From Arthrobacter sp. MN05-02 (GTDB lineage: Bacteria > Actinomycetota > Actinomycetes > Actinomycetales > Micrococcaceae), in the NCBI GenBank assembly GCA_004001285.1, contig AP018697.1, positions 3,100,001 through 3,164,000 of the forward strand: DNA of 64,000 nucleotides. Direction: 5' to 3'. Positions 1-64,000 of the stretch are shown piece by piece. How positions within the stretch are numbered: position 1 is the first letter of the stretch; the number at the start of each line of letters is the position of its first letter. Both the position numbers and the translations under genes were made by a program. The notes below the pieces were generated by a model. It saw nothing but the letters and a program-made list of their open reading frames with translations. It had not been told where the DNA came from and did no database searches.

Positions 1-253
1 CGGAGCTCGCGGCACTCGGCGCGTCGGCGATCTCGCTCTTCGACCAGGCGAGATGGAGGGCGTCACCCTCGAAGCGTGAGTTCGCGAGGGGTACGTAGTG
101 CTTGCGTGCGTTCAGCAAGCCGAAGGACACCGTGACCCAGGCAGGGACGCCGGACTCCTTCTCGAGGTGTACGTCGTTGACGTCGCCGAGCTTCTTGCCC
201 TTGCTGTCCCAGGCCGTTGCCGCCTGGAGCTTGTTGATTTCCGCCTGAGCCAT
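1..253 (-). CDS. PRC-barrel domain protein, N-terminal part (runs off the left edge)
   Basis: On the complement an open frame of 84 codons starts at the ATG at 253 and stays open to the window edge. The protein begins MAQAEINKLQAATAWDSKG and continues with KKLGDVNDVHLE and PAWVTVSFGLL. This matches the N-terminal PRC-barrel of actinobacterial stress proteins, which often carry a C-terminal DUF2382. A GAAGGG ribosome site lies 7 bases before the ATG. The exact role is unknown; these proteins are usually cytoplasmic and stress-related. The C-terminus lies outside the window, so DUF2382 cannot be checked. Confidence 0.8.
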   Translation of the reverse strand, partial: MAQAEINKLQAATAWDSKGKKLGDVNDVHLEKESGVPAWVTVSFGLLNARKHYVPLANSRFEGDALHLAWSKSEIADAPSAASS

Positions 254-327
254 CGAGGTTCCCTTCATCGGACGCGAGTACTTCCATTCCAGCGGAGATA
301 CCGCGGAAGGGCAATCGGTGGTCCTCG

Positions 328-1383
328 TCAGGCCTTGTCGGCAGCCTCGCCGAGCATCGGCACGAAACGGTCGAGCGCCCAGACCAGGCTGAGGGGGTTG
401 GCCGCCGAGATGGAGAGCGTCAGGGTGTTGTCGCTGTCGGCGACGAGCGCTCCGCTCTCCACGGCAGGGATCTGGCTGAGCAGGGGATCGCTCGCGATGG
501 CCTCCTCGGTGGCCTCGTCCGGGACCCAGGTGACGAAGACGTCGGAGTCCAGTTCGTTGGCACGCTCGGCCGACCACGGGATGAAGAACTCCTCGGAACC
601 CTTCGTGTTCGCCGTGACGACGTCGGCCTGCACCATGCCCAGCTCGGTCAGGAAGCGCGGACGGTTGTCGTTGGCGGTGTAGACGCTGACGCCCTCCGCG
701 CTGCCCGGCTCGAGGTTGCCGTAGATGAAGGTCTTGCCCTCGAGCTGGGGGTACTCGGCGGCCGCATCGGCGATGGCCTGCTCCGTCTCCGCCACGAGCT
801 GCTCGGCATCATCGGACAGGCCGAGCGCCTCGCCGATGATGCGCGTGGAATCCTGCCAGGCGGTGCCGTAGGCGACCTCCGGGTAGGCGACGACGGGCGC
901 GATCTTGCTCAGGGTGTCGTAGTCCTCCTGCGACAGGCCGGAGTACGCGGCGAGGATGACGTCCGGGGCCGTGGCCGCGATGTCGTCGAACGCGATGCCG
1001 TCCGTCTCGCTGTACTGTGCGGGCGCGTTCTCCGTGCCGATCGCGGCATCGAGCTCCTCGAGCTTCGCGTCCTTCCAGGGCGTGGACTGGTTCTCGTTGC
1101 CACCGTAGGTGTCGGCGGGCATGCCGACGGGCACGACGCCGAGGGCGAGGGACACATCCGCGTTCACCCACGACACGGTTGCGACGCGCTCGGGCTTCTC
1201 GGTGAGCGTCGTCTCACCGAAGGCGTGCTCGATCGTGACGGGGAAGGCGTCCGCGCCGGCGGAGGCACTGCTGCCACCGGTGGCCGCGGTTCCACTGTCG
1301 GCAGGGCCGGTGGAGCAGGCGGAGAGCGTAAGGGCGGCGACGGCGACGGCGGCGACGAGGCCGCGCAGGCGTGAGGGGGCCAT
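328..1383 (-). CDS. Iron-siderophore ABC transporter substrate-binding lipoprotein
   Basis: A 351-residue class III periplasmic-binding protein of the FecB/FepB type. A signal peptide ends in the lipobox LSAC (Cys about 23), so it should be anchored on the outer face of the membrane. The mature part reads VTIEHAFGETTLTEKPERVA, the usual start of siderophore receptors in this family. AAGGA lies 5 bases before the ATG. A DtxR/IdeR-type iron box sits 48 bp upstream, so iron repression is likely. No permease or ATPase gene is adjacent inside the window. The ligand (hydroxamate or catecholate siderophore) cannot be told from sequence. Confidence 0.9.
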   Translation of the reverse strand: MAPSRLRGLVAAVAVAALTLSACSTGPADSGTAATGGSSASAGADAFPVTIEHAFGETTLTEKPERVATVSWVNADVSLALGVVPVGMPADTYGGNENQSTPWKDAKLEELDAAIGTENAPAQYSETDGIAFDDIAATAPDVILAAYSGLSQEDYDTLSKIAPVVAYPEVAYGTAWQDSTRIIGEALGLSDDAEQLVAETEQAIADAAAEYPQLEGKTFIYGNLEPGSAEGVSVYTANDNRPRFLTELGMVQADVVTANTKGSEEFFIPWSAERANELDSDVFVTWVPDEATEEAIASDPLLSQIPAVESGALVADSDNTLTLSISAANPLSLVWALDRFVPMLGEAADKA

Positions 1384-1430
1384 GGGGGTCCTTGACTTCT
1401 GTGGCCTCGGAGGAGGCCGTGGAACGGGGT

Positions 1431-1449
1431 AGAAGTAAGGCTAACCTAA
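1431..1449 (-). promoter_or_regulatory. DtxR/IdeR iron box upstream of the siderophore-binding protein
   Basis: The 19-mer AGAAGTAAGGCTAACCTAA matches the DtxR/IdeR consensus TWAGGTWAGSCTWACCTWA at about 16 of 19 positions. The right half-site is perfect and the left half is degenerate. It lies 48 bp before the start codon of the siderophore-binding lipoprotein, a typical place for Fe(II)-dependent repression. Confidence 0.8.
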
Positions 1450-1487
1450 GCGGATCTGGATTACGAAATGCTTTCGTTGCGTAATAG

Positions 1488-1910
1488 CTACCGCTCGCGC
1501 GCCTTGCGGGTCTCCCGGTCGTTCGCCTTCTGCAGCGCCTCGACGAGATCCGCCTTGGACATCGTCGAACGCCCGGGCACGTCGAGCTTCTTGGCGAGGT
1601 CGTAGAGGTGCTGCTTGGAGGAGTTGGCGTCGACGCCTCCCGCCGTCGGCCGCGCTTCCGCCCGCCCTCCGGCCGCCTGGTCGTCCGACGGGCCCTTCTC
1701 CTCCTTCGGCTCCCAGTGGTCCCCCACCTTCTCGAAGCCGTGCTTCAGCGAGGCGAAGGCGGTGCGGCGCGCCCGCTCGCCGTCGCCGTACTGCTCCTCG
1801 GCCGCATCGAGCGTGGCCGCGAACGTGTCCTGGGCCTTCTCGTCGGAGCGCTGCAGCGTGCTCGGCAGCGTATCCGGCTTGACCTTGCCGTCCTTCGTGA
1901 AACGTGACAT
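1488..1910 (-). CDS. ChaB-family protein with C-terminal Rho_N-like domain
   Basis: A 140-residue protein. Residues about 10-60 match the ChaB fold (DTLPSTLQRSDEKAQDTF, then EEQYGDGERARRTAFASLKH and FEKVGDHW). Residues about 105-137 look like a Rho_N/SAP-type helical module (LYDLAKKLDVPGRSTMSK, then ADLVEALQKAN). The middle is a low-complexity charged linker. The ATG at 1910 is chosen because GGAGGG lies 8 bases upstream and ChaB homology begins right after it; the longer upstream frame is non-homologous. Function is unclear. ChaB was named for cation-transport regulation in E. coli, but the Rho_N-fused actinobacterial form is uncharacterised and may bind nucleic acid. Confidence 0.8.
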   Translation of the reverse strand: MSRFTKDGKVKPDTLPSTLQRSDEKAQDTFAATLDAAEEQYGDGERARRTAFASLKHGFEKVGDHWEPKEEKGPSDDQAAGGRAEARPTAGGVDANSSKQHLYDLAKKLDVPGRSTMSKADLVEALQKANDRETRKARER

Positions 1911-2138
1911 TCCTGCAGCCCTCCGGGAGATCGACGGCGGCCCTGCGGGACGGCCGGGCCGGTACGAGCAACCTACAGCAGGAGAACGGGTGGATTCGAG
2001 CATGGACAGTACCCTGTGCATCGGCCTCCGGTCGCTGTAGCGTGGAGCGCACCAGCCATTGGGGACTGCCAACCGCACGGGGAAGCGGTGTCCGAACCCG
2101 TGGCCGGACCATCACCTACGCGCCAATGGAGGACATTC

Positions 2139-3332
2139 GTGATCAGGAGTAACACCACCGCGTCCGGTACGCCCGGCAGGGCGAAGCACCGGGCCCTCGC
2201 ACTCGGCATGGCGACGCTCATCGCCCTGCCGTTGCTCACCGCGGGACCCGCCCGGGCGGAGGGGAATTTTCCCTCACCGAAGGGCACGACCAGCACCGCC
2301 AGCATCCTCACGTACGCCGACACCGTGAAGGCGCTCGAGAAGATCGAGGCGACGTCGCGCTACGGGTTGGACGTCTTCACCCTGGCCGAGGCCGGGACCG
2401 CCGTCGACACCAGCGAACAGGGCCGGAACCTGTACGTGGCGACCGTCGGCACGGGCCCGAAGGACGTCTGGGTGCAGGGCCGCATCCACGGCAACGAGCC
2501 CTACGGTGCCGAGGCGATCCTCAGCCTCCTCAAGGACCTGGGCACCAACGGGTCGCCGGAGTACCAGGCGATCAGGGACGCCTTCACCATCCACTTCATC
2601 CCCATGTACAACCCGGACGGCAGTGAGCTCAACATCCGCCAGACGGTCCTCTGGGACACAGCGGCGGACGCGCCCCGCACGGACGCGAACGGGCGGGACC
2701 TCATCGTGGACCTGAACCGCGACTGGGTGGCCGGCAAGTTCCAGGCACGCGAATCACTCGCCTTCTACGAGTACTGGACCATGGTGGATCCCGACTACGG
2801 CATCGACATCCACCACCAGGGGCTGAAGCAGCAGTACGGCACGGGCGACGACGTCACGCTGTCCCTCGGCATCTCGCTCGCTCCCGGTGGTCCCACCCTG
2901 CCGACGATCGAGGGCGGCGCCTACGACGTCCTCACCCGGCAGATGCACGGCTACGTCTACGAGGAACTCGAGGACACCGGCTTCATCACGATGGACCGCT
3001 ACCAGGTGGGCAACAGCCTCGAGATCGACATCAAGGGCGGCGTCGTCTCGGCGATGATGCTCGGGCTGAACTACCAGGACCTCAACCCGGAGGGCCATTC
3101 CAACCCGGTGGTGTTCTTCGAGACGTCGGGCAACACCAGCGACGGCTCGCTCGGCCAGAAGGCGCGCGGCAAGAGCATCCAGCAGAACATCCTGGCGATG
3201 CGGACCCTGCTCACCGGCCTCGCCAACGGCGAGGTCCAGCAGACCGATCCGGACGTGTGGGAGGAGATCCCGCACGCTCCGGTCACGGGGTACAGCACCG
3301 ACTACGCCGGAACCATCCCCGTCACGCCGTAG
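2139..3332 (+). CDS. Secreted M14-family zinc carboxypeptidase
   Basis: A 397-residue exported metallopeptidase. The GTG at 2139 is preferred because GGAGG lies 6 bases upstream and it opens directly into a signal peptide (hydrophobic stretch about 20-33, cleavage near TAGPARA about 34-40). The M14 zinc ligands are visible: HGNE (H117, E120), then DIHHQG (H225 or H226), and a catalytic glutamate in VVFFETSG (E328). It likely trims C-terminal residues from peptides or acts on cell-wall peptides outside the cell. It is monocistronic, followed by a 19-bp terminator hairpin, and convergent with the glycerophosphodiesterase gene. Confidence 0.85.
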   Translation: MIRSNTTASGTPGRAKHRALALGMATLIALPLLTAGPARAEGNFPSPKGTTSTASILTYADTVKALEKIEATSRYGLDVFTLAEAGTAVDTSEQGRNLYVATVGTGPKDVWVQGRIHGNEPYGAEAILSLLKDLGTNGSPEYQAIRDAFTIHFIPMYNPDGSELNIRQTVLWDTAADAPRTDANGRDLIVDLNRDWVAGKFQARESLAFYEYWTMVDPDYGIDIHHQGLKQQYGTGDDVTLSLGISLAPGGPTLPTIEGGAYDVLTRQMHGYVYEELEDTGFITMDRYQVGNSLEIDIKGGVVSAMMLGLNYQDLNPEGHSNPVVFFETSGNTSDGSLGQKARGKSIQQNILAMRTLLTGLANGEVQQTDPDVWEEIPHAPVTGYSTDYAGTIPVTP

Positions 3333-3349
3333 GTTTGACGGTCGGATGC

Positions 3350-3393
3350 ACGACGACGGCGCCTCCGCAGCCTCGCGGAGGCGCCGTCGTCGT
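3350..3393. terminator. Perfect 19-bp hairpin between convergent genes
   Basis: The arms at 3350-3368 and 3375-3393 are fully complementary (ACGACGACGGCGCCTCCGC and its reverse complement) around a 6-base AGCCTC loop. No T-run follows on either strand. It lies 18 bp past the carboxypeptidase stop and 53 bp from the convergent phosphodiesterase stop, so it probably serves both. Confidence 0.75.
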
Positions 3394-3445
3394 CCGCCCG
3401 GGATCCGCGCCTCGAGGCGTTCCTGCCGGGTCCGGCCCCGAGGAG

Positions 3446-4294
3446 CTAGCCCCGCGCGGCGAGGAAGGCCTCGAGTGCGGGCAGGTCATCCGTGTTGATG
3501 TGGTCCACTCCCGCCGCGGCGAGCTCCGACCAGACGGCCTCCCGAGCGGCGCCGGGGAGGTCCGGTGTCGCCCAGAAGCGGACCCGCGCGCCCTGGGCGT
3601 GCGCCGTGGCGACATAGGCCTCGAGCTTCGCCCGCTCGGAGGCCGGCATCTCGCCGACGCCCTGCCAGGTGAAGAGCTGCGTCCAGTTGTTGCTGATCAG
3701 CGGCATGATGCTCGACGGCAGGGCGGACCCGAGATCAATGGCACGGCCGTCGTAGAAGCTCAGTCGCTGCCGGTCGGCCGCCATGGTGGCCAGTGGCCGG
3801 TTCCCACTGATGACCACACTGACCGCACCCTGCTTGACCTTGCCGTTGCTGAAGCGCGTGAGCATGCTGCGGTGTTCCTCGAGGTCGGACTCGATCGCGG
3901 CCCATGTCGCCTCGGCGTCGCCCTTGATGTCCACGAGGAGCTGGAACTCACCGTCCCAGCCCGGGTAGACGCTGCCGGCCCTGCCGCTGACCAGCTCGTC
4001 GAGCGGATCGAGGTACAGGCTGTCGAGGGTCACACCCGGCGTCACGTCCTCGGCGTCGTGCGCCACGAGGAGTTCCCCGTCGACGAGGTGGACGTCGGCC
4101 TCGACGCTCGTGAAGCCGTGCTCGAGCGCGTCGTGCAGAGGGCGGTCGTGCTCGTAGTCGTTGTGCGCGTGGGCGGCGGCCTGCGGCGTCCCGAGCACGA
4201 CGGCGTCGCGGGCGGGAACTGCCGACGCCGGCGCGGCGGCGGTGAAGGCGAGGGGGACGGCGAGCAGCACGGCGATGGTACGTCCGGTGGTCAT
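3446..4294 (-). CDS. Secreted glycerophosphodiester phosphodiesterase-like protein
   Basis: A 282-residue protein with a Sec signal peptide (residues 1-25, ending APASA). GDPD-type metal residues are visible: HAHND (H42-D46), VEADVHL (E65, D67) and AHD (H79, D80), then VDIKGD. It belongs to the TIM-barrel group that includes GDPD and PI-PLC-like enzymes, and should hydrolyse glycerophosphodiesters or wall-teichoic-type phosphodiesters outside the cell. AGGAAG precedes the ATG. It follows the RimK-like gene on the same strand after a 113-bp gap holding a possible own promoter, so cotranscription is uncertain. The substrate is not known. Confidence 0.75.
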   Translation of the reverse strand: MTTGRTIAVLLAVPLAFTAAAPASAVPARDAVVLGTPQAAAHAHNDYEHDRPLHDALEHGFTSVEADVHLVDGELLVAHDAEDVTPGVTLDSLYLDPLDELVSGRAGSVYPGWDGEFQLLVDIKGDAEATWAAIESDLEEHRSMLTRFSNGKVKQGAVSVVISGNRPLATMAADRQRLSFYDGRAIDLGSALPSSIMPLISNNWTQLFTWQGVGEMPASERAKLEAYVATAHAQGARVRFWATPDLPGAAREAVWSELAAAGVDHINTDDLPALEAFLAARG

Positions 4295-4407
4295 GGGTCG
4301 TCAGCTTCCTGCAGGGTTCGGGGACGCTTCCGACGCTAGGGAACGGACATGATCAGGAGACCGACTCCGGCCGACCCGGCGGTGAACAACTCCGGACCGG
4401 ACGGCCC

Positions 4408-5355
4408 TCAGCCGAGGGTCGCGAGATACCGGACGAGTTCCCGGGGAGCCGACGTCGGCGCAACCGCCTCGACCGCCGCGTTGTAGTTGGTGTTCGTGTT
4501 GACGTCGTACGTCAGGACCCGCCCGTCCGCGGTCTCGATGAACTCGATGCCGCAGACCTCCAGGTGGTTGCGCCGCGCGAACTCCTCGAACTGCGCGATG
4601 ACGGGGTGGTCGAAGTCCTCCCGGAGGCTGAAGAGCTGCTGGTCCGGCTCAGGGGCGATCGTCGCACCGGGAGGCATGATGGGCTTGCCGGTCTCCGGAT
4701 CGATCGCACAGGCGTCCGCAGGGCAGAGCTGGAACCCGCCGCGCGCGGTGTCCGCCATGATGGCATAGACGAATCGTCCGCCGACGATCTCGGCGCGCGT
4801 GATGAAGGGCTCCGCTGCCTGGATGAACTCCTGCACCAGGGTGATGCCGTCGGCCGGCTCCTCGAACTCCTCCGAGGCGACGTAGGTCGCGAGATCCTCG
4901 TGGGAGTCGAACCTGCGCACCCCGAGGCCCTTCCCGCCCTGGTTGTGCTTCACGATGAACGGTGCGTCGAAGCCCTGTGCTGCCTCGACGATGCGGTCGC
5001 GGCCCACGGCTGCGACCGTGCGCGGAGTGTCGATGCCCGCGGCCTTCAGGGCGGTCAGCTGGTCCACCTTGCTCATCTCGAGCTCGAGCACCCGCCGCCC
5101 GTTCACGGTCCGCCGGCCGTGCGCTTCCAGCCAGGACAGGACCGAGCGCGCGTAGTCCTTGGACAGCCCGTGATCCCGGGTGTGCGCCGACGCACTGATG
5201 CGGGACCAGAAGATCCCTTCCGGGGGGACGGCGTCCAGGTCCAGCACCCCGTCGGTGAGCAGCCATTCGACCACCTCGACGCCCTCGGCCTCGAAGGCGC
5301 GGGCGAAGGGCGGGAACCATTCAGGGTTCTCGTGCAGGGCGTACACCGTTGTCAC
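4408..5355 (-). CDS. RimK-like ATP-grasp ligase
   Basis: A 315-residue cytoplasmic ATP-grasp protein. The grasp core shows PFIVKHNQGGKGLGVRRFDS (lysine and glycine-rich ATP loop, about 132-151), LVQEFI, ITRAEIVGG and the C-terminal metal-binding VLTYDVNTNTNYN. This resembles actinobacterial alpha-L-glutamate ligase-like proteins, which form amide bonds through an acyl-phosphate. The cysteine-containing insert FQLCPADACAID is typical of this subgroup. The acceptor is unknown, since no ribosomal or cofactor gene sits beside it. Confidence 0.75.
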   Translation of the reverse strand: MTTVYALHENPEWFPPFARAFEAEGVEVVEWLLTDGVLDLDAVPPEGIFWSRISASAHTRDHGLSKDYARSVLSWLEAHGRRTVNGRRVLELEMSKVDQLTALKAAGIDTPRTVAAVGRDRIVEAAQGFDAPFIVKHNQGGKGLGVRRFDSHEDLATYVASEEFEEPADGITLVQEFIQAAEPFITRAEIVGGRFVYAIMADTARGGFQLCPADACAIDPETGKPIMPPGATIAPEPDQQLFSLREDFDHPVIAQFEEFARRNHLEVCGIEFIETADGRVLTYDVNTNTNYNAAVEAVAPTSAPRELVRYLATLG

Positions 5356-5556
5356 GGAGGTCCTTCCGATCGGGAGTGGGACGGCTGGGGGGCTTCCTCG
5401 TCATAACCGGACCCGTCGGGCACCTATTCCGGCCCCGCCCACGGACATCTTCCCGTGGGCACGGCCGGCCTCGGGACTGCCCGCGTTCGGCGCGGGACGA
5501 CGATCGGGAGAGCTGTTCGGCTACGGTGTCGTCGTCGGGCTCGTGGTCGCCCTGGT

Positions 5557-5581
5557 CCCGGGGCAGGCCGTGTGCCCCGGG
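5557..5581 (-). terminator. GC-rich hairpin downstream of the AbgT gene
   Basis: The 9-bp arms CCCGGGGCA and TGCCCCGGG pair around a 7-base loop, 25 bp past the transporter stop codon. There is no U-tract, which is common for actinobacterial terminators. A second weaker stem (GCCCACGG with CCGTGGGC) lies near 5437-5460. Confidence 0.5.
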
Positions 5582-5605
5582 GACAGGACCTGCGGGCAGC
5601 GGGCG

Positions 5606-7177
5606 TCAGTCCTCGATGAAGATGTCGTTGCCCGGCCCCAGCGGCAGGTCGAGGTAGAAGAAGACCGTCAGGATGGCCACCCATGCGAGCCAGAACGGCA
5701 CCACGAACGGCAGCATCCGGGCCATCAGTGTGCCCAGGCCCGCTTCCGGTTCGTACTTCCTCAGCATGGTCAGCAGCACGATCATGTAGGGGTTCAGCGG
5801 GGTGATGACCTGCGTGGCCGAATCCCCTACCCGGAACGCTCCTTGGATGAAGGCCGGCTCGTACCCGAGCAGCGCGAACAGCGGGACGAAGACCGATGCC
5901 ATGAGCGTCCACATCGAGGAGCCCGAGATGATGAACAGGTTCAGCACGGATGCCAGCAGGATGAACGCGAGGATGGCCGGGTACCCGGTCAGCCCGATTC
6001 CCTCGAGCGCCCCGGCACCCGCGACAGCGATCCAGGAGCCGATACCCGACCAGTTGAACAGCGCGATGAACTGGCCGAGGATGAACGCGAGGACCAGGAA
6101 GCCGGCCATGTCCTTGATCGCCTCGCCCATGACGCGGGGTACGTCGCGCCCCGTGGTGATGGTGCCGACCACCCGTCCGTAGACGAGCCCCGGAATGGTG
6201 AAGAGGAGGAAGACGATGAAGACGATCGAGCTCAGCAGCGGCGAGCGCGGCAGGAACCCGCCCGTCTCGTTCCGCCAGGGCGAGTTCGGCAGGAGCACGG
6301 CCACCACGATCGCGAGCGCGACGACGACGCCCACGATCACCGACCACCGCAGGCCGCGCGCCTCCTGTGGCTCCAGTTCGGCTTTCAGGACCACGGGTGC
6401 CGCGGCGCGCTCTCCGTCCTCCACCACCTCGTCGACGGGGACGTCCTGCCGGGCGAGCCGGGGTTCGAGCACCTTGTCGATGATGAACCCGGCGATGACG
6501 ATCAGCACGAGCGAGGACGCGATGTTGAAGTAGTAGTTCGAGAGCGGCGTGACGGGTGCGCCGGCGTTGGGCAGGCTCTCGGTGACCGCCGTCGTGATGC
6601 CGGCGAACAATGCGTCGAGGCTCGTGACGAGCAGGTTCGTGGAGTATCCCGCTCCCGCCGCCGCGAACCCGCCGAGCAGCCCGGCCACCGGATGCCGCCT
6701 CGCAGCCTTGAACACGAGGGCCGCGAGCGGCGGGATGATGACGAAGGCGGAGTCGGACATGACGGAACCGACCACGCCGACGAAACCCACCGCGTACGGC
6801 AGGGCCCAGCGGGGAGCCGAGCCGAACACCTTGCGGATCAGGGCCCCCAGCAGGCCGGACTTCTCGGCCACGCCGACGGCGAGCAGGATCGGCAGCACCG
6901 TGGCCAGGGGCGGGAAGCCGAGGTAGTTTGCGCCGAGGTTCTCCGTCAGCCAGGTCATGCCCTCGCCCGTGAAGAGACCCTTGATGACCGTCGCCTCCTC
7001 GGCGCCCGGCACCTGCACGGTGACGTTGCCGAGGGCCATGCCGGTGGTGACCACGGCCGTGATGCCGAAGAGGATCAGGAAGAGCATGAACGGGTCGGGC
7101 AGCTTGTTGCCCACCCTCTCCACGCCCGTGAGAAACCGGTCCGTCAGTCCCGGGCGGGGTGCTGCAGTGGTCGACAT
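5606..7177 (-). CDS. abgT: AbgT-family transporter (p-aminobenzoyl-glutamate type)
   Basis: A 523-residue polytopic membrane protein with 12 or more hydrophobic segments. AbgT landmarks are present: N-terminal LTGVERVGNKLPDPFMLF, then GVVGSVMSDSAFVIIPPLA, GAGYSTNLLVTSLDALFAG and, near the C-terminus, GDSATQVITPLNPYMIVLL. The family takes up p-aminobenzoyl-glutamate, a folate breakdown product, while some members export sulfonamides. The ATG at 7177 has AGGAG 6 bases upstream; the open frame continues beyond it but homology does not. It lies 38 bp after an M20 amidohydrolase on the same strand, so the pair likely imports and hydrolyses aryl-glutamates. Confidence 0.88.
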   Translation of the reverse strand: MSTTAAPRPGLTDRFLTGVERVGNKLPDPFMLFLILFGITAVVTTGMALGNVTVQVPGAEEATVIKGLFTGEGMTWLTENLGANYLGFPPLATVLPILLAVGVAEKSGLLGALIRKVFGSAPRWALPYAVGFVGVVGSVMSDSAFVIIPPLAALVFKAARRHPVAGLLGGFAAAGAGYSTNLLVTSLDALFAGITTAVTESLPNAGAPVTPLSNYYFNIASSLVLIVIAGFIIDKVLEPRLARQDVPVDEVVEDGERAAAPVVLKAELEPQEARGLRWSVIVGVVVALAIVVAVLLPNSPWRNETGGFLPRSPLLSSIVFIVFLLFTIPGLVYGRVVGTITTGRDVPRVMGEAIKDMAGFLVLAFILGQFIALFNWSGIGSWIAVAGAGALEGIGLTGYPAILAFILLASVLNLFIISGSSMWTLMASVFVPLFALLGYEPAFIQGAFRVGDSATQVITPLNPYMIVLLTMLRKYEPEAGLGTLMARMLPFVVPFWLAWVAILTVFFYLDLPLGPGNDIFIED

Positions 7178-7215
7178 GCGTTCTCCTTGGCGGTCGGTGC
7201 TGCGGGTCGTGCGGG

Positions 7216-8535
7216 TCAGTCGAAGTAGGAGGGCACGTCGATCGCGCCGCCCTGGTCCTCGAACTCCTCGTGCACGGCGGTACGCAGGGAGGCGTCGACG
7301 AGGTAGTCCAGCGCGGTGAGCGCCAGTCCGACGGCGCCGTCGAGCGCTCCCTGCTCCGCCTCCGCGCTCCTGGCCGCCTCCGCGAACCCGCGCGTGTGCA
7401 GCGCCGTGGCCGGCTCGGCGATGCGGATGAGGGGATGGATCCCCGGGATGCGGTAGCTCACGTTCCCGAAGTCGGTGGACGCCGCGAGTGCCTCGGAGAC
7501 GACGCCGAGCGGAAGCGGGGAGCGCCCCCGGCGCTGCTGGGCGGCCACCCAGCGGCCGGTGAGCGCATTGTTCGTGCGGATGGGCAGGGACGGCGGATGC
7601 TCGTCCCACTGCAGTTCCACGCCCGTGCCCGTCATCAGGGCAGCGCCGCGGGCGACGTCCTCGAGCCGCCTGCTCAGGTCCTTCAGGGTCGCCGGCTGCT
7701 GCGAGCGGGCGTAGAGCTTCAGCACGGCGCGGCCCGGGATGATGTTGGGACTCTCTCCACCCTCGGTGATGTTCGTGTGGACGCGGTCCGACGGCGGCAG
7801 CTGCTGGCGGAGCAGGCCGATGCCCTGGTAGGCGAGGTTGGCGGCGTCGAGCGCGTTCCGGCCCATGAACGGCTGGGCGGACGCATGCGCCTCGACCCCG
7901 GTGAACGTGATCGTGAGCAGCCTCCGCCCGAGCCACACCTGGTCGGCGAGGTCGTAGCCGTAGGGGTGCACCATGATCGCGGCGTCCACGCCGTCGAACG
8001 CCCCGTTGCGGGCCAGCACCTCCTTGCCCGAATGCCCCTCCTCGGCCGGGGTCCCGAGGAGCACGACGCGGCCGGGCAGCCGGTCGGCCACCGAGGCCAG
8101 GGCCAGGAACGCGCCGAGGCCCGCGGCCGCGATGACGTTGTGTCCGCAGGCATGGCCGATCTCGGGCAGGGCGTCGTATTCGGCGAGGACCGCGATGGTC
8201 GGGCCCGCGCCCGCATCGCCCACCTCCGCGCGCACCGACGTCTCCACCCCGTGCACGCCCAGGCGGGCATCGATACCGTGCCGCCTGAGTTCCCGGTGCA
8301 GCAGCATGGCACTGTGGTGCTCCTGGAACGCCGTCTCCGGATGGGCATGCAACTGCTGCACCACGTGCCGGAGGCGCTGCGCGACGGCATCGACGCCCCG
8401 CTCGACGTCGTCGGCCAGTGCGGACGGCGCTCCGTCGAACGGGGACGGGGCAGGCACCGCGTCGGCGAGGAGCCTCCGCGTCCGCTCGTCGATGGACTGC
8501 AGGTACGCCGTGTCCGGCGGTGTGGGATGAGCCAT
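7216..8535 (-). CDS. M20-family amidohydrolase (AbgB-like)
   Basis: A 439-residue dinuclear-metal amidohydrolase. Metal and catalytic motifs are LAEYDALPEIGHACGHN, GTPAEEGHSGK and VHPYG, followed by the dimerisation lid (FTGVEAHASAQPFMGRNALD) and the C-terminal ligand region around DFGNVSYRIPGIHP. This is the AbgB and aminobenzoyl-glutamate hydrolase branch of M20. Together with the downstream AbgT gene it points to uptake and cleavage of p-aminobenzoyl-glutamate or similar N-acyl amino acids. A TAGGCT hexamer lies 6 bases before the ATG with no Shine-Dalgarno, so the mRNA may be leaderless. Confidence 0.85.
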   Translation of the reverse strand: MAHPTPPDTAYLQSIDERTRRLLADAVPAPSPFDGAPSALADDVERGVDAVAQRLRHVVQQLHAHPETAFQEHHSAMLLHRELRRHGIDARLGVHGVETSVRAEVGDAGAGPTIAVLAEYDALPEIGHACGHNVIAAAGLGAFLALASVADRLPGRVVLLGTPAEEGHSGKEVLARNGAFDGVDAAIMVHPYGYDLADQVWLGRRLLTITFTGVEAHASAQPFMGRNALDAANLAYQGIGLLRQQLPPSDRVHTNITEGGESPNIIPGRAVLKLYARSQQPATLKDLSRRLEDVARGAALMTGTGVELQWDEHPPSLPIRTNNALTGRWVAAQQRRGRSPLPLGVVSEALAASTDFGNVSYRIPGIHPLIRIAEPATALHTRGFAEAARSAEAEQGALDGAVGLALTALDYLVDASLRTAVHEEFEDQGGAIDVPSYFD

Positions 8536-8541
8536 CCGAGT

Positions 8542-8547
8542 AGCCTA
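8542..8547 (-). promoter_or_regulatory. -10 hexamer TAGGCT of a likely leaderless M20-AbgT transcript
   Basis: TAGGCT, then six bases, then the ATG at 8535. No ribosome-binding site lies between, so transcription should start at or next to the start codon. Confidence 0.55.
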
Positions 8548-8718
8548 AGCAACGATCAGCAGCCTGTGCACTCCCGGAACCCGAAGCCCGGCAATGCAGC
8601 GGCCGTGCTCGCCGAAAGATAACCTTCCGGAAATATCCCTGCAACACCGCTCCCGAATCATGGAGGAAGTCGCCCGCCAGTCTCAGCGGGCCGCACCCTG
8701 AACCGCCAAGGAGCACCC

Positions 8719-8940
8719 ATGACCGCCATCGCCAGCCCCAGCACCGCCCGCGTCCTCGACCTCGGCGCGCTTCGCACCGGAACCGTGGTCGAGGCTCGGC
8801 GGAAGAACGAGGTGCACTACCGCGGGCGCGTCGAGGACACCGCGCCGGGCCTGGGCGTCGTGTGGATCCGCGACGACATGGCCGGGCACCGCGCCATCCT
8901 CCACCTCGACGAGTACAGCATCTGGCACGTGGCCGCCTGA
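8719..8940 (+). CDS. Conserved small hypothetical protein
   Basis: A 73-residue soluble protein with no signal or membrane segment. It begins MTAIASPSTARVLDL and has a beta-rich core (TGTVVEARR, VHYRGRVEDTA, GVVWIRDDMAGHRAILHL). AAGGAG lies 6 bases before the ATG. It stands alone, divergent from the M20 gene and 34 bp before the ABC-F gene. The domain looks like a small barrel, but no family is recognised. Confidence 0.6.
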   Translation: MTAIASPSTARVLDLGALRTGTVVEARRKNEVHYRGRVEDTAPGLGVVWIRDDMAGHRAILHLDEYSIWHVAA

Positions 8941-8962
8941 CCCGCGACGCTCCGGCCCCTCC

Positions 8963-8968
8963 TAGACT
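8963..8968 (+). promoter_or_regulatory. -10 hexamer TAGACT before the ABC-F gene
   Basis: TAGACT, then GGAGGA, then ATG at 8975. The six-base gap is also a ribosome-binding sequence, so the transcript could be leaderless or initiated further upstream. Confidence 0.5.
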
Positions 8969-8974
8969 GGAGGA

Positions 8975-10610
<1,636 letters not shown>

Positions 10611-10746
10611 GAGGGACGGCGTCCGGCCCCGCGCCCGGATCCTGTGGCGCCCGGGCAGTCGCGCGTACGTCCCGCCCCCCGCCCGGCCCGCACCACTGCT
10701 CCCGTTTCCGTGACAGCATGGAGACCGGGGCGGGAACCACCGCCTC

Positions 10747-10788
10747 CCGGACGATGGGTGCCGTACCCGGTGTGCGACAAGACGGCCC
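10747..10788 (+). promoter_or_regulatory. Guanidine-III (ykkC-III) riboswitch
   Basis: The segment starts CCGGACGA and continues with GCCGTACCCGGT and GACAAGACGGC, the three conserved blocks of the compact guanidine-III pseudoknot class (Thermobifida fusca type). It ends 12 bp before the SMR exporter start codon, next to the GGGAGAG ribosome site. Ligand binding would therefore free or mask translation. Genes under this class are typically SugE/Gdx guanidinium exporters, as here. Confidence 0.9.
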
Positions 10789-10800
10789 AGGGAGAGAATC

Positions 10801-11118
10801 ATGGCCTGGATCGTCCTCGTCGTCTCCGGAGTCCTCGAAGCCGTGTGGTGGGCCACAGCGCTCGGCAAGTCGGAGGGCTTCAGCAGACTCGCGCCCACAC
10901 TCGTGTTCGGCGTCGCCATCGTCGCGAGCATGGCCGGCCTGGCCTACGCCATGCGGACCCTGCCCGTCGGAACGGCCTACGCCGTCTGGGTGGGGATCGG
11001 CGCGGCCCTCACCGTCGTCTATGCGATGGCCACCGGCACCGAAGCTGCCTCGCTGCTCAAGATCGTGTTCCTGCTCATGATCGTCGGAGGCGTCATCGGG
11101 CTGAAGCTGAGCCACTAG
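10801..11118 (+). CDS. sugE: SMR-family guanidinium exporter (SugE/Gdx type)
   Basis: A 105-residue protein with four transmembrane helices and the SMR catalytic glutamate at E13 (VVSGVLEAVWWATALGKSEGF, read in two parts: VVSGVLEAVWW and ATALGKSEGF). Helix 3-4 motifs are GTAYAVWVGIGAALTV and LLMIVGGVIGLKLS. The W-A-x-A-L-G-K-S-E-G-F stretch after E13 fits the Gdx (guanidinium/H+ antiporter) subtype better than EmrE. The guanidine-III riboswitch directly upstream strongly supports guanidinium export. It is monocistronic and ends at an intrinsic terminator. Confidence 0.92.
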   Translation: MAWIVLVVSGVLEAVWWATALGKSEGFSRLAPTLVFGVAIVASMAGLAYAMRTLPVGTAYAVWVGIGAALTVVYAMATGTEAASLLKIVFLLMIVGGVIGLKLSH

Positions 11119-11125
11119 CCCGCGC

Positions 11126-11176
11126 CCGGCACCGGGACAGCCCCGCAGGAGCAGATGCTGCGGGACGCCGGTTTTT
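11126..11176 (+). terminator. Intrinsic terminator after the SMR gene
   Basis: An inner stem CCCGCAG (11142-11148) with CTGCGGG (11158-11164) sits inside an outer CCGGC/GCCGG pair. It is followed by five Ts at 11172-11176. Confidence 0.75.
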
Positions 11177-11315
11177 CTCTGCTTTCTCCGCAATGCCTTG
11201 AGGTGGGAGCCTCCGCTTGCGCCAAAACTGAGCGCGACAGGCCGGTTGAGTTGAGGTGCGTTCGGGAGGATTGAGGAAAGGCTCAGCTGGGGGCCGTGAC
11301 AAGGAGTTGAGCACT

Positions 11316-11813
11316 ATGCAGAACGACGAGACCCTGTCGGCGATGGAGTTCGCCGGACTCTCCTCCTACGAGTCCTGGATGCACTACTGCAACATGGGGG
11401 GCTTCACGGACTACTTCGAGTTCGATGCCTACCTGCACGGCGTCTACGACCTCGACACCGAGGACGCCGATCTGGTCTCCCAGGCGGTCAACGAGCTCAT
11501 CGACGACGTCACCCCCGCCGAGGACGCCCTGCTCTGCCGTGCCCCCTACTCCTGGGCACCCCTGCCCGGCGGCCGGTCCGGGCAGGACGCGGCGTTCGAG
11601 GACGTCGACGGCCCGGTCCAGGTACCGGTGGACGACCTCGTCGGCCCGCACTCCCCGGCCACCTTCGGCTCGCACTTCCTGACCGGACTCGACGTGAGTG
11701 CTCTGGCCGGCCGTCCCGGCATCCCGCTGCCTCCCGGCGCCCCGCTGGAACTGCTCGGCGAGATCCTCGACAGCGGCGTGATCGGCCGTATGTTCTCCGG
11801 CGAACGGAACTAG
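11316..11813 (+). CDS. Hypothetical acidic protein
   Basis: A 165-residue acidic, soluble protein beginning MQNDETLSAMEFAGLSSYES. It is tyrosine- and aspartate-rich (FTDYFEFDAYLHGVYDLD) and has a proline-glycine-rich second half. The ATG at 11316 is used because AAGGAG lies 9 bases upstream; the frame is open 60 bases further but lacks a site. No known domain is recognised. It ends 2 bp from the convergent TerC stop codon. Confidence 0.65.
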   Translation: MQNDETLSAMEFAGLSSYESWMHYCNMGGFTDYFEFDAYLHGVYDLDTEDADLVSQAVNELIDDVTPAEDALLCRAPYSWAPLPGGRSGQDAAFEDVDGPVQVPVDDLVGPHSPATFGSHFLTGLDVSALAGRPGIPLPPGAPLELLGEILDSGVIGRMFSGERN

Positions 11814-11815
11814 CG

Positions 11816-13009
11816 CTACCGGCCCGGTTCCCGCTCGAGCGCCTCGTCGTGCTCGACGTGCGCCCTGCGGATCATCTCCATGAACTCCGTCTCGTTGCGG
11901 ATCAGGCGCTTGTACTTCTCGGGAAGCTTCCGGAGGTCCGCCTCCTCGGCGCACAACCTCGCGAAGATCTTCTCCCGCTCGTCGATGTCCGTCTCGTAGG
12001 TGAGGTCCAGGTACTCGGCGGCGTGGCGCTTGGCGCCGGAGATGGCGTTCTTCGCCTTGCCCTTGGGGCTCAGCACCGAGGCCAGGACGGTCACGACCAG
12101 CACGCCGAGGATGACGCCCAGCGACAGGCCCGTGCTGATCTCGACGACGTCCACGTGCTCTCCGTTGTTGATGAAGGGCAGGTTGTTCTCGTGCAGCGCG
12201 TGCAGGATCAGCTTCACGCCGATGAAGCCGAGGATCACCGCGAGTCCGTAGGAGAGGTAGATGAGCCGGTCCAGCAGCCCGTCGATGAGGAAGAACAGCT
12301 GGCGCAACCCCATGAGTGAGAACGCCGTGGCGGTGAAGACGATGAACGTGTTCTGGGTGAGGCCGAAGATCGCCGGGATGGAATCCAGTGCGAACAGGAT
12401 GTCGGTGGCGCCGATGGCCACCATGACGAGCAGCATCGGGGTCAGGACGCGCTTGCCGTCCTCGACCGTGAACAGCTTGTCGCCGTCGTAGTGCTCCGAC
12501 GCCGGCAGGAAGCGCTTGGCGAGCCGGATGATCACGCTCTCGTCGTCGTCGTGCCCACCGGGCTTGAGCAGGTTTCCCGCGGTCAGGAGCAGGATCAGGC
12601 CGAAGATGTAGAACACCCAGGCGAAGCTGTTGATCAGGGCCGCGCCGAGGAAGATGAAGCCGGTCCGGGCGATGAGAGAGAACACGATGCCGAACAGCAG
12701 CACCTTCTGCTGGTCCGCGCGCGGCACCCGGAAGCTCGACATGATGATGAGGAACACGAAGAGGTTGTCGACCGAGAGCGCCTTCTCGGTGACGTAGCCG
12801 GCGAAGTACTCGGTGCCCATGGTGGGCCCGCCGAAGACGAGGACACCGACACCGAACAGCAGGGCGATCCCCACGTAGATGGAGGACCAGATCGCCGATT
12901 CGCGCAGGGTCGGGGTGTGGGCCTTCCGGACGTGGAAGAAGAAGTCGAACACGAGCAGGCCCACGATGCCGATGACCGTGGCGGTCCAGACGTAGAGCGG
13001 TACTTCCAT
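11816..13009 (-). CDS. TerC-family integral membrane protein
   Basis: A 397-residue polytopic protein with the TerC hallmarks FGGPTMGTEYFAGYVTEKAL, SVDNLFVFLIIMSSF, DILFALDSIPAIFGLTQ and GLRQLFFLIDGLLDRLIYL. The acidic residues in the membrane segments are the metal-binding signature of the TerC/Alx group, linked to manganese export, metalation of secreted proteins or tellurite resistance. GAGGAGG precedes the ATG. No yybP-ykoY manganese riboswitch could be seen in the 124 bp upstream. The C-terminal 90 residues form a charged cytoplasmic tail. It is divergent from the alcohol dehydrogenase. Confidence 0.9.
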   Translation of the reverse strand: MEVPLYVWTATVIGIVGLLVFDFFFHVRKAHTPTLRESAIWSSIYVGIALLFGVGVLVFGGPTMGTEYFAGYVTEKALSVDNLFVFLIIMSSFRVPRADQQKVLLFGIVFSLIARTGFIFLGAALINSFAWVFYIFGLILLLTAGNLLKPGGHDDDESVIIRLAKRFLPASEHYDGDKLFTVEDGKRVLTPMLLVMVAIGATDILFALDSIPAIFGLTQNTFIVFTATAFSLMGLRQLFFLIDGLLDRLIYLSYGLAVILGFIGVKLILHALHENNLPFINNGEHVDVVEISTGLSLGVILGVLVVTVLASVLSPKGKAKNAISGAKRHAAEYLDLTYETDIDEREKIFARLCAEEADLRKLPEKYKRLIRNETEFMEMIRRAHVEHDEALEREPGR

Positions 13010-13093
13010 GCTGCAGGCCTCCTCGAAGCGTGGTGCCGGCGCGGTGCCGATGACCCGTGGATCCGGTTGTGCACGTAACGGTAACCCCCGCGC

Positions 13094-13099
13094 CTAGAC
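13094..13099 (+). promoter_or_regulatory. -10 hexamer TAGACT for the alcohol dehydrogenase
   Basis: TAGACT flanked by GCGCC and GGCGC half-repeats, 34 bases before the ATG. It gives a short leader containing the GAGGAA ribosome site. Confidence 0.45.
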
Positions 13100-13133
13100 T
13101 GGCGCAGTCCGTATCCCGACGACGAGGAATACC

Positions 13134-14267
13134 ATGAGCCCGATGATGCGCGCCGCGGTGCTTCGCTCCGCCGAACTGCCTGCTCCCTATGCCGGAAGCA
13201 AACCCCTCGCCCTGGAGACGGTCCCCGTGCCCGAGCCGCGGCCCGGCGAGGTCCTGGTGAGGATAACCCGGGCGAGCCTCTGCCACTCGGACCTGTCGGT
13301 GATCGACGGTTCGCGAGTCCGCCCGCTCCCCATGGCCATCGGCCACGAGGCGACCGGTGTGGTCGAACGCGTGGGCGACGGCGTCGTCGACGTCCACGAC
13401 GGCGACCACGTGGTCCTCGTGTTCGTACCCGCGTGCGGTGCATGCCGCGCGTGCTCGGCGGGGCGGCCGGCGCTCTGCTACCGGGGCGCGGAATCCAACG
13501 GGAGCGGGGATCTCCTGCACGGGCCGGCCGTCCTGCGCACCATCGACGGCGAGCGCATCAACCACCACCTCGGCGTCTCCGCCTTCGCGGAGTACGCCGT
13601 CGTGGCCCGCGAATCCGTGGTGGTGATCGACCGCGACGTGCCCTTCGACGTCGCCGCCATGTTCGGCTGCGCCGCCCTGACCGGCATCGGCGCCGTCCTC
13701 AACACCGCGGCGCTGCAGGAGGGGCAGTCCGTGGTCGTCTTCGGCCTGGGCGCGGTGGGACTGATGTCGGTGATGGCAGCAGCCCAGGTACCCGGCACCA
13801 CGGTGATCGCGATCGATCCCCTCGCCGCCAAGCAGGACCTCGGCCTGCGCTGCGGCGCATCCCTCGCGGGAACGCCCGACGACGCCGCCGACCTCGTGCG
13901 GGACGCGACCGACGGTGGTGCCGACGTCGTCATCGAGGCGGTGGGCAGCGCCCGCGTGCTGGAGGCCGGACTGCAGCTGCTCGCACGCGGAGGCGCCGTG
14001 GTGTCCGTCGGCCTCCCGCATCCCGACCAGCAGATCACCGCACAGGCCCTCCAGTTCGCCGGCATGGGACGGCGCCTGCTCGGCTCCTACATGGGTGACG
14101 CCGTACCCGGGCGGGACATCCCCGCCTACCTGGACCTGTGGCGGCGCGGCCTGCTGCCCGTCGAACTGCTCCACACGGACACGCACCCCCTCGAGGATCT
14201 CAACGAGAGCCTCGATGCGCTCTCCGAGGGCCGCGTGGTACGACGGATCTTCACGCTCGGCAAGTGA
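13134..14267 (+). CDS. Zinc-dependent alcohol dehydrogenase (MDR family)
   Basis: A 377-residue medium-chain dehydrogenase. Catalytic zinc ligands are ASLCHSDLS (Cys) and IGHEATG (His-Glu). The structural zinc lobe shows the four-cysteine pattern CGACRACSAGRPALC. The NAD-binding Rossmann motif is VFGLGAVGLMSVMAA. This is the class III / aryl-alcohol-like branch that oxidises primary alcohols or formaldehyde adducts; a large insert after the zinc lobe supports it. It lies 74 bp before an aldo/keto reductase on the same strand, possibly cotranscribed. The substrate is not fixed by sequence. Confidence 0.88.
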   Translation: MSPMMRAAVLRSAELPAPYAGSKPLALETVPVPEPRPGEVLVRITRASLCHSDLSVIDGSRVRPLPMAIGHEATGVVERVGDGVVDVHDGDHVVLVFVPACGACRACSAGRPALCYRGAESNGSGDLLHGPAVLRTIDGERINHHLGVSAFAEYAVVARESVVVIDRDVPFDVAAMFGCAALTGIGAVLNTAALQEGQSVVVFGLGAVGLMSVMAAAQVPGTTVIAIDPLAAKQDLGLRCGASLAGTPDDAADLVRDATDGGADVVIEAVGSARVLEAGLQLLARGGAVVSVGLPHPDQQITAQALQFAGMGRRLLGSYMGDAVPGRDIPAYLDLWRRGLLPVELLHTDTHPLEDLNESLDALSEGRVVRRIFTLGK

Positions 14268-14341
14268 TTTGTTGCCGCTGGCACCAAATATCGGTCCGTG
14301 CGTACGATGACAGCTGCACGTCTATCCAGAGGAGAACGACA

Positions 14342-15205
14342 ATGCAGCAACGCACACTCGGCGGTATCCCCGTCAGCGCCCTCGGACTGGGCGGCATGCC
14401 CATGTCCATCGAGGGACGCCCCGACGAGGACCGTTCCATCCGCACCATCCATGCAGCGATCGACGCCGGGATCACCCTGATCGACACGGCGGACGCGTAC
14501 CACCGCGACGCGGACGAGGTGGGCCACAACGAGGTGCTCATCGCGAAGGCACTGGCCACCTACGGCGCGGACAGCTCGTCCGTGCTGGTGGCGACCAAGG
14601 GTGGCCACCTGCGACCCGGCGACGGATCATGGAAGCTGAACGGCCGCCCGGAATACCTCAAGGAGGCCGCGAAGGCGTCCCTCAAGCGTCTCGGCGGCGA
14701 CGCCATCGACCTGTACCAGTACCACCGTCCGGATCCGGAGGTCGCCTACGAGGATTCCATCGGGGCCCTCAAGGACCTCCTGGACGAGGGCGTCATCCGC
14801 ATGGCCGGTATCTCGAACGCCACCGTGGACCAGATCCGGCAGGCCAACGAGATCCTCGGCGGCAGACTGGTGTCCGTGCAGAACCAGTTCTCGCCCGCCT
14901 TCCGCTCCAGCGAGGACGAGCTGAGGTACTGCGGGGAGAACGGCATCGCCTTCCTGCCGTGGAGTCCGCTCGGAGGCATCAAGAAGGCAGGCGGACTCGG
15001 CGAGCACTTCACGCCGTTCCAGGAGATCGCCGACAGGCACGGCGTCAGCCCCCAGCAGGTATGCCTGGCCTGGGAACTGGCCCTGTCGCCCACGGTCGTC
15101 CCGATCCCCGGGGCATCGCGCCCCGAGAGCGTGCAGGACTCGGCCCGCGCTTCGGAACTGAACCTCTCGGCCGACGAGATCCGGACGTTGTCCGCCACGA
15201 AGTAG
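14342..15205 (+). CDS. Aldo/keto reductase
   Basis: A 287-residue TIM-barrel NADPH-dependent reductase. The catalytic tetrad is visible as DTADAYHRD (Asp, Tyr), VATKGGH (Lys) and YQYHRPD (His). The C-terminal cofactor loop is VPIPGASRPESVQDS. The ATG at 14342 has GAGGAGAACGAC before it; the frame extends 68 codons upstream without homology. It probably reduces aldehydes and ketones. It shares a direction and possibly a transcript with the upstream alcohol dehydrogenase, and the pair may handle the same carbonyl pool. A hairpin terminator follows. Confidence 0.88.
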   Translation: MQQRTLGGIPVSALGLGGMPMSIEGRPDEDRSIRTIHAAIDAGITLIDTADAYHRDADEVGHNEVLIAKALATYGADSSSVLVATKGGHLRPGDGSWKLNGRPEYLKEAAKASLKRLGGDAIDLYQYHRPDPEVAYEDSIGALKDLLDEGVIRMAGISNATVDQIRQANEILGGRLVSVQNQFSPAFRSSEDELRYCGENGIAFLPWSPLGGIKKAGGLGEHFTPFQEIADRHGVSPQQVCLAWELALSPTVVPIPGASRPESVQDSARASELNLSADEIRTLSATK

Positions 15206-15224
15206 GCCCGTTCCCGCACACGGT

Positions 15225-15255
15225 GATGCCCGCACCCGCCGTGGGTGCGGGCATC
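15225..15255. terminator. Hairpin terminator between convergent genes
   Basis: A perfect 13-bp stem, GATGCCCGCACCC (15225-15237) with GGGTGCGGGCATC (15243-15255), around a GCCGT loop. It lies 20 bp past the reductase stop. Confidence 0.75.
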
Positions 15256-15344
15256 TCCGTGTCGCACGGGAGCCGCCGCTCCCCGTCGGGGCCGCATCGC
15301 CCCGGAGGCCCCGCTGCACCCGCTCCGACGACGGGAACGGGAGC

Positions 15345-15998
15345 CTAGCGGTCGTCCGGCTGCATGGCGACGGCGCGGACGGGAGCCCCGTCCGCCCCGG
15401 CGAGGGCGAGCGGCAGTACGGAGACGACGGGCTGGTCCCAGGTCACGGCAGCAAGGTCTGCGAGGTTCTCGATGATCACGCCGCCGGCCCCGAGCAGTGC
15501 CGTGTGGAACGGCAGCCGTCCCCCGTTGCGCAGGGTCGGGTCGGGATTGAGGGTGTCCACACCCACCGCCGTGATACCCGCCGCGAGCAGCCGTTCGGCC
15601 ACCTCGGGCGCCAGGACGGGGTGCTCCAGGTAGTGTGCGCTGCCGAACCAGGCGGACCAGCCCGTATGGAACAGCACCATCGCCTGGTCCGCCAGGTCCT
15701 GCAGCTGGTCCTCCACGGAGGCCCAGGTGATGACCTCGTGCGGAGCCAGGCCGGTGCACTGCACGATGCGTGCCGGCCCCACCAGCCGGGCGAGGTCGAT
15801 GTCGTCCACGGCGTGCCCGCCCGCGATCGAGTGGAGGGGAGCGTCGAGGTGGGTGCCCGTGTGGGACCCGGCATGGAGCGATGCCACCTGGTACCCGTCC
15901 TCGGCGACCGTCGCGACGGTGGTCAGGACGACCTCCGGATCTCCCGGGTAGACCTGCATCCCCGTGTGGACGGGCTGCGAGAGGTCAACGATCCGCAT
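15345..15998 (-). CDS. Cyclase-family metal hydrolase (kynurenine formamidase / isatin hydrolase fold)
   Basis: A 217-residue protein of the metal-dependent cyclase superfamily. It shows MRIVDLSQPVHTGMQVYPGD at the N-terminus, the metal-binding HAGSHTGTHLDAPLH motif (about 41-55), VLFHTGWS and GVDTLNPDPTL. Members hydrolyse amide or lactam rings (N-formylkynurenine, isatin). It overlaps the 3' end of the upstream NCS1 permease by 14 bp, so the two are translationally coupled. The permease may import the cyclic amide or nucleobase-like substrate that this enzyme opens. Confidence 0.85.
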   Translation of the reverse strand: MRIVDLSQPVHTGMQVYPGDPEVVLTTVATVAEDGYQVASLHAGSHTGTHLDAPLHSIAGGHAVDDIDLARLVGPARIVQCTGLAPHEVITWASVEDQLQDLADQAMVLFHTGWSAWFGSAHYLEHPVLAPEVAERLLAAGITAVGVDTLNPDPTLRNGGRLPFHTALLGAGGVIIENLADLAAVTWDQPVVSVLPLALAGADGAPVRAVAMQPDDR

Positions 15999-17403
15999 GG
16001 ATGCCCTGCTCCTCCGGCAGGTCCAGGAGGTGGACACGCGGGTGCCCGTCCCGGTCGATGCGCCGCGACGCCGCCGCCCAGGCGAAGTAGAGCAGGGCGG
16101 ACAGCACGAACGTCGGGATGGTCGCTCCGATCGGACTGGGGACGACATAGGTGAGGAGCAGCGACGTGCCGGCTCCGAGGAGCCACACCAGGACCGCGGC
16201 CAGGTTCACTCCCCCCGTGTACCAGTACTCGCCGCCGCTGGCGCGGAGGATGTCCCGGCCGTAGTGGCGGGAGCGCACCAGGTAGTAGTCGACGATCATG
16301 ATGGCGAAGACGGGGATGAACAGGGCGCCGATCACCGTCAGGAAGGCCGTGAACTGGTTCAGGAGCGAGAGCCAGGTGGAGCCGAGGATCGAGATGACGC
16401 CCAGCACGATCGCCGTCGGCAGGAAGGTGACGCGCCGGGAGGGCACCATGTTCACGACGGAGGCCACCATGCCGTAGACCACCATGGTGTTGGTGGCCAT
16501 GACGGACAGGAAGATCACCACGGCGAGCGGAGCACCGAAGGAGGCGACGATCACGGTGGGATCGAACGGCACGGCCTCCCCGCCGTCGAGCACCACGTAG
16601 CCGATGGCCGTGGCGCCGAGCGTCATGGCGAGCACGGTGGAGAGCATGTACCCGATCCCCGAACCGATCATCCCCGCCGACTGCGTGCGCGCGAGACGGT
16701 TGAACTCCGCGGACAGCACCGTCCAGGAGATCGCCGTCGCGATCACGACGTCCAGGGCCGCGACACCCGTCCAGCCCGCCGCCGTGTCCTGCGGGATGGC
16801 AGCGATGTCCGCGGGGCTGTAGGCGAGGAACGCGGTGGTGAAGATGTAGGCCATGAAGGCGAGGATCACGAGGGCGAGCCACGGCTCCACGCGCGCGATC
16901 CCGGCGTGGCCGAAGATCGCCAGGCACACCACCAGCAACTGGCACAGCACCGAGAAGAGGACAGGGCTCGAGAAACCGGTGGCCTGCTCGACGAGGAAGT
17001 TCACCGTCACGCCGGCGAGCATCGCCTGCACCCAGCTCCAGCCCATGAGCGTGATGACGTTCGCGGCCACGGGCAGGAAGGACCCCCGCAGTCCGAAGGA
17101 CCCCTTCGTCAGGGACATCGTCGCCAGTCCGGTGCGCGTGCCCATGTTGCCCACCAGGACCAGCACGGACCCGCCGATGAGCGTGCCCAGCACGATCATG
17201 GCGACGGCGAGCGGCCAGCTGATGCCGGGGACGAACAGGGTCCCGGTGAGGAGGGTGGTGACCACGAGGTTCGCGGCGAGCCAGATCATGCCCATGCGGG
17301 CGGTACCGAGCGAGCCGCGCAGCGGGCCGTAGCCGTCGGAGTTCCGGTCGAGGTGGTCCGACAGGCGTCGGTAGGCCGAGGTGGGAGGGGTTCCTGCCGT
17401 CAT
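15985..17403 (-). CDS. NCS1-family nucleobase/hydantoin permease
   Basis: A 472-residue, 12-helix cation symporter of the NCS1 family (cytosine, allantoin, hydantoin and related heterocycles). It shows the N-terminal SDGYGPLRGSLGTARMGMIW, the helix-1 region LVVTTLLTGTLFVPGISW, TKGSFGLRGSFLP, GWSWVQAMLAG and the cytoplasmic IVDYYLVRSRHYGRD motif. GGAAG precedes the ATG. It is the middle gene of an NTF2-like, permease, cyclase operon. The small spacings argue for a shared substrate, probably a cyclic amide. Confidence 0.85.
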   Translation of the reverse strand: MTAGTPPTSAYRRLSDHLDRNSDGYGPLRGSLGTARMGMIWLAANLVVTTLLTGTLFVPGISWPLAVAMIVLGTLIGGSVLVLVGNMGTRTGLATMSLTKGSFGLRGSFLPVAANVITLMGWSWVQAMLAGVTVNFLVEQATGFSSPVLFSVLCQLLVVCLAIFGHAGIARVEPWLALVILAFMAYIFTTAFLAYSPADIAAIPQDTAAGWTGVAALDVVIATAISWTVLSAEFNRLARTQSAGMIGSGIGYMLSTVLAMTLGATAIGYVVLDGGEAVPFDPTVIVASFGAPLAVVIFLSVMATNTMVVYGMVASVVNMVPSRRVTFLPTAIVLGVISILGSTWLSLLNQFTAFLTVIGALFIPVFAIMIVDYYLVRSRHYGRDILRASGGEYWYTGGVNLAAVLVWLLGAGTSLLLTYVVPSPIGATIPTFVLSALLYFAWAAASRRIDRDGHPRVHLLDLPEEQGIHADR

Positions 17404-17410
17404 GGTGGTC

Positions 17411-17821
17411 TTACTTCCGGTCGTCGTGGGGGGCGGGGCTGAGGTGTTCGTGGACCGCCGTGATGGTGCCGGCCGAGCGGCGGAAGACGATCGTCTCGCG
17501 CTCCCGGGTGGTCTCCGTCGCACCGGCCGTCTCCGTGGTGGTGCGGACGTCGTGCGTGAACACCGCCACGTCCCCGAGGAGCTGCACATGCCGGTCGCTG
17601 CTGGAGCAGTCCGTCACGCGCCACCCCGCGTCGAGCCACGTCGACCACAGCTGCTCGTAGGCGGCCCTCGATGCGAGCCTGCGGTCCTCGGTGTGGAAGA
17701 CGAAGGTCGCATCCTCGGCGAAGCAGGCGAAGTACGCCTGCGTGTCGGTCGCACGGAAGGCCTCCACGAGGGCGACTGCCGCGCGGAGCACGTCCTCCTT
17801 CGTCAGATGTGCGTCGGTCAT
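17411..17821 (-). CDS. NTF2-like / SnoaL-fold protein
   Basis: A 136-residue protein with the alpha+beta-cone NTF2-like fold: VEAFRATDTQAYFACFAEDA, TFVFHTEDRR, AVFTHDVRTTTE and RETIVFRRSAGTITAVHEH. Such proteins act as small hydrolases or isomerases, or bind ligands. It opens the operon with the NCS1 permease and the cyclase, 7 bp before the permease start. GAGAGGA lies 6 bases before the ATG. The role in the operon is unknown; an auxiliary enzyme for the same substrate is likely. Confidence 0.75.
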   Translation of the reverse strand: MTDAHLTKEDVLRAAVALVEAFRATDTQAYFACFAEDATFVFHTEDRRLASRAAYEQLWSTWLDAGWRVTDCSSSDRHVQLLGDVAVFTHDVRTTTETAGATETTRERETIVFRRSAGTITAVHEHLSPAPHDDRK

Positions 17822-17965
17822 CGAGCGTCCTCTCCACCGTCACCCGCGGGTTGCCCACAGGTGAACATTTGTTGTCCAGTGAGTGTGTGTGACGTGGGCG
17901 ACGTTGTCAACGGAGCACGGCCTCGCCGCCGCGTGGGGAGCGCCCGGCGGCCTCCCCCGCATTGC

Positions 17966-17971
17966 TAGGGT
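17966..17971 (+). promoter_or_regulatory. -10 hexamer TAGGGT of a likely leaderless SDR transcript
   Basis: TAGGGT, then GAGGGC (6 bases), then ATG at 17978. Confidence 0.5.
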
Positions 17972-17977
17972 GAGGGC

Positions 17978-18676
17978 ATGTCACCGAACCCCGTCGCCCT
18001 CATCACCGGCGCCTCCCGCGGTATCGGCCGCGCCATCGCGGACGAGCTCGGCTCCACGCACCACCTGCTGCTCGGCGGCCGCGACCTCGCCGCCCTGGCG
18101 GACCTGTCGTCGTCATTCCCGTCCGCGGAACCCTTCGCGGCGGAACTGCGCGACGCCGGGCAGGTGGCCGCCGCCGTGGCAGGGATCCCGCGCCTGGACG
18201 TCCTCGTCCATTCCGCGGGAGTGCTCCGGATGGGGCCGGTGGCGGAACTGTCCGACGACGCCTGGCGCGAGAGCTTCGAGGTCAACGTGTTCGCCGTCGC
18301 GTCCCTCACGCGGGCGCTACTGCCGGCGCTGCGCGCCGCTTCGGGCCAGGTCATCGCCATCAACAGCGGGTCCGGTTACACCTCCGGGGCCGGATCGGCC
18401 GTCTACAGCGGCACCAAGTTCGCGCTGCGGGCCCTCACGGACGCGCTGCGGGAGGAGGAGCGGCCGCACGGCGTGCGGGTGAGCTCCATCCACCCGGGCA
18501 GGGTCGCCACCGACATGCAGGAGGAGCTGCATGCGTGGGAGGGCAGGGACTACCGGCCGGAGGCATGGATCCGGCCCGACCAGGTCGCGAAGGCCGTCCG
18601 GCTCGCCGTCGATGCGACACCGGAATCGACGATCGAGACCCTCAGCATCCGGCCCTCCGGCATCGCGCTCGGCTAG
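17978..18676 (+). CDS. Short-chain dehydrogenase/reductase
   Basis: A 232-residue classical SDR. Cofactor motif LITGASRGIGRAIADEL (TGxxxGIG), then VLVHSAGVL (NAG-type), NSGSG (catalytic Ser) and AVYSGTKFALRAL (YxxxK). The stretch IHPGRVATDM closes the active site. The short length and SRGIGRA suggest NADP preference. The substrate is unknown. It is divergent from the NTF2-NCS1-cyclase operon, with 156 bp between the two start codons. Confidence 0.85.
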   Translation: MSPNPVALITGASRGIGRAIADELGSTHHLLLGGRDLAALADLSSSFPSAEPFAAELRDAGQVAAAVAGIPRLDVLVHSAGVLRMGPVAELSDDAWRESFEVNVFAVASLTRALLPALRAASGQVIAINSGSGYTSGAGSAVYSGTKFALRALTDALREEERPHGVRVSSIHPGRVATDMQEELHAWEGRDYRPEAWIRPDQVAKAVRLAVDATPESTIETLSIRPSGIALG

Positions 18677-18745
18677 CCCGCTCCGGCTCCGGGCAGCCGC
18701 CCGCAGCGAGCGACCGGTCCGGGCCCGGGTCCTGCGTCCGGGCGA

Positions 18746-19486
18746 CTAGCGAACCACTCGGGGCCTGCCGAACTGCGTCTGCACCCCCGGGGAGAACAGC
18801 ACCGACTCCGGTGGCCCTTGGACCAGGAGCCCCGCCGCACCGAGCAGCCCGTCGTCGAACTCCGTCAGCGTGGCCGGGTGGAGCGGCCAGGGGGAATGGG
18901 TGTTGGGGATGGAGAGCGTCCGGCCTGCCAGGGTGCTGTGCAGGCCGAAGCGGGCGGTGAGTTCGAGGGACAGGACGTCATCCGCTGTGCGCTCCAGCTC
19001 GGGGCGGGCGACGAAGCGGGAGGTCGCCTGCCGGCGGTACCGGACGACTTCGTACCCGTACTCCCGCTGCTCACCCCAACCCCGCAGGAGCGGTGAGCAT
19101 CTCGACCACACATAGGGGATGCCGCCTGCGCGCGCCGCGAGCACCACGGCGAGGCGGGAAGCGTCGAGGGTCACGAAGACCACGCCGCGCGTCCCGTCCG
19201 GGCCCCGCGAGTAGAGCCGCACGTTGATCTCGGTGAAGGACCCGAGATAGGGCACGGGCAGGCCCCGGCCGAGCCCCGCTCCGACCATGCGGAAGCCGAT
19301 CAGCCCGACCCACGACGAACCGTCCACCACGTCCGGGGTGACGCCCGGCGGCATGAAGCGCTGCACGGCATCAGGGTCGATCCGCCAGTGCAGGAACACG
19401 GCATCCGCCCAGAACTGGTCCATGATGACGGGCACCGGCAGGTCGGGGGCGAGCTGCCAGCCGGGGTCCCGGCCGTCCGTGGTCAT
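18746..19486 (-). CDS. DUF2071-family (YqjF-like) protein
   Basis: A 246-residue soluble protein matching DUF2071: VIMDQFWADAVFLHWRIDPD, RFMPPGVTPDVVDGSSWVGL, GLPVPYLGSFTEINVRLYS and GVVFVTLDASRLAVVLAAR. The family has an acetoacetate-decarboxylase-like fold, but its function is unknown. The ATG at 19486 overlaps the stop of the upstream GH26-like gene (ATGA), so the two are translationally coupled. Confidence 0.8.
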   Translation of the reverse strand: MTTDGRDPGWQLAPDLPVPVIMDQFWADAVFLHWRIDPDAVQRFMPPGVTPDVVDGSSWVGLIGFRMVGAGLGRGLPVPYLGSFTEINVRLYSRGPDGTRGVVFVTLDASRLAVVLAARAGGIPYVWSRCSPLLRGWGEQREYGYEVVRYRRQATSRFVARPELERTADDVLSLELTARFGLHSTLAGRTLSIPNTHSPWPLHPATLTEFDDGLLGAAGLLVQGPPESVLFSPGVQTQFGRPRVVR

Positions 19487-20646
19487 GCCAGGGGCTCCCC
19501 GCATGCTTCGGGTTCCGCCGCGAAGCGGTACCACTCGGGCAGCACGGCCGTGAAGGCGGCCCGGATCGCTGGGTCCTCCACCACGGTCCAGTCCACCGCG
19601 GCGCCGACCTCGGGTTCCATCTTGTTCCACTCGAACCAGTTCACCATGCGCAGCTGCGGGAAGCGCTCGTGCACGGCCGGGTCGAAGACCTGCTCCCACC
19701 AGGCACGTTTGATGTTCAGGGTCCGCAGCTCTCCGATGTCATCGGTGACCAGGGATGCTGTCTCCGGGATGGCGACGGGCTTGCCATGGCCCACCCCGTA
19801 CTCGGCGTAGAAGTCCGGCAGCATCGAATCGTCGCCGTTCTTCCCGTTGTACCGTCCGGTGAGCTGGTCGGTGAACTTGTCCTCTTCCGGCATCTCGCTC
19901 TCGCCCCACGGATAGGTGCTACCCCAGTGATACAGGGACATCCCGACCCAGTCCACGGCGTCGTCACCCGGGTAGTACGGCGCGTAGGGGTCGTCGAGTG
20001 CCGTCAGACCGCCGTCACCGGTGGTGTCGAGCTCCGCGAACCCCTCCGCGCCGGGCAGGGACTCATGAGTGCCGCCCGCGAAGGGGTAACCCCCGCCGTA
20101 GTTCGGTGCCCACATCATGGCTGAGCCCGGTGCGTCGCGGTGCACGGCGTCGGCGACCCGCCGGAACGCGGCGATGTACTCGCCGGGCTGCTGCCCCAAG
20201 GGGTACCAGGAGCCGTTCATCTCGTGGGCGAAGCGCACGATGACCGGGACCCCGTTGACGTTGAAGTCCGCGAGCATACCGGCGAGCTCGTCCGCGTGGT
20301 CGTCGGTGACCGCGGCAAGTCCTTCCATCGGTTCGAGCGTCAGCAGCAGCATGCCACCTTCCTGCCGCAGTTGCTCGGCCGCCGAAGCGATCAGGTCGGG
20401 ATCCTCTTCCCTGAAGGGGAAATCCGCGAACGTAACAGCGACCGCGGGTCGCTCCCCGAGCTTCTCCGAGTACTCGGCGAGCGTCTCCCTGCCCCATTCG
20501 AGGTTCACACCCATCAGCGTCCCGTCCTCCGGCGCGAGATTCCGCCCGTCGACGGGATCACAGCGGACAGCCTTGGGATTGATGTTGCATGCGCACAGGA
20601 CAAGGAGAAGGAGCACGGTGAGCATCCGCGCAAGGTGTGAGACCAC
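19483..20646 (-). CDS. GH26-like glycoside hydrolase lipoprotein
   Basis: A 387-residue exported protein. A short signal ends at a lipobox-like LCAC with Cys20, so it is probably lipid-anchored. The GH26 (clan A) core is clear: VIVRFAHEMNGSWYPLG carries the acid/base E142, AMMWAPNYGGG follows, and KPVAIPETASL carries the nucleophile E295. GH26 enzymes cut beta-mannans or mixed-linkage glycans. The start is a GTG with TAGATT exactly 6 bases upstream and no ribosome site. It is followed by a coupled DUF2071 gene. A second, riboswitch-controlled GH26-like protein lies at 29281-30540. Confidence 0.8.
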   Translation of the reverse strand: MVSHLARMLTVLLLLVLCACNINPKAVRCDPVDGRNLAPEDGTLMGVNLEWGRETLAEYSEKLGERPAVAVTFADFPFREEDPDLIASAAEQLRQEGGMLLLTLEPMEGLAAVTDDHADELAGMLADFNVNGVPVIVRFAHEMNGSWYPLGQQPGEYIAAFRRVADAVHRDAPGSAMMWAPNYGGGYPFAGGTHESLPGAEGFAELDTTGDGGLTALDDPYAPYYPGDDAVDWVGMSLYHWGSTYPWGESEMPEEDKFTDQLTGRYNGKNGDDSMLPDFYAEYGVGHGKPVAIPETASLVTDDIGELRTLNIKRAWWEQVFDPAVHERFPQLRMVNWFEWNKMEPEVGAAVDWTVVEDPAIRAAFTAVLPEWYRFAAEPEACGEPLA

Positions 20647-20652
20647 GGAGCT

Positions 20653-20658
20653 AATCTA
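20653..20658 (-). promoter_or_regulatory. -10 hexamer TAGATT of a likely leaderless GH26 transcript
   Basis: TAGATT, then AGCTCC, then GTG at 20646. Confidence 0.5.
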
Positions 20659-20663
20659 CAACC

Positions 20664-20689
20664 GGATCGGTGCCCCGGCGCACCGATCC
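20664..20689 (-). terminator. Hairpin downstream of the spore-photoproduct-lyase homologue
   Basis: 10-bp arms GGATCGGTGC and GCACCGATCC with a 6-base loop, 12 bp past the stop codon at 20701. There is no T-run. Confidence 0.55.
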
Positions 20690-20700
20690 CACCGCCGGCG

Positions 20701-21768
20701 CTAGAACGCGTAGCGGATCCGGCAGTAGGGCAGCTCGGCAGCGGCCAGGCGCAGGAGCTCGTCGAGATAGCCCCGCTTCTCGTAGGCGATGTACCGCACG
20801 TTGGGAAAACCGTTCTGGGACCGCTTGGTCTCCTGCAGGTCCGGGCGCCACAGGATCTCCTCGGCCTGCGGGTGCCAGCCGAGGTTGACCTCGTGCAACT
20901 GCTGGTTGTGCGTGAGGAAGATGACCTCGGCGGCGAGCTGCTGCTTCGCCGCGGGCGAGAGCGACGCATCGAGCCGGCGGAAGAGCTCCCGCCAGTCCTC
21001 CTGCCACCCGGGCGTGATGATGACCGGCGAGAAGTTGACGTGCACCTCGTAGCCGGCCTCCACGAAGTCGTTGATGGCGGCGATCCGCTCCGCCACCGGC
21101 GTCGTGCGGACGTCCACCGTGCGCGCGAGTTTCTCGGGCATGAGCGAGAAGCGGATCCGGGTGCGCCCCTGCGGGTCCCAGGACAGCAGGTCCCGGTTCA
21201 CGTACTTGGTGGCGAAGGACAGCTTCGCCGTGGGCAGCTCGCGGTACAGGTGCACGAGGTCGCGCACGTTGTCGCTGACCAGCGCATCGACGGAGCAGTC
21301 GCTGTTCTCGCCGATGTCATAGACCCAGGCGTGGTCGTCGCACTGGTTCGGCTCCAGCTTGAGGCCCTGCCTCGCGACGTGCCGTTCGAGGTAGCCCCCG
21401 ATCTGGTCAATGTTGGCGAAGACGGTGATCGGGTTGCTGTAGCCCTTGTGGCGCGGCACGTAGCAGTACGCGCAGGCCATGGCGCAGCCGTTCGCGGTGG
21501 AGGGGGCGATGAAATCGGCGGACCTGCCGTTGGGCTTGGCGGTCAGGGTCTTCTTGACACCGATGATGAGCGCCTCCGTCTTGATACGGACCCAGCGACG
21601 CACGTTCGCCTCGTCTCCGCTCAGTTCGGGGATGCGCCAGTGGCTCGCCACCTCGACGACGTCCGCCTCCGGCCAGCGTGCCAGGATCTCCTGACCCCGG
21701 GGCAGCGCCGCAGCGGCCGGCTCGACGTAGATCCTGCTGATCTGGAGCAGCTTGTTGGCCTGCAGCAT
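20701..21768 (-). CDS. Spore photoproduct lyase family radical SAM protein
   Basis: A 355-residue radical SAM enzyme. The cluster motif is CAMACAYCYV with C95, C99 and C102 (CX3CX2C) and the tyrosine next to the last cysteine, as in SplB. The N-terminal LQISRIYVEP and the C-terminal FPNVRYIAYEKRGYLDELL are also typical. True SPL repairs UV-made spore thymine dimers with an H-atom-donor cysteine near residue 140. Here C143 and C158 (GENSDCSVD) are candidates. GAAGGG lies 4 bases before the ATG. Non-spore-forming actinobacteria carry these homologues, and their substrate is not established. Confidence 0.85.
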   Translation of the reverse strand: MLQANKLLQISRIYVEPAAAALPRGQEILARWPEADVVEVASHWRIPELSGDEANVRRWVRIKTEALIIGVKKTLTAKPNGRSADFIAPSTANGCAMACAYCYVPRHKGYSNPITVFANIDQIGGYLERHVARQGLKLEPNQCDDHAWVYDIGENSDCSVDALVSDNVRDLVHLYRELPTAKLSFATKYVNRDLLSWDPQGRTRIRFSLMPEKLARTVDVRTTPVAERIAAINDFVEAGYEVHVNFSPVIITPGWQEDWRELFRRLDASLSPAAKQQLAAEVIFLTHNQQLHEVNLGWHPQAEEILWRPDLQETKRSQNGFPNVRYIAYEKRGYLDELLRLAAAELPYCRIRYAF

Positions 21769-22033
21769 GCAACCCTTCGTGTCGGTGGTGTGCGGCCATG
21801 ATATCGGCCGCCACCGACACTTCCGGGCCCGCCCGGCCCCCCCCTGCAGTGGCAGGAACGGCCTCGAGGAGCTCGTGCTGCGTGGGCACGAGTTCCTGGT
21901 GGCCGGGGACTTCGCCTAGCCGGACGTGGTGTCTCCGCCGAGCGCTGCCACGACCGGCCTGGCAGCGTCGACGATCAGTAGTACCCTAACCATCAGTGCA
22001 CACTTATTCGTCGCGGACCCATCCGGAGGACCC

Positions 22034-22549
22034 TTGGCCACCACCGACAACGACCTCCTGCTCGAGCGACAGTTGTGCTTCGCGCTGTCCGTAGCATCCC
22101 GGAGCGTGGTCGGCGCCTATCGTCCGGTCCTGGAGAAGCTCAACCTCACGCACCCGCAGTACCTCGTGATGCTCGCGCTGTGGGAGGAGAGCCCGCGCAC
22201 CGTCCGCAGCATCGGGCAGGCGCTCGCCATGGAGTCCGCCACCCTCTCGCCGATGCTCAAGCGACTGGAGGCCCTCGGCCTGCTCACCCGGACCCGCGTC
22301 CCGGGCAACGAGCGGGCGCTCGCGGTCGAGCTCACCACAGCAGGCCGGGACCTCCGCACCGACGCCCTCGACGTACCGGCAACCATGATGGAGCGGCTCG
22401 GCCTGACGCGGGAGCAGGTGGACGCCCTCAACGACGCCATGCACGGGATCATCCGGGCCACCGGCACCCGGCTCCCCGCTTCGACCGGCGCGGAGCACGC
22501 CGCTTCCGCCGCCCCCGTGAACCGACACCCCGAAGGGAACCTCCGATGA
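22034..22549 (+). CDS. ohrR: OhrR-type MarR-family peroxide-sensing repressor
   Basis: A 171-residue winged-helix repressor. The N-terminal LLLERQLCFALSVASRSV contains the peroxidatic cysteine of OhrR (QLCF). The rest tracks OhrR: LNLTHPQYLVMLALWEE, then the recognition region ATLSPMLKRLEALGLLTR. The TTG at 22034 is chosen because GGAGG lies 4 to 5 bases upstream and OhrR homology starts there. A single organic-peroxide-reactive cysteine would release DNA on oxidation. The usual partner, the peroxide reductase Ohr, is not adjacent; instead a coupled 72-residue ORF follows. Confidence 0.85.
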   Translation: MATTDNDLLLERQLCFALSVASRSVVGAYRPVLEKLNLTHPQYLVMLALWEESPRTVRSIGQALAMESATLSPMLKRLEALGLLTRTRVPGNERALAVELTTAGRDLRTDALDVPATMMERLGLTREQVDALNDAMHGIIRATGTRLPASTGAEHAASAAPVNRHPEGNLR

Positions 22550-22764
22550 CCGACAAGCAACCGCTGTCCGCCCGCTTCATGACCGCCACGGGCAAGCTGC
22601 GGATGTTCTTCGGCCCCGCCCAGCGCGGCACCACCGCGGGACCGGTCGTCTACCGCGACGACGAGGCACACCGGCTGCGCCAGGCGGAACTGCAGCAGTG
22701 GACCGTGGTGCGCAATCCTGACGGCTCCACCTACCTCACCACCCGTCGGGAGGAGGAGGCATGA
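22546..22764 (+). CDS. Small hypothetical protein coupled to OhrR
   Basis: A 72-residue basic, soluble protein beginning MTDKQPLSARFMTATGKLRM, with VVYRDDEAHRLRQAEL and LTTRREEEA at the end. The ATG overlaps the OhrR stop (ATGA), so translation is coupled and the two share a transcript. GAAGGGAA lies upstream inside the ohrR 3' end. No family is recognised. It may modulate the regulator or be part of an oxidant response. Confidence 0.65.
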   Translation: MTDKQPLSARFMTATGKLRMFFGPAQRGTTAGPVVYRDDEAHRLRQAELQQWTVVRNPDGSTYLTTRREEEA

Positions 22765-22832
22765 CACTGCCGGCCCGGTCCTGGGACGGCAGGGGCGCCG
22801 GCCCCGTCGGCACCGGTGTGCGGACCTTGATG

Positions 22833-22846
22833 TTACCGACCGGTAA
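22833..22846 (+). promoter_or_regulatory. Palindromic operator TTACCGACCGGTAA in a probable promoter
   Basis: Perfect 6-bp arms TTACCG and CGGTAA around AC. It begins right after a TTGATG -35 candidate (22827-22832), and a TGTAAT -10 candidate lies at 22852-22857. The shape is typical of TetR-family operators. It lies 128 bp upstream of the 118-residue ORF. No TetR gene is nearby. Confidence 0.5.
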
Positions 22847-22973
22847 TGTTGTGTAATTCCTGAGCCGGAATTCGTAGGGAACCTGCTCCATGGGTGGCAG
22901 ACTGTCGTAGTCAATCTTTTTCTGCCCAGGGGGATTCAAGGGCGCCGTCTTGACTTAGAAGAGGTCTCGATCC

Positions 22974-23330
22974 ATGAGCGCACAGCGCCCGTCCGCCAGC
23001 ACGACTGCCCACGCCTCCGGGCTGCCCCGAACCGCCCTCCGCATGGTGTCCGGCGGCCGCGGGCCCGCGACCGGCACAACGGCCGACCATCTCGCCGCCC
23101 AGACGCACGAAGTGCTGGAGACCCTCGAGGGGACCGTGGCACGCCTGGCCCTCGCGCACCGCTCGTCTGCACCCGGCAGGAAGGGGCAGGCCATGGATGA
23201 GGAAGCCTTCGCGTGGGTCCTGCAGTCCCTCGAGGACATCTCGGCGACCCTCCGCGGCCTGACCCTCGGACGCACGGAGGACGACGCCCCCGTGGAAGCC
23301 GGACTGCACGCGAAGTGCGGATCGGCCTGA
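22974..23330 (+). CDS. Hypothetical protein
   Basis: A 118-residue soluble protein, MSAQRPSASTTAHASG at the N-terminus and a helical middle (ADHLAAQTHEVLETLEGTVA). It ends HAKCGSA. GAAGAGG lies 8 bases before the ATG. A strong intrinsic terminator starts 9 bp after the stop and a promoter with a palindromic operator lies upstream, so it is a complete single-gene unit. No known domain is recognised. Confidence 0.6.
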   Translation: MSAQRPSASTTAHASGLPRTALRMVSGGRGPATGTTADHLAAQTHEVLETLEGTVARLALAHRSSAPGRKGQAMDEEAFAWVLQSLEDISATLRGLTLGRTEDDAPVEAGLHAKCGSA

Positions 23331-23338
23331 GATGCAGG

Positions 23339-23369
23339 AAAGGCGGGGCCCGATGGGCCCCGCCTTTTT
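23339..23369 (+). terminator. Intrinsic terminator
   Basis: Stem AAAGGCGGGGCCC (23339-23351), loop GAT, then GGGCCCCGCCTTT (23355-23367) continuing into five Ts. A textbook Rho-independent site; its A-rich 5' arm also lets it work for the convergent gene. Confidence 0.9.
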
Positions 23370-23391
23370 GCGTCGACTCCGGCTGGAGTCC

Positions 23392-24036
23392 CTAGATGGA
23401 CTGGCGGGAACGCAGCCCGGCCCGGCCCATCGCGTCGGCATAGGCCGACTGGATGTCCTTCAGCCACAGCTCCTGGTTCGCGGGCGTGCCCTTGAACGCC
23501 CGCTCACCCGGGGAGCGTACCTCGTAGATCTTGAACCCGCGCTTCATGATGGCGCGGTTCTCGAGCTTCATCAGGCGCCGTGCGGCCTTGTGCGCGTCCG
23601 CCCCGTGGGCAACGAGCGCCGAGGCCCGCGGAACCTGCTGGAGGAACGTCAGGAGCGGCTTCACCCCGTCGGAGATCTGGTCCATGGTGAGCGCACGCTC
23701 CTTGCCCTCGGGCAGATACCAGGGGTAGGCGTTCCAGGGCATGACCGCTTCAGGCGGCAGGCCGACCGCCTCGTAGATCCCGGCCATGCGGATGGAACTC
23801 GGATCGTCGTTCTCGAAGGAGACGAAACCCGACGGCAACGAGGAGCCCGGACTCGAGAAGAGACTGACGATCTTGCAGCCGTCGACGTCGTGGACGGGAT
23901 CGATATACGGCACGGCCGATCCCGGTTTCGACTCGGCCAGCGTGTCGCACAGGCGGTTCACGTCCTCGATCTGGGGATCGTAGCGTTGTTCCCACTGCTG
24001 GGCCCGATACGTGGGGTCTGCCATGCGCTGTACCAA
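23392..24036 (-). CDS. Uracil-DNA glycosylase-family protein
   Basis: A 214-residue protein of the UDG superfamily. It shows VPYIDPVHDVDGCKIVSLFS, the loop SSPGSSLPSGFVSFENDDPS, VMPWNAYPWYLPEG and VAHGADAHKAARRL. These match actinobacterial UDG-like proteins that excise uracil from DNA. The TTG at 24036 is chosen because AGGAGG lies 5 bases upstream; the internal ATG at 24024 is 18 bases from that site. It is monocistronic. The catalytic residue set is not fully clear, so activity is uncertain. Confidence 0.7.
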   Translation of the reverse strand: MVQRMADPTYRAQQWEQRYDPQIEDVNRLCDTLAESKPGSAVPYIDPVHDVDGCKIVSLFSSPGSSLPSGFVSFENDDPSSIRMAGIYEAVGLPPEAVMPWNAYPWYLPEGKERALTMDQISDGVKPLLTFLQQVPRASALVAHGADAHKAARRLMKLENRAIMKRGFKIYEVRSPGERAFKGTPANQELWLKDIQSAYADAMGRAGLRSRQSI

Positions 24037-24131
24037 TTCCGCCTCCTCGCGAACGGCGCCAGAGGTGGCGCTAACGTGTCCGCAGGATTCCAGCCTACGC
24101 CAGTGCCCCGCCGACACTCCGGCCGCCGGGA

Positions 24132-25238
24132 TCAGGACAGGGTGCAGGCGTACGGATCCCAGTCCTCGGGCAGCGGCTCGGCAGCGGTCGCCGTGCTCGA
24201 GAGCGGGACGAACTCGCCGGTCGCGATGCTCTCCGAGATCGAGACCATGGCGTCGAGCACGTGGTAGGCCGTCTCGCCCTGGGCGCGGTGCGGCCGGCCC
24301 TCGCGGAGGGCGCGAGCCATCTCCAGCACGCCGCTGCCGCGGGTGGAGATCGCACCGACCGCCGGGATGGTCTCCGGCTCGTCGGCTCCGGGCCGGGTCA
24401 GCATCAGGTCGCCCGTGAAGAAGTTCGGGTCGGGGAACGCGAGCGTGCCTTCGGTCCCCGTGACCTCGACGAAGCCAGCGCGCTTGAGGGGCGAGTCGAA
24501 GCTGAAGATGCTCTGCGAGGACTCCCCGTTCGCGAACTGGGCGATCGCGCTGACATGCGACGGGACCGTGACGTCGAAGACCTCGCCGGCCTTCGGACCC
24601 GATCCGATCGTCCGGGTGGCCCGGGACCTCGAGCCGAGGCCCGCCACCCTGGTGATGGCGCCGAAGGTCTGGACGAGTGTGGTCAGGTAGTAGGGCCCCA
24701 TGTCGAACAGCGGCCCTGCCCCCTCCTGGAAGAGGAAGGCCGGGTTCGGGTGCCAGGACTCGGGGCCGGGCGACTGCATGAGGGTCAGCGCCGTCAGGGG
24801 GACGCCGATGTCGCCGCGCGCCACCATGCGCAGCGCAGTCTGGAGCCCCGCGCCGAGGAACGTGTCGGGAGCGCAACCGAGACGGAGGCCGGCGGCGTCC
24901 GCCGCCTCGAGCAGGCCGAGGCCGCTCTCGCGGTCCAGCGAGAAGGGCTTCTCGCTCCACACATGCTTGCCGGCCTGCACCGCCGCGGTGGCCACTTCGA
25001 CGTGCGCCGCGGGGATCGTCAGGTTCACGACGATCTCGACGTCGGGATGGGACAGCGCGTCCTGCACTCCACCGGATGACGCGACTCCGAACTCCGCGGC
25101 CCGGGTGGCCGCGACCTCCTCGACCATGTCGGCGACGATGTGCACCGTCACATCGGGGAAGCTCGTGAGATTGGTCAGGTACTCCTTGCTGATGACGCCT
25201 GCGCCGATGACGGCCACTCCGACGGGGCCGGTCCTCAT
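24132..25238 (-). CDS. Gfo/Idh/MocA-family oxidoreductase
   Basis: A 368-residue NAD(P)-dependent sugar-type dehydrogenase. The Rossmann N-terminus reads VAVIGAGVISKEYLTNLTSF and the catalytic lysine motif is VWSEKPFSLD. It likely oxidises a cyclic polyol or sugar derivative. The ATG at 25238 overlaps the stop of the upstream isomerase gene by 4 bp, so translation is coupled. The pair is divergent from a LacI regulator and carries palindromic operators upstream, suggesting induction by its sugar. The substrate is not known; inositol-like or keto-sugar paths are possible. Confidence 0.85.
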   Translation of the reverse strand: MRTGPVGVAVIGAGVISKEYLTNLTSFPDVTVHIVADMVEEVAATRAAEFGVASSGGVQDALSHPDVEIVVNLTIPAAHVEVATAAVQAGKHVWSEKPFSLDRESGLGLLEAADAAGLRLGCAPDTFLGAGLQTALRMVARGDIGVPLTALTLMQSPGPESWHPNPAFLFQEGAGPLFDMGPYYLTTLVQTFGAITRVAGLGSRSRATRTIGSGPKAGEVFDVTVPSHVSAIAQFANGESSQSIFSFDSPLKRAGFVEVTGTEGTLAFPDPNFFTGDLMLTRPGADEPETIPAVGAISTRGSGVLEMARALREGRPHRAQGETAYHVLDAMVSISESIATGEFVPLSSTATAAEPLPEDWDPYACTLS

Positions 25239-25968
25239 TTCTTCCCCTCGCTCAGGTAGACCAGGCTGTCGGCGACGGCGGTGAAGATGTCGCCGTCGAA
25301 GTCGTCGAGTTCCACGACGGCCGCCTCGAGGTCGGGGACGGCGTCGAGCACGTCCCAGACGCGCATGCTGCCCGAGCCGACGGCGACCTGCTCCTTGTCG
25401 TCCTTGGTGAGCGGGCCGTCCTTGATGTGGACGAAGCGCACGCGGCTGCCGAGGCGCCGGAGCAGCTCGACGGGGTCCTCGCCCCCACCGCGGCCCAGTA
25501 GGTGTCCACCTCGAGGACCACCTCGGGATCGAGGTGGCCGGCGAGGACCTCCAGCCCGGAGACGCCGTCGATGCGCTCCTCGAGCTCGAACTCGTGGTTG
25601 TGGTAGCCCACCGTGATGCCGTACTCCGCGCCCTTCTTCGCCGCGGCGTTGAGCGCCTCGGCGGTGGTCTGGATGTCGGCGGCCGTGGTCCAGTGGAAAC
25701 GCTCGACGTGCGGGTCGATCACCGTGCCGATGCCGAGCCTGCGTGCGGCGTCGAAGATCTCGTCCTGGTCGGCACGGAGCAGGGGTGCATGGCCGGACGG
25801 CGCGGTGAGTCCGTTGGCGGCCAGCGCCTCGGCCAGCTCCTCCGCGGTGGCGACGAAGTTGTACGGCTCGACGGCGGTGTAGCCCAGCTCGGCGACGCGC
25901 CGAATGGTGCCCGGGAGATCCTCTCCCATCGCGGCCCGCAGGGTGTAGAGCTGGAGTGAATACGTCAC
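25235..25968 (-). pseudogene. Sugar phosphate isomerase/epimerase (AP-endonuclease-2 fold), frameshifted
   Basis: The 5' part reads MTYSLQLYTLRAAMGED and continues to EVDTYWAAVG. There the frame breaks at a five-C run (plus-strand 25482-25486). One more C would restore GGEDPVELLRRLG and join the second part, RVRFVHIKDGP, to the C-terminus DSLVYLSEGKK. The restored gene is exactly 245 codons. The TIM-barrel enzyme likely interconverts sugars or keto-inositols with the coupled Gfo/Idh enzyme. A homopolymer indel is the classic sequencing error, so the gene may be intact in reality. If real, the pathway is broken. Confidence 0.8.
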
Positions 25969-25998
25969 GGAGATTCTCCTCGCTGAGAACTGGATGTA

Positions 25999-26012
25999 CT
26001 GAACCGGTTCAG
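25999..26012. promoter_or_regulatory. LacI-type operator CTGAACCGGTTCAG
   Basis: A perfect 14-bp palindrome with the central CG typical of LacI/GalR operators. It lies between the divergent isomerase and LacI genes, 31 bp from the isomerase start. Confidence 0.75.
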
Positions 26013-26014
26013 AT

Positions 26015-26031
26015 CCTAGGTCGAACCTAGG
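26015..26031. promoter_or_regulatory. Second palindrome CCTAGGTCGAACCTAGG
   Basis: 7-bp arms CCTAGGT and ACCTAGG around CGA, two bases from the LacI-type operator. It could be a second regulator site or part of the promoter. Confidence 0.45.
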
Positions 26032-26066
26032 GGATCACCCGGGGCGGGTCAAGCGATCGGTGGCGC

Positions 26067-26072
26067 TATCGT
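26067..26072 (+). promoter_or_regulatory. -10 hexamer TATCGT of a likely leaderless LacI transcript
   Basis: TATCGT, then seven bases, then ATG at 26080. No Shine-Dalgarno. Confidence 0.5.
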
Positions 26073-26079
26073 GTAGGCC

Positions 26080-27117
26080 ATGGCCAAGGAAACCATCGCC
26101 GGCCTGGCGAAGAGGCTGGGCATTTCGAAGGCATCCGTCTCCTACGCCCTCAACGGCCAGCCGGGTGTCAGCGAGCTGACCCGGCGCCGCGTCCTGGACC
26201 TCGCGGAGGAACTCGAGTGGTACCCGAGTTCCTCCGCCCGCGCCCTGTCGCGCTCACGCGCCGGCGCCGTCGGGATGGTGCTCTCCGCCGATCCCCTGCT
26301 CATCGGGACCGAGCCCTACTACATGGGCCTGCTCACCGGGATCGAAGCGGCACTCGCCCAGGCGGACATGGCCCTGATGCTGCGGATGGTGGGCAAGGAC
26401 CCGGCACAGGAGCGGCTCATCTACGAGCGGTGGGCCGGCGAGCAGAAGGTGGACGGCGTCGTGGTCTTCGACCATCTGCACGACGACCCGCGCCCCGCCC
26501 TGCTGGCCCGGCTCGGGCTGCCCTTCGTGCTGCACGGTGCGCCCGCCACCGGCACACCGCACGGGTTCGCCGGCACGACCACGGACCACACCGTCGACGC
26601 TGCCACGATCGTCGACCACCTCCACGGGGGCGGCCACCGCAGGATCGCCCATGTCACCGGGCCGCACACCTTCCTCCACGAGGAGGAGCGGATCCGGGGG
26701 GTGCGGGAGCGGGCGGCCGGGCACGGGATGCAGGTGGTGCTGCACGAGGCCACCTATGCGCTCGACGCCGGGCACGACGCCGTCGTCGCGCTCCTCCGCG
26801 CCCCCTCGGACGAGCCGGTGACCGCGGTCGTGTTCGGCAACGACCTCATGTCGATGGGCGGCCTGCTGGCCCTCGGCGAGCTCGGGCTGCGCTGCCCGGA
26901 GGACGTCGCGATCGTGAGCTGGGACGACTCCCTGCACTGCCGGCTGGCCTCTCCCGCGGTCACGGCCCTGGCTCGCACCCCGGGGCAGCAGGGCAGGATC
27001 GCCGCCGAACTGCTGCTCACGCTGCTCGACTCCGGGGAGGCCAGGACCCGCTCGCTGCCCGGGAGCGAGCTCATGGTCAGGGCCAGCACAGCGGTGCTCC
27101 GATCCGGCCGGCCCTGA
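26080..27117 (+). CDS. LacI-family transcriptional regulator
   Basis: A 345-residue regulator. The N-terminal helix-turn-helix is IAGLAKRLGISKASVSYALN with the hinge helix SSSARALSRSRAGAVG; a periplasmic-binding effector domain follows to the end (GIVSWDDS-type IVSWDDSLHC near the C-terminus). It is divergent from the isomerase and Gfo/Idh pair and should repress them through the palindrome at 25999-26012 until a sugar binds. Its own start lies 6 to 7 bases after TATCGT with no ribosome site. Confidence 0.9.
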   Translation: MAKETIAGLAKRLGISKASVSYALNGQPGVSELTRRRVLDLAEELEWYPSSSARALSRSRAGAVGMVLSADPLLIGTEPYYMGLLTGIEAALAQADMALMLRMVGKDPAQERLIYERWAGEQKVDGVVVFDHLHDDPRPALLARLGLPFVLHGAPATGTPHGFAGTTTDHTVDAATIVDHLHGGGHRRIAHVTGPHTFLHEEERIRGVRERAAGHGMQVVLHEATYALDAGHDAVVALLRAPSDEPVTAVVFGNDLMSMGGLLALGELGLRCPEDVAIVSWDDSLHCRLASPAVTALARTPGQQGRIAAELLLTLLDSGEARTRSLPGSELMVRASTAVLRSGRP

Positions 27118-27128
27118 CCGGCGGCACC

Positions 27129-27134
27129 TACGAT
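27129..27134 (+). promoter_or_regulatory. -10 hexamer TACGAT before the YbaK-like gene
   Basis: TACGAT, then GGGGTG, then ATG at 27141. The hexamer starts 12 bp after the LacI stop codon, so the gene likely has its own leaderless promoter. Confidence 0.45.
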
Positions 27135-27140
27135 GGGGTG

Positions 27141-27629
27141 ATGGACACCGCCGATGCCCGCCCCTTCCCCGCCGAGCAGGATGCAGCAGCCCGAGGACTC
27201 GGCATATCCCTGGTGCCCCGGGACGAGGACGGCACCTTCGACGACGCGGCGTCGGCCCAGGGCCTCACGGCTGAGGCCGGGGTCAAGACCATGGTGGCCA
27301 AGGTCAGCGGAGGGAAGGCCGTCTTCGTCCTGATCCCGGGGACGAGGCGCCTCGACTGGTCCCGGCTCCGCGCGCTGCTGGCCGTGAACAAGGCCTCGCT
27401 CGTGCCGCCCGCGACCGCCCTCGAACTCACCGGCTACGAGTCCGGGACCATCACGCCACTGGGCAGCAGGAGCGCCCTCCCCGTCTATGCCGACGAGCGG
27501 ATCCGGGGACGGCGCATCGGCATGGGGTCGGGGTCGCGGGACTTCCTGCTGTTCACGGACGCGGACGCGCTCCTGGCATCCCTCTCGGCCACTCTCGGTG
27601 ACATCACCACGGAGACCCCGGGAACCTGA
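27141..27629 (+). CDS. YbaK/ProX-like aminoacyl-tRNA deacylase
   Basis: A 162-residue protein of the YbaK/EbsC family. It shows GVKTMVAKVSGGKAVFVLIP (the conserved lysine region), LAVNKASLVPPATALELTGY and GSRSALPVYADERI. The family removes wrongly charged amino acids from tRNA (Cys-tRNA-Pro in YbaK). It lies just after the LacI gene but has its own likely leaderless start. The exact tRNA substrate cannot be told. Confidence 0.8.
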   Translation: MDTADARPFPAEQDAAARGLGISLVPRDEDGTFDDAASAQGLTAEAGVKTMVAKVSGGKAVFVLIPGTRRLDWSRLRALLAVNKASLVPPATALELTGYESGTITPLGSRSALPVYADERIRGRRIGMGSGSRDFLLFTDADALLASLSATLGDITTETPGT

Positions 27630-27641
27630 CGCCCGGCGCGG

Positions 27642-28100
27642 TCAGTCGAGGAGTCTCGCGTAGCAGACCGAGTGCTCCTCGCCCGCGTACAGGCCGAAAG
27701 CCGGGATGCGGTGGTACCCCTCACGCTCGTAGAACCGCATGGCATCGGGTTGCTCCGTGCCCGTCTCGAGGCGCAGCGTGCTGCTGCCCATGGCGCGCGC
27801 CTGTTCCTCGATGCGTCGGAGGATCGCCGTCGCGACGCCCTGGCCCCTGCGGTCGGGCAGCACATACATCCGCTTCACCTCGAGGCCTCCGTCGCCGAGC
27901 GGGCGCAGGCCCCCGCAGCCGACCGCCGTTCCATCCGCTGCCCGGGCGACGACGAAGAAGGGCACGTTGTCCGCGGTAGGGGGCTCTCCGGGCTCGTGGT
28001 CCTCGCTGCCGTAGCGCACGTGCAGCTCGGCCTGCTGGGCGTTGCGTAGTGCCTCGGCGTCGGGGGCGTCGAAGGGCACGCGTTCGATCGTCAGCTGCAT
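27642..28100 (-). CDS. GNAT-family N-acetyltransferase
   Basis: A 152-residue acetyltransferase. The acetyl-CoA motif A reads VLPDRRGQGVATAILRRIEE (R/Q-G-x-G), preceded by AVGCGGLRPLGDGGLEVKRM. MRFYEREGYHRIPAFG completes the fold. The ATG at 28100 is the first that agrees with the family N-terminus. It sits convergent to the deacylase gene with a 12-bp gap. The substrate is unknown. Confidence 0.85.
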   Translation of the reverse strand: MQLTIERVPFDAPDAEALRNAQQAELHVRYGSEDHEPGEPPTADNVPFFVVARAADGTAVGCGGLRPLGDGGLEVKRMYVLPDRRGQGVATAILRRIEEQARAMGSSTLRLETGTEQPDAMRFYEREGYHRIPAFGLYAGEEHSVCYARLLD

Positions 28101-28212
28101 GGGGGGCGGCCTGTCCTCTCGGTGTGGTGGGCCCGGCGGCACCGTCGACCGGGCGGGGCGTTCCGGCAGGCACGGCACGATAGCGCCGGCATCCTGCCCG
28201 CCGGGACGCGGA

Positions 28213-28884
28213 CTACAGGGCGATCAGGGCTTCGATGATGTCGTACGTCTCCGTGCGCGTCGTGTAGTCCACGCGGACGTCGATCAGGCGGATGGTGCCC
28301 GTGGCGTCGGCGACGACCACCGTGGGGAACGGGATGGCCGCGGTGCGGTCCATGTTGGTGCCCGCGACATCGATGCCCAGGGCGGCGCGTGCCGCCTCGG
28401 ACTCCGGACTGGGCACCGTCACGATCCCGAGGCGCGAGGCGAGGGCGTTACCCTCGTCCGAGTACAGCTCGAAGCGCAGTCCTGCGGCGCGCGCGGCCGC
28501 GACGGCGGTCTCGGGGGTCTGGGGGCTGATCGCGATGAGGCGAGTCCCGAACGCCTCGACGACGGGGCGGAGTTCGCGCTGGTACGTCTTCAGCGCGATA
28601 CTGCAGTACGGACACCACGATCCGCGGTAGAACACCAGGATGGCCGCCGCGGCCCCGAGCACCTCCGCCAGATGCACCCGGCGGCCGTGCTCGTCGTGCA
28701 GGACGGCCGCGGGGAGCGCGTCGCCCACGCGTGCCGTCCCCGGTGGGATCCCAGCGCTTCGGAGATCCTCCTGCTCGCGGGCGAAGACCGCGGCGAGGGC
28801 AGGGCCCACCTGCGCCTCGAAGGTCGGCCTGTACTCGTCGATCTGGAACGCAATGGTGTTCGTGAACGCCGGTCTCTGCTTCAT
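28213..28884 (-). CDS. Peroxiredoxin-like (AhpC/TSA) protein
   Basis: A 223-residue thioredoxin-fold protein. The redox motif is FYRGSWCPYCSIALKTYQRE with WCPYC, followed by AISPQTPETAV and the cis-proline region IPFPTVVVADATGTIR. The long N-terminal helix (about 1-50) is typical of this bacterial peroxiredoxin-like family. It likely reduces peroxides using two cysteines. GAGGGGGA lies 4 bases before the ATG. It is divergent from the riboswitch-controlled GH26-like gene. Confidence 0.85.
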   Translation of the reverse strand: MKQRPAFTNTIAFQIDEYRPTFEAQVGPALAAVFAREQEDLRSAGIPPGTARVGDALPAAVLHDEHGRRVHLAEVLGAAAAILVFYRGSWCPYCSIALKTYQRELRPVVEAFGTRLIAISPQTPETAVAAARAAGLRFELYSDEGNALASRLGIVTVPSPESEAARAALGIDVAGTNMDRTAAIPFPTVVVADATGTIRLIDVRVDYTTRTETYDIIEALIAL

Positions 28885-28935
28885 CTGTCCCCCTCACCAA
28901 CACTGCGGGTGCCTCGATCCCGCAGCAGGACCCAT

Positions 28936-28951
28936 TGTGGTGCACGTCACC
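28936..28951 (+). promoter_or_regulatory. Possible CRP/GlxR-type site upstream of the c-di-GMP riboswitch
   Basis: TGTGGTGCACGTCACC matches the actinobacterial GlxR/CRP consensus TGTGANNTANNTCACA at 9 of 12 defined positions. It lies about 250 bp upstream of the riboswitch in a 396-bp gene-free stretch (28885-29280). Two strong GC-rich hairpins (about 29142-29170 and 29177-29190) also lie between it and the riboswitch. Confidence 0.35.
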
Positions 28952-29188
28952 GGGAATTCCCAGCGCACCTGTCCGTCCACGTCATAGTCGGCCCTTCCCG
29001 CCATCGCGGCGCAGCGAGGACGGAGGCGGGTCCCACGCGTGCCGGAGAGCGATCGGGACGTGCTGCGGAAGACCTGTAGGAATCCTCTGGCATCCTTCAG
29101 GTGCTCCGCCCCCGCCCGACGACGACCTCCGGGACAATGGTGGAGGAGCCCCGCCTCGGCGGGGACCTCCGGCGCCCGGGCGACCGCC

Positions 29189-29263
29189 CGGCGACAACGG
29201 CAAACCCGGCGCGAGCCGGGGACGCAAAGCCACGGGGCCCCTGCGGTCAGCCGGGCTACCGAA
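29189..29263 (+). promoter_or_regulatory. Cyclic-di-GMP-I (GEMM) riboswitch
   Basis: The RNA shows the GEMM-I core in order: GGCAAACC; a 6-bp hairpin capped by the GNRA loop GCGA (29205-29220); GGACGCAAAGCC at 29219-29230; a GC-rich stem; and the closing block GTCAGCCGGGCTACCGAA. This is the same layout as the Vibrio Vc2 c-di-GMP aptamer. It ends 17 bp before the start codon of the GH26-like gene, so it probably controls translation or a nearby terminator decision. Confidence 0.9.
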
Positions 29264-29280
29264 CCAGCTAGGTGCCGACC

Positions 29281-30540
29281 ATGACTCCAGCCGCGACTCC
29301 AGCCGCCGCTCCCCCTCCCCCGGCCGCTTCCGCACGGGCCACCGCCCACCGGCTCCCCCTCCTCCTCGCCGTGATCTCGGTCCTGCTGTTCGGGCTGACC
29401 CCTCCCCCCGCGCAGGCCGCGGCGACGATCACACTGGGCAGCGTCTCCGGTGCACTCGGCACGTCCGTCTCCGTCTCGGGTGCGGGGTTCCCGAAACGGA
29501 CCAAGGGCACCGTCGTCGCAGGAACCGCCCGGGTGGCGGTGACCACGACCGCCGGTGGCACCTTCCAGGCGTCGATCGTGATGCCCGCCGCCCCGGGCAC
29601 CGTGACCGTCACCGCGACGGCCGGAAGCGCGGTCGCGACCGCCCGCTTCACCGTCGTCGAGCCCACCCCCGCGCCGGGCGGCACCGCGAAGGCGATCCGG
29701 TTCGGCGTGGGCACCAATGGCGGACCGGCTGCCGGTGCGGAACTGGACGAGGTGACGGCCCTCGCCGGTGAGGCGCCCTCGATCGTCCTGTCGTACAAGG
29801 ACTTCAACCAGCCCGCGCCCATCGCCGAACTCGATGCCGTCCGAGCGAGGGGAGCCGAGACCCTCCTGACCTGGGAGCCCTGGACCTGGGGAGGTGGCAC
29901 CGCGCAGCCCGCCTACTCGCTGGACCGCATCGCCGCAGGCGACTTCGACGCCTACCTGCGGGAATGGGGCACAGCCCTGGGCCGGTGGGGCCAGCCGGTG
30001 TACCTCCGCTTCGCCCACGAGATGAACGGCAACTGGTACCCCTGGGCGGAAGGGGTCAACGGCACCGGGACGGGCGACTACGTCGCCGCCTACCAGCACG
30101 TGCACGACGTCGTCGCGTCGACCGGCGCGACCAACATCAGCTGGGTCTGGAACCCGAACGTGCCCTACTGGGGCTCCGTCCCCCTCGACGGGCTCTACCC
30201 GGGGAGCGGATACGTCGACGTCGTGGCACTCGACGGCTACAACTGGGGCACCTCCCCGTCGGGGGGCAGCTGGCAGGAACCCGAGGCGATCTTCGGCGAG
30301 GGGATCGCGCAGCTCCGCCGGATCGCTCCGGGAAAGCCCGTTCTGATCGCCGAGACCGCGTCCTCGGAGATCGGCGGATCGAAGCCCCAGTGGATCACGA
30401 GCCTGTTCGGCTACCTCTCCGCCCAGCCCGACGTCGTCGCCGTCGTCTGGTTCCACATCGCCAAGGAGGCCGACTGGCGCATCGACAGCACGGCGGCGTC
30501 AGCCGACGCCTTCGTGGCGGCGCTCGCCGCCCGGCGCTGA
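29281..30540 (+). CDS. Secreted GH26-like glycoside hydrolase under c-di-GMP riboswitch
   Basis: A 419-residue exported protein. A signal peptide ends at AQA (about 46). Residues about 48-125 form an immunoglobulin-like (IPT/TIG-type) domain, then a Pro-rich linker, then a clan-A hydrolase domain. Its acid/base is E247 in RFAHEMNGNWYPW and its nucleophile E358 in VLIAETASS. VWNPNVPYW and ALDGYNWG also match GH26. It likely cleaves an exopolysaccharide. The c-di-GMP-I riboswitch 17 bp upstream ties it to a biofilm or motility switch. GTG at 29272 is an alternative start. The last 42 bp overlap the convergent Nei-type gene. Confidence 0.85.
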   Translation: MTPAATPAAAPPPPAASARATAHRLPLLLAVISVLLFGLTPPPAQAAATITLGSVSGALGTSVSVSGAGFPKRTKGTVVAGTARVAVTTTAGGTFQASIVMPAAPGTVTVTATAGSAVATARFTVVEPTPAPGGTAKAIRFGVGTNGGPAAGAELDEVTALAGEAPSIVLSYKDFNQPAPIAELDAVRARGAETLLTWEPWTWGGGTAQPAYSLDRIAAGDFDAYLREWGTALGRWGQPVYLRFAHEMNGNWYPWAEGVNGTGTGDYVAAYQHVHDVVASTGATNISWVWNPNVPYWGSVPLDGLYPGSGYVDVVALDGYNWGTSPSGGSWQEPEAIFGEGIAQLRRIAPGKPVLIAETASSEIGGSKPQWITSLFGYLSAQPDVVAVVWFHIAKEADWRIDSTAASADAFVAALAARR

Positions 30541-31338
30541 CTGCCGCGACGGCTGGCAGCGCGGACACCACCAGGTCCGGCGGCGGCCCGGATCACCGGG
30601 GACCTCGGCACGGACACGCACGGTGGTGCCGCAGCGCAGGCACGGCTTCCCGGCCCGGCCGGTCACCCAGTGCTGCTCGCCCTTGCGCGTATTGCCCGTG
30701 GTGACCTGGTGCGCACCGGGCTGGACGGCGGAGAACCGCAGGCATCGTGCGCCGAGCGCCACGAGCGCGGGGAGGTCGGCGTCGGCCACGGGGGTGTCCG
30801 GGTGGAGGCCGCGCAGGAAGCACAGCTCGTTGGCCCAGAGGTTGCCGAAGCCGGCGACGTTGCGCTGGTCGAGCAGGGCCGCGGCGATCCGTTCGGCAGG
30901 ATCCCGGCCCAGCCGGGAGACCGCCTCCGCCGCGGACCAGTCGTCGCGCAGCGGATCGGGTCCCAGGTGGCCGATGACATCGGCCTCCGCCCGTGTGGGC
31001 AGCAGGTCGACCACGGGCAGGTGCAGTCCGTACGCGGTGGGACCGTCCTCGACCTCGAGGATGACCCGCGCGTCGGGCAGCAGCGCGCGGGGCAGCTTCC
31101 TGCCCGCGGCCGTGACCGTCCACGAACCCTGCATCAGCAGATGCGTGTGGAGCGTGAGTCCGCCGTCCAGCCGCGTCAGCAGGTGCTTGCCATGCGTCTC
31201 GTGCCCCACCACCCGCAGTCCGTCCAGTGCATCCGTGGCGTGGGCGGGGACACGCAGGTCGCCATGGCGCAGAAGTCGTCCGTCGAGGGATCGCCTCAGC
31301 CGTGCCGCGAGCCGGAACACGCTGTCACCCTCGGGCAT
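30499..31338 (-). CDS. Fpg/Nei-family DNA glycosylase/AP lyase
   Basis: A 279-residue base-excision repair enzyme. It begins MPEGDSVFRLAARLRRSL, where the proline and glutamate after the Met are the catalytic residues. The H2TH region reads LLDQRNVAGFGNLWANELCFL and a C-terminal zinc finger is seen (CLRCGT, then WWCPRCQ). MPEGD rather than MPELP puts it in the actinobacterial Nei branch that removes oxidised pyrimidines. The ATG at 31338 is set by that N-terminus. Its 3' end overlaps the end of the convergent GH26-like gene. Confidence 0.9.
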   Translation of the reverse strand: MPEGDSVFRLAARLRRSLDGRLLRHGDLRVPAHATDALDGLRVVGHETHGKHLLTRLDGGLTLHTHLLMQGSWTVTAAGRKLPRALLPDARVILEVEDGPTAYGLHLPVVDLLPTRAEADVIGHLGPDPLRDDWSAAEAVSRLGRDPAERIAAALLDQRNVAGFGNLWANELCFLRGLHPDTPVADADLPALVALGARCLRFSAVQPGAHQVTTGNTRKGEQHWVTGRAGKPCLRCGTTVRVRAEVPGDPGRRRTWWCPRCQPSRQSAPGGERRHEGVG

Positions 31339-31776
31339 CGCACCCCCTGCTCGCTCCGGCATCCATCAGGGCAGATTAGGCCCTGCCACCGACACCCCGC
31401 CGCAACGGTCGGGCGCACGACTCGCCCGTGTCGACCGCCTGCCACCGCCGGTCGCCCGCGCCGCTGCTCAGCCTCCGCACCCACGGCACTGTGGACGAGA
31501 GCAGCACCTCCCGACGCCCTCTCCCCGCCGCTCACCGGCGTCGCACGGGAGGGCAGGGGCCCGGCTTGCCGGCTCCTGCCGGGCGGCGTGCCCGTGGCCG
31601 TCGACGACCCCACGGACCGGCAGGCGGAGAACACGTCCAAGGAGCGCCGGGCGGCTTCCCTTCCGGGCGGTCGAACGGGTACTCTTTTGCCTTGCCCTGC
31701 CGGGCCCCGCCCGGCATGCGTGGTCTAGAAGCGGGCCCGATCGCAGTGTTCCGTCCCACCACCGAACAGGCACCCC
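31339..31776. other. 438-bp stretch without a supported gene
   Basis: No frame on either strand gives a protein with family features or a good ribosome site. The stretch is GC-rich with several short inverted repeats. A TACTCT hexamer near 31678 and TCTAGA near 31723 could be promoter parts. I see no RNA gene or mobile-element ends. Confidence 0.4.
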
Positions 31777-32028
31777 TTGAGAAGCAGACTCACGCCCTCC
31801 GACGACTTCCCGGAAGACCTCACAGCACTCGAGCTACCCGAGGTCGAGGTCCTCAACAGCAAGATCCACCGGGAGCTCGACTACGAATACGCCCACGACG
31901 GCGAGGCGACCACGGAGACCGAGATCCGGCACGAGGAACTCACCGAGGAGCTCGATCGCCGGGACCAGCAGCCCGACTCCACGCCGGTCCGGCCCGACGT
32001 CGTCGAACCCGTCCTCCGCTCCTCCTGA
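31777..32028 (+). CDS. Small acidic hypothetical protein
   Basis: An 83-residue acidic protein from a TTG start: N-terminal LTPSDDFPEDLTALELPEVE, then a charged helix (EIRHEELTEELDRRDQQ). No membrane segment is seen. The ribosome site is weak (ACAGG), so start and reality are uncertain, though codon third positions look coding. It lies beside the alcohol-dehydrogenase relic. No family is recognised. Confidence 0.45.
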   Translation: MRSRLTPSDDFPEDLTALELPEVEVLNSKIHRELDYEYAHDGEATTETEIRHEELTEELDRRDQQPDSTPVRPDVVEPVLRSS

Positions 32029-32122
32029 CCGCGGGCACCTACACCCGCCCACGGGCCGTGGCAACCAGGCCCCGCGCGGGACGTTGCGTTGTAGCCCCGG
32101 AGGGGAACTCCTAGCCTTGGGA

Positions 32123-32497
32123 ATGCTTGCCGACCAGCATCTGCCCGCGAATGTCCAGGGCGGGAACTGGGTGCCGGGGAATGCGCCCTCCCAGGTGTCC
32201 CAGTGGAGCGTGGAGACCGTCAGGAAGTACGGCCGCATCGGGATCATCGGGGTCTACGGCCCGGCGATGATGTCCTACCCGATCGGCCAGGCGATGAACA
32301 AGAACCTGACCCTCCGGATGGGCAACTGCGATCACCGCTCGGTCACGCCGCCGCTGCTCGACCTCGTCGCGTCGGGGGTCTTCGATCCGACCAGGTTCAT
32401 CACACAGCACGAGCCGCTCACCGACGTCGTCGACGCCTACCTGACCTTCGACCGGCGCGAGGAGGGCTGGCTCAAGACGGTCCTGACGACGGCGTAG
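32123..32497 (+). pseudogene. 3' relic of a zinc-type alcohol dehydrogenase
   Basis: From about 32156 the frame reads GGNWVPGNAPSQVSQWSVE, then YGRIGIIGVYGPAMMSYPIG and LRMGNCDHRSVTPPLLDLVA, ending FDRREEGWLKTVLTTA. This is the C-terminal third of a glutathione-dependent formaldehyde-dehydrogenase-like enzyme. The catalytic and structural zinc regions and the Rossmann GxGxxG are missing; only about 115 of a usual 380 or so residues remain. A deletion has removed the 5' part. Its last 26 bp overlap the convergent MFS gene. Confidence 0.8.
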
Positions 32498-33740
32498 GCG
32501 CCCGCCGCACACCGAGCACGAGGAAGAGGGCGGCCACCACCGCGCACGCCAGCATGACGACGGCGGTGGGCACGGGCGAGGACAGCCCGAACGCTCCGGT
32601 GAGGGGCGCGATCACGGCGGCCCCTGCCATGTTCGACGCTCCCAGCAGGGACGCGGCGGTGCCGGCACGGAGGCCGTGGTGCTCGAGCGCCGTGGCCTGC
32701 AGCGCCGGGTTGACCAGCCCGAACGATGCCGTGAAACCCATGACCGGCGCCATCAGCCCCCACAGCCCCAGGTGCGGGGCGAACCCGACACTCAGGAGCA
32801 GGACGACGGCGGCCACCACCAGGGCCGCCGCCCCGGTGCGCACGGCGAGGACCGGCGAGGCTCTCCGTGCCACCAGGCCTCCCACCTGCGCCCCGACGAC
32901 CATGAGGGCGCCCTGGGCGCCGAACAGCAGGGCGTAGGCGGACGGGCTGAGCCCGAAGACCTCCTGCAGCAGGAAGGCGCTGCCGGCCATGAAGGACATC
33001 ATCGCGGCGAAGAGCAGCCCGCCGGCCACCGCGACGGACCGGAACCGGGCGTCCGAGGCGAGGCTGCGGTAGTCGTCCCGCAGGCGGACGCCCTTCCGGA
33101 GCAGTCGGCGGTTCCTCGGATGTGTCTCGTTTCGGAGCAGGATGCTGCCGGCGACGCAGAGCAGGACGACGCCGTAGGCGAGGAGCGTCCAGAACAGTCC
33201 CCGCCAGCCGACCACCTGGAGGAGCTGGGCACCGAGGGCGGGCGACGCCACCACGAACACGCCGGAGGCGATGGACAGGCGGGCCAGGAAGACCAGCAGG
33301 CGCCTGCCCGAGTACAGGTCGCGGACGATGGCCAGGGCGATGACCGCACAGGCCGCCGACCCCATGCCCTGCAGTGCCCTGCTCCCGATGAGCCAGGCCA
33401 TGGACGGAGCAAGGGCGCATGCAGCCGTCGCGATGCAGTAGACCACGATCATCACCGCCAGGGGGCGCGCCCGCCCGACGGCGTCCGACACCGGTCCGGA
33501 GGCCAGCTGGCCGATGCCCATGCCGATGAAGGCCGCTGTGAGGGTCAGTTGGACGGCGGACTCGTCAGCGCCGAACTCACGACGGATCGCGGGGAACGCG
33601 GGCAGGTACAGGTCCATGGTGAGCGGCCAGATCACCTGCAGCATCGCGAGCGCTGCGACGAGGAGGAGGACCCGCGGGTGCGGAGCGTCCCGGCGTACGC
33701 CCTCCCCCGAGGGCGCGAGGAGGTGCGAGGTGGAGCCCAC
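32472..33740 (-). CDS. Bcr/CflA-type multidrug MFS exporter
   Basis: A 422-residue protein with 12 transmembrane helices. The Bcr/CflA start LPAFPAIRREFGADESAVQLT is followed by the MFS loop GQLASGPVSDAVGRARPLAV and the helix-4/5 motif GSRALQGMGSAACAVIALA. This group exports drugs such as bicyclomycin or chloramphenicol by proton antiport. The start is a GTG with AAGAAGGA 7 bases upstream. It is divergent from the YtxH-like gene at 33923. The substrate is not known. Confidence 0.88.
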   Translation of the reverse strand: MGSTSHLLAPSGEGVRRDAPHPRVLLLVAALAMLQVIWPLTMDLYLPAFPAIRREFGADESAVQLTLTAAFIGMGIGQLASGPVSDAVGRARPLAVMIVVYCIATAACALAPSMAWLIGSRALQGMGSAACAVIALAIVRDLYSGRRLLVFLARLSIASGVFVVASPALGAQLLQVVGWRGLFWTLLAYGVVLLCVAGSILLRNETHPRNRRLLRKGVRLRDDYRSLASDARFRSVAVAGGLLFAAMMSFMAGSAFLLQEVFGLSPSAYALLFGAQGALMVVGAQVGGLVARRASPVLAVRTGAAALVVAAVVLLLSVGFAPHLGLWGLMAPVMGFTASFGLVNPALQATALEHHGLRAGTAASLLGASNMAGAAVIAPLTGAFGLSSPVPTAVVMLACAVVAALFLVLGVRRAPTPSSGPS

Positions 33741-33922
33741 GGCGGTTTCCTTCTTCTGGATAGCGTTTTCCCATTATCCTCGCCCATACCCGGCTGCGAG
33801 GCCAGGACCTGTTCGAGGATCGCCATCGGCACGGCCCGCGCCCCCGACGGAAAACTTCCCTCGCTCCCCCTCGCGTGGTGGTCTAGATTCGGAAGCACGC
33901 AGTCCACCGGAAGGAGAACGGC

Positions 33923-34351
33923 ATGAAGAACAAGATTGTCTTCGGAGCAGGCATGGCGGCCGGTTACGTGCTCGGCACCCGCGCCGGCCGCGGGAGCTAC
34001 GAGCAGATCAAGACGAAGGCGCAGCAGCTGTGGAACAACCCGAAGGTGCAGGACACCGTCGCGTCGACCACCGGCACCATCAAGAGCAAGGCGCCCGCGG
34101 TGCAGGACTCCCTGAAGGGTGCGCTGAAGAAGGGCGGCTCGGGATCCGACGACGGCGCCAAGGCACCGTCCGAGCCGGGCGTGGCCGGAGGCGCGAGTGG
34201 GGATCTCCCTCTCGACGTCCCGCCGGTCGTCACCGCCATGGACACGGGCAGCACCGGCTCCACCGGTCCGAGTGGCGGGGATCCCGGGCACGTCGAGGAC
34301 ACACCCTTCCTGTCACAGGACGAGTCCACCCGCCCCGACCTCGGCAAGTAG
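33923..34351 (+). CDS. YtxH-like small hypothetical protein
   Basis: A 142-residue protein. The N-terminus MKNKIVFGAGMAAGYVLGTR has one hydrophobic segment and the GYVLGTRAGR motif. It is followed by a YtxH-like helical stretch (YEQIKTKAQQLWNNPKVQDT) and a Gly/Ser-rich acidic tail. Such proteins are common and of unknown function in Arthrobacter relatives. AAGGAG lies 8 bases before the ATG and a TAGATT hexamer at 33883-33888 is a likely -10. A perfect 17-bp terminator follows. Confidence 0.75.
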   Translation: MKNKIVFGAGMAAGYVLGTRAGRGSYEQIKTKAQQLWNNPKVQDTVASTTGTIKSKAPAVQDSLKGALKKGGSGSDDGAKAPSEPGVAGGASGDLPLDVPPVVTAMDTGSTGSTGPSGGDPGHVEDTPFLSQDESTRPDLGK

Positions 34352-34361
34352 GGACGACAGC

Positions 34362-34400
34362 ACGCTCGAAGGCCCCGGTTTTGCCGGGGCCTTCGAGCGT
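34362..34400. terminator. Perfect 17-bp terminator hairpin
   Basis: Arms ACGCTCGAAGGCCCCGG and CCGGGGCCTTCGAGCGT around TTTTG, 10 bp past the YtxH-like stop and 27 bp from the convergent reductase stop. Confidence 0.85.
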
Positions 34401-34427
34401 CCGGGGAAGGTGACCCTGCCACGGACG

Positions 34428-35399
34428 TCAGACGCCCTCGCTCACCGCTTCCTCCGCCTCCAGGCAGACCTCGCAGTCCTCCTCCACCAGGATCGCGTTC
34501 ACCGCGACGGCGATCCGGTAGGCATCCCCCGCCGCCGGCACCAGCTGGGCGGCAGGATCGGTCGCGTTGCCGACGGCCCAGACCCGTTCCACCGACGTCC
34601 GTCCGATGTCGTCGGTGCTGACGCAGCCGTCGTCGCGCATCTCGCAGCCCAGGCCCTCGAGGAGCGGCATACCCGCGTCCGCACCCGGTTCGCAGAACAC
34701 CGCCACGCAGGGCACCACGGAGCCGTCCTGGAGCCGGACGCCCCGGAGTGGACGCGGCCCGCCGTCGTCCGTCCGGCCCGGCAGCAATTCCTCCACCCGG
34801 CCCTCCGCGATCCGTACGCCGCGCCTCCGCAGGCGGTGCCGGTCCTCCTCGGACAGGGCACCGAGGGCATGCGGGAAGAAGGTCACGTCGTCGGACCACT
34901 GCCGCAGGAGGATCGCCTGGTGGATGGAGGTCGGGGCGGAACCGAGCACACCGAGGGCCCGGTCACGGACCTCCCAGCCGTGGCAGTAGGGGCACTGCAG
35001 CAGGCCACGCCCCCACGCCTGCCGGGCGCCGGGTATGTCCGGGAGGATGTCCCGGAGCCCCGAGGCGATGACGAGCTGGCGCCCTTCGACGGTCCGGCCG
35101 CCGGCAGTGCCGACGGACCAGCCCCGCGCCGTGCCCACGGCGTGCTCGACGCGATCATCGAGGAAGTCCACGCCGTACGGTTCCAGGTCCTCCCGCGCCA
35201 GTGCCACGAGCTGCCCCGGTGGCGTCCCGTCACGCGTGAGGAAGCCGTAGGCGGCGTCGGCCGGAGCATTGCGCGGTGTACCGGCATCGATCACCACGAC
35301 GCTCCGCCGGGCCGGCCCGAGGACGAGCGCAGTACCCAGCCCCGCGATGCCCCCGCCGACGATGACGACGTCGTACGTCCGGGTGTCCTTCCTCTTCAT
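34428..35399 (-). CDS. Thioredoxin-reductase-like FAD/NAD(P) oxidoreductase
   Basis: A 323-residue flavoprotein. The FAD motif is DVVIVGGGIAGLGTALVLG. The redox motif is LLQCPYCHGWEV (CPYC) and the second nucleotide region follows (LGVLGSAPTS). VWAVGNATDPAAQLVPAAGD completes the FAD site. This is the bacterial TrxR-like group without an adjacent thioredoxin. It may reduce a small thiol or disulphide substrate. GGAGG lies close before the ATG at 35399. It ends convergent to the YtxH-like gene and is 55 bp downstream of malQ on the same strand. Confidence 0.85.
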   Translation of the reverse strand: MKRKDTRTYDVVIVGGGIAGLGTALVLGPARRSVVVIDAGTPRNAPADAAYGFLTRDGTPPGQLVALAREDLEPYGVDFLDDRVEHAVGTARGWSVGTAGGRTVEGRQLVIASGLRDILPDIPGARQAWGRGLLQCPYCHGWEVRDRALGVLGSAPTSIHQAILLRQWSDDVTFFPHALGALSEEDRHRLRRRGVRIAEGRVEELLPGRTDDGGPRPLRGVRLQDGSVVPCVAVFCEPGADAGMPLLEGLGCEMRDDGCVSTDDIGRTSVERVWAVGNATDPAAQLVPAAGDAYRIAVAVNAILVEEDCEVCLEAEEAVSEGV

Positions 35400-35454
35400 T
35401 CCTCCATCCGACCACGAGCCGGGGCCATGCCGCCTCCCGATATTGTGCTTGCGG

Positions 35455-37626
35455 TCAGTCGATCGGCCCGGTGCCGCCCGCACCGTCCGCCGGAAGGCCC
35501 AGCGAGGCGACCAGCGACGCGAAACGCTCGTTGCCGGTGAGGTCCTCGATGAGGACGGCGTTCCCCGCGGCGTCCGCAAGGGGTATCCGCCAGTTCGGGT
35601 ATTCGTCGTTGGTGCCGGGCTGGTTCTGGGTACGCCGCTCGCCGACCGCGTCGGCGAGCGCGACGCCGAGCAGCACCGACGGCGTCTGCGCGATGAAGCC
35701 GTGCAGCGCCTCGACGGTCTGCTGGACGCTCGGGGACTCCTGCGGAAGCAGGTTCCGCTTCCGCAGGAGTGAGAGGAACTTCTCCTGGCTGGCGCGGTCC
35801 TCCGCCTGCTCCTCCTCCACGGGGCGGCTGAGCAGACCGAGCTTCTCGCGGAGCACCACGTGCTCGCCGGCCAGGTAGCCCGCGCTCGGGGGCAGGTCGT
35901 GCACGGTGACCGTCGTCAGGCACCCCTGCCGGTAGGCCTCGGGAGGCAGCGGCCCGTCCTCGTCCTGCTCGAACCAGAGGATCGAGGTGCCGAGGATCCC
36001 CCGCTCGCCGAGGTACTCCTGCACGCCGGGCTCGAAGACGCCGAGGTCCTCGCCGACGACGATCGCCCCCGCCCGCTCCGCCTCGAGGGCGAGGATGCCG
36101 ATCAGCGCCCTGTGGTCGTAGTAGACGTAGGCGCCGGCACCCGGTGCCTCACCCTGGGGTATCCACCAGAGCCGGAACAGCCCGAGGATGTGGTCCACGC
36201 GGATGCCGCCGGCGTGGCGCAGGATGTTGCGGAGCATGTCCCGGAAAGCGGCATAGCCGGATTCCGCGAGCCGCTCGGGGTGCCATGGCGGCTGGCTCCA
36301 GTCCTGGCCGTGCTGGTTGAACATGTCCGGCGGCGCTCCGACACTGATGCCCGTCGCCAGCACGTCCTGCAGGGCCCAGGCGTCGGCACCGCTGGGATGG
36401 ACGCCGACCGCCAGGTCGTGCACCACGCCGATCGACATCCCGGCGCCCGTCGCCTCGAGTTGCGCCTCCTGCAACTGCTCGTCCACGAGCCACTGCAGCC
36501 ACTCGTGGAACTCGATGCGCGCTGCATGCCGTTCGGCGAACTCCCGGGCGCCGGGTGATCCGGGGCGTCCGACGTCGTGCCATTCCTGCGCACCCGGCGG
36601 GACCGTCTCGGCGAGGGCCGACCACAGCGCGAAATCGGCGAGCCCCTGGCCCTGCTGGTAGCGGTAGGCGTCGAAGTCGTGCTGGCGCTGATCCGGGCGC
36701 TCGACCGCGAACACGAGTTCGAGTGCCTCGAGTTTCGCGGCGTAGGACGAATCCCGGTCGAGCAGGTCGGAGGAGGTGTTGGCATCCGCGAGTCCGGCTG
36801 CCAGCTCTCCGATCCGCGCCCGCGCTCCGGCGTCCAGGCGGGCGTACTCGGGGATGTCCTCGATCCGGAGGTAGAGGGGATGGAAGTAGCGCCGCGTGGT
36901 CGGCAGGTAGGGCGAGGGCTCCACGGGCGGGACGGGTTCGGCGGCGTGCAATGGGTTCACCAGCACGAAGTCACCGCCATGGGCGGCGGCGGCCCGGGCC
37001 AGCAAGCCGAGGTCCGCGAGGTCGCCGATACCCCACGATCTCGACGATCGCACCGAGTAGAGCTGAGCCATGAGCCCCCACCTGCGGTGGTCCATCAGTG
37101 CCGCCGTCGTGCTCAGGCGGTCGGGCGTCACCACGAAGGTGCAGGTCGTCTCCTGCCCGTCGATCGTCGCATGGAGGGTGTGCCAGCCGAGCGGCAGGGC
37201 GTGCGGCAGCATGCCCTCCCGCCGCTCGATGTCCTTCCCGTCGATCGTGCGGACCTCCGTCGCGTCCGCCACCGTGCCGGTGTAGTGGACCCCGTCCTCG
37301 TCGACGGCCCAGAACTCCACCTCGGCCCCGGCAGGCACGTGCAGCTGCACCGGGTCGACGTCGCTCCGACGCACCACGACGACGGCGGGCAGCACGGATC
37401 GCCAGGGCCCGGCGACGACGTCGTCCAGCGCGCGGGCGATCGCGGTCTCGGAGGAGGCGTCGACGCCGAGCGCCGCGAGGACGGTGACGAGAGTCTCCGG
37501 CGCGACGCGGGCGGGCTCACCATCCCATCCCTTGAAGGTGGTTCCCACGCGGTGTGCTTCCGCGAGCTGCTCGAGCGGCGTGGGAGTCACCGGGGCTGTT
37601 TCTTCGTTCTCGGTTGTGTCGGCCAT
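35455..37626 (-). CDS. malQ: 4-alpha-glucanotransferase (amylomaltase)
   Basis: A 723-residue GH77 enzyme with an N-terminal beta domain (about 1-170) as in actinobacterial MalQ. The GH77 core shows SSRSWGIGDLADL, LVNPLHAAEPVPPVEPSPYL, GGIRVDHILGLFRLW with the nucleophile Asp and VVGEDLGV with the acid/base Glu. It moves alpha-1,4-glucan segments in maltodextrin and glycogen metabolism, in the cytoplasm. TAGATT and GGAGGC lie directly before the ATG, so the transcript may be leaderless. It is divergent from the small ORF at 37808. Confidence 0.95.
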   Translation of the reverse strand: MADTTENEETAPVTPTPLEQLAEAHRVGTTFKGWDGEPARVAPETLVTVLAALGVDASSETAIARALDDVVAGPWRSVLPAVVVVRRSDVDPVQLHVPAGAEVEFWAVDEDGVHYTGTVADATEVRTIDGKDIERREGMLPHALPLGWHTLHATIDGQETTCTFVVTPDRLSTTAALMDHRRWGLMAQLYSVRSSRSWGIGDLADLGLLARAAAAHGGDFVLVNPLHAAEPVPPVEPSPYLPTTRRYFHPLYLRIEDIPEYARLDAGARARIGELAAGLADANTSSDLLDRDSSYAAKLEALELVFAVERPDQRQHDFDAYRYQQGQGLADFALWSALAETVPPGAQEWHDVGRPGSPGAREFAERHAARIEFHEWLQWLVDEQLQEAQLEATGAGMSIGVVHDLAVGVHPSGADAWALQDVLATGISVGAPPDMFNQHGQDWSQPPWHPERLAESGYAAFRDMLRNILRHAGGIRVDHILGLFRLWWIPQGEAPGAGAYVYYDHRALIGILALEAERAGAIVVGEDLGVFEPGVQEYLGERGILGTSILWFEQDEDGPLPPEAYRQGCLTTVTVHDLPPSAGYLAGEHVVLREKLGLLSRPVEEEQAEDRASQEKFLSLLRKRNLLPQESPSVQQTVEALHGFIAQTPSVLLGVALADAVGERRTQNQPGTNDEYPNWRIPLADAAGNAVLIEDLTGNERFASLVASLGLPADGAGGTGPID

Positions 37627-37632
37627 GCCTCC

Positions 37633-37638
37633 AATCTA
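37633..37638 (-). promoter_or_regulatory. -10 hexamer TAGATT before malQ
   Basis: TAGATT, then GGAGGC, then ATG at 37626. The gap also looks like a ribosome site. Confidence 0.5.
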
Positions 37639-37807
37639 GGCATGGAGCACCGGCCGCCGCACCCGGTCCGGCCTCCCGCCCTCGATTTGACGCTCCGTCG
37701 AGGCCTCGCCCCGGCGGACGGGTACCAGTCCGGGAACAGGCGGACAAGCTCCTGCAGCGGCACGGCGGACGGTGGCGGTGCGCCCACGACCGGTGGTTGG
37801 GTGGAGC

Positions 37808-38122
37808 ATGGCCTATTTCTTCGAGTACGTGGTCCCGGCGGAGAGCGGAGGGGCGGAGGTGCCCCTCGACGACGCCGAGAACGGGTTCACCGTCCCCCTC
37901 GGCGAGACCGCGGAACGGGTGGTCCACCTGGACGCACTCCCCGCCCGCAGCCGCATCGCCGCCGACGGGCTCGAGGACGCCCGCGCCGAAGCGGAGCAGC
38001 TCCTCCTGCACAGCAAGGCGGACGCCGGCGAACTCTACGAGGACGCCGACGACTCCCTCGACGCCGGCTCCGGTCGGCGGGTCGGAGCGTTCCGCGAGGC
38101 TTCGGGGTGGAGCGAGGGCTGA
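37808..38122 (+). CDS. Small acidic hypothetical protein
   Basis: A 104-residue acidic protein, MAYFFEYVVPAESGGAEVPL at the N-terminus. A beta-rich start is followed by a helical acidic region (DGLEDARAEAEQLLLHSKAD). The ATG at 37808 is the first with a GGAG 2 bases upstream. It stands between the divergent malQ and the convergent MarR gene. No family is recognised. Confidence 0.5.
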   Translation: MAYFFEYVVPAESGGAEVPLDDAENGFTVPLGETAERVVHLDALPARSRIAADGLEDARAEAEQLLLHSKADAGELYEDADDSLDAGSGRRVGAFREASGWSEG

Positions 38123-38126
38123 TCCG

Positions 38127-38600
38127 CTACCAGGTGTCCTTCGTGTAGGTGCTGTTGAGCCGGGCGATCAGGACTCCCAGTTTCTCCACGTCCTCCGGCG
38201 CCCAGCTGCGCATCAGCGCGGTGAAGGCCGTACGCCGCCCGGTCTGCGCCACGGCGAGCTGCTGCTCGCCCAGCGCCGTCAGGAGGCCGCGTTGCGAGCG
38301 GGCGTCGTAGGGATCGAGCTGTCGGCTGACGAGTCCCAGCCGTTCGAGTCCGGCGAGCTGCCTGCTCACGGAGGGTTTCCCCACGCCGATGCTGGCGGCG
38401 ATGTCGGTCGCCCGCAGCGATCCTTCCCGCTGGAGCAGCGTGAGGATCCCGTAGGCGGCCGGCTCCATGTCCGGATGCACGTTCTTCGCGAGGGCGTGCG
38501 ACGTCGTCCGTTCCCGCCGCCACAGCACGCTCGTCTGCTCTTCCAGCACCTCGATGGCCTGATCGAACTCTCCGCCGTCGCGCCCCTTCGCTGTTTCCAT
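38127..38600 (-). CDS. MarR-family regulator
   Basis: A 157-residue winged-helix repressor. The recognition helix region reads TDIAASIGVGKPSVSRQLAG and the wing DPYDARSQRGLLTALGEQQ. The start ATG at 38600 has no clear ribosome site. It stands alone between the acidic ORF and the MBL gene; the effector is unknown. It may control its own gene or the neighbouring MBL hydrolase. Confidence 0.85.
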   Translation of the reverse strand: METAKGRDGGEFDQAIEVLEEQTSVLWRRERTTSHALAKNVHPDMEPAAYGILTLLQREGSLRATDIAASIGVGKPSVSRQLAGLERLGLVSRQLDPYDARSQRGLLTALGEQQLAVAQTGRRTAFTALMRSWAPEDVEKLGVLIARLNSTYTKDTW

Positions 38601-38672
38601 GGGGGAAGCGTATAGATGCCCGGCGCATCGTGGGCCCTATCCGCGGGAATTCGTCGGAGAAGTCCGAAGATG

Positions 38673-39695
38673 TCAGGCCGCAGGCACACCGTGTCCACGT
38701 ACGAAGTCGCGGTGCATCTGTGTCTGGGTGAGCGCGGACAACAGCTGGAAGCCGTGCAGTCCCTCCCACCCGGCCGTCCACGTCAGTCGTGCGGCGATCG
38801 TCCAGACGTCCGGTTCCCCGGAGGCGCCGTCCGATGCCGCGAGCACCTCGGCCACTTCCCGTGCCCGCCGGAGCTGGTGCTCCGCACACTCGTCCGCCCG
38901 GCCGGCCAGCCCTGCGAACCGGTATCCGTGTCCCGGGAGCGCCTCGTACTCTCCGTAGCGGTGCACGCGCTCCACGGACGTGAGGAAGTCGGCCAGCGGG
39001 TTCGACGGCGTGACGCCGCCCAGGCCGAGGCCGGAGAACACCGTCGGCAGGACGTGATCGCCCGTGAAGAGGATCCCGCGGTCGTCGTCGCGCAGGCAGA
39101 TGTGCCCGGGAGTGTGGCCCGGCGTCGCCATCACCTCCACGCGGAACCCCGGGACGTCCAGGACGTCGCCGTCGGCGAGGACGGAGTCCACAGCGACGAC
39201 GAGCCCGGCCGGAGAGCGGTCCACGAACTGGGCCAGTTCGTCCCTCCGGTCGGCGGGGACACCCCATTCCTCCAGCCGTCCGGCAGCCTCGTCGAGGTCG
39301 AGCAGCCGATCGCTGTGCCGTTCGAGGGCCTGGCGTTCTCTGCCGTGCATCGCGAGTCCCGCGCCCGATGCGGCCCTCAGCCTGGCTGCCATCCCTACGT
39401 GGTCCGGGTGCAGATGCGTGCCGGTGATGCCCGTGACGGCGTCGGCGCCGCCTCGTCCCGGAGCGACGTCCGCGAGCGCCGCCGTCAGCCGTGCCCAGTT
39501 GTCGTCGGAGTCCCAGCCGGGGTCGACGACGTGGATGCCGCCGTGTGCGTCCCGCAGGAGATAGGTGAAGGAGTACGTGAGGTGACCGCCGGGCATGGGC
39601 TGGGCGAGGGCCCACACGTCGTCGCGCACCTGCTCCAGCGGGGGGAGTTCGCCGCGCTCCAGGGCGTCGGTCTGCTGCCTGCTCGTGCTGTCCAT
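38673..39695 (-). CDS. MBL-fold metallohydrolase
   Basis: A 340-residue metallo-beta-lactamase-fold hydrolase. The metal motif is TGTHLHPDHVGMAARL (HxHxDH), then ATPGHTPGHICL and LFTGDHVLP with the third ligand, and LPGHGYRFAG near the end. The C-terminal 60 residues form a winged-helix-like tail, as in glyoxalase-II-like actinobacterial proteins. The ATG at 39695 has GGAAGGA 3 bases upstream; an earlier in-frame codon is unsupported. The substrate is unknown. Confidence 0.85.
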   Translation of the reverse strand: MDSTSRQQTDALERGELPPLEQVRDDVWALAQPMPGGHLTYSFTYLLRDAHGGIHVVDPGWDSDDNWARLTAALADVAPGRGGADAVTGITGTHLHPDHVGMAARLRAASGAGLAMHGRERQALERHSDRLLDLDEAAGRLEEWGVPADRRDELAQFVDRSPAGLVVAVDSVLADGDVLDVPGFRVEVMATPGHTPGHICLRDDDRGILFTGDHVLPTVFSGLGLGGVTPSNPLADFLTSVERVHRYGEYEALPGHGYRFAGLAGRADECAEHQLRRAREVAEVLAASDGASGEPDVWTIAARLTWTAGWEGLHGFQLLSALTQTQMHRDFVRGHGVPAA

Positions 39696-39894
39696 GCGTC
39701 CTTCCGGGGTGCCTGGTCCCATTCAAGCAATGTGCGGAGGTCCCCGCGACGGTGTGCCGCGGGCGGAGGATCCTCGCCGCGTTCGGACAGTGGGTCGGCG
39801 CTGCCTGCGGCCGGCATGGCACCGGCACCAGGACACCATGGCCTGGACCCCGACGGGGCAGCCCGAGTGAGAGCGTGGTCGAGGACGGCGCCGG

Positions 39895-39999
39895 TCAGCC
39901 GCCGAAAAGAGCCGCGACCCGTGTGAGGGTCTGGAAGACACCGTAGGCGAGGGGCACTCCCACGAGTGCCCAGACGACGGCGATACGTGTTCCGGCCAT
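39895..39999 (-). CDS. Small subunit of an OFA-type MFS transporter (34 residues)
   Basis: A 34-residue single-helix membrane protein, MAGTRIAVVWALVGVPLAYG and then VFQTLTRVAALFGG. It starts 1 bp after the stop of the OFA-family MFS gene and has GAAGGAGG-like bases (GAAGGAGGCCTGAC) inside that gene's end. I recall that relatives carry a tiny conserved ORF here annotated as the MFS transporter small subunit. It probably packs beside the main transporter. Confidence 0.75.
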   Translation of the reverse strand: MAGTRIAVVWALVGVPLAYGVFQTLTRVAALFGG

Positions 40000-40000
40000 G

Positions 40001-41389
40001 TCAGGCCTCCTTCGCGAATTCTCTGGATGCGTCCGACGCCGGTTCGTGGAAGCGCGGGTCGACGGGCCGGACGAGCAGGTTGGCGATGAAGCCCACGACC
40101 AGCAGCCCCACCATGGTGAGGAGAGCCGGCTGGTAGGCGCCGGCATCCAGCTCGCCCGGCGTGCCCTGCGAGTCGAGGAAGGCGTTGACGATCAGCGGCC
40201 CGGCGATGCCGGCAGCCGACCACGCGGTCAGCAGGCGCCCGTGGATGGCCCCGACCTCATAGGTGCCGAAGAGATCACGCAGGTAGGCCGGTACCGTGGC
40301 GAATCCTCCACCGTAGAAGGAGATGATCACGAAGGCCAGGGCGACGAACAGCAGGGTGGTGGAGGACCCCGCGAGGGCGAGCACCAGGTAGAGCAGGGCT
40401 CCTACGCCGAGGTAGACCATGTAGATGCGCTTGCGGCCGATGAGGTCCGACGTCGTGGACCAGGCGAACCGTCCACCCATGTTGCCGATCGAGAGCAGGC
40501 CCACGAAGCCACCGGCGGCGGCGACGGACACCGCCGTCGTGCCGTCGGCGCCACGGAAGAAGTCCTGGATCATCGGGGCGGCCTGCTCGAGGATGCCGAT
40601 GCCGGCCGTGACGTTGCAGAACAGGACGATCCAGACGAGCCAGAACTGGCGGGTCTTGATCGCATTGGCGGCCGAGACGTTGTCGGTGGTGACCAGGGGC
40701 TTGGATTTCAGCTGCGAGGGGTCGAATCCCGCGGGCTTCCAGCCCTCCGCCGGCACCTTGATGGTGAAGGCGCCGAACATCATGTAGACGAGGTAGACGA
40801 CGGCAAGGGTCAGGAACAGCTTGCCCACGGCGTCACCGCTGGCCACCAACCCCTCGGCACCCGAGTTCGGGTCGTACATGCGCAGCAGTTGGGTGGAGAG
40901 CGGGCTTGCGATCAGGGCGCCGCCGCCGAAGCCCATGATGGCCATGCCCGTGGCCAGGCCCGGGCGGTCGGGGAACCACTTGATGAGGGTGGACACGGGC
41001 GAGATGTAGCCGATACCGAGGCCGATGCCGCCGATGACCCCGTAGCCCAGGTAGACGAGCCACAGCTGGTTGGTGAAGATGCCGAGCGCCCCGATCAGGA
41101 ACCCGGAGGTCCAGAACAGGGCCGAGGTGAACATCGCCTTGCGCGGGCCGTGGCGGTCCACCCAGGTGCCGAGCACGGCGGCGGACAGGCCGAGCATCAC
41201 GATGGCGATCGAGAAGATGATGCCGACCTGCGTCAGGGTCGCATCGAAGTGCGCCGTCAGGGCCGTCTTGTACACGCTGGTCGCATAGGCCTGCCCGATG
41301 CACAGGTGGACGGCGAGCGCCGCAGGTGGAATGAGCCACCGGTTGAATCCCGGTGGTGCGATGGTGTGGTCGCGGTCGAGCCAACTCAT
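40001..41389 (-). CDS. OFA-family MFS transporter (oxalate/formate antiporter-like)
   Basis: A 462-residue, 12-helix MFS protein. The OFA group is seen in FNRWLIPPAALAVHLCIGQA and YATSVYKTALTAHF, with the MFS motif A in GTWVDRHGPRKAMF. The long loop SQLKSKPLVTTDNVSAANAI precedes helix 7 (FWLVWIVLFCNVTAGIGIL). The start ATG at 41389 follows AAAGG. Members move oxalate, formate, pyruvate, lactate or related monocarboxylates. The gene is followed by a 34-residue small subunit. Confidence 0.88.
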   Translation of the reverse strand: MSWLDRDHTIAPPGFNRWLIPPAALAVHLCIGQAYATSVYKTALTAHFDATLTQVGIIFSIAIVMLGLSAAVLGTWVDRHGPRKAMFTSALFWTSGFLIGALGIFTNQLWLVYLGYGVIGGIGLGIGYISPVSTLIKWFPDRPGLATGMAIMGFGGGALIASPLSTQLLRMYDPNSGAEGLVASGDAVGKLFLTLAVVYLVYMMFGAFTIKVPAEGWKPAGFDPSQLKSKPLVTTDNVSAANAIKTRQFWLVWIVLFCNVTAGIGILEQAAPMIQDFFRGADGTTAVSVAAAGGFVGLLSIGNMGGRFAWSTTSDLIGRKRIYMVYLGVGALLYLVLALAGSSTTLLFVALAFVIISFYGGGFATVPAYLRDLFGTYEVGAIHGRLLTAWSAAGIAGPLIVNAFLDSQGTPGELDAGAYQPALLTMVGLLVVGFIANLLVRPVDPRFHEPASDASREFAKEA

Positions 41390-41556
41390 CGAGAGCCTTT
41401 CTGTCAGCGTGGGCGGCCACCCCCGGGCCGAGGTCCTGTCCATGGCCAGTATGGTGTGCATCACAGGGATGCGGGGCTTTTCTCGATCGGCGGTACTCCT
41501 GGCGCGACGAATGGCCGCCCGCATGGTATTCCACAAGCCCGCTTAGCGTTTTCGCC

Positions 41557-41562
41557 TACACT
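41557..41562 (+). promoter_or_regulatory. -10 hexamer TACACT of a likely leaderless APC transcript
   Basis: TACACT, then seven bases, then ATG at 41570. No Shine-Dalgarno. Confidence 0.55.
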
Positions 41563-41569
41563 GGCGCCT

Positions 41570-42898
41570 ATGCCCACCACGGAACAGGTCCCCGACACCC
41601 GATTGAAGCGCGGCATCTCGGGTCCGCTGCTGTACCTCTTCATCCTCGGCGATGTCCTCGGCGCAGGCGTGTACGCGCTGGTCGGCGTGATCTCGGCGGA
41701 GGTCGGGGGCGCCATCTGGGTGCCCCTCATGGTGGCCCTTGCCCTGGCCCTCCTGACCGCAGGATCGTACGCCGAACTCGTCACCAAGTACCCGAAGGCC
41801 GGTGGCGCCGCGGTGTTCGCCGAACGGGCCTTCGGGAAACCGTTCATCTCCTTCCTCGTCGGCTTCTGCATGCTCGCTGCCGGCGTGACGAGTGCTGCAG
41901 GACTCGCCCAGGCGTTCGCCGGCGGCTACCTCACCACCTTCATCGACGTGCCCGCTGTTCCCGCAGCCCTGGTGTTCCTGGTCCTGCTCGCACTGCTCAA
42001 CATGCGCGGCATCAAGGAATCGGTGCGCAGCAACGTGGTCATGACCGTGGTCGAGGTCCCCGGGCTCGTCCTGGTCATCGTCGTCGTCGGCATCTTCCTC
42101 ACCGGAGGCAACGGCGACATCTCCCGCGTCACCGAGTTCCCGCCCGGCGTGAGTGCCGGCACCGCCGTCCTCTCCGCGGCGCTCATCGCGTACTACTCCT
42201 TCGTCGGCTTCGAGGTCTCCGCGAACGTCGCGGAGGAGGTCCGGGACGTCAGCCGCGTGTACCCGAAGGCCATCTTCGGCGCCCTGCTCACCGCCGGTGT
42301 CGTCTATCTCCTGATCGGGCTCGCCTCCTCCGCGGCGCTCGCCCCGGAGGACCTGGCCGGCTCCACTTCACCCCTGCTCGACGTCGTCGCCGCCACCGGA
42401 GCGGGCATCCCGAACTGGCTCTTCAGCCTCGTGGCGCTCATCGCCGTCGCCAACGGCGCGCTGCTCACCATGATCATGTCGAGCCGGCTCACCTACGGGA
42501 TGTCGGAACAGGGACTGCTGCCGTCCGTCTTCGACCGCGTCCTGCCCAACCGCCGCACGCCCTGGGTGGCGATCGTCGCGACGACGCTCGTCGCCATGGC
42601 ACTGACCCTCACGGGCGGGCTCGAGTCGCTCTCGCAGACCGTGGTCCTGCTGCTCCTCTTCGTCTTCCTGAGCACCAACATCGCCGTGATCGTCCTGCGG
42701 AAGGACTCGGTGGACCACGATCACTTCCGCATCCCGGTGGTCTTCCCGTACCTCGCGATTGTGTCCTGCCTCCTCCTGCTCACACAGCAGACCGGGGAGA
42801 TCTGGCTGCGCGGCGGCATCCTGCTGGCGCTGGGTCTGGCGCTGTACGGCGTCCAGCGGCTCGTGCGGGGCCGGGCGGCGACGCCGACCAGGGCCTGA
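41570..42898 (+). CDS. APC-family amino-acid permease
   Basis: A 442-residue, 12-helix transporter. Helix 1 reads GPLLYLFILGDVLGAGVYAL with the unwound GxG region, then SYAELVTKYPKAGGAAVFAE (helix 2-3). Helix 6 is AYYSFVGFEVSANVAEEV. This is the APC superfamily, likely an amino-acid or amine permease. The start is the ATG at 41570, with the TACACT hexamer 7 bases upstream and no ribosome site. It is divergent from the OFA transporter gene and convergent with the Gfo/Idh gene. Substrate unknown. Confidence 0.88.
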   Translation: MPTTEQVPDTRLKRGISGPLLYLFILGDVLGAGVYALVGVISAEVGGAIWVPLMVALALALLTAGSYAELVTKYPKAGGAAVFAERAFGKPFISFLVGFCMLAAGVTSAAGLAQAFAGGYLTTFIDVPAVPAALVFLVLLALLNMRGIKESVRSNVVMTVVEVPGLVLVIVVVGIFLTGGNGDISRVTEFPPGVSAGTAVLSAALIAYYSFVGFEVSANVAEEVRDVSRVYPKAIFGALLTAGVVYLLIGLASSAALAPEDLAGSTSPLLDVVAATGAGIPNWLFSLVALIAVANGALLTMIMSSRLTYGMSEQGLLPSVFDRVLPNRRTPWVAIVATTLVAMALTLTGGLESLSQTVVLLLLFVFLSTNIAVIVLRKDSVDHDHFRIPVVFPYLAIVSCLLLLTQQTGEIWLRGGILLALGLALYGVQRLVRGRAATPTRA

Positions 42899-42921
42899 GG
42901 CGCCGGTGGGCGCGGGTGCGC

Positions 42922-44037
42922 CTACTCCTCCGACCGGGACCAGATCTGACGACGGGAACGCACCGCCCCGCCCGAGACCGCCGCTTCCTTCATGAGCAGC
43001 GACAGATAGTGGTCCTGGCTCGCTTCGGCGAGGCTGTAGAGGTCGGGGCCGCCCTCGACGCATTCGCTCATCCGCACCAGGCACTCCGCGATGGCGATCT
43101 CGTCGTCGCTCAGCCGAGCGGGCAGGAAGCGGTTCTCGAACACCCATTCGGTGCCGGCCATGATGCCGCGCAGGAAGAGTCCCTCGAGGTTGCCGCCCTC
43201 CCCTGCCGAAACACGACGGAACGTCGTCGAGACCGGCGAGCGCACCTCCCCGAGGTAGTGCAGGTCGGTGTTGTTGATCTCCCCCCGGTCACCCCGGACC
43301 AGTAGTCGGTTGGCCCGGATCCACGAGAAGTACTGCTGCTCGGCGAAATCGTAGAGCCCCAGCCGGTCCCCGACGTCGAAGCGGGCGGACAGCTGCTCCG
43401 CGGTGACGGTGATCTCCTCCCGGGGGTCCCCGTTGCGGTCGGGCCCCTTCACGAGCGGCGACCGGAAGATCGACGCCGTGATCGAGACGTCGTCGAATCC
43501 GATGCCGAGTGCGCGGCGCATGATGCTGACACCGTGGTAGTCGTGGCACTGGGCGACCAGCACCTGGCTGATCTGCCCCAGGCGCCCCGAGGCGGCGACG
43601 CCCAGTTGCGCACGCAGGAGTGGGGACAGGTGGTACTGCTCCGCCACCTGGATGACGGCCCCACGTTCGACCAGCGGATACAGGCTGGTCAGTGCCGCGA
43701 GGTCGGGGCCGGGCGGTGTCTCCGTGAGGACCGGGACCCCCATCTCGGCGAGGTGGCGGATCGCCTCGGGCGCCACCCCCCGGGGGACGGACACGACGAC
43801 GAACGGCGGCGACGTCTTCGCCACCAGGTCGTCGACGGAGGCGAAGGCCCGCACCTGCCACGTCGCCTCGACACGGCGGCCGGTCGCCTCGTCCCGCGTG
43901 ACGAGACCCGTCACCTCGAAGCGGTCGGGGAGTTCCCGCGCGACCCGGAGGAAGAACTCGCTCCTCCAGCCGCTTCCGACGATGCCGAACCGGATCTTCC
44001 CCTCGGAGCTGTCGGCGATAGCGGTCCGTGAATCCAT
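42922..44037 (-). CDS. Gfo/Idh/MocA-family oxidoreductase
   Basis: A 371-residue NAD(P)-linked sugar-dehydrogenase-like protein. The Rossmann N-terminus reads IRFGIVGSGWRSEFFLRVAR, and TETPPGPDLAAL replaces the usual EKP motif (the catalytic lysine is absent), so it may be a non-classical member. QVAEQYHLSPL and GEINNTDLHYLGEVRSPVST complete the fold. It lies 45 bp downstream of the FMN oxidase on the same strand, so both likely serve one pathway. Confidence 0.75.
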   Translation of the reverse strand: MDSRTAIADSSEGKIRFGIVGSGWRSEFFLRVARELPDRFEVTGLVTRDEATGRRVEATWQVRAFASVDDLVAKTSPPFVVVSVPRGVAPEAIRHLAEMGVPVLTETPPGPDLAALTSLYPLVERGAVIQVAEQYHLSPLLRAQLGVAASGRLGQISQVLVAQCHDYHGVSIMRRALGIGFDDVSITASIFRSPLVKGPDRNGDPREEITVTAEQLSARFDVGDRLGLYDFAEQQYFSWIRANRLLVRGDRGEINNTDLHYLGEVRSPVSTTFRRVSAGEGGNLEGLFLRGIMAGTEWVFENRFLPARLSDDEIAIAECLVRMSECVEGGPDLYSLAEASQDHYLSLLMKEAAVSGGAVRSRRQIWSRSEE

Positions 44038-44082
44038 GGGGGCTCCCTGCCTGACGTGGTTCGTGTGTGCCTGATACCGGCC

Positions 44083-45345
44083 TCAGCTCAGCCTGGCAGC
44101 CTCACTGGTCGTCTGGGTGACCGGGACCAGGCGGGTGAGCTGGGTGACGTGCCTGGGTTCGAGTTCGCCGATGTGTGAGACGCCGAGCAGGCGCATGGTG
44201 CGCTCGATCTCGTCGCGGAGGATCGCGATGGCACGATCGACGCCCTCGCGTCCGCCGGCCATCAGACCGTAGAGGTAGGCGCGGCCGATGAGGGTGAACT
44301 TCGCCCCCAGGGCCATCGACGCCACGATGTCGGCCCCGTTCATGATGCCGGTGTCGACCATGATCGTGGCATCGCTGCCGACCTCCCGGACCACCTGCGG
44401 CAGCAGGTGGAACGGGATGGGTGCGCGGTCGAGCTGGCGGCCGCCGTGGTTGGACAGGATGATCCCGTCGACGCCCATCTCCACGAGGCGCACGGAGTCC
44501 TCGACGTTTTGGACGCCCTTGATGAGGATCTTGCCGGGCCACAGGTCCCGGATGACGGCGAGGTCGTCGTAGCTGATGGTCGGGTCCATCGCCGCGTTCA
44601 ACAGGTCCCCCACCGTGCCGCCGGTGTCGCTCAGGGATGCGAACTCCAGCTTCGGGGTGGTGAGGAAGTCGACCCACCACCAGGGCCGCGGGACGGCATT
44701 GAGGATCGTCCCGATCGACAGCTGCGGCGGGATGGAGAAACCGTTGCGTTTGTCGCGGAGGCGGGCGCCGGCAACCGGGGTGTCGACGGTGAACATGAGC
44801 GTGTCGAATCCTGCTTCACCGGCGCGGCGGGCGAGCTCGTAGGAGATCTCCCGCTGCCGCATCACGTACAGCTGGAACCAGTTGCGCCCCGTGGGATTGG
44901 CCGCCTTCACGCCCTCGATCGACGTCGTCCCGAGGGTGGAGAGGGTGAACGGGATACCTGCGGCAGCGGCCGCACCTGCACCGGCGGTCTCCCCTTCGGT
45001 CTGCATGAGCCGGGTGAATCCGGTCGGCGCGATGCCGAAGGGGAGCGCGCTGGGACCGCCGAGGATCTCCACCGACGTGTCGACGTGTTCGGCCGGGCGG
45101 AGGATCGAGGGGTGGAACTCGATGTCCTCGAACGCCTGGCGGGCACGACTCAGCGACAGTTCGCCCTCAGCCCCGCCGTCCGTGTAGTCGAAGGCGGCCT
45201 TCGGGGTGCGGCGCTTGGCGATGGTGCGCAGGTCCCCGATGGTGAGCGCGGCATCGAGCCGCCGCTTCTTGCCGTTGAGCTCGATCTTCTTGAACTGCAT
45301 CAGTTCGAGCATCTCCGCCGGAACGGGAAGTTGACGCTTCGTCAT
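44083..45345 (-). CDS. FMN-dependent alpha-hydroxy-acid oxidase/dehydrogenase
   Basis: A 420-residue TIM-barrel flavoenzyme of the lactate-2-dehydrogenase/glycolate-oxidase family. It shows [20 protein letters not shown] (FMN), [54 protein letters not shown] and [12 protein letters not shown] with the catalytic His and Arg. It oxidises a 2-hydroxy acid to the 2-keto acid. GAAAGGA lies 8 bases before the ATG. A LacI-type operator lies 74 bp upstream. It may be L-lactate dehydrogenase, but the Gfo/Idh neighbour suggests a sugar-acid substrate. Confidence 0.85.
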
Positions 45346-45418
45346 TGGAGGGTCCTTTCACCTGCCGGGAACACTGCGGGCGGGTTGTCCCGGGGCCTGC
45401 AGTCGCCGTCATCGTGGC

Positions 45419-45432
45419 TTGAAACGATTCAA
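45419..45432. promoter_or_regulatory. LacI-type operator TTGAAACGATTCAA
   Basis: Arms TTGAA and TTCAA around ACGA, with a central CG as in LacI-family sites. It lies 74 bp upstream of the FMN oxidase start and 126 bp past the beta-galactosidase stop. No LacI gene is adjacent. Confidence 0.65.
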
Positions 45433-45557
45433 AGTATTGGGCCAACCCTACCAAGAAGGACCGGAAGCTTCTACAGGCCCGCCGAACCGGACAGCAGGCG
45501 GGCACGGAGCTCCGTACCTCCTGCGCCGGCGCCGTGGGACTGCGTCGAACCCCTCGT

Positions 45558-48020
45558 CTAATGATTGGGAGACTCGTCGATCGCCTCGGTTCGGATTCGT
45601 CCTCCAGTGGTGCCCGGCGATGCGGGCTGTTGCATAGGACCGGGTGACTCCACCCACTGTTGCCACTCCACCAGTTCCACGGAAGGCCCGCCGTCCTGCA
45701 GGCCATCTCGGGACAGGACTGCGCGCGCTTCCGCCGGCAGATGTACGCGGTGGTCCGGACTCAGCGGCAGCACCGTCAGAACCAGGGCGTCCTCGTCACC
45801 GACGTCCAACCCGTCCAGGTCGACGATCCAGGGCGAGCCGTCCCAGAAACGGTCCGCCACCACGGTGTTGCCGACCATCAGTTGGGCGACGTCACCCGTC
45901 CAGGTGATCTCCAGTTCACGCCGTCGTCGGTCTACGCCACCCGGTCCGCCGTCAACCTCTATCCGGTAGGAAGCCGCCAACCGGGAAACGTCGTCCTGGG
46001 TCGGGGCGCTCGCTCGTCCGGCCGATTCGCCATAGCCGATCGGCACCGCCTGAGCCGGTCGTTGGAGGGCGACCGGAAGGTGCCGGCGGCCGACAGCGCC
46101 TCGCGAGGTCCGGGTCGATACAGGTACGACGGCGCGCATCGACGTGTCGTACCGGCGGACCTCCGGCTCGGGCGCCGCCGTCCGCCCGCCGAGTGCACCC
46201 TCCGCCTCGAGCCAGACCGGATCGTCCGACAGCACCAGTTGCCGCTCCTCGCCGTCGCCGAGCACCCAGGCCCGGTCTGCGTCTGTCGCGGGGAGCACGA
46301 CGACGTCGATGTGTGCTGTAGGCGTGGAGCATCGGTACATGCCGACCCGGGTGATCAACCCTGGTCCGCTCGAGGCGTCGCCGTCGTCGTCCTGGTGGGG
46401 AGTCACGGCAACGTCGTCGGCCCACTTCCATGCCAGCGGGATGCCGTGTTCGGCCGTGAGGACGAGCACGGTGATGGAGCCGTCCTGCAGCGTGGTCAGC
46501 GGCGAAGCGGTGGCCCATTCGAGCTCGACACCGTCGATGATCAGCCCGAGGGGCCAGTGTGCGAGGGTTCCGGGCGGTATGTCCACGGGGTCGGTCGGAA
46601 ATTGCCTGGGCCCGTCCTCCATGGCCACCGCGAACCGTGCCTGCTCATACGTCTGGAGTGGAACGTGGGGCTGATGCCACGTGACGAAGAGGAAGGCACG
46701 TCGCCCATCGCTGCGTACCGCCCACCGCAGGGTCCTCGCGTCATGGACACCGGCTGGTCCCACGACTGGGAGCTTCGATTCCATGGGGCCGAGCGACGAA
46801 CCGAAGGCGGCCAGGAAAGCGTGCTGGCGGCGTAGCAGGTTGTGGCTCGACCTCAGCCGGCCCGAGGAACCGATCGGGGCGTGGAAGTCGTAGTCGTACC
46901 GGGGCAGGTCGTTCGGGTACCCGGTGTCCTGGGACTCCTGCAACCCCGTCCGGTAGGCGTGGTCCCGCTCGGACGGATTGACTCCTCCGGCATACATGTA
47001 ATAGCCCTGCCAGGCGGAGCCGCTGCCGATCTTGTTGTGCGCGACGGCGGCGATGTCGAGCCCGCTCGGACGTGGCCGCCGATGGTAGGCGGTCGCCATG
47101 CCTCCACCGAGTTCACACGTTGCGGGCGGGTAGGGATTCTGCACCGGTGACTGTGCACGGGGGGCGGTACGGACGTCGGCGCCGATCCCGGGATCGTCCC
47201 ATTCATGGGAGAAGAAGAAGTGCGCGCGGAAGCTCTCGTCCCATGGCAGGTCGGCGTCGACCCAGAACCCGTCGCCATAGCCTCCGAACAGCGGGATGAC
47301 CTCCTCGAGTGGCAGGTCGGCTCCGCCCCACGCCGTCGCCGTCCAGAAGGGTGCGGTGATGCCGCAGTCGGCGGCCAGACGCTTGAGGGTGTCGATGTGA
47401 CGGGGCTGATCATAGAGCTCGTTCTCGAGCTGGACGCCGAGTACGGGACCATCGGGCCGGCAGAAGGGTGCGATCTCCTGACCGAGTCGACGTAGCCACG
47501 GCTCGATCAACGCGAGGTAATCGGGATCGTCTGTACGGTGCCGGACGGGCGCCTGCTGCACCCAGTCGGGGAAACCGCCGTTGCGGACCTCGCCATGACA
47601 CCAGGGGCCGATCCGCAGGACGACAGCCAATCCGAGTTCCGCGCACAGGTCGATGAAGGCCGCGATGTCGAGCCTGCCGTCGAACGACACGACACCGCGC
47701 TGGGGCTCGTGGTGGATCCAGAACACATAGGTCGACACAACCGTGATCCCACCGGCCTTCATGAGGTTCAGGCGGTCCCGCCACTGATTCCGGGGTACGC
47801 GGCTGTAGTGGATCTCGCCGGACACCGGGACGACCGGGACCCCGTCACGTGTCACGAACCGCGGCGTCAGTCGGTACCGGGATGCCCCGCCATCCACGGG
47901 AGGGTGAGGCTTCTCAAATTCCCGCGTGGATCGTCCATCGATCGCCAGTGGGGGAGATTGCACATCGGAGGTCATCGGCACCGGCTTCCCGCCGGCCTTC
48001 CGGCCGGCTCTCTTGGTCAC
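45558..48020 (-). CDS. GH35-like beta-galactosidase
   Basis: An 820-residue clan-A glycoside hydrolase. GH35 landmarks: SGEIHYSRVPRNQWRDRLNL and STYVFWIHHEPQRG, with WCHGEVRNGGFPDWV and the acid/base GVQLENELYDQ (E201 in the N-E pair). Later parts are beta-sandwich domains (about 440-800). No signal peptide is seen, so it is cytoplasmic. GH35 enzymes remove terminal beta-galactosyl residues. The GTG at 48020 is used, but the ATG at 47975 is a fair alternative. It faces away from the transport genes at 48251, with 230 bp between, and likely hydrolyses the imported sugar. Confidence 0.8.
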   Translation of the reverse strand: MTKRAGRKAGGKPVPMTSDVQSPPLAIDGRSTREFEKPHPPVDGGASRYRLTPRFVTRDGVPVVPVSGEIHYSRVPRNQWRDRLNLMKAGGITVVSTYVFWIHHEPQRGVVSFDGRLDIAAFIDLCAELGLAVVLRIGPWCHGEVRNGGFPDWVQQAPVRHRTDDPDYLALIEPWLRRLGQEIAPFCRPDGPVLGVQLENELYDQPRHIDTLKRLAADCGITAPFWTATAWGGADLPLEEVIPLFGGYGDGFWVDADLPWDESFRAHFFFSHEWDDPGIGADVRTAPRAQSPVQNPYPPATCELGGGMATAYHRRPRPSGLDIAAVAHNKIGSGSAWQGYYMYAGGVNPSERDHAYRTGLQESQDTGYPNDLPRYDYDFHAPIGSSGRLRSSHNLLRRQHAFLAAFGSSLGPMESKLPVVGPAGVHDARTLRWAVRSDGRRAFLFVTWHQPHVPLQTYEQARFAVAMEDGPRQFPTDPVDIPPGTLAHWPLGLIIDGVELEWATASPLTTLQDGSITVLVLTAEHGIPLAWKWADDVAVTPHQDDDGDASSGPGLITRVGMYRCSTPTAHIDVVVLPATDADRAWVLGDGEERQLVLSDDPVWLEAEGALGGRTAAPEPEVRRYDTSMRAVVPVSTRTSRGAVGRRHLPVALQRPAQAVPIGYGESAGRASAPTQDDVSRLAASYRIEVDGGPGGVDRRRRELEITWTGDVAQLMVGNTVVADRFWDGSPWIVDLDGLDVGDEDALVLTVLPLSPDHRVHLPAEARAVLSRDGLQDGGPSVELVEWQQWVESPGPMQQPASPGTTGGRIRTEAIDESPNH

Positions 48021-48190
48021 ACCTTCGGCAGACGCTCCGCAAGGGGAATTTCCGAGGAGGATTCACCACGGGGCATGACATCAATGCCATCTAAGCAAAG
48101 CACCGGCGAGACCCGAAATACGAGCTGGTGAGTACACGATCCTCCATATTGACGGCGTATATCGCTATGTCGCCCGTGGGATTGCGCGCC

Positions 48191-48196
48191 TAGATT
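48191..48196 (+). promoter_or_regulatory. -10 candidate TAGATT of the sugar transporter operon
   Basis: TAGATT between GCGCC and GGCGC half-repeats, 55 bp before the binding-protein start. It lies in the 230-bp gap shared with the divergent GH35 gene. No further LacI-type palindrome was found there. Confidence 0.4.
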
Positions 48197-48250
48197 TGGC
48201 GCACCGGACCCGAAAGGATCCACCCGTCCCGCAGTGCAAAGGAGCATGTA

Positions 48251-49582
48251 ATGTTCGGCAACCACTTCTCGGGCCGACGGTCGGCGTTGGCCGCTTCGGT
48301 GATCATCGTCCTGGCCGGCGGACTCACCGCGTGCAGCGGTTCCGGCGGGGAAACTGCTCCGGCGGCGCAGGAGGGGCCGGTGGACATCACGTTCCAGTCC
48401 TGGGTCCCCAACATCGACCAGGCCGTCGACGCCTACAACGCCTCGCAGGACGACGTGAATGTCACGCTGGAGACCATCACTGCCGGCCCTGATGGCGGAT
48501 ACGCCAAGATGCTCTCGGCAGTTCAGGCAGGCAACCCGGCCGACGTCGCGCAGCTCGGGTACGACGCCATCCCGGACTTCCTCGTCAATGACGCGTTGGA
48601 GGACATCACCGAGTACGTCGGCGACCAGGAGGACAAGTTCGTCCCCTGGCAGTGGGAGACAGGTGTCTTCAACGACAGCGTCTACGCCGTCCCCCAGGCC
48701 AGTGGTCCCCTCGGCCAGTTCTACCGCAAGGACATCTTCGACTCCCTCGGGATCACCTACCCGAAGACGTGGGACGAGTACTACGAAGCCGCGAAGAAGA
48801 TCCGGGCCTCCGACCCCAACCGCTACATCACCGCCTTCGCCTTCAATCAGGCACCCTGGCTCATCGGCCTGTCTCAGCAGGGCGGCGGGAATTGGTTCGC
48901 CGCCGAGAACGACGCCTGGACCGTCACCATCAACGACGACGAGACGCTGAAGGTCGCCGAGTTCTGGCAGAAGATGATCGACGAGGACCTCGTGAAGATC
49001 GAAGCGGATTTCTCGAGCGAATGGAACGCCGATATCCAGAACGGCAACGTCACATCCTGGATCTCCGGGTCCTGGGCCGATGCCATCCTCCGTGGTACGG
49101 CGCCGGACACCGCAGGGCAATGGGCCGTCGGGGCGATGCCCCAGTGGGAAGCCGGCGGAGAGGTCTCCGCGACGTGGGCCGGCGGTTCGGCCAGCGCCGT
49201 GCTCAAGGGCTCCGACCACCCCAGGGAAGCCGCCGAGTTCGCGGCCTGGCTGAACTCCGACCCGGAGAGCGTCAGCATCCTGACCAGCGTGGGGGCCGGC
49301 TGGCCTGCCATCGCCGACACCGGTTCCATCGCTTCACTGCAGGACGACCCTGAGGTCTTCGCCTTCTACGGCGGGCAGGATATCTGGGACGTGTTCTCCG
49401 AGTCGGACAAGAACGTCGACAACACCTGGAAGTGGCCTCCCCTGTCCTCGACGCTCTTCGCCTCACTCAGCGACAACGTCAAGACAGCAGTCGAAAGCGG
49501 GACACCGCTGACCGATGCGTACGACAAGACGCAGGATGACGTGAGCACCGCGCTCAAGGACAAGGGAATCGCGGTCAATTGA
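48251..49582 (+). CDS. ABC sugar-binding lipoprotein
   Basis: A 443-residue extracellular solute-binding protein of the maltose/oligosaccharide type. A signal peptide ends at the lipobox LTAC (Cys28). The fold is shown by VDITFQSWVPNIDQAVDAYN, KMLSAVQAGNPADVAQLGYD and GSWADAIL. AAAGGAG lies 7 bases before the ATG. It heads an operon with two permeases and should deliver an oligosaccharide. The divergent GH35 and the downstream hydrolases point to a galactose-containing glycan. Confidence 0.92.
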   Translation: MFGNHFSGRRSALAASVIIVLAGGLTACSGSGGETAPAAQEGPVDITFQSWVPNIDQAVDAYNASQDDVNVTLETITAGPDGGYAKMLSAVQAGNPADVAQLGYDAIPDFLVNDALEDITEYVGDQEDKFVPWQWETGVFNDSVYAVPQASGPLGQFYRKDIFDSLGITYPKTWDEYYEAAKKIRASDPNRYITAFAFNQAPWLIGLSQQGGGNWFAAENDAWTVTINDDETLKVAEFWQKMIDEDLVKIEADFSSEWNADIQNGNVTSWISGSWADAILRGTAPDTAGQWAVGAMPQWEAGGEVSATWAGGSASAVLKGSDHPREAAEFAAWLNSDPESVSILTSVGAGWPAIADTGSIASLQDDPEVFAFYGGQDIWDVFSESDKNVDNTWKWPPLSSTLFASLSDNVKTAVESGTPLTDAYDKTQDDVSTALKDKGIAVN

Positions 49583-50571
49583 GCCAGACCCGAGCGGCGG
49601 GGCGTATCGCGCGCCCCGCCCCTGCCCCAGCACTCCGGACACCGCGCCGCACCACGAGCCCTTCGGCATCGACGGGCATGCCTCGGCGGCACTCGAAGGT
49701 CGCCGTCCTGGTGATGGTGGCGCCCTTCGCGGTCATGTTCGCTGCGTTCTTCATCGCACCCATCGTGTACGCGATCAATGACAGCCTGTTCTCCACGAAA
49801 GCGTCAGGGCTCGGGTTCGGTGCACCCGAGAAGGTCTTCGTTTTCTTCGACAACTACGCCGCAGCCCTCGGCAATCCGTCCTTCGTCGAAAGCCTCGTCC
49901 GGCTCCTGGCGTTCGCGGCCATCGAAGTACCCCTCATGGTGGTGACGGCCGTGGGACTGGCACTCCTGATCGATTCGGCGGGCGCACGGTTCCCGCGGAT
50001 CTTCCGGGTCGTCTTCTTCATCCCGTACGGGGTCCCCGGCGTGATCGCGGCCCTGCTCTGGGGCTTCCTCTACATCCCGGCGACGAGCCCCATCCTGCAG
50101 GGGTTGTCCTCGATCGGCATCGACCTGAATCCCCTGAGCACCGACAGCATCCTGTTCGCGATCGCGAACATCGCACTGTGGGGCTTCGCGGGCTACAACA
50201 TGCTCATCCTCATCGCAGCCCTGAACGCCATCCCGTCCGAACTCTTCGAAGCCGCGAAGATCGACGGGGCGTCCGAGTGGTCGATCACCTGGCGCATCAA
50301 ACTTCCGCTCGTGCGTCCGTCCGTCATCCTCGTCACCGTCTTCACCATCATCGGCACCCTGCAGCTCTTCGTCGAGCCACTGGTACTCAGGCCCCTGACC
50401 ACGGCGATCAGCTCCGACTACACACCGAACCTCGCTGCGTACAACCAGTCCTTCTCGCAGGGCAACCCGAATCTGGCCGCAGCCATGGCGGTCATCGTCG
50501 CACTGCTCGGCTTCGCCTTCTCCTTCGGGTTCCTCCGACTCGTGAACCGCAAGGGAGACCGCGCATGGTGA
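49579..50571 (+). CDS. ABC sugar transporter permease (MalF-type)
   Basis: A 330-residue inner-membrane permease with six helices. The EAA loop ELFEAAKIDGASEWSITWRI contacts the ATPase. GYNMLILIAALNAIPSELFE precedes it. The start is TTG at 49579, overlapping the binding-protein stop (TTGA); the ATG at 49678 (MPRRHSKVAVLV) is an alternative that skips a Pro/Arg-rich leader. It is coupled with the MalG-type gene by a 7-bp overlap. Confidence 0.9.
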   Translation: MSQTRAAGRIARPAPAPALRTPRRTTSPSASTGMPRRHSKVAVLVMVAPFAVMFAAFFIAPIVYAINDSLFSTKASGLGFGAPEKVFVFFDNYAAALGNPSFVESLVRLLAFAAIEVPLMVVTAVGLALLIDSAGARFPRIFRVVFFIPYGVPGVIAALLWGFLYIPATSPILQGLSSIGIDLNPLSTDSILFAIANIALWGFAGYNMLILIAALNAIPSELFEAAKIDGASEWSITWRIKLPLVRPSVILVTVFTIIGTLQLFVEPLVLRPLTTAISSDYTPNLAAYNQSFSQGNPNLAAAMAVIVALLGFAFSFGFLRLVNRKGDRAW

Positions 50572-51431
50572 CCCGGAACCAGCCCATCCGCCAACCCTTG
50601 ACCAGCACCGTCGTGGTCAACGGCATTCTCGTCATCGCCGCCCTGTACTTCCTGCTCCCCATCCTGTGGGTCCTCGTCGCTGCGACCAAGAGCCCGGGAG
50701 AACTGTTCAGCAGCTTCGGCCTGTGGTTCACCGACTCGCCGCAGGCATGGCTGAACCTCACCAACGTCTTCACCCAGGACGGTGGGATCTTCACCTCCTG
50801 GATCCTCAACAGCATCCTGTACTCCGCCGTCGGAGCCTTCGCAGCCACGATCCTGTCTGCGGCGTGTGGCTACGCGATCGCCAAGTTCCCCTTCAAGGGT
50901 CGGGAACTACTGTTCTCGATCGTCCTGGGAGGTGTCCTCGTGCCCGCGACGGTCATCGCCCTGCCGCTGTACTTCCTCCTGAACGCCGTCGACCTCACCG
51001 GCACCTACTGGTCCGTCTTCCTCCCGAGCATGGTCAGTCCGTTCGGCGTGTATCTTGCACGGATCCACGCGAACGCCGCAGTGCCGGACGAGATCATCGA
51101 GGCCGCGCGCATCGACGGCGCCGGAGACCTGCGCATCTTCGGCGCCATCGCGGCCCGCATGATGACGCCGGCCCTCGTGACCATCTTCCTGTTCCAGTTC
51201 GTCACCATCTGGAACAACTACCTGCTCCCCCTGGTCATGCTCAATGAGACGAGGACCTTTCCGCTCACCCTCGGGCTGACCCTGTGGAACTCGCAGACCC
51301 AGCGGGACCCGATGTTCTACCAGCTCGTCGTCACCGGATCCGCGCTCTCCGCCGTCCTGCTGGTGGCGCTCATGATCGGATTGCAGCGCTTCTGGAAGGC
51401 CGACCTGACCGCGGGAGCCACCAAAGGCTGA
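50565..51431 (+). CDS. ABC sugar transporter permease (MalG-type)
   Basis: A 288-residue permease with six helices. The EAA loop reads EIIEAARIDGAGDLRIFGAI, preceded by MVSPFGVYLARIHA. The ATG at 50565 overlaps the MalF-type stop codon. No ABC ATPase gene is nearby, so a shared multitask ATPase (MsiK-like) elsewhere likely powers it. The operon ends 22 bp before the convergent AraC gene. Confidence 0.9.
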   Translation: MVTRNQPIRQPLTSTVVVNGILVIAALYFLLPILWVLVAATKSPGELFSSFGLWFTDSPQAWLNLTNVFTQDGGIFTSWILNSILYSAVGAFAATILSAACGYAIAKFPFKGRELLFSIVLGGVLVPATVIALPLYFLLNAVDLTGTYWSVFLPSMVSPFGVYLARIHANAAVPDEIIEAARIDGAGDLRIFGAIAARMMTPALVTIFLFQFVTIWNNYLLPLVMLNETRTFPLTLGLTLWNSQTQRDPMFYQLVVTGSALSAVLLVALMIGLQRFWKADLTAGATKG

Positions 51432-51452
51432 GCGGATTCCGGGAACGGCCGA

Positions 51453-52355
51453 TCAGCCCTTCCGCTCTGCCCGGTAGGCACTCGGGCTCAGTCCGTGCAG
51501 CCGGCGGAACTGCCGGGAGAAGTAGAACTGGTCCTCCATCCCGATCTCCTGCCCGACTTGCGCGATTGAAAGGGTTGTCGTGTCCAGCAGTCGCCGGGCC
51601 CGGGCCATCTTCAACGCGACGTGGTGGGCGAGGACCCTTCCCCCGGTCGCCTCGCGGAACAGCTTGCTCAACTGGGACGAGGACACACCGACGAGCGCTG
51701 CGAGATGCGGTACCCGGATCGTCCCATCGATGCGTTCCTCGAGGAACCGCATCGCCTGCTCGAGCGGTGCTCCCTGTTCCGGCGACCGGCGGTCGACAGC
51801 CAGGGAGGTCAGGAGCCGCCATGCCATGCCTGCTGTCGCAACGAGACGGGCGGGCGACTGGTCCCGTTCGAGTGCGGTGATGATCTCGTCCAGGATGGCG
51901 GTCAAGCGATCGACGGCGACCAGCCCGATGAGCGGCCGGGCATTGCTGATCCCGGCCTCGCCGATGAGTTCCGGCACATCCGTTCCCCGGACGTGGCACC
52001 ACCAGATCGTCCATGGGTCTTCGAGAGCCGCCCCGTAGGCATGAGGTATGCCCGTGTTTCCCGGGAGCACGACTGCCGTTGCTTTCCCAACCCGTGCGCG
52101 GTCCCCGCCGACCTCGATCCAGCCACTGCCCGCCACGCACAGCATGATGATCGTCTCCGGCGCACCCCTGTCCCTCCGGCGCCCATGCCCTTCGGCTCGT
52201 GGAAAGAAACCTGCATCGGTGACCACCATCCGGCGAGTCACCGGGCGGCCGAGCGCTTCCCTGACGAGCGGTCGAGGAACCACGATCAGGCGCTGGTCAT
52301 CAAATCCTGTCGCTCGTTCTCTCACAGGCCCACGGGTGTCGGATCGTCCATGCAT
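51453..52355 (-). CDS. AraC-family regulator with cupin-type sensor domain
   Basis: A 300-residue regulator. The N-terminal cupin-like sugar-sensing domain (about 40-130; VAGSGWIEVGGDRARVGKAT, then WCHVRGTD) is followed by two helix-turn-helix motifs near the C-terminus (LAALVGVSSSQLSKLFREAT and IAQVGQEIGMEDQFYFSRQF). It is divergent from the DUF5107-TPR operon (52-bp gap) and convergent with the permeases. It is the most likely local activator of the whole glycan locus. Confidence 0.9.
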   Translation of the reverse strand: MHGRSDTRGPVRERATGFDDQRLIVVPRPLVREALGRPVTRRMVVTDAGFFPRAEGHGRRRDRGAPETIIMLCVAGSGWIEVGGDRARVGKATAVVLPGNTGIPHAYGAALEDPWTIWWCHVRGTDVPELIGEAGISNARPLIGLVAVDRLTAILDEIITALERDQSPARLVATAGMAWRLLTSLAVDRRSPEQGAPLEQAMRFLEERIDGTIRVPHLAALVGVSSSQLSKLFREATGGRVLAHHVALKMARARRLLDTTTLSIAQVGQEIGMEDQFYFSRQFRRLHGLSPSAYRAERKG

Positions 52356-52394
52356 GCCTCATTATGTGCCATGGTGAACGGAGTCTTCAGTTCC

Positions 52395-52400
52395 TAGTGT
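52395..52400 (+). promoter_or_regulatory. -10 hexamer TAGTGT of a likely leaderless DUF5107-TPR transcript
   Basis: TAGTGT, then TGGTTCT, then GTG at 52408. The AraC start codon lies only 52 bp away, so the two promoters overlap. Confidence 0.55.
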
Positions 52401-52407
52401 TGGTTCT

Positions 52408-55400
52408 GTGAGCCACGCCGATGACGCCAAGAGTTCCATCACGCTTCCTCCGGCCCCTGCGGACCAGCAGGTGCTGCTCGACGAGGGCGGCGTCGCCTGC
52501 TGGAGCGAAGCGGTCCCGATCGATACGTACGCGCCCGACGAACCGGACGAATATCCGATGTTCCTGGACCGTCGCGTCTATCAGGGCTCGAGCGGTCGGG
52601 TTTATCCCATCCCCTTCACCGACCGCATCTCCACCACGAAACGGCCCCGCCTCTGGCAGGCCGTGCACCTCGAGAACCAGTGGATCCGGCTGATGATCCT
52701 GCCCGAACTGGGCGGGCGTATCCATATCGGCTACGACAAGACCAACGGATATGACTTCTTCTACCGCAACAACGTCATCAAACCGGCTCTGGTGGGGCTT
52801 GCTGGCCCGTGGATCTCCGGCGGGGTCGAGTTCAACTGGCCGCAGCACCACCGGCCAGGCACCTACCTACCGGTCGAGACCTCCATCGAACGCTTCGGGG
52901 ACGGGTCGGCGACGGTCTGGCAGAGCGATCTCGACCCGCTGCAGCGGATGCGGGGAACCCACGGCATCCGGATCCGCCCGGACAGCTCCGTCATCGAAGT
53001 GGCGGTACGCCTGTACAACCGGACGGACGAGCCGCAGACGTTTCTCTGGTGGGCGAACGTCGCAGCTCGGGTCCATGACGACTACCAGGCGTTCTTCCCT
53101 CCGGATGTCCACTACGTGGCCGACCACGCCCGGAGAGCCGTCACGGCTTTTCCCCGGGCGGACAGACCGTACTACGGCGTCGACTACCCGGCCTGCGTCA
53201 GCGAGTCCCGTCCGGACGCGGACCGCATCGACTACTACAGCAACATTCCTGTTCCCACCTCCTACATGATCACCGACACCGAGGACTCCTTCTTCGGCGG
53301 GTACGACCATCGCGCGGACGCCGGCTTCGTCCACTGGGCGGACCGGTCGATCGCGCCCGGCAAGAAGCAGTGGACCTGGGGCAACGGTCCGGTCGGTCAT
53401 GCCTGGGACCGCCTCCTCACCGATTCGGACGGCCCCTATGTCGAACTCATGGCCGGCGTCTTCACCGACAACCAGCCGGACTTCAGCTACCTCGCGCCCG
53501 GTGAGACACGCACCTTCAGCCAGTTCTGGTACCCCATTCGGGCCATCGGCCCAGCCCATCGGGCCACCCGGGACATCGCCGTCTCACTCCGCTGCGACGA
53601 GGATGCTTCGATCGTCGAGGTCGGAGTGGCAAGCGCCAAAGTGCTCGACGACGTCCGCGTCATCCTTTCCCTGGACGGCACGATCCTGTGGGAGACCGAT
53701 ACCGCCGTCACGCCGGCCACGCCCTTCACGGCGACCGTGCCGTTCCACCTCCCGGCCACCCCTGACCGCCTCACGCTGCAGGTCCTGGAGAGAGGTGTGG
53801 AGCTTATCGCGTGGACCCCGCCCTCCGGTGCCATCGACGCCATCGAGCCGTGGGTGGCCACAGAACCCCCAGCACCGGCCGCCATGGCGTCAGCCGACGA
53901 GCTGTACGTCACCGGGACGCACCTCCAGCAGTACCGGCACCCGACACGATCCGCGGCACAGTACTTCCAGGAAGCACTCGACCGGGACCCGCACGACTCC
54001 CGGTCCTGCCTGGCGCTTGGCACCTGGCACCAGCGGCGTGGCGAATACGGGAAAGCCCGGGAGCTGTACCAGCGGGCGCTCGCACGACTGACGTCGCGAA
54101 ACCTCAATCCGCCGACCGGCGAAGCCCACTACCGCCTCGCACTGCTTGCCGAACGGACCGGACGCCTCGACGAGGCGGCGGCCTACTTCAGGAAAGCCGC
54201 CTGGGACAAGGCCTGGGCGCATCCGTCGCACCTCGGTGCAGCCCGTACTGCGTTGCGCACCGGGCAGCCGCGCGAGGCGCTCCACTACGCTCGCGCCGCA
54301 CAACAGCACGATCTGCTGAGCCCCGCCGCACAGCACGCGATGATCGTGGCGCTGCGTCGAACGGGAGACGCTAATCACGCCGAGCAGCTGCTCGAGCGAT
54401 GCCTCACCGGAGATCCGCTCGATCCGGTGGCGCTGGCCCTCGCGAACAGGCTGGAGCCAATCGACCCGCGAACAACTCTCACCGTCGCCTCGGACCTGTG
54501 GCGTCTCGGCGACACCGGAGCCGCACTCGACCTCACCGCGCATCCACCCGCAGCATCCCTGAGTACGTTCGGGAACCAGGAACCGCTGCGGCACTACCTG
54601 AGGGCCCTGTGGCTCGATGCGCTGGGCGATACAGCCGGCGCATCTGCCGAGCGGGCGGAAGCCCGCGGGTCGACGTCGAAGTACGCCTTTCCCTCGGGTC
54701 TGGACGAGTACGACGCGCTGGTCGCTGCCAGAACATCGGATCCGACGGACCATGTCGCCCACGCCCTCCTGGGTGCCTGGCTGCTCGATGCCGGGCGGAC
54801 GGCCGAAGCACGCGAAGCACTTCAGCATGCTACGGAACTCGGGTCGACCGACCCTGTGGCATGGCGGAACGCGGCGGTCGCGACGATCAACAGCGGCGAA
54901 CCCACCACGGACGGCGCACGCTACTTCGACCGGGCGCTGGAACTCCGGCCCGGTGATCCGCGTCTCGTCTTCGAACGTGCCCTCCTGGCCGCACTGGCCG
55001 AGGAGCCCCTCGAGGACCGCCTCCACCGCATCGAGCACTACGGCACCGCAGTCCTCGTCCGCGACGACCTGACCCTGCACTACGTCGACCTGCTGGTCGA
55101 TACGGGAAGATCGGACGACGCCCTCGCCATCATGCAGCAACGCACCTTCCAGCCCTTCGAGGGCGGGGAGGGCAAGGCCCTTGCGGCGTACGACCGGGCG
55201 TCCCTCGCCGTCGCCCGCCGTCTTCTCGACTCCGACCCTTCGTCCGCAGCAGAGCTGCTCGAAGCAGGAATCGACGCCCCGGCCAACCTCTCGGAAGGTC
55301 GGCATCCCGCGAACAGCCTGGCCGAGCGCTACGTCCTGCTCGGCGAGGCACTCGAGCTGCTGGGCGACAGCGACGGAGCACTGAAGGCCTACGCCCGCGG

Positions 55401-55704
55401 ATGCGTCGGCCCCGACCCACTGGCGGTGGGTCGCGCTGTCGATCAGCAGGACTTCTGGCACGGCGTCGCCTGCCTCAAGCTCGGCGATGACGCCAAAGCG
55501 ACGGACACGTGGGCGAGCCTCGACACCCGGGCGGACGAACTCGAGCTGGCCGGGTCACAGGTGGACTACTTCGCCACCTCGCTTCCCGAACTGCTGCTCT
55601 TCACCCAGCACCCCGGGACCGAGCAGGCGCTGCTGGCACGCCGGCTCAGGAGTCTCGCCGATCAGGGCCGGGCCCTCCACCTCAAGGAAGTGAGCACTCC
55701 GTGA
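52408..55704 (+). CDS. DUF5107 and TPR-repeat protein
   Basis: A 1098-residue protein. Residues about 40-390 form a beta-rich DUF5107 domain (LENQWIRLMILPELGGRIHI, then GPWISGGVEFNWPQHHRP). Residues about 500-1090 hold TPR repeats (AAQYFQEALDRDPHDSRSCL is one). There is no signal peptide, so it is likely cytoplasmic. DUF5107 proteins sit in glycan-use loci and have an aldose-epimerase-like fold; no reaction is proven. It starts with a GTG 7 bases after TAGTGT and is coupled to the next gene by a GTGA overlap. Confidence 0.75.
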   Translation: MSHADDAKSSITLPPAPADQQVLLDEGGVACWSEAVPIDTYAPDEPDEYPMFLDRRVYQGSSGRVYPIPFTDRISTTKRPRLWQAVHLENQWIRLMILPELGGRIHIGYDKTNGYDFFYRNNVIKPALVGLAGPWISGGVEFNWPQHHRPGTYLPVETSIERFGDGSATVWQSDLDPLQRMRGTHGIRIRPDSSVIEVAVRLYNRTDEPQTFLWWANVAARVHDDYQAFFPPDVHYVADHARRAVTAFPRADRPYYGVDYPACVSESRPDADRIDYYSNIPVPTSYMITDTEDSFFGGYDHRADAGFVHWADRSIAPGKKQWTWGNGPVGHAWDRLLTDSDGPYVELMAGVFTDNQPDFSYLAPGETRTFSQFWYPIRAIGPAHRATRDIAVSLRCDEDASIVEVGVASAKVLDDVRVILSLDGTILWETDTAVTPATPFTATVPFHLPATPDRLTLQVLERGVELIAWTPPSGAIDAIEPWVATEPPAPAAMASADELYVTGTHLQQYRHPTRSAAQYFQEALDRDPHDSRSCLALGTWHQRRGEYGKARELYQRALARLTSRNLNPPTGEAHYRLALLAERTGRLDEAAAYFRKAAWDKAWAHPSHLGAARTALRTGQPREALHYARAAQQHDLLSPAAQHAMIVALRRTGDANHAEQLLERCLTGDPLDPVALALANRLEPIDPRTTLTVASDLWRLGDTGAALDLTAHPPAASLSTFGNQEPLRHYLRALWLDALGDTAGASAERAEARGSTSKYAFPSGLDEYDALVAARTSDPTDHVAHALLGAWLLDAGRTAEAREALQHATELGSTDPVAWRNAAVATINSGEPTTDGARYFDRALELRPGDPRLVFERALLAALAEEPLEDRLHRIEHYGTAVLVRDDLTLHYVDLLVDTGRSDDALAIMQQRTFQPFEGGEGKALAAYDRASLAVARRLLDSDPSSAAELLEAGIDAPANLSEGRHPANSLAERYVLLGEALELLGDSDGALKAYARGCVGPDPLAVGRAVDQQDFWHGVACLKLGDDAKATDTWASLDTRADELELAGSQVDYFATSLPELLLFTQHPGTEQALLARRLRSLADQGRALHLKEVSTP

Positions 55705-57008
55705 CGAACCGATACCTGGGCTCGGGCACCGTCGATTCCACCCACTCCGGGCTGACCGGCCCCATCCCGGGGCACCTCCCCGGCCGGCTCACCATCAGCC
55801 TGTGGGACTTCTCCTGGTACACCAGAGCGGAACCGGGCGGACCCTACGCAGACCTCGATGCAGCCTGCGCCGAGACGGCTGCGCTGGGCTACAACACCAT
55901 CCGGATCTGCGCAGCACCGTTGCTCCTCTTCGGGCGCCTCGGCCTCGACGACCTGGCAAGCGCATTGGACATCGAAGGCCTCGGCGCACGGCCGGACGGA
56001 GGCTACTTCGGGCAACGTACCCGGTGGTACGACGCACCCGGTGGCTACACGGTCAACCTGCACGACCGCCTGACGGAACTGTTCGACGCCGCCGCCAGGC
56101 TCGGGCTCGTCGTCATCCTCGCCAGCTGGGAGTACCAGCAATCCCCGGCGTTCGCGCGATCCCAGGAGTGGTTCCGCGCCATCGACGGGGTTGCACTCGG
56201 TGACCGCTACGCACTCCTCGCAGCGGCATGGGACAGGCTCATCACGGCCCTCACCAGTGCGGGCCATCGACAGCGGATCGCTCTGGTCGAGCTGCACAAC
56301 GAGGTCGATTTCTCCATCCTGCCCGCGCTGCAGGACGGCGGCAGCGACGCGGTCCTGCAACTCCGCGAGCAACACCCCGACCTGCTCATCACCGCGAGCT
56401 ACGGGAAGCCCCCGCACCTCACCATGCACGAGCTCCCCGGCGGCCTGGGTGCGGCACAGTTCCACATCTACAGCTACGGGGTGCTCGACGCCCTGCAGAA
56501 ACGAATCGACATCCGATCCGAGAACACCGCCAACTTCCCCAACCCCGAACTGAGAACCCTGCTGCGGGCGGATGCACCGACCCCGGCCGACTACGGTCGG
56601 GCAGCGGAGTGGAAGTACGCTGCGACCGTGGTGACCGATCAGATGGTGTACGGGTACGACTGGATCGACGCCGATGCCTGGGATGCCTGGTTGTACAACG
56701 AATACGGCACGTACCGCGAGGTCATGCGCCGCGAGATCGAATCACGGGTGATCGCCGTCGCAGGCTGGGCGCGATGGCAGCAGGTACCGGCGGTCATCGG
56801 TGAGGGCTGGATCGGCTACACCCCCCTCCTCGGCACCTTCGAGGAAGGACCCGTCGGTCGGGAACTGGCAGTCCATGGCATCACCACCGCCCTCGATCAC
56901 GGCGTATGGGGCATGGTGCTCGGATCCAACGCTGCACCGCACCACCCCTTCTGGTTCAGCAAGGCATGGCAGCAGCAGACGAACGCCCTGATCCTCGATC
57001 ATCCGTAG
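55701..57008 (+). CDS. Clan-A (GH5-like) glycoside hydrolase, cellulase-like family
   Basis: A 435-residue TIM-barrel protein without a signal peptide. The acid/base is E201 in ALVELHNEVDF and the nucleophile E368 in AVIGEGWIGYTP, the GH5-type pair. WDFSWYTRAEPGGPYADLDA near the N-terminus is characteristic of the cellulase-like family. The GTG start overlaps the DUF5107-TPR stop codon, so both are made together. It likely cuts an oligosaccharide in the cytoplasm after uptake. Its family number is not assigned here. Confidence 0.7.
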   Translation: MTNRYLGSGTVDSTHSGLTGPIPGHLPGRLTISLWDFSWYTRAEPGGPYADLDAACAETAALGYNTIRICAAPLLLFGRLGLDDLASALDIEGLGARPDGGYFGQRTRWYDAPGGYTVNLHDRLTELFDAAARLGLVVILASWEYQQSPAFARSQEWFRAIDGVALGDRYALLAAAWDRLITALTSAGHRQRIALVELHNEVDFSILPALQDGGSDAVLQLREQHPDLLITASYGKPPHLTMHELPGGLGAAQFHIYSYGVLDALQKRIDIRSENTANFPNPELRTLLRADAPTPADYGRAAEWKYAATVVTDQMVYGYDWIDADAWDAWLYNEYGTYREVMRREIESRVIAVAGWARWQQVPAVIGEGWIGYTPLLGTFEEGPVGRELAVHGITTALDHGVWGMVLGSNAAPHHPFWFSKAWQQQTNALILDHP

Positions 57009-57138
57009 ACGGCGGTGACCCGACAGTACTTCGGTTGTCGCGAATCGGTGCAGTCGCCCATCCGCTCAGTAGACGCATGACCCATCACCCGTTCGCTGTC
57101 CGATCGCCCATTCTCATGGTCTTTTCACCGTGACCTCG

Positions 57139-57144
57139 TACAAT
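57139..57144 (+). promoter_or_regulatory. -10 candidate TACAAT of the CNNM operon
   Basis: TACAAT at 57139-57144, 9 bases before an ATG that opens a 32-codon upstream ORF. Confidence 0.45.
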
Positions 57145-57153
57145 GGGTCCACT

Positions 57154-57239
57154 ATGGATGACCCCCCGACTCATAAACCCGTGCCCCTCACCCGCTTGAA
57201 CGCCGCAGAAGCCGGCCGATCGAGGATGGGGGGCGCACC

Positions 57240-57252
<13 letters not shown>
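57154..57252 (+). CDS. Possible 32-residue upstream ORF overlapping the CNNM gene start
   Basis: ATG at 57154 opens a frame of 32 codons (MDDPPTHKPVPLTRL, and so on) that ends with TGA at 57250-57252, 12 bases inside the next gene. It begins 2 or 3 bases after a predicted transcription start. No homology is known. It could couple or attenuate translation of the CNNM gene; chance is also possible. Confidence 0.3.
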
Positions 57253-58605
<1,353 letters not shown>

Positions 58606-58613
<8 letters not shown>

Positions 58614-59646
58614 ATATCTGCCCGGAATCATCTGGCTGGTCGTCCTGTTGGCCGCCAATGCCTTCTTCGTCGGCGCCGAGTTCGCCGTCATCTCCGCCCG
58701 TCGTTCCCAGATCGAACCCCGCGCCGACGAGGGCAGCAAAGCCGCGAAGACGACCTTGTGGGCGATGGAACACGCGACACTCATGCTGGCCACCAGCCAG
58801 CTCGGCATCACCGTGTTTTCCCTGGTGATCCTCAACGTCTCCGAACCGGCCATCCACCACCTGCTCGAATATCCGCTGGCCCTCACGCCCATCCCACCCG
58901 AAGCCATCGGGATCATCGCATTCGTCGTCGCACTGCTGCTGGTGACGTTCCTGCACGTGGTCCTGGGCGAAATGGTCCCGAAGAACATCTCGTTCTCCGT
59001 CCCCACCCGCGCAGCCCTCATCCTGGCACCACCGCTCGTGTTCGTCTCCAAGGTGGTCAGGCCCGTTATCTGGTCGCTCAACGGCATCGCCAACGGCATC
59101 CTGCGCCTGTTCAAGGTCGAGCCCAAGGATGAAGCAACCAGCGCGTTCACCCTCGACGAGGTCGCGACCATCGTGCAGCAGTCGACGAAGGAAGGCCTCC
59201 TCGCCGACGGCAGCGGAACCCTGACCAAAGCCTTCGATTTCACGTCGAAGACGGTCGCCGACGTCGAAGTGCCACTGGCCGGTATCGTGCGCGTACCCGA
59301 GACTGCGAGCCCGGCGGACATCCAGCAGGCCGTGCACCGTCACGGCTACTCCCGATACATCCTCACCGTCGGCGAGGAGCCCACCGGATACATCCATCTC
59401 AAGGACGTCGTGGACCTCACCCGCCCGGACATGTTCACCGCCCCGATCCCGCAGAAAAGAATCAGGCGCCTCGCCTCGGCCTACCGGGGTAGTGACCTGG
59501 AAGACGCCCTGGCGACCATGAGGCGGACCGGAGCGCACATCGCCCGCGTGTTCGACGCCGAGGGCAACACCACCGGCATGCTCTTCCTCGAAGACATCCT
59601 CGAAGAGCTCGTCGGAGAAGTCCAGGACGCCACCAGCACCGTGTGA
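58606..59646 (+). CDS. Second CNNM-type protein (DUF21, CBS), shorter
   Basis: A 346-residue protein: DUF21 (about 1-190; FVGAEFAVISARRSQIEPRA and VLGEMVPKNISFSVPTRAAL) and CBS repeats, ending without the CorC_HlyC domain (last motif ILEELVGEVQDAT). The ATG overlaps the first gene's stop. In many actinobacteria the two proteins are paired, and a heteromeric transporter is likely. The pair is a natural unit for divalent-cation transport. Confidence 0.88.
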
Positions 59647-59686
59647 ACAGTTCGTAGACCGTCCGCTCGGTGGTGGCGTGCAGGAC

Positions 59687-59851
59687 CTATCGGCGTGCCG
59701 CGGACCGGACGCGCTGCAGCACGACCAGGGCTACCGATGCCACGAGAACGACCAGGCCCACGTAGAGCAGGAACTTCAGCGCCTCGACAGCCACGCCGAC
59801 GATGAGGAGGACGAGCGCGACCAGGGCGAGGACGATCAGCAGGGGTTTCAT
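59687..59851 (-). CDS. Small two-helix membrane protein (54 residues)
   Basis: On the complement, ATG at 59851 opens 54 codons: MKPLLIVLALVALVLLIVGV, then ALKFLLYVGLVVLVASVALV, and a basic tail QRVRSAARR. Two hydrophobic helices and a positively charged end suit a small inner-membrane protein. A CTGGAG site lies 2 bases upstream. It is convergent with the CNNM pair. Proteins of this shape are common in actinobacteria, with no known role. Confidence 0.6.
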   Translation of the reverse strand: MKPLLIVLALVALVLLIVGVAVEALKFLLYVGLVVLVASVALVVLQRVRSAARR

Positions 59852-59938
59852 GACTCCAGTATGCCGGGGGCGTCGATCTCCTTCGAATCGTCCGGCTGGA
59901 CCCGGTGACGACGATCACCTATGGCCGGATGCGCCGTC

Positions 59939-61471
59939 CTAGCCGAAGGGGTTGGTGTCCTGGCAGGACACCTCGTCCGCTGTCTGGTTGATCGTGCCGG
60001 TGACGTCCGGGGCCTGCAGCTCGTCGATACCGTCCTGGGCGTCGGCCCCCACGTAGACCTGGACGCCGTGGATGGACTCGTCCGCTGAGATGAAAGCTGC
60101 GGGGATGCCGAGTGCTGCGGCGAGTGCGTACGCTCCCTCGGCGAAGCCGTCGCTGTAGTACACGCCGGTGGAGGGTGTGTACGGGGCCGGGATGTCCTGC
60201 ACATCGCTGAATCCGGCGGCCTCGAGCATCGGACGCAGTGTCGCGCTGATGGTCGAACCCCCGGTATCGGCGGTACCGTCGGCGATGGTCACGGGCACCG
60301 AGCTCATCGCCTGGTCGGATCCCCCGTCCGATGCCTCCCCGGTCGAGGGTGGCTGCGCGTCCGTGTCGCCGGTGGCCTCGGTCGCGGGCGTCGTCAGGTC
60401 GGCATCGGCACGCAGGGCGCTGAAGAGTTCGGCGGCGATCGGCCCGTCGAGGTCGAGACGGTTCGGGTCGGCCGCGGGCACGGTGGGTACCGCGATGAAG
60501 TTGACCCTCTTCGGGTCGATGTCCTTGAGCCGGTCGGCGATGGTGACCATCGCGGGGATTGACGCGAGCTTCGTGTCGACCGTGAGGTTGCTGGTCAGGG
60601 CGTCCGCGATCCCCAGCAGGCGGTGGGGATCGCGGAGTGTGCCCTCGTCCTTGATTTTGCGGGTCAGTGACCCGAGGAATGCCTGCTGGGCCTGGATCCT
60701 GCCGAGGTCGCCTCCGTCACCGAAGGCGGCTCGTGCACGGAGGAAAGCCAAGGCCTGCTCGCCCTGCACGCTCGAGGTACCTGCGGGAAGCTTCAGTCCG
60801 GACTTCGGTTCGTCGGCGGCCTCGGTGACGCAGACGTCCACCCCGCCCACGGCGTTGGAGAGTTCGGTGACGGCGTGGAAGTCGGCCAGCATGAAGTGGT
60901 CGATCTCCAGGCCTGTCAGCTCATTGACGGTGTCGACGGCACATCCCGGGCCCGCATCACGCATCGCGCTGTTGATCATGGCACCCGGCCGTTCCTCGAA
61001 GTGCTGACCGGTCCGGGCATCGGTGCACGAGGGGATGTCCACGAGGAGGTCCTTGGGGAAGCTCAGGACGTTGACCACGGAGTTGTCCTCCGCAAGATCC
61101 AGCAGCATCATGACGTCCGCCTGGCCGTAACCCGCCGCATCATCCTCCGAGCCGTAGCCGGCGTTCGGGCCACTCCGAGTGTCCGAGCCCAGGACCAGGA
61201 TCTGCAGCCGGTCCGTCCGGTCATCGGCGACGCCCTGTGTACGATCGCCTCCGGCGCTCAGGTCGAACGACTCCACGTTCGTGACCAGGCGGACGGTCCA
61301 GTAACCGGCGAACACGACGACGGCGGCTACGGCTGTGATGGCCACCACCGAGATGAGACGAAGCCAGCGGGGACGCGGTGGCTGCAGTCCTACCGAGCTC
61401 GCCGCGACGAGGCCCCCCTGCCCCGGATAGGTCAGGCGGCGGCCGGGGTCGTGCTCATGGTGATCGGTCAA
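59939..61471 (-). CDS. LytR-CpsA-Psr (LCP) family protein
   Basis: A 510-residue membrane-anchored protein. One N-terminal helix (LISVVAITAVAAVVVFAGYW) follows a cytoplasmic tail. The LCP domain (about 80-300) shows LVLGSDTRSGPNAGYGSEDD, ADVMMLLDLAEDN, FPKDLLVDIP and ALAFLRARAAFGDGGDLGRI. A LytR_C domain (about 400-500; VTIADGTADTGGSTISATLR) ends it. LCP enzymes attach wall polymers to peptidoglycan. The TTG at 61471 is chosen because GGAGGA lies 7 bases upstream. It is divergent from the DUF368 gene. Confidence 0.9.
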   Translation of the reverse strand: MTDHHEHDPGRRLTYPGQGGLVAASSVGLQPPRPRWLRLISVVAITAVAAVVVFAGYWTVRLVTNVESFDLSAGGDRTQGVADDRTDRLQILVLGSDTRSGPNAGYGSEDDAAGYGQADVMMLLDLAEDNSVVNVLSFPKDLLVDIPSCTDARTGQHFEERPGAMINSAMRDAGPGCAVDTVNELTGLEIDHFMLADFHAVTELSNAVGGVDVCVTEAADEPKSGLKLPAGTSSVQGEQALAFLRARAAFGDGGDLGRIQAQQAFLGSLTRKIKDEGTLRDPHRLLGIADALTSNLTVDTKLASIPAMVTIADRLKDIDPKRVNFIAVPTVPAADPNRLDLDGPIAAELFSALRADADLTTPATEATGDTDAQPPSTGEASDGGSDQAMSSVPVTIADGTADTGGSTISATLRPMLEAAGFSDVQDIPAPYTPSTGVYYSDGFAEGAYALAAALGIPAAFISADESIHGVQVYVGADAQDGIDELQAPDVTGTINQTADEVSCQDTNPFG

Positions 61472-61620
61472 ATGTACAGTCCTCCGTGTCGGGCTGACAC
61501 GATAGCAAACCGCGCTGGACGCTCTCCGGGCTCCCCGCGCGCGATCACGGCCTGCCATCGGTTCCATCACGGATTGGTCACCATCGTTCCGACGGTTGTT
61601 AGCACCCCCATCCGGGTGGC

Positions 61621-61626
61621 TAGTGT
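61621..61626 (+). promoter_or_regulatory. -10 hexamer TAGTGT of a likely leaderless DUF368 transcript
   Basis: TAGTGT, then TGAAACA, then GTG at 61634. No Shine-Dalgarno. Confidence 0.55.
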
Positions 61627-61633
61627 TGAAACA

Positions 61634-62611
61634 GTGACTTCCTCCTCTCCGATCACGCACACTGCAAAGAATCGGCTGGTGTCGGGTGTCGCCCATGCTG
61701 TCCGGGGCTCCCTGATCGGCCTGGTCGAGTTGGTGCCCGGCGTCTCCGGTGGGACGGTCGCACTCGTCCTCGGAATCTACGACCGCCTCGTCCTGTCGGC
61801 GCGCCAGCTCATCGGCGGAGCCGTCCGCAGCACCACGCGGTCCATCGGCCGACGTGGTTCGGCTGTGCCTCCACCACGCTTCGCCGGCGTCGAATGGTCG
61901 CTGATCCTGCCACTCGCCGTCGGCATGTTCCTGGCCCTGTTCGCCCTTTCCGGGCCCCTCCACACCTTCGTCGAGGCACAGCCCGTCATCTCGAAGGCAC
62001 TGTTCCTCGGCATGGTGTCCGCGAGTCTGCTCGTACCCATCAGCATGGCCCGGGACTCACTGCCCTCCGGCCCCGACCGCGCCACCGTGTCCCGGTTCGT
62101 CGGAGCGGCCGTCGTTCTCGTCGTCGCCGCGGCCGTGTTCAAGCTCCTGGGCCTGCCGACGCTGGTGATCGGGGATCCGCCCGGGTGGGTCATCGCCCTC
62201 AGCGGGGCGGCAGCGGTCTGCGCCCTGGCCCTTCCCGGGCTCTCCGGTTCCTTCATCCTCCTCACCTTCGGCATGTACGAACCGACCCTGGAAGCGGTCA
62301 GCAGCAGGAACGGGAGCTACCTGGTGGTCTTCATCGCGGGCGCGCTCGTGGGGCTCGTCTCCGTGGTGCAGCTCCTGGCGTACCTCCTGCGCGTGCACCG
62401 GCGTATGGTCCTCCTGGTCGCGACCGGCCTGATCCTCGGGTCGTTGCGCGCCCTCTGGCCCTGGCAGGACGGCGACGCCTTCCTGGCACCTCCTGCGGAG
62501 GGGTGGGCGGGCCCACTGATCGCCTTCTCCGCAGGGGCCGTGGGGGTGCTGCTGCTCTGGTGGCAGGACCGACGCCGGGCATCGGCCGGACCCGTCGGAG
62601 GGCACGCATGA
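61634..62611 (+). CDS. DUF368 membrane protein (polyprenyl-phosphate transporter family)
   Basis: A 325-residue, multi-helix protein. The family signature is GLVELVPGVSGGTVALVLGI and a second ALALPGLSGSFILLTFG repeat. DUF368 proteins (PopT) were shown to return undecaprenyl phosphate across the membrane, supporting cell-wall polymer synthesis. The GTG start at 61634 is 7 bases after TAGTGT; a longer open frame upstream lacks homology. It overlaps the AI-2E gene by 4 bp (ATGA). The LCP gene beside it uses polyprenyl-linked polymers, so they are functionally linked. Confidence 0.85.
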   Translation: MTSSSPITHTAKNRLVSGVAHAVRGSLIGLVELVPGVSGGTVALVLGIYDRLVLSARQLIGGAVRSTTRSIGRRGSAVPPPRFAGVEWSLILPLAVGMFLALFALSGPLHTFVEAQPVISKALFLGMVSASLLVPISMARDSLPSGPDRATVSRFVGAAVVLVVAAAVFKLLGLPTLVIGDPPGWVIALSGAAAVCALALPGLSGSFILLTFGMYEPTLEAVSSRNGSYLVVFIAGALVGLVSVVQLLAYLLRVHRRMVLLVATGLILGSLRALWPWQDGDAFLAPPAEGWAGPLIAFSAGAVGVLLLWWQDRRRASAGPVGGHA

Positions 62612-63810
62612 CCGATCAGCAGGAGACGCCGGCGGAGAGTGCCGACGAGGGCAGGCACGGGGCCACGACCTCACGGGCGATGCTGCAGCGCATCCGGCGA
62701 GGAGCGGTACTCGAAGCGCTGACGACGACGACCGCCGTGCTCGGCAGGGTCCTGGTCATCGCCATCACGATCGTCGGCCTGTCCTATCTCCTGTCCGAGC
62801 TGTGGGTCGTCGTGCTCCCGCTGATCCTGGCGTTGCTCCTGTCCTCGATCCTCTGGCCCATCAACAAGCTTCTTCGCAGGGTCCTGCCGGCAGCAGCCTC
62901 CGCGGCGCTGACAGTCATCGCCCTGCTGGCCTCGGCGGTCGGGGTGGGTTGGGCTGCCGCCGCGCTGTCGGTGAACGGCGTGCGGGAACTCTCCAGCCAG
63001 GCCGTGGACAACGTGCGCGCACTCGGTGACTTCGCGGAATCGCTGCCCTTCGCCGTCCCCGACGTCGATGAACTCCTCACGTCGGCGCTGGGATGGCTGC
63101 GGGACAACGTCGGCGAGATCCTCACCCAGGTGTCCTCCGGCCTCGGGACGGTCGGCTCCGTCACGGTGACGACCCTCCTTGCACTGGTCCTCACGTTCTT
63201 CTGCCTCAAGGACGGCGACCGGTTCTCCGGGTGGCTGCTGAGGTGGACGACCGGGACGGTCTTCGTGCATGTCGCCGAGGTTTCGTCGCGAAGCTGGAGG
63301 ACACTGTCCGCCTACGTCTCCTCGCAGGCGGCCGTGGCGCTCGTGGACGCCGTCTTCATCGGTTCCGGTCTGTGGATCCTCGGGGTGCCACTCGCCCTCC
63401 CGCTGGCTGTCCTGATCTTCTTCGGGGGCTTCCTCCCGGTCGTCGGCGCGGTCGCTACAGGTTTCCTCGCTACTCTCGTGGCGCTGCTGTCGGACGGCTG
63501 GGTCACCGCGCTGATCGTCCTCGGGATCGTGCTGCTCGTGCAGCAACTGGAGAGCAACGTCCTGCAGCCGATCCTGGTCGGCAAGTCCCTCAAGCTCCAC
63601 CCCGCGGTCGTCCTGACCGGCGTGACCGCGGGAGGTTCCCTCTTCGGCATCATCGGAGCGTTCCTGGCCACGCCCATCATCGCCGTGGCCATGGTCGCTC
63701 TTCAGTACTCGAGAGAACAGATGCTCGAACCTGCCGCGACACCCCACACCGATACGGGAGAGGATCTCATGCGGACCGAGACCCACGCCGACGATGCGTC
63801 TGACTCATGA
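62608..63810 (+). CDS. AI-2E family transporter (YdiK/PerM-like)
   Basis: A 400-residue membrane protein with eight hydrophobic segments. AI-2E core: LWVVVLPLILALLLSSILWP, VTVTTLLALVLTFFCLKDGD, FGGFLPVVGAVATGFLATLV and VQQLESNVLQPILVGKSLKL. Family members export autoinducer-2 or act as Na+/H+ antiporters; the role here is not known. It is coupled to the DUF368 gene by an ATGA overlap. The C-terminus is a polar cytoplasmic tail. Confidence 0.88.
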   Translation: MTDQQETPAESADEGRHGATTSRAMLQRIRRGAVLEALTTTTAVLGRVLVIAITIVGLSYLLSELWVVVLPLILALLLSSILWPINKLLRRVLPAAASAALTVIALLASAVGVGWAAAALSVNGVRELSSQAVDNVRALGDFAESLPFAVPDVDELLTSALGWLRDNVGEILTQVSSGLGTVGSVTVTTLLALVLTFFCLKDGDRFSGWLLRWTTGTVFVHVAEVSSRSWRTLSAYVSSQAAVALVDAVFIGSGLWILGVPLALPLAVLIFFGGFLPVVGAVATGFLATLVALLSDGWVTALIVLGIVLLVQQLESNVLQPILVGKSLKLHPAVVLTGVTAGGSLFGIIGAFLATPIIAVAMVALQYSREQMLEPAATPHTDTGEDLMRTETHADDASDS

Positions 63811-63876
63811 CCCGCTGGAAGCAATCTGGGCCGAACAGGCGGATCACGTCCATCCACCCAGCCCACATTGACGATC

Positions 63877-63900
63877 ACGATCCGTCGGTGAACGGATCGT
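63877..63900. promoter_or_regulatory. Inverted repeat near a likely promoter of the last gene
   Basis: Arms ACGATCCGT (63877-63885) and ACGGATCGT (63892-63900) around CGGTGA. A TTGACG -35 candidate sits at 63868-63873. It may be a regulator site or the terminator of the AI-2E operon. Confidence 0.4.
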
Positions 63901-63942
63901 ACGCACCCTGAGGGCTACGGCCCACCAGGAAGGAGCACAGAC

Positions 63943-64000
63943 ATGAGCACCGGATTCCACCAAGAGGCCGCCAGCAGCCCTCCGGACCGCCCCGGAGGAC
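63943..64000 (+). CDS. Start of an unidentified gene (cut by the right edge)
   Basis: ATG at 63943 with AAGGAG 7 bases upstream opens a frame MSTGFHQEAASSPPDRPGG that runs off the window. Nineteen codons are too few for any family call. Confidence 0.5.
   Translation, partial: MSTGFHQEAASSPPDRPGG

Follow-up and report, generated by a model that had tools for sequence, protein, structure and literature searches.

The riboswitch and the hydrolase gene

The window, the whole 64,000-nt stretch of Arthrobacter sp. MN05-02 DNA that we analyzed, contains a c-di-GMP-I aptamer (29190..29264, + strand) followed by a gene for a putatively exported hydrolase of 419 aa (29281..30540, +). A cmscan search of the whole window gave a match to RF03167 (c-di-GMP-I-GGC) at 29190-29264 that covered model positions 1-80 of 80 and scored 65.6 bits against a gathering score of 59 (E 3e-13). 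The preliminary description had placed a GEMM-I core before the hydrolase gene and proposed a check with the Rfam c-di-GMP-I model; that model (RF01051) scored 59.8 bits at the same positions against a cut-off of 35, and the core proved to be real, with GGCAAACC at 29199-29206, GGACGCAAAGCC at 29220-29231 and a GNRA hairpin whose P2 loop is GCGA (29211-29214). The gap to the gene is short, as had been described, although it measures 16 nt from the 3' end of the aptamer to the ATG (29281) rather than 17 bp. The window RNA belongs to an established class, the c-di-GMP-I riboswitches. Elsewhere in the window, a guanidine-III riboswitch (RF01763, 10724-10791, +, 63.4 bits) is separated by 9 nt from the SMR-type transporter ORF that follows it (10801-11118), which we take to be SugE/Gdx-like; guanidine-III riboswitches with SMR-type transporters are an ordinary, known pairing.

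The equivalents of the ligand-contacting bases in the window are G 29199, A 29226 and C 29259, which we take to correspond to G20, A47 and C92 in the Vc2 numbering. From its consensus line (GACGCGAA) and the family name, we read RF03167 as having a G at the position of Vc2 A47, which presumably stacks between the two ligand guanines. Since the best-scoring family is this variant (65.6 bits versus 59.8 bits for RF01051), the window RNA might sense another ligand; however, the window has A where the consensus line has G, as do 59 of the 60 aligned family sites (the exception, L077, has G) and all 24 order-level loci. The G20 and C92 equivalents are G and C in 60/60 family sites (alignment A2), and the A-for-G change at position 20 that marks the 3',3'-cGAMP variant of GEMM is thus absent from the window and from these sites. 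GGDEF is also present in every one of the 38 genus genomes, and we regard a different ligand as very unlikely. According to two reports, A47 is conserved and required for c-di-GMP binding (PMC9049102) and the G20A form binds cGAMP as well (PMC7288161). With canonical bases at these contacts, the window RNA would be expected to bind c-di-GMP, which is its likely ligand.

The hydrolase matched Pfam GH26 (PF02156) at 43.5 bits (cut-off 20.2, E 3.5e-11), and its AlphaFold2 model (mean pLDDT 81.7) has a beta-sandwich N-terminal to the barrel. It had been described as an exported, two-domain enzyme, immunoglobulin-like plus GH26-like; Pfam bears out the GH26 part, and the AlphaFold2 strands bear out a TIG/Ig-like sandwich at residues 49-126 (29425..29658, +), a region in which Pfam gave no match on the window protein. 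PF01833 was found in 5 of 120 homologues, among the matches listed. The N-terminus has a hydrophobic helix and an AQA-AA junction, from which we infer export.

Glu247 (30019..30021, +) and Glu358 (30352..30354, +) are invariant in 60 aligned homologues and correspond to the HE and IAE motifs of CtLic26A, respectively; we take them to be the catalytic acid/base and the catalytic nucleophile. CtLic26A, a lichenase of C. thermocellum (PDB 2bv9 and others), is the closest solved relative, and the hydrolase is closer to the lichenase than to mannanases in both sequence and fold. Unlike CtLic26A, the window enzyme is predicted to be exported, has a TIG-like domain and lies under an RNA switch. Several sources name homologues "beta-mannanase", a class that sequence and fold do not support, and others call them just "glycoside hydrolase family 26". 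The proposal of RNA-level control over a secreted glycan hydrolase was right in kind, but its substrate needs correction to that of the lichenase type; judging from the model, the enzyme probably cuts mixed-linkage beta-glucan. The nearest named relatives by hydrolase are A. agilis 4041, A. cheniae, Arthrobacter sp. B1805 and A. bussei, in agreement with the "Arthrobacter-like" host of the preliminary description. The same genome encodes another GH26 homologue that is more distantly related (G000:C1:1058961-1059818; 53% identity, 324.5 bits) and has neither of the genome's riboswitch matches nearby.

Architecture of the leader

A candidate -10 element of the hydrolase transcript, GACAAT, lies at 29133..29138 (+). 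It represents a motif, [GA]A[ACGT][AG]AT[GA], that 15 of 21 GH26-type sites carry 54-59 nt 5' of the aptamer, compared with a mean of 0.6 and a maximum of 5 in letter-shuffled windows; no strict sigma-70 promoter was found in 28880-29300. A CCTTCG box stands 91-107 nt 5' of the aptamer in 10 of the 21 sites (letter-shuffled mean 0.9, maximum 5) and is a possible activator site; the window has only CCTTCA near that position (approximately 29083-29100).

In GH26 leaders, a putative 5' stem-loop, H1, stands 3' of the -10-like motif. In the window, H1 (GGAGG..CCCCGC-CUCG-GCGGGG..CCUCC, 29142..29170, +) lies in a 45-nt segment with a folding energy of -26.5 kcal/mol (z -2.77). The mean z of this segment was -1.12 in 20 GH26-type leaders, -1.54 in seven GH16-like leaders and +0.13 in 16 of 22 response-regulator leaders. 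The stability of the window's whole leader is not unusual (z -0.86), which counts against the switch proposed below.

A further hairpin, at 29173..29193 (+; arms 29173-29181 and 29186-29193, loop 29182-29185), contains the 5' strand of aptamer helix P1 in its 3' arm and is referred to here as the anti-P1 hairpin. Across 60 sequences, its seven pairs showed 43 both-sided changes (shuffled mean 14.4, 0/500 as high) that involved all seven pairs (16/500 as high), and the inner four pairs showed 24 (shuffled mean 3.9, 0/500 as high) that involved all four (34/500 as high), although these shuffle controls overstate covariation because the sequences are related. The seven pairs could form in 78.8% of cells, compared with at most 54.3% when slid. 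P1 itself showed no covariation. The predicted probability that the P1 strand resides in the hairpin was 0.99 in the window and 0.63 with a shuffled flank; over the 60 sequences, which are not independent, the means were 0.64 and 0.52 (Wilcoxon 6e-4), and the probability exceeded 0.5 in 41 sequences and was 0.5 or lower in 19. P1 and the anti-P1 hairpin are mutually exclusive, which is the basis of the switch that we propose.

An SD-like AGGTG (29270..29274, +) follows 5 nt 3' of the aptamer, and AG-rich stretches occur at the SD position in rows of alignment A1 as well. At 60 of the 61 sites, which precede unrelated genes, an ATG is found 11-21 nt 3' of the aptamer, and no terminator-like site was detected in 28880-29300. 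Sequestration of the SD by the P3 strand (GGACC with AGGUC) was considered and rejected; 82% of cells pair, but the covariation was not above that of shuffles (353/500 as high). The window RNA thus shares with c-di-GMP-I (GEMM-I; RF01051 and RF03167) the full aptamer, the contact bases and scores above both cut-offs, and differs in its covarying 5' anti-P1 hairpin, in a P1 of only about 3 bp, and in combining an SD 5 nt 3' of the aptamer, no terminator found and many glycoside hydrolase targets.

Distribution and target genes

The riboswitch was searched for in 395 genomes of the family with strict filters, which may miss weak sites. The search yielded 63 places, spread over 43 genomes. Two of these, with the lowest scores (27.6 and 27.9 bits), lacked the core and were judged to be chance, leaving 61 convincing sites in 41 genomes; 49 of the sites exceeded the cut-off, and the other 12 fell short of it (34.2-58.6 bits) yet had the core. 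The riboswitch was found in 32 of the 38 genomes of the genus and not in the remaining six. The MN05-02 genome has two, the window copy and G000:C1:3019531-3019605.

The GH26 hydrolase is encoded in 92 of the 395 family genomes (E 1e-30), including 23 of the genus. Nineteen of these 23 have the aptamer directly 5' of the gene, counting G278 (34.2 bits, RF03167), and G130 has a degenerate aptamer; an adjoining aptamer is lacking in G285, G356 and G342, the last of which has a masked stretch behind its aptamer and its GH26 gene elsewhere. Among the 69 GH26 genomes outside the genus, the pair occurs only in G078. When the best 80 of 241 named GH26 loci were examined, a riboswitch match lay directly upstream in 13, all from records named Arthrobacter; 12 matches scored 86.8-98.2 bits, values that are high partly by construction because the model was built from overlapping sequences, and one was degenerate (35.6 bits, A. 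agilis DSM 20550). In a tree of 81 GH26 proteins built by a quick method, three changes of the riboswitch label were needed (shuffled mean 13.2), two of them forced by well-supported branches. The riboswitch may have been gained upstream of GH26 once, with losses, or twice.

The aptamer of A. agilis DSM 20550 stands ahead of an open GH26 frame, and control is therefore dispensable in this strain. The decayed aptamers of DSM 20550 and G130 (L145:2879-2951 and L098:1382-1454) have lost the core GACGCAAAGCC; G130 has the same sequence as DSM 20550, and the two represent a natural loss of the switch. Degenerate copies such as those of DSM 20550 (35.6 bits with model R1) and G278 (34.2 bits with RF03167) raise the question of whether the window aptamer is itself a decaying relict, or lies outside the transcript, and has no effect. 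We find this scarcely credible, since the window copy is complete, above the cut-off and has all contact bases, the aptamer-gene pair is kept in 19 of the 23 genus genomes that hold the GH26 gene, and a -10-like motif is conserved 5' of the aptamer.

The gene behind the riboswitch encodes a response regulator at 22 of the 61 sites, a GH26 protein at 20, a GH16-like protein at seven, an unknown small exported-looking protein at three, and a GH5, a GGDEF-EAL and an ice-binding-like protein at one each. The remaining six were other cases, including the masked site L016, which begins like the GH26 gene of the window, and a Flp-pilin-like start of 36 residues at a contig end that was below the Pfam cut-off. 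Glycoside hydrolases of three families thus stand behind 28 of the 61 sites. Pfam domains were taken from ten representatives of the targets. The GGDEF-EAL, ice-binding-like, GH5 cellulase and Flp-pilin-like targets fit c-di-GMP and thereby support a c-di-GMP switch.

We kept the label "GH16-like" for the second hydrolase family. Three members gave no Pfam GH16 match, and the family profile had no match in PDB at E 0.001. In favor of GH16, a few sources give this label to homologues. A single-sequence phmmer search with one member (L088) found a 1,3-1,4-beta-glucanase at E 0.0011. The AlphaFold2 model of a homologue (P0199), with a mean pLDDT of only 71, gave Bacillus beta-glucanases in the first four Foldseek rows (E 3e-8 to 7e-7), three of them labelled 1,3-1,4, and the E, D and E of the ExDxxE motif were invariant in 40 homologues. 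If the GH16-like assignment holds, the same RNA control serves two unrelated folds whose nearest structures are lichenase-like, which provides a concrete substrate prediction.

The second riboswitch of the MN05-02 genome precedes a 42-codon leader ORF and then a gene for an OmpR-type response regulator (G000:C1:3019531-3020623; L041:6001-7093), with the stop of the leader ORF overlapping the regulator start by 8 nt (ATGAATAG). Leader ORFs of this kind, 32-54 codons long, are present in 20 of the 22 regulator sites and extend 8 or 4 nt into the regulator gene; in the other two (L087 and L047), the regulator is directly behind the aptamer. The leader peptides look unconserved, and translational coupling of the leader ORF and the regulator therefore seems likely. 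In 18 of 20 regulator sites with a leader ORF, an extended -10 lies exactly 30 nt 5' of the aptamer (letter-shuffled mean 0.005), such that the regulator RNAs would begin at the anti-P1 hairpin.

Among the 24 new order-level loci, eight have the same aptamer directly before a BldC-like regulator (L120, L123, L126, L129, L133, L134, L138 and L139), which matched PDB 6ama and 6amk, entries that we take to be BldC, at E 8e-25 and 2e-24; an RNA link from c-di-GMP to bldC is possible. In six further order-level loci (L121, L125, L136, L137, L140 and L141), the aptamer precedes short ORFs (43-58 residues) that resemble one another at their starts (MDQ/MEQ/MDT) and ends.

Mode of control and biological role

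No intrinsic terminator was found in 28880-29300 and the SD adjoins the aptamer, features that point to a translational riboswitch; control is thus probably exerted at the translational level. This proposal is supported by RSnlpC of C. glutamicum, which is described as an apparently translational actinobacterial dinucleotide riboswitch for a cell-wall hydrolase (PMC9960051); unlike the window RNA, however, RSnlpC responds to c-di-AMP through another aptamer and serves a peptidase rather than a glucanase. Class I switches of C. difficile use transcription termination, and neither of the two of V. cholerae does (PMC6366702). We put the probability that the window RNA is a translational c-di-GMP-I riboswitch in the leader of a single lichenase-type GH26 gene, a figure that leaves the sign of the response aside, at roughly 0.7.

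The arrangement suggests an anti-P1 switch beside the ribosome site. During synthesis of the leader, the upstream hairpin (29173-29193) would capture the 5' strand of P1. Binding of c-di-GMP would allow the aptamer to close P1 and displace the outer half of the hairpin, so that a closed RNA fold held by the ligand would lie 5 nt from the SD. If this closed form hinders 30S binding, high c-di-GMP would lower and low c-di-GMP would raise production of the glucanase, which would cut mixed-linkage beta-glucan of a self-made matrix or of plant or microbial material.

We slightly favor this OFF response. The preference is slight because folding is silent on whether the aptamer opens or closes the SD: over 60 sequences, the mean unpaired probability of the SD was 0.41 when the RNA folded freely and 0.45 with P2/P3 forced and P1 not forced, and this difference was not usable for assigning a sign. 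The main rival, in which c-di-GMP turns on glucanase translation in attached cells in the manner of V. cholerae Vc1-gbpA, falls somewhat short of even odds in our estimation. The small rise in SD openness is in its direction, and the pilin-like and ice-binding-like genes that share this RNA should be on in sessile cells; Vc1 acts positively according to PMC4744006, and PMC6366702 describes B. thuringiensis Bc2, also of class I, as an ON switch and the two class I switches of V. cholerae as working in opposite directions. However, a stable fold 5 nt from the SD would rather impede ribosomes, and the latter source reports that the seven functional class I switches of C. difficile are OFF switches and that zmpI, which encodes a secreted protease, is negatively regulated.

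Precedents of the same kind are known. Like the window RNA, Vc1-gbpA places a class I c-di-GMP RNA before a gene whose product binds polysaccharide outside the cell; in contrast, the gbpA leader is 225-244 nt long, the present start lies 16 nt behind the aptamer, and the gbpA product is an attachment factor rather than a glycoside hydrolase (PMC4744006). The target of the OFF riboswitch of C. difficile zmpI, also of class I, is likewise an enzyme with its site of action outside the cell, where it releases surface proteins, but that enzyme is a protease and not a glycosidase (PMC6366702). In the open-licence literature, we found no c-di-GMP riboswitch reported for Arthrobacter and none linked with bldC. 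The pairing of a c-di-GMP riboswitch with a glycoside hydrolase or lichenase, which had been suspected to be undescribed, was not found in the excerpted texts among the matches listed there. What is apparently new is the regulon, the anti-P1 hairpin and the likely coupling to a leader ORF.

The enzyme may serve nutrition or attack on plant cell walls instead of matrix turnover, with the riboswitch only tying it to surface life; we give this about an even chance. Its closest solved relatives are lichenases, a GH5 cellulase lies behind the same RNA in one genome, and no PilZ domain was found that would mark a c-di-GMP-activated synthase of that type. However, the matrix of Rhizobium etli contains mixed-linkage glucan as a polymer activated by c-di-GMP (PMC9495663), and the cell's own matrix as substrate is compatible with all the evidence presented here.

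The MN05-02 genome has seven GGDEF regions, and each of the 38 genus genomes has at least one. PilZ was found in none of the 38, and neither PilZ nor MshEN was found in the MN05-02 genome; the PilZ and MshEN models each detected their domains in 5 of 14 control genomes. Among PilZ, MshEN and riboswitches, the three kinds of effector that were sought, only the riboswitch was found. We tentatively suggest, as a possibility rather than an expectation, that c-di-GMP in Arthrobacter acts mainly via RNA and not via PilZ. Its output would be a small regulon of riboswitches that have a 5' anti-P1 hairpin of their own, and the targets would be two secreted lichenases of unrelated structure (GH26 and GH16-like) together with a response regulator, the latter reached via a short leader ORF with a stop overlapping the next start; c-di-GMP would in this way set mixed-linkage beta-glucan turnover around the cell.

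Most of what is known of c-di-GMP output in Actinobacteria concerns Streptomyces proteins, BldD among them (PMC4151990, PMC9530166). The genus described here combines GGDEF in 38/38 genomes and PilZ in 0/38 with a recurrent c-di-GMP RNA, the commonest targets of which are glycoside hydrolases and one response regulator. This would constitute a compact, testable regulon in soil bacteria in which RNA-level control links a signal of surface life to glucan cutting; the RNA is short, with an alternative hairpin that is open to compensatory changes.
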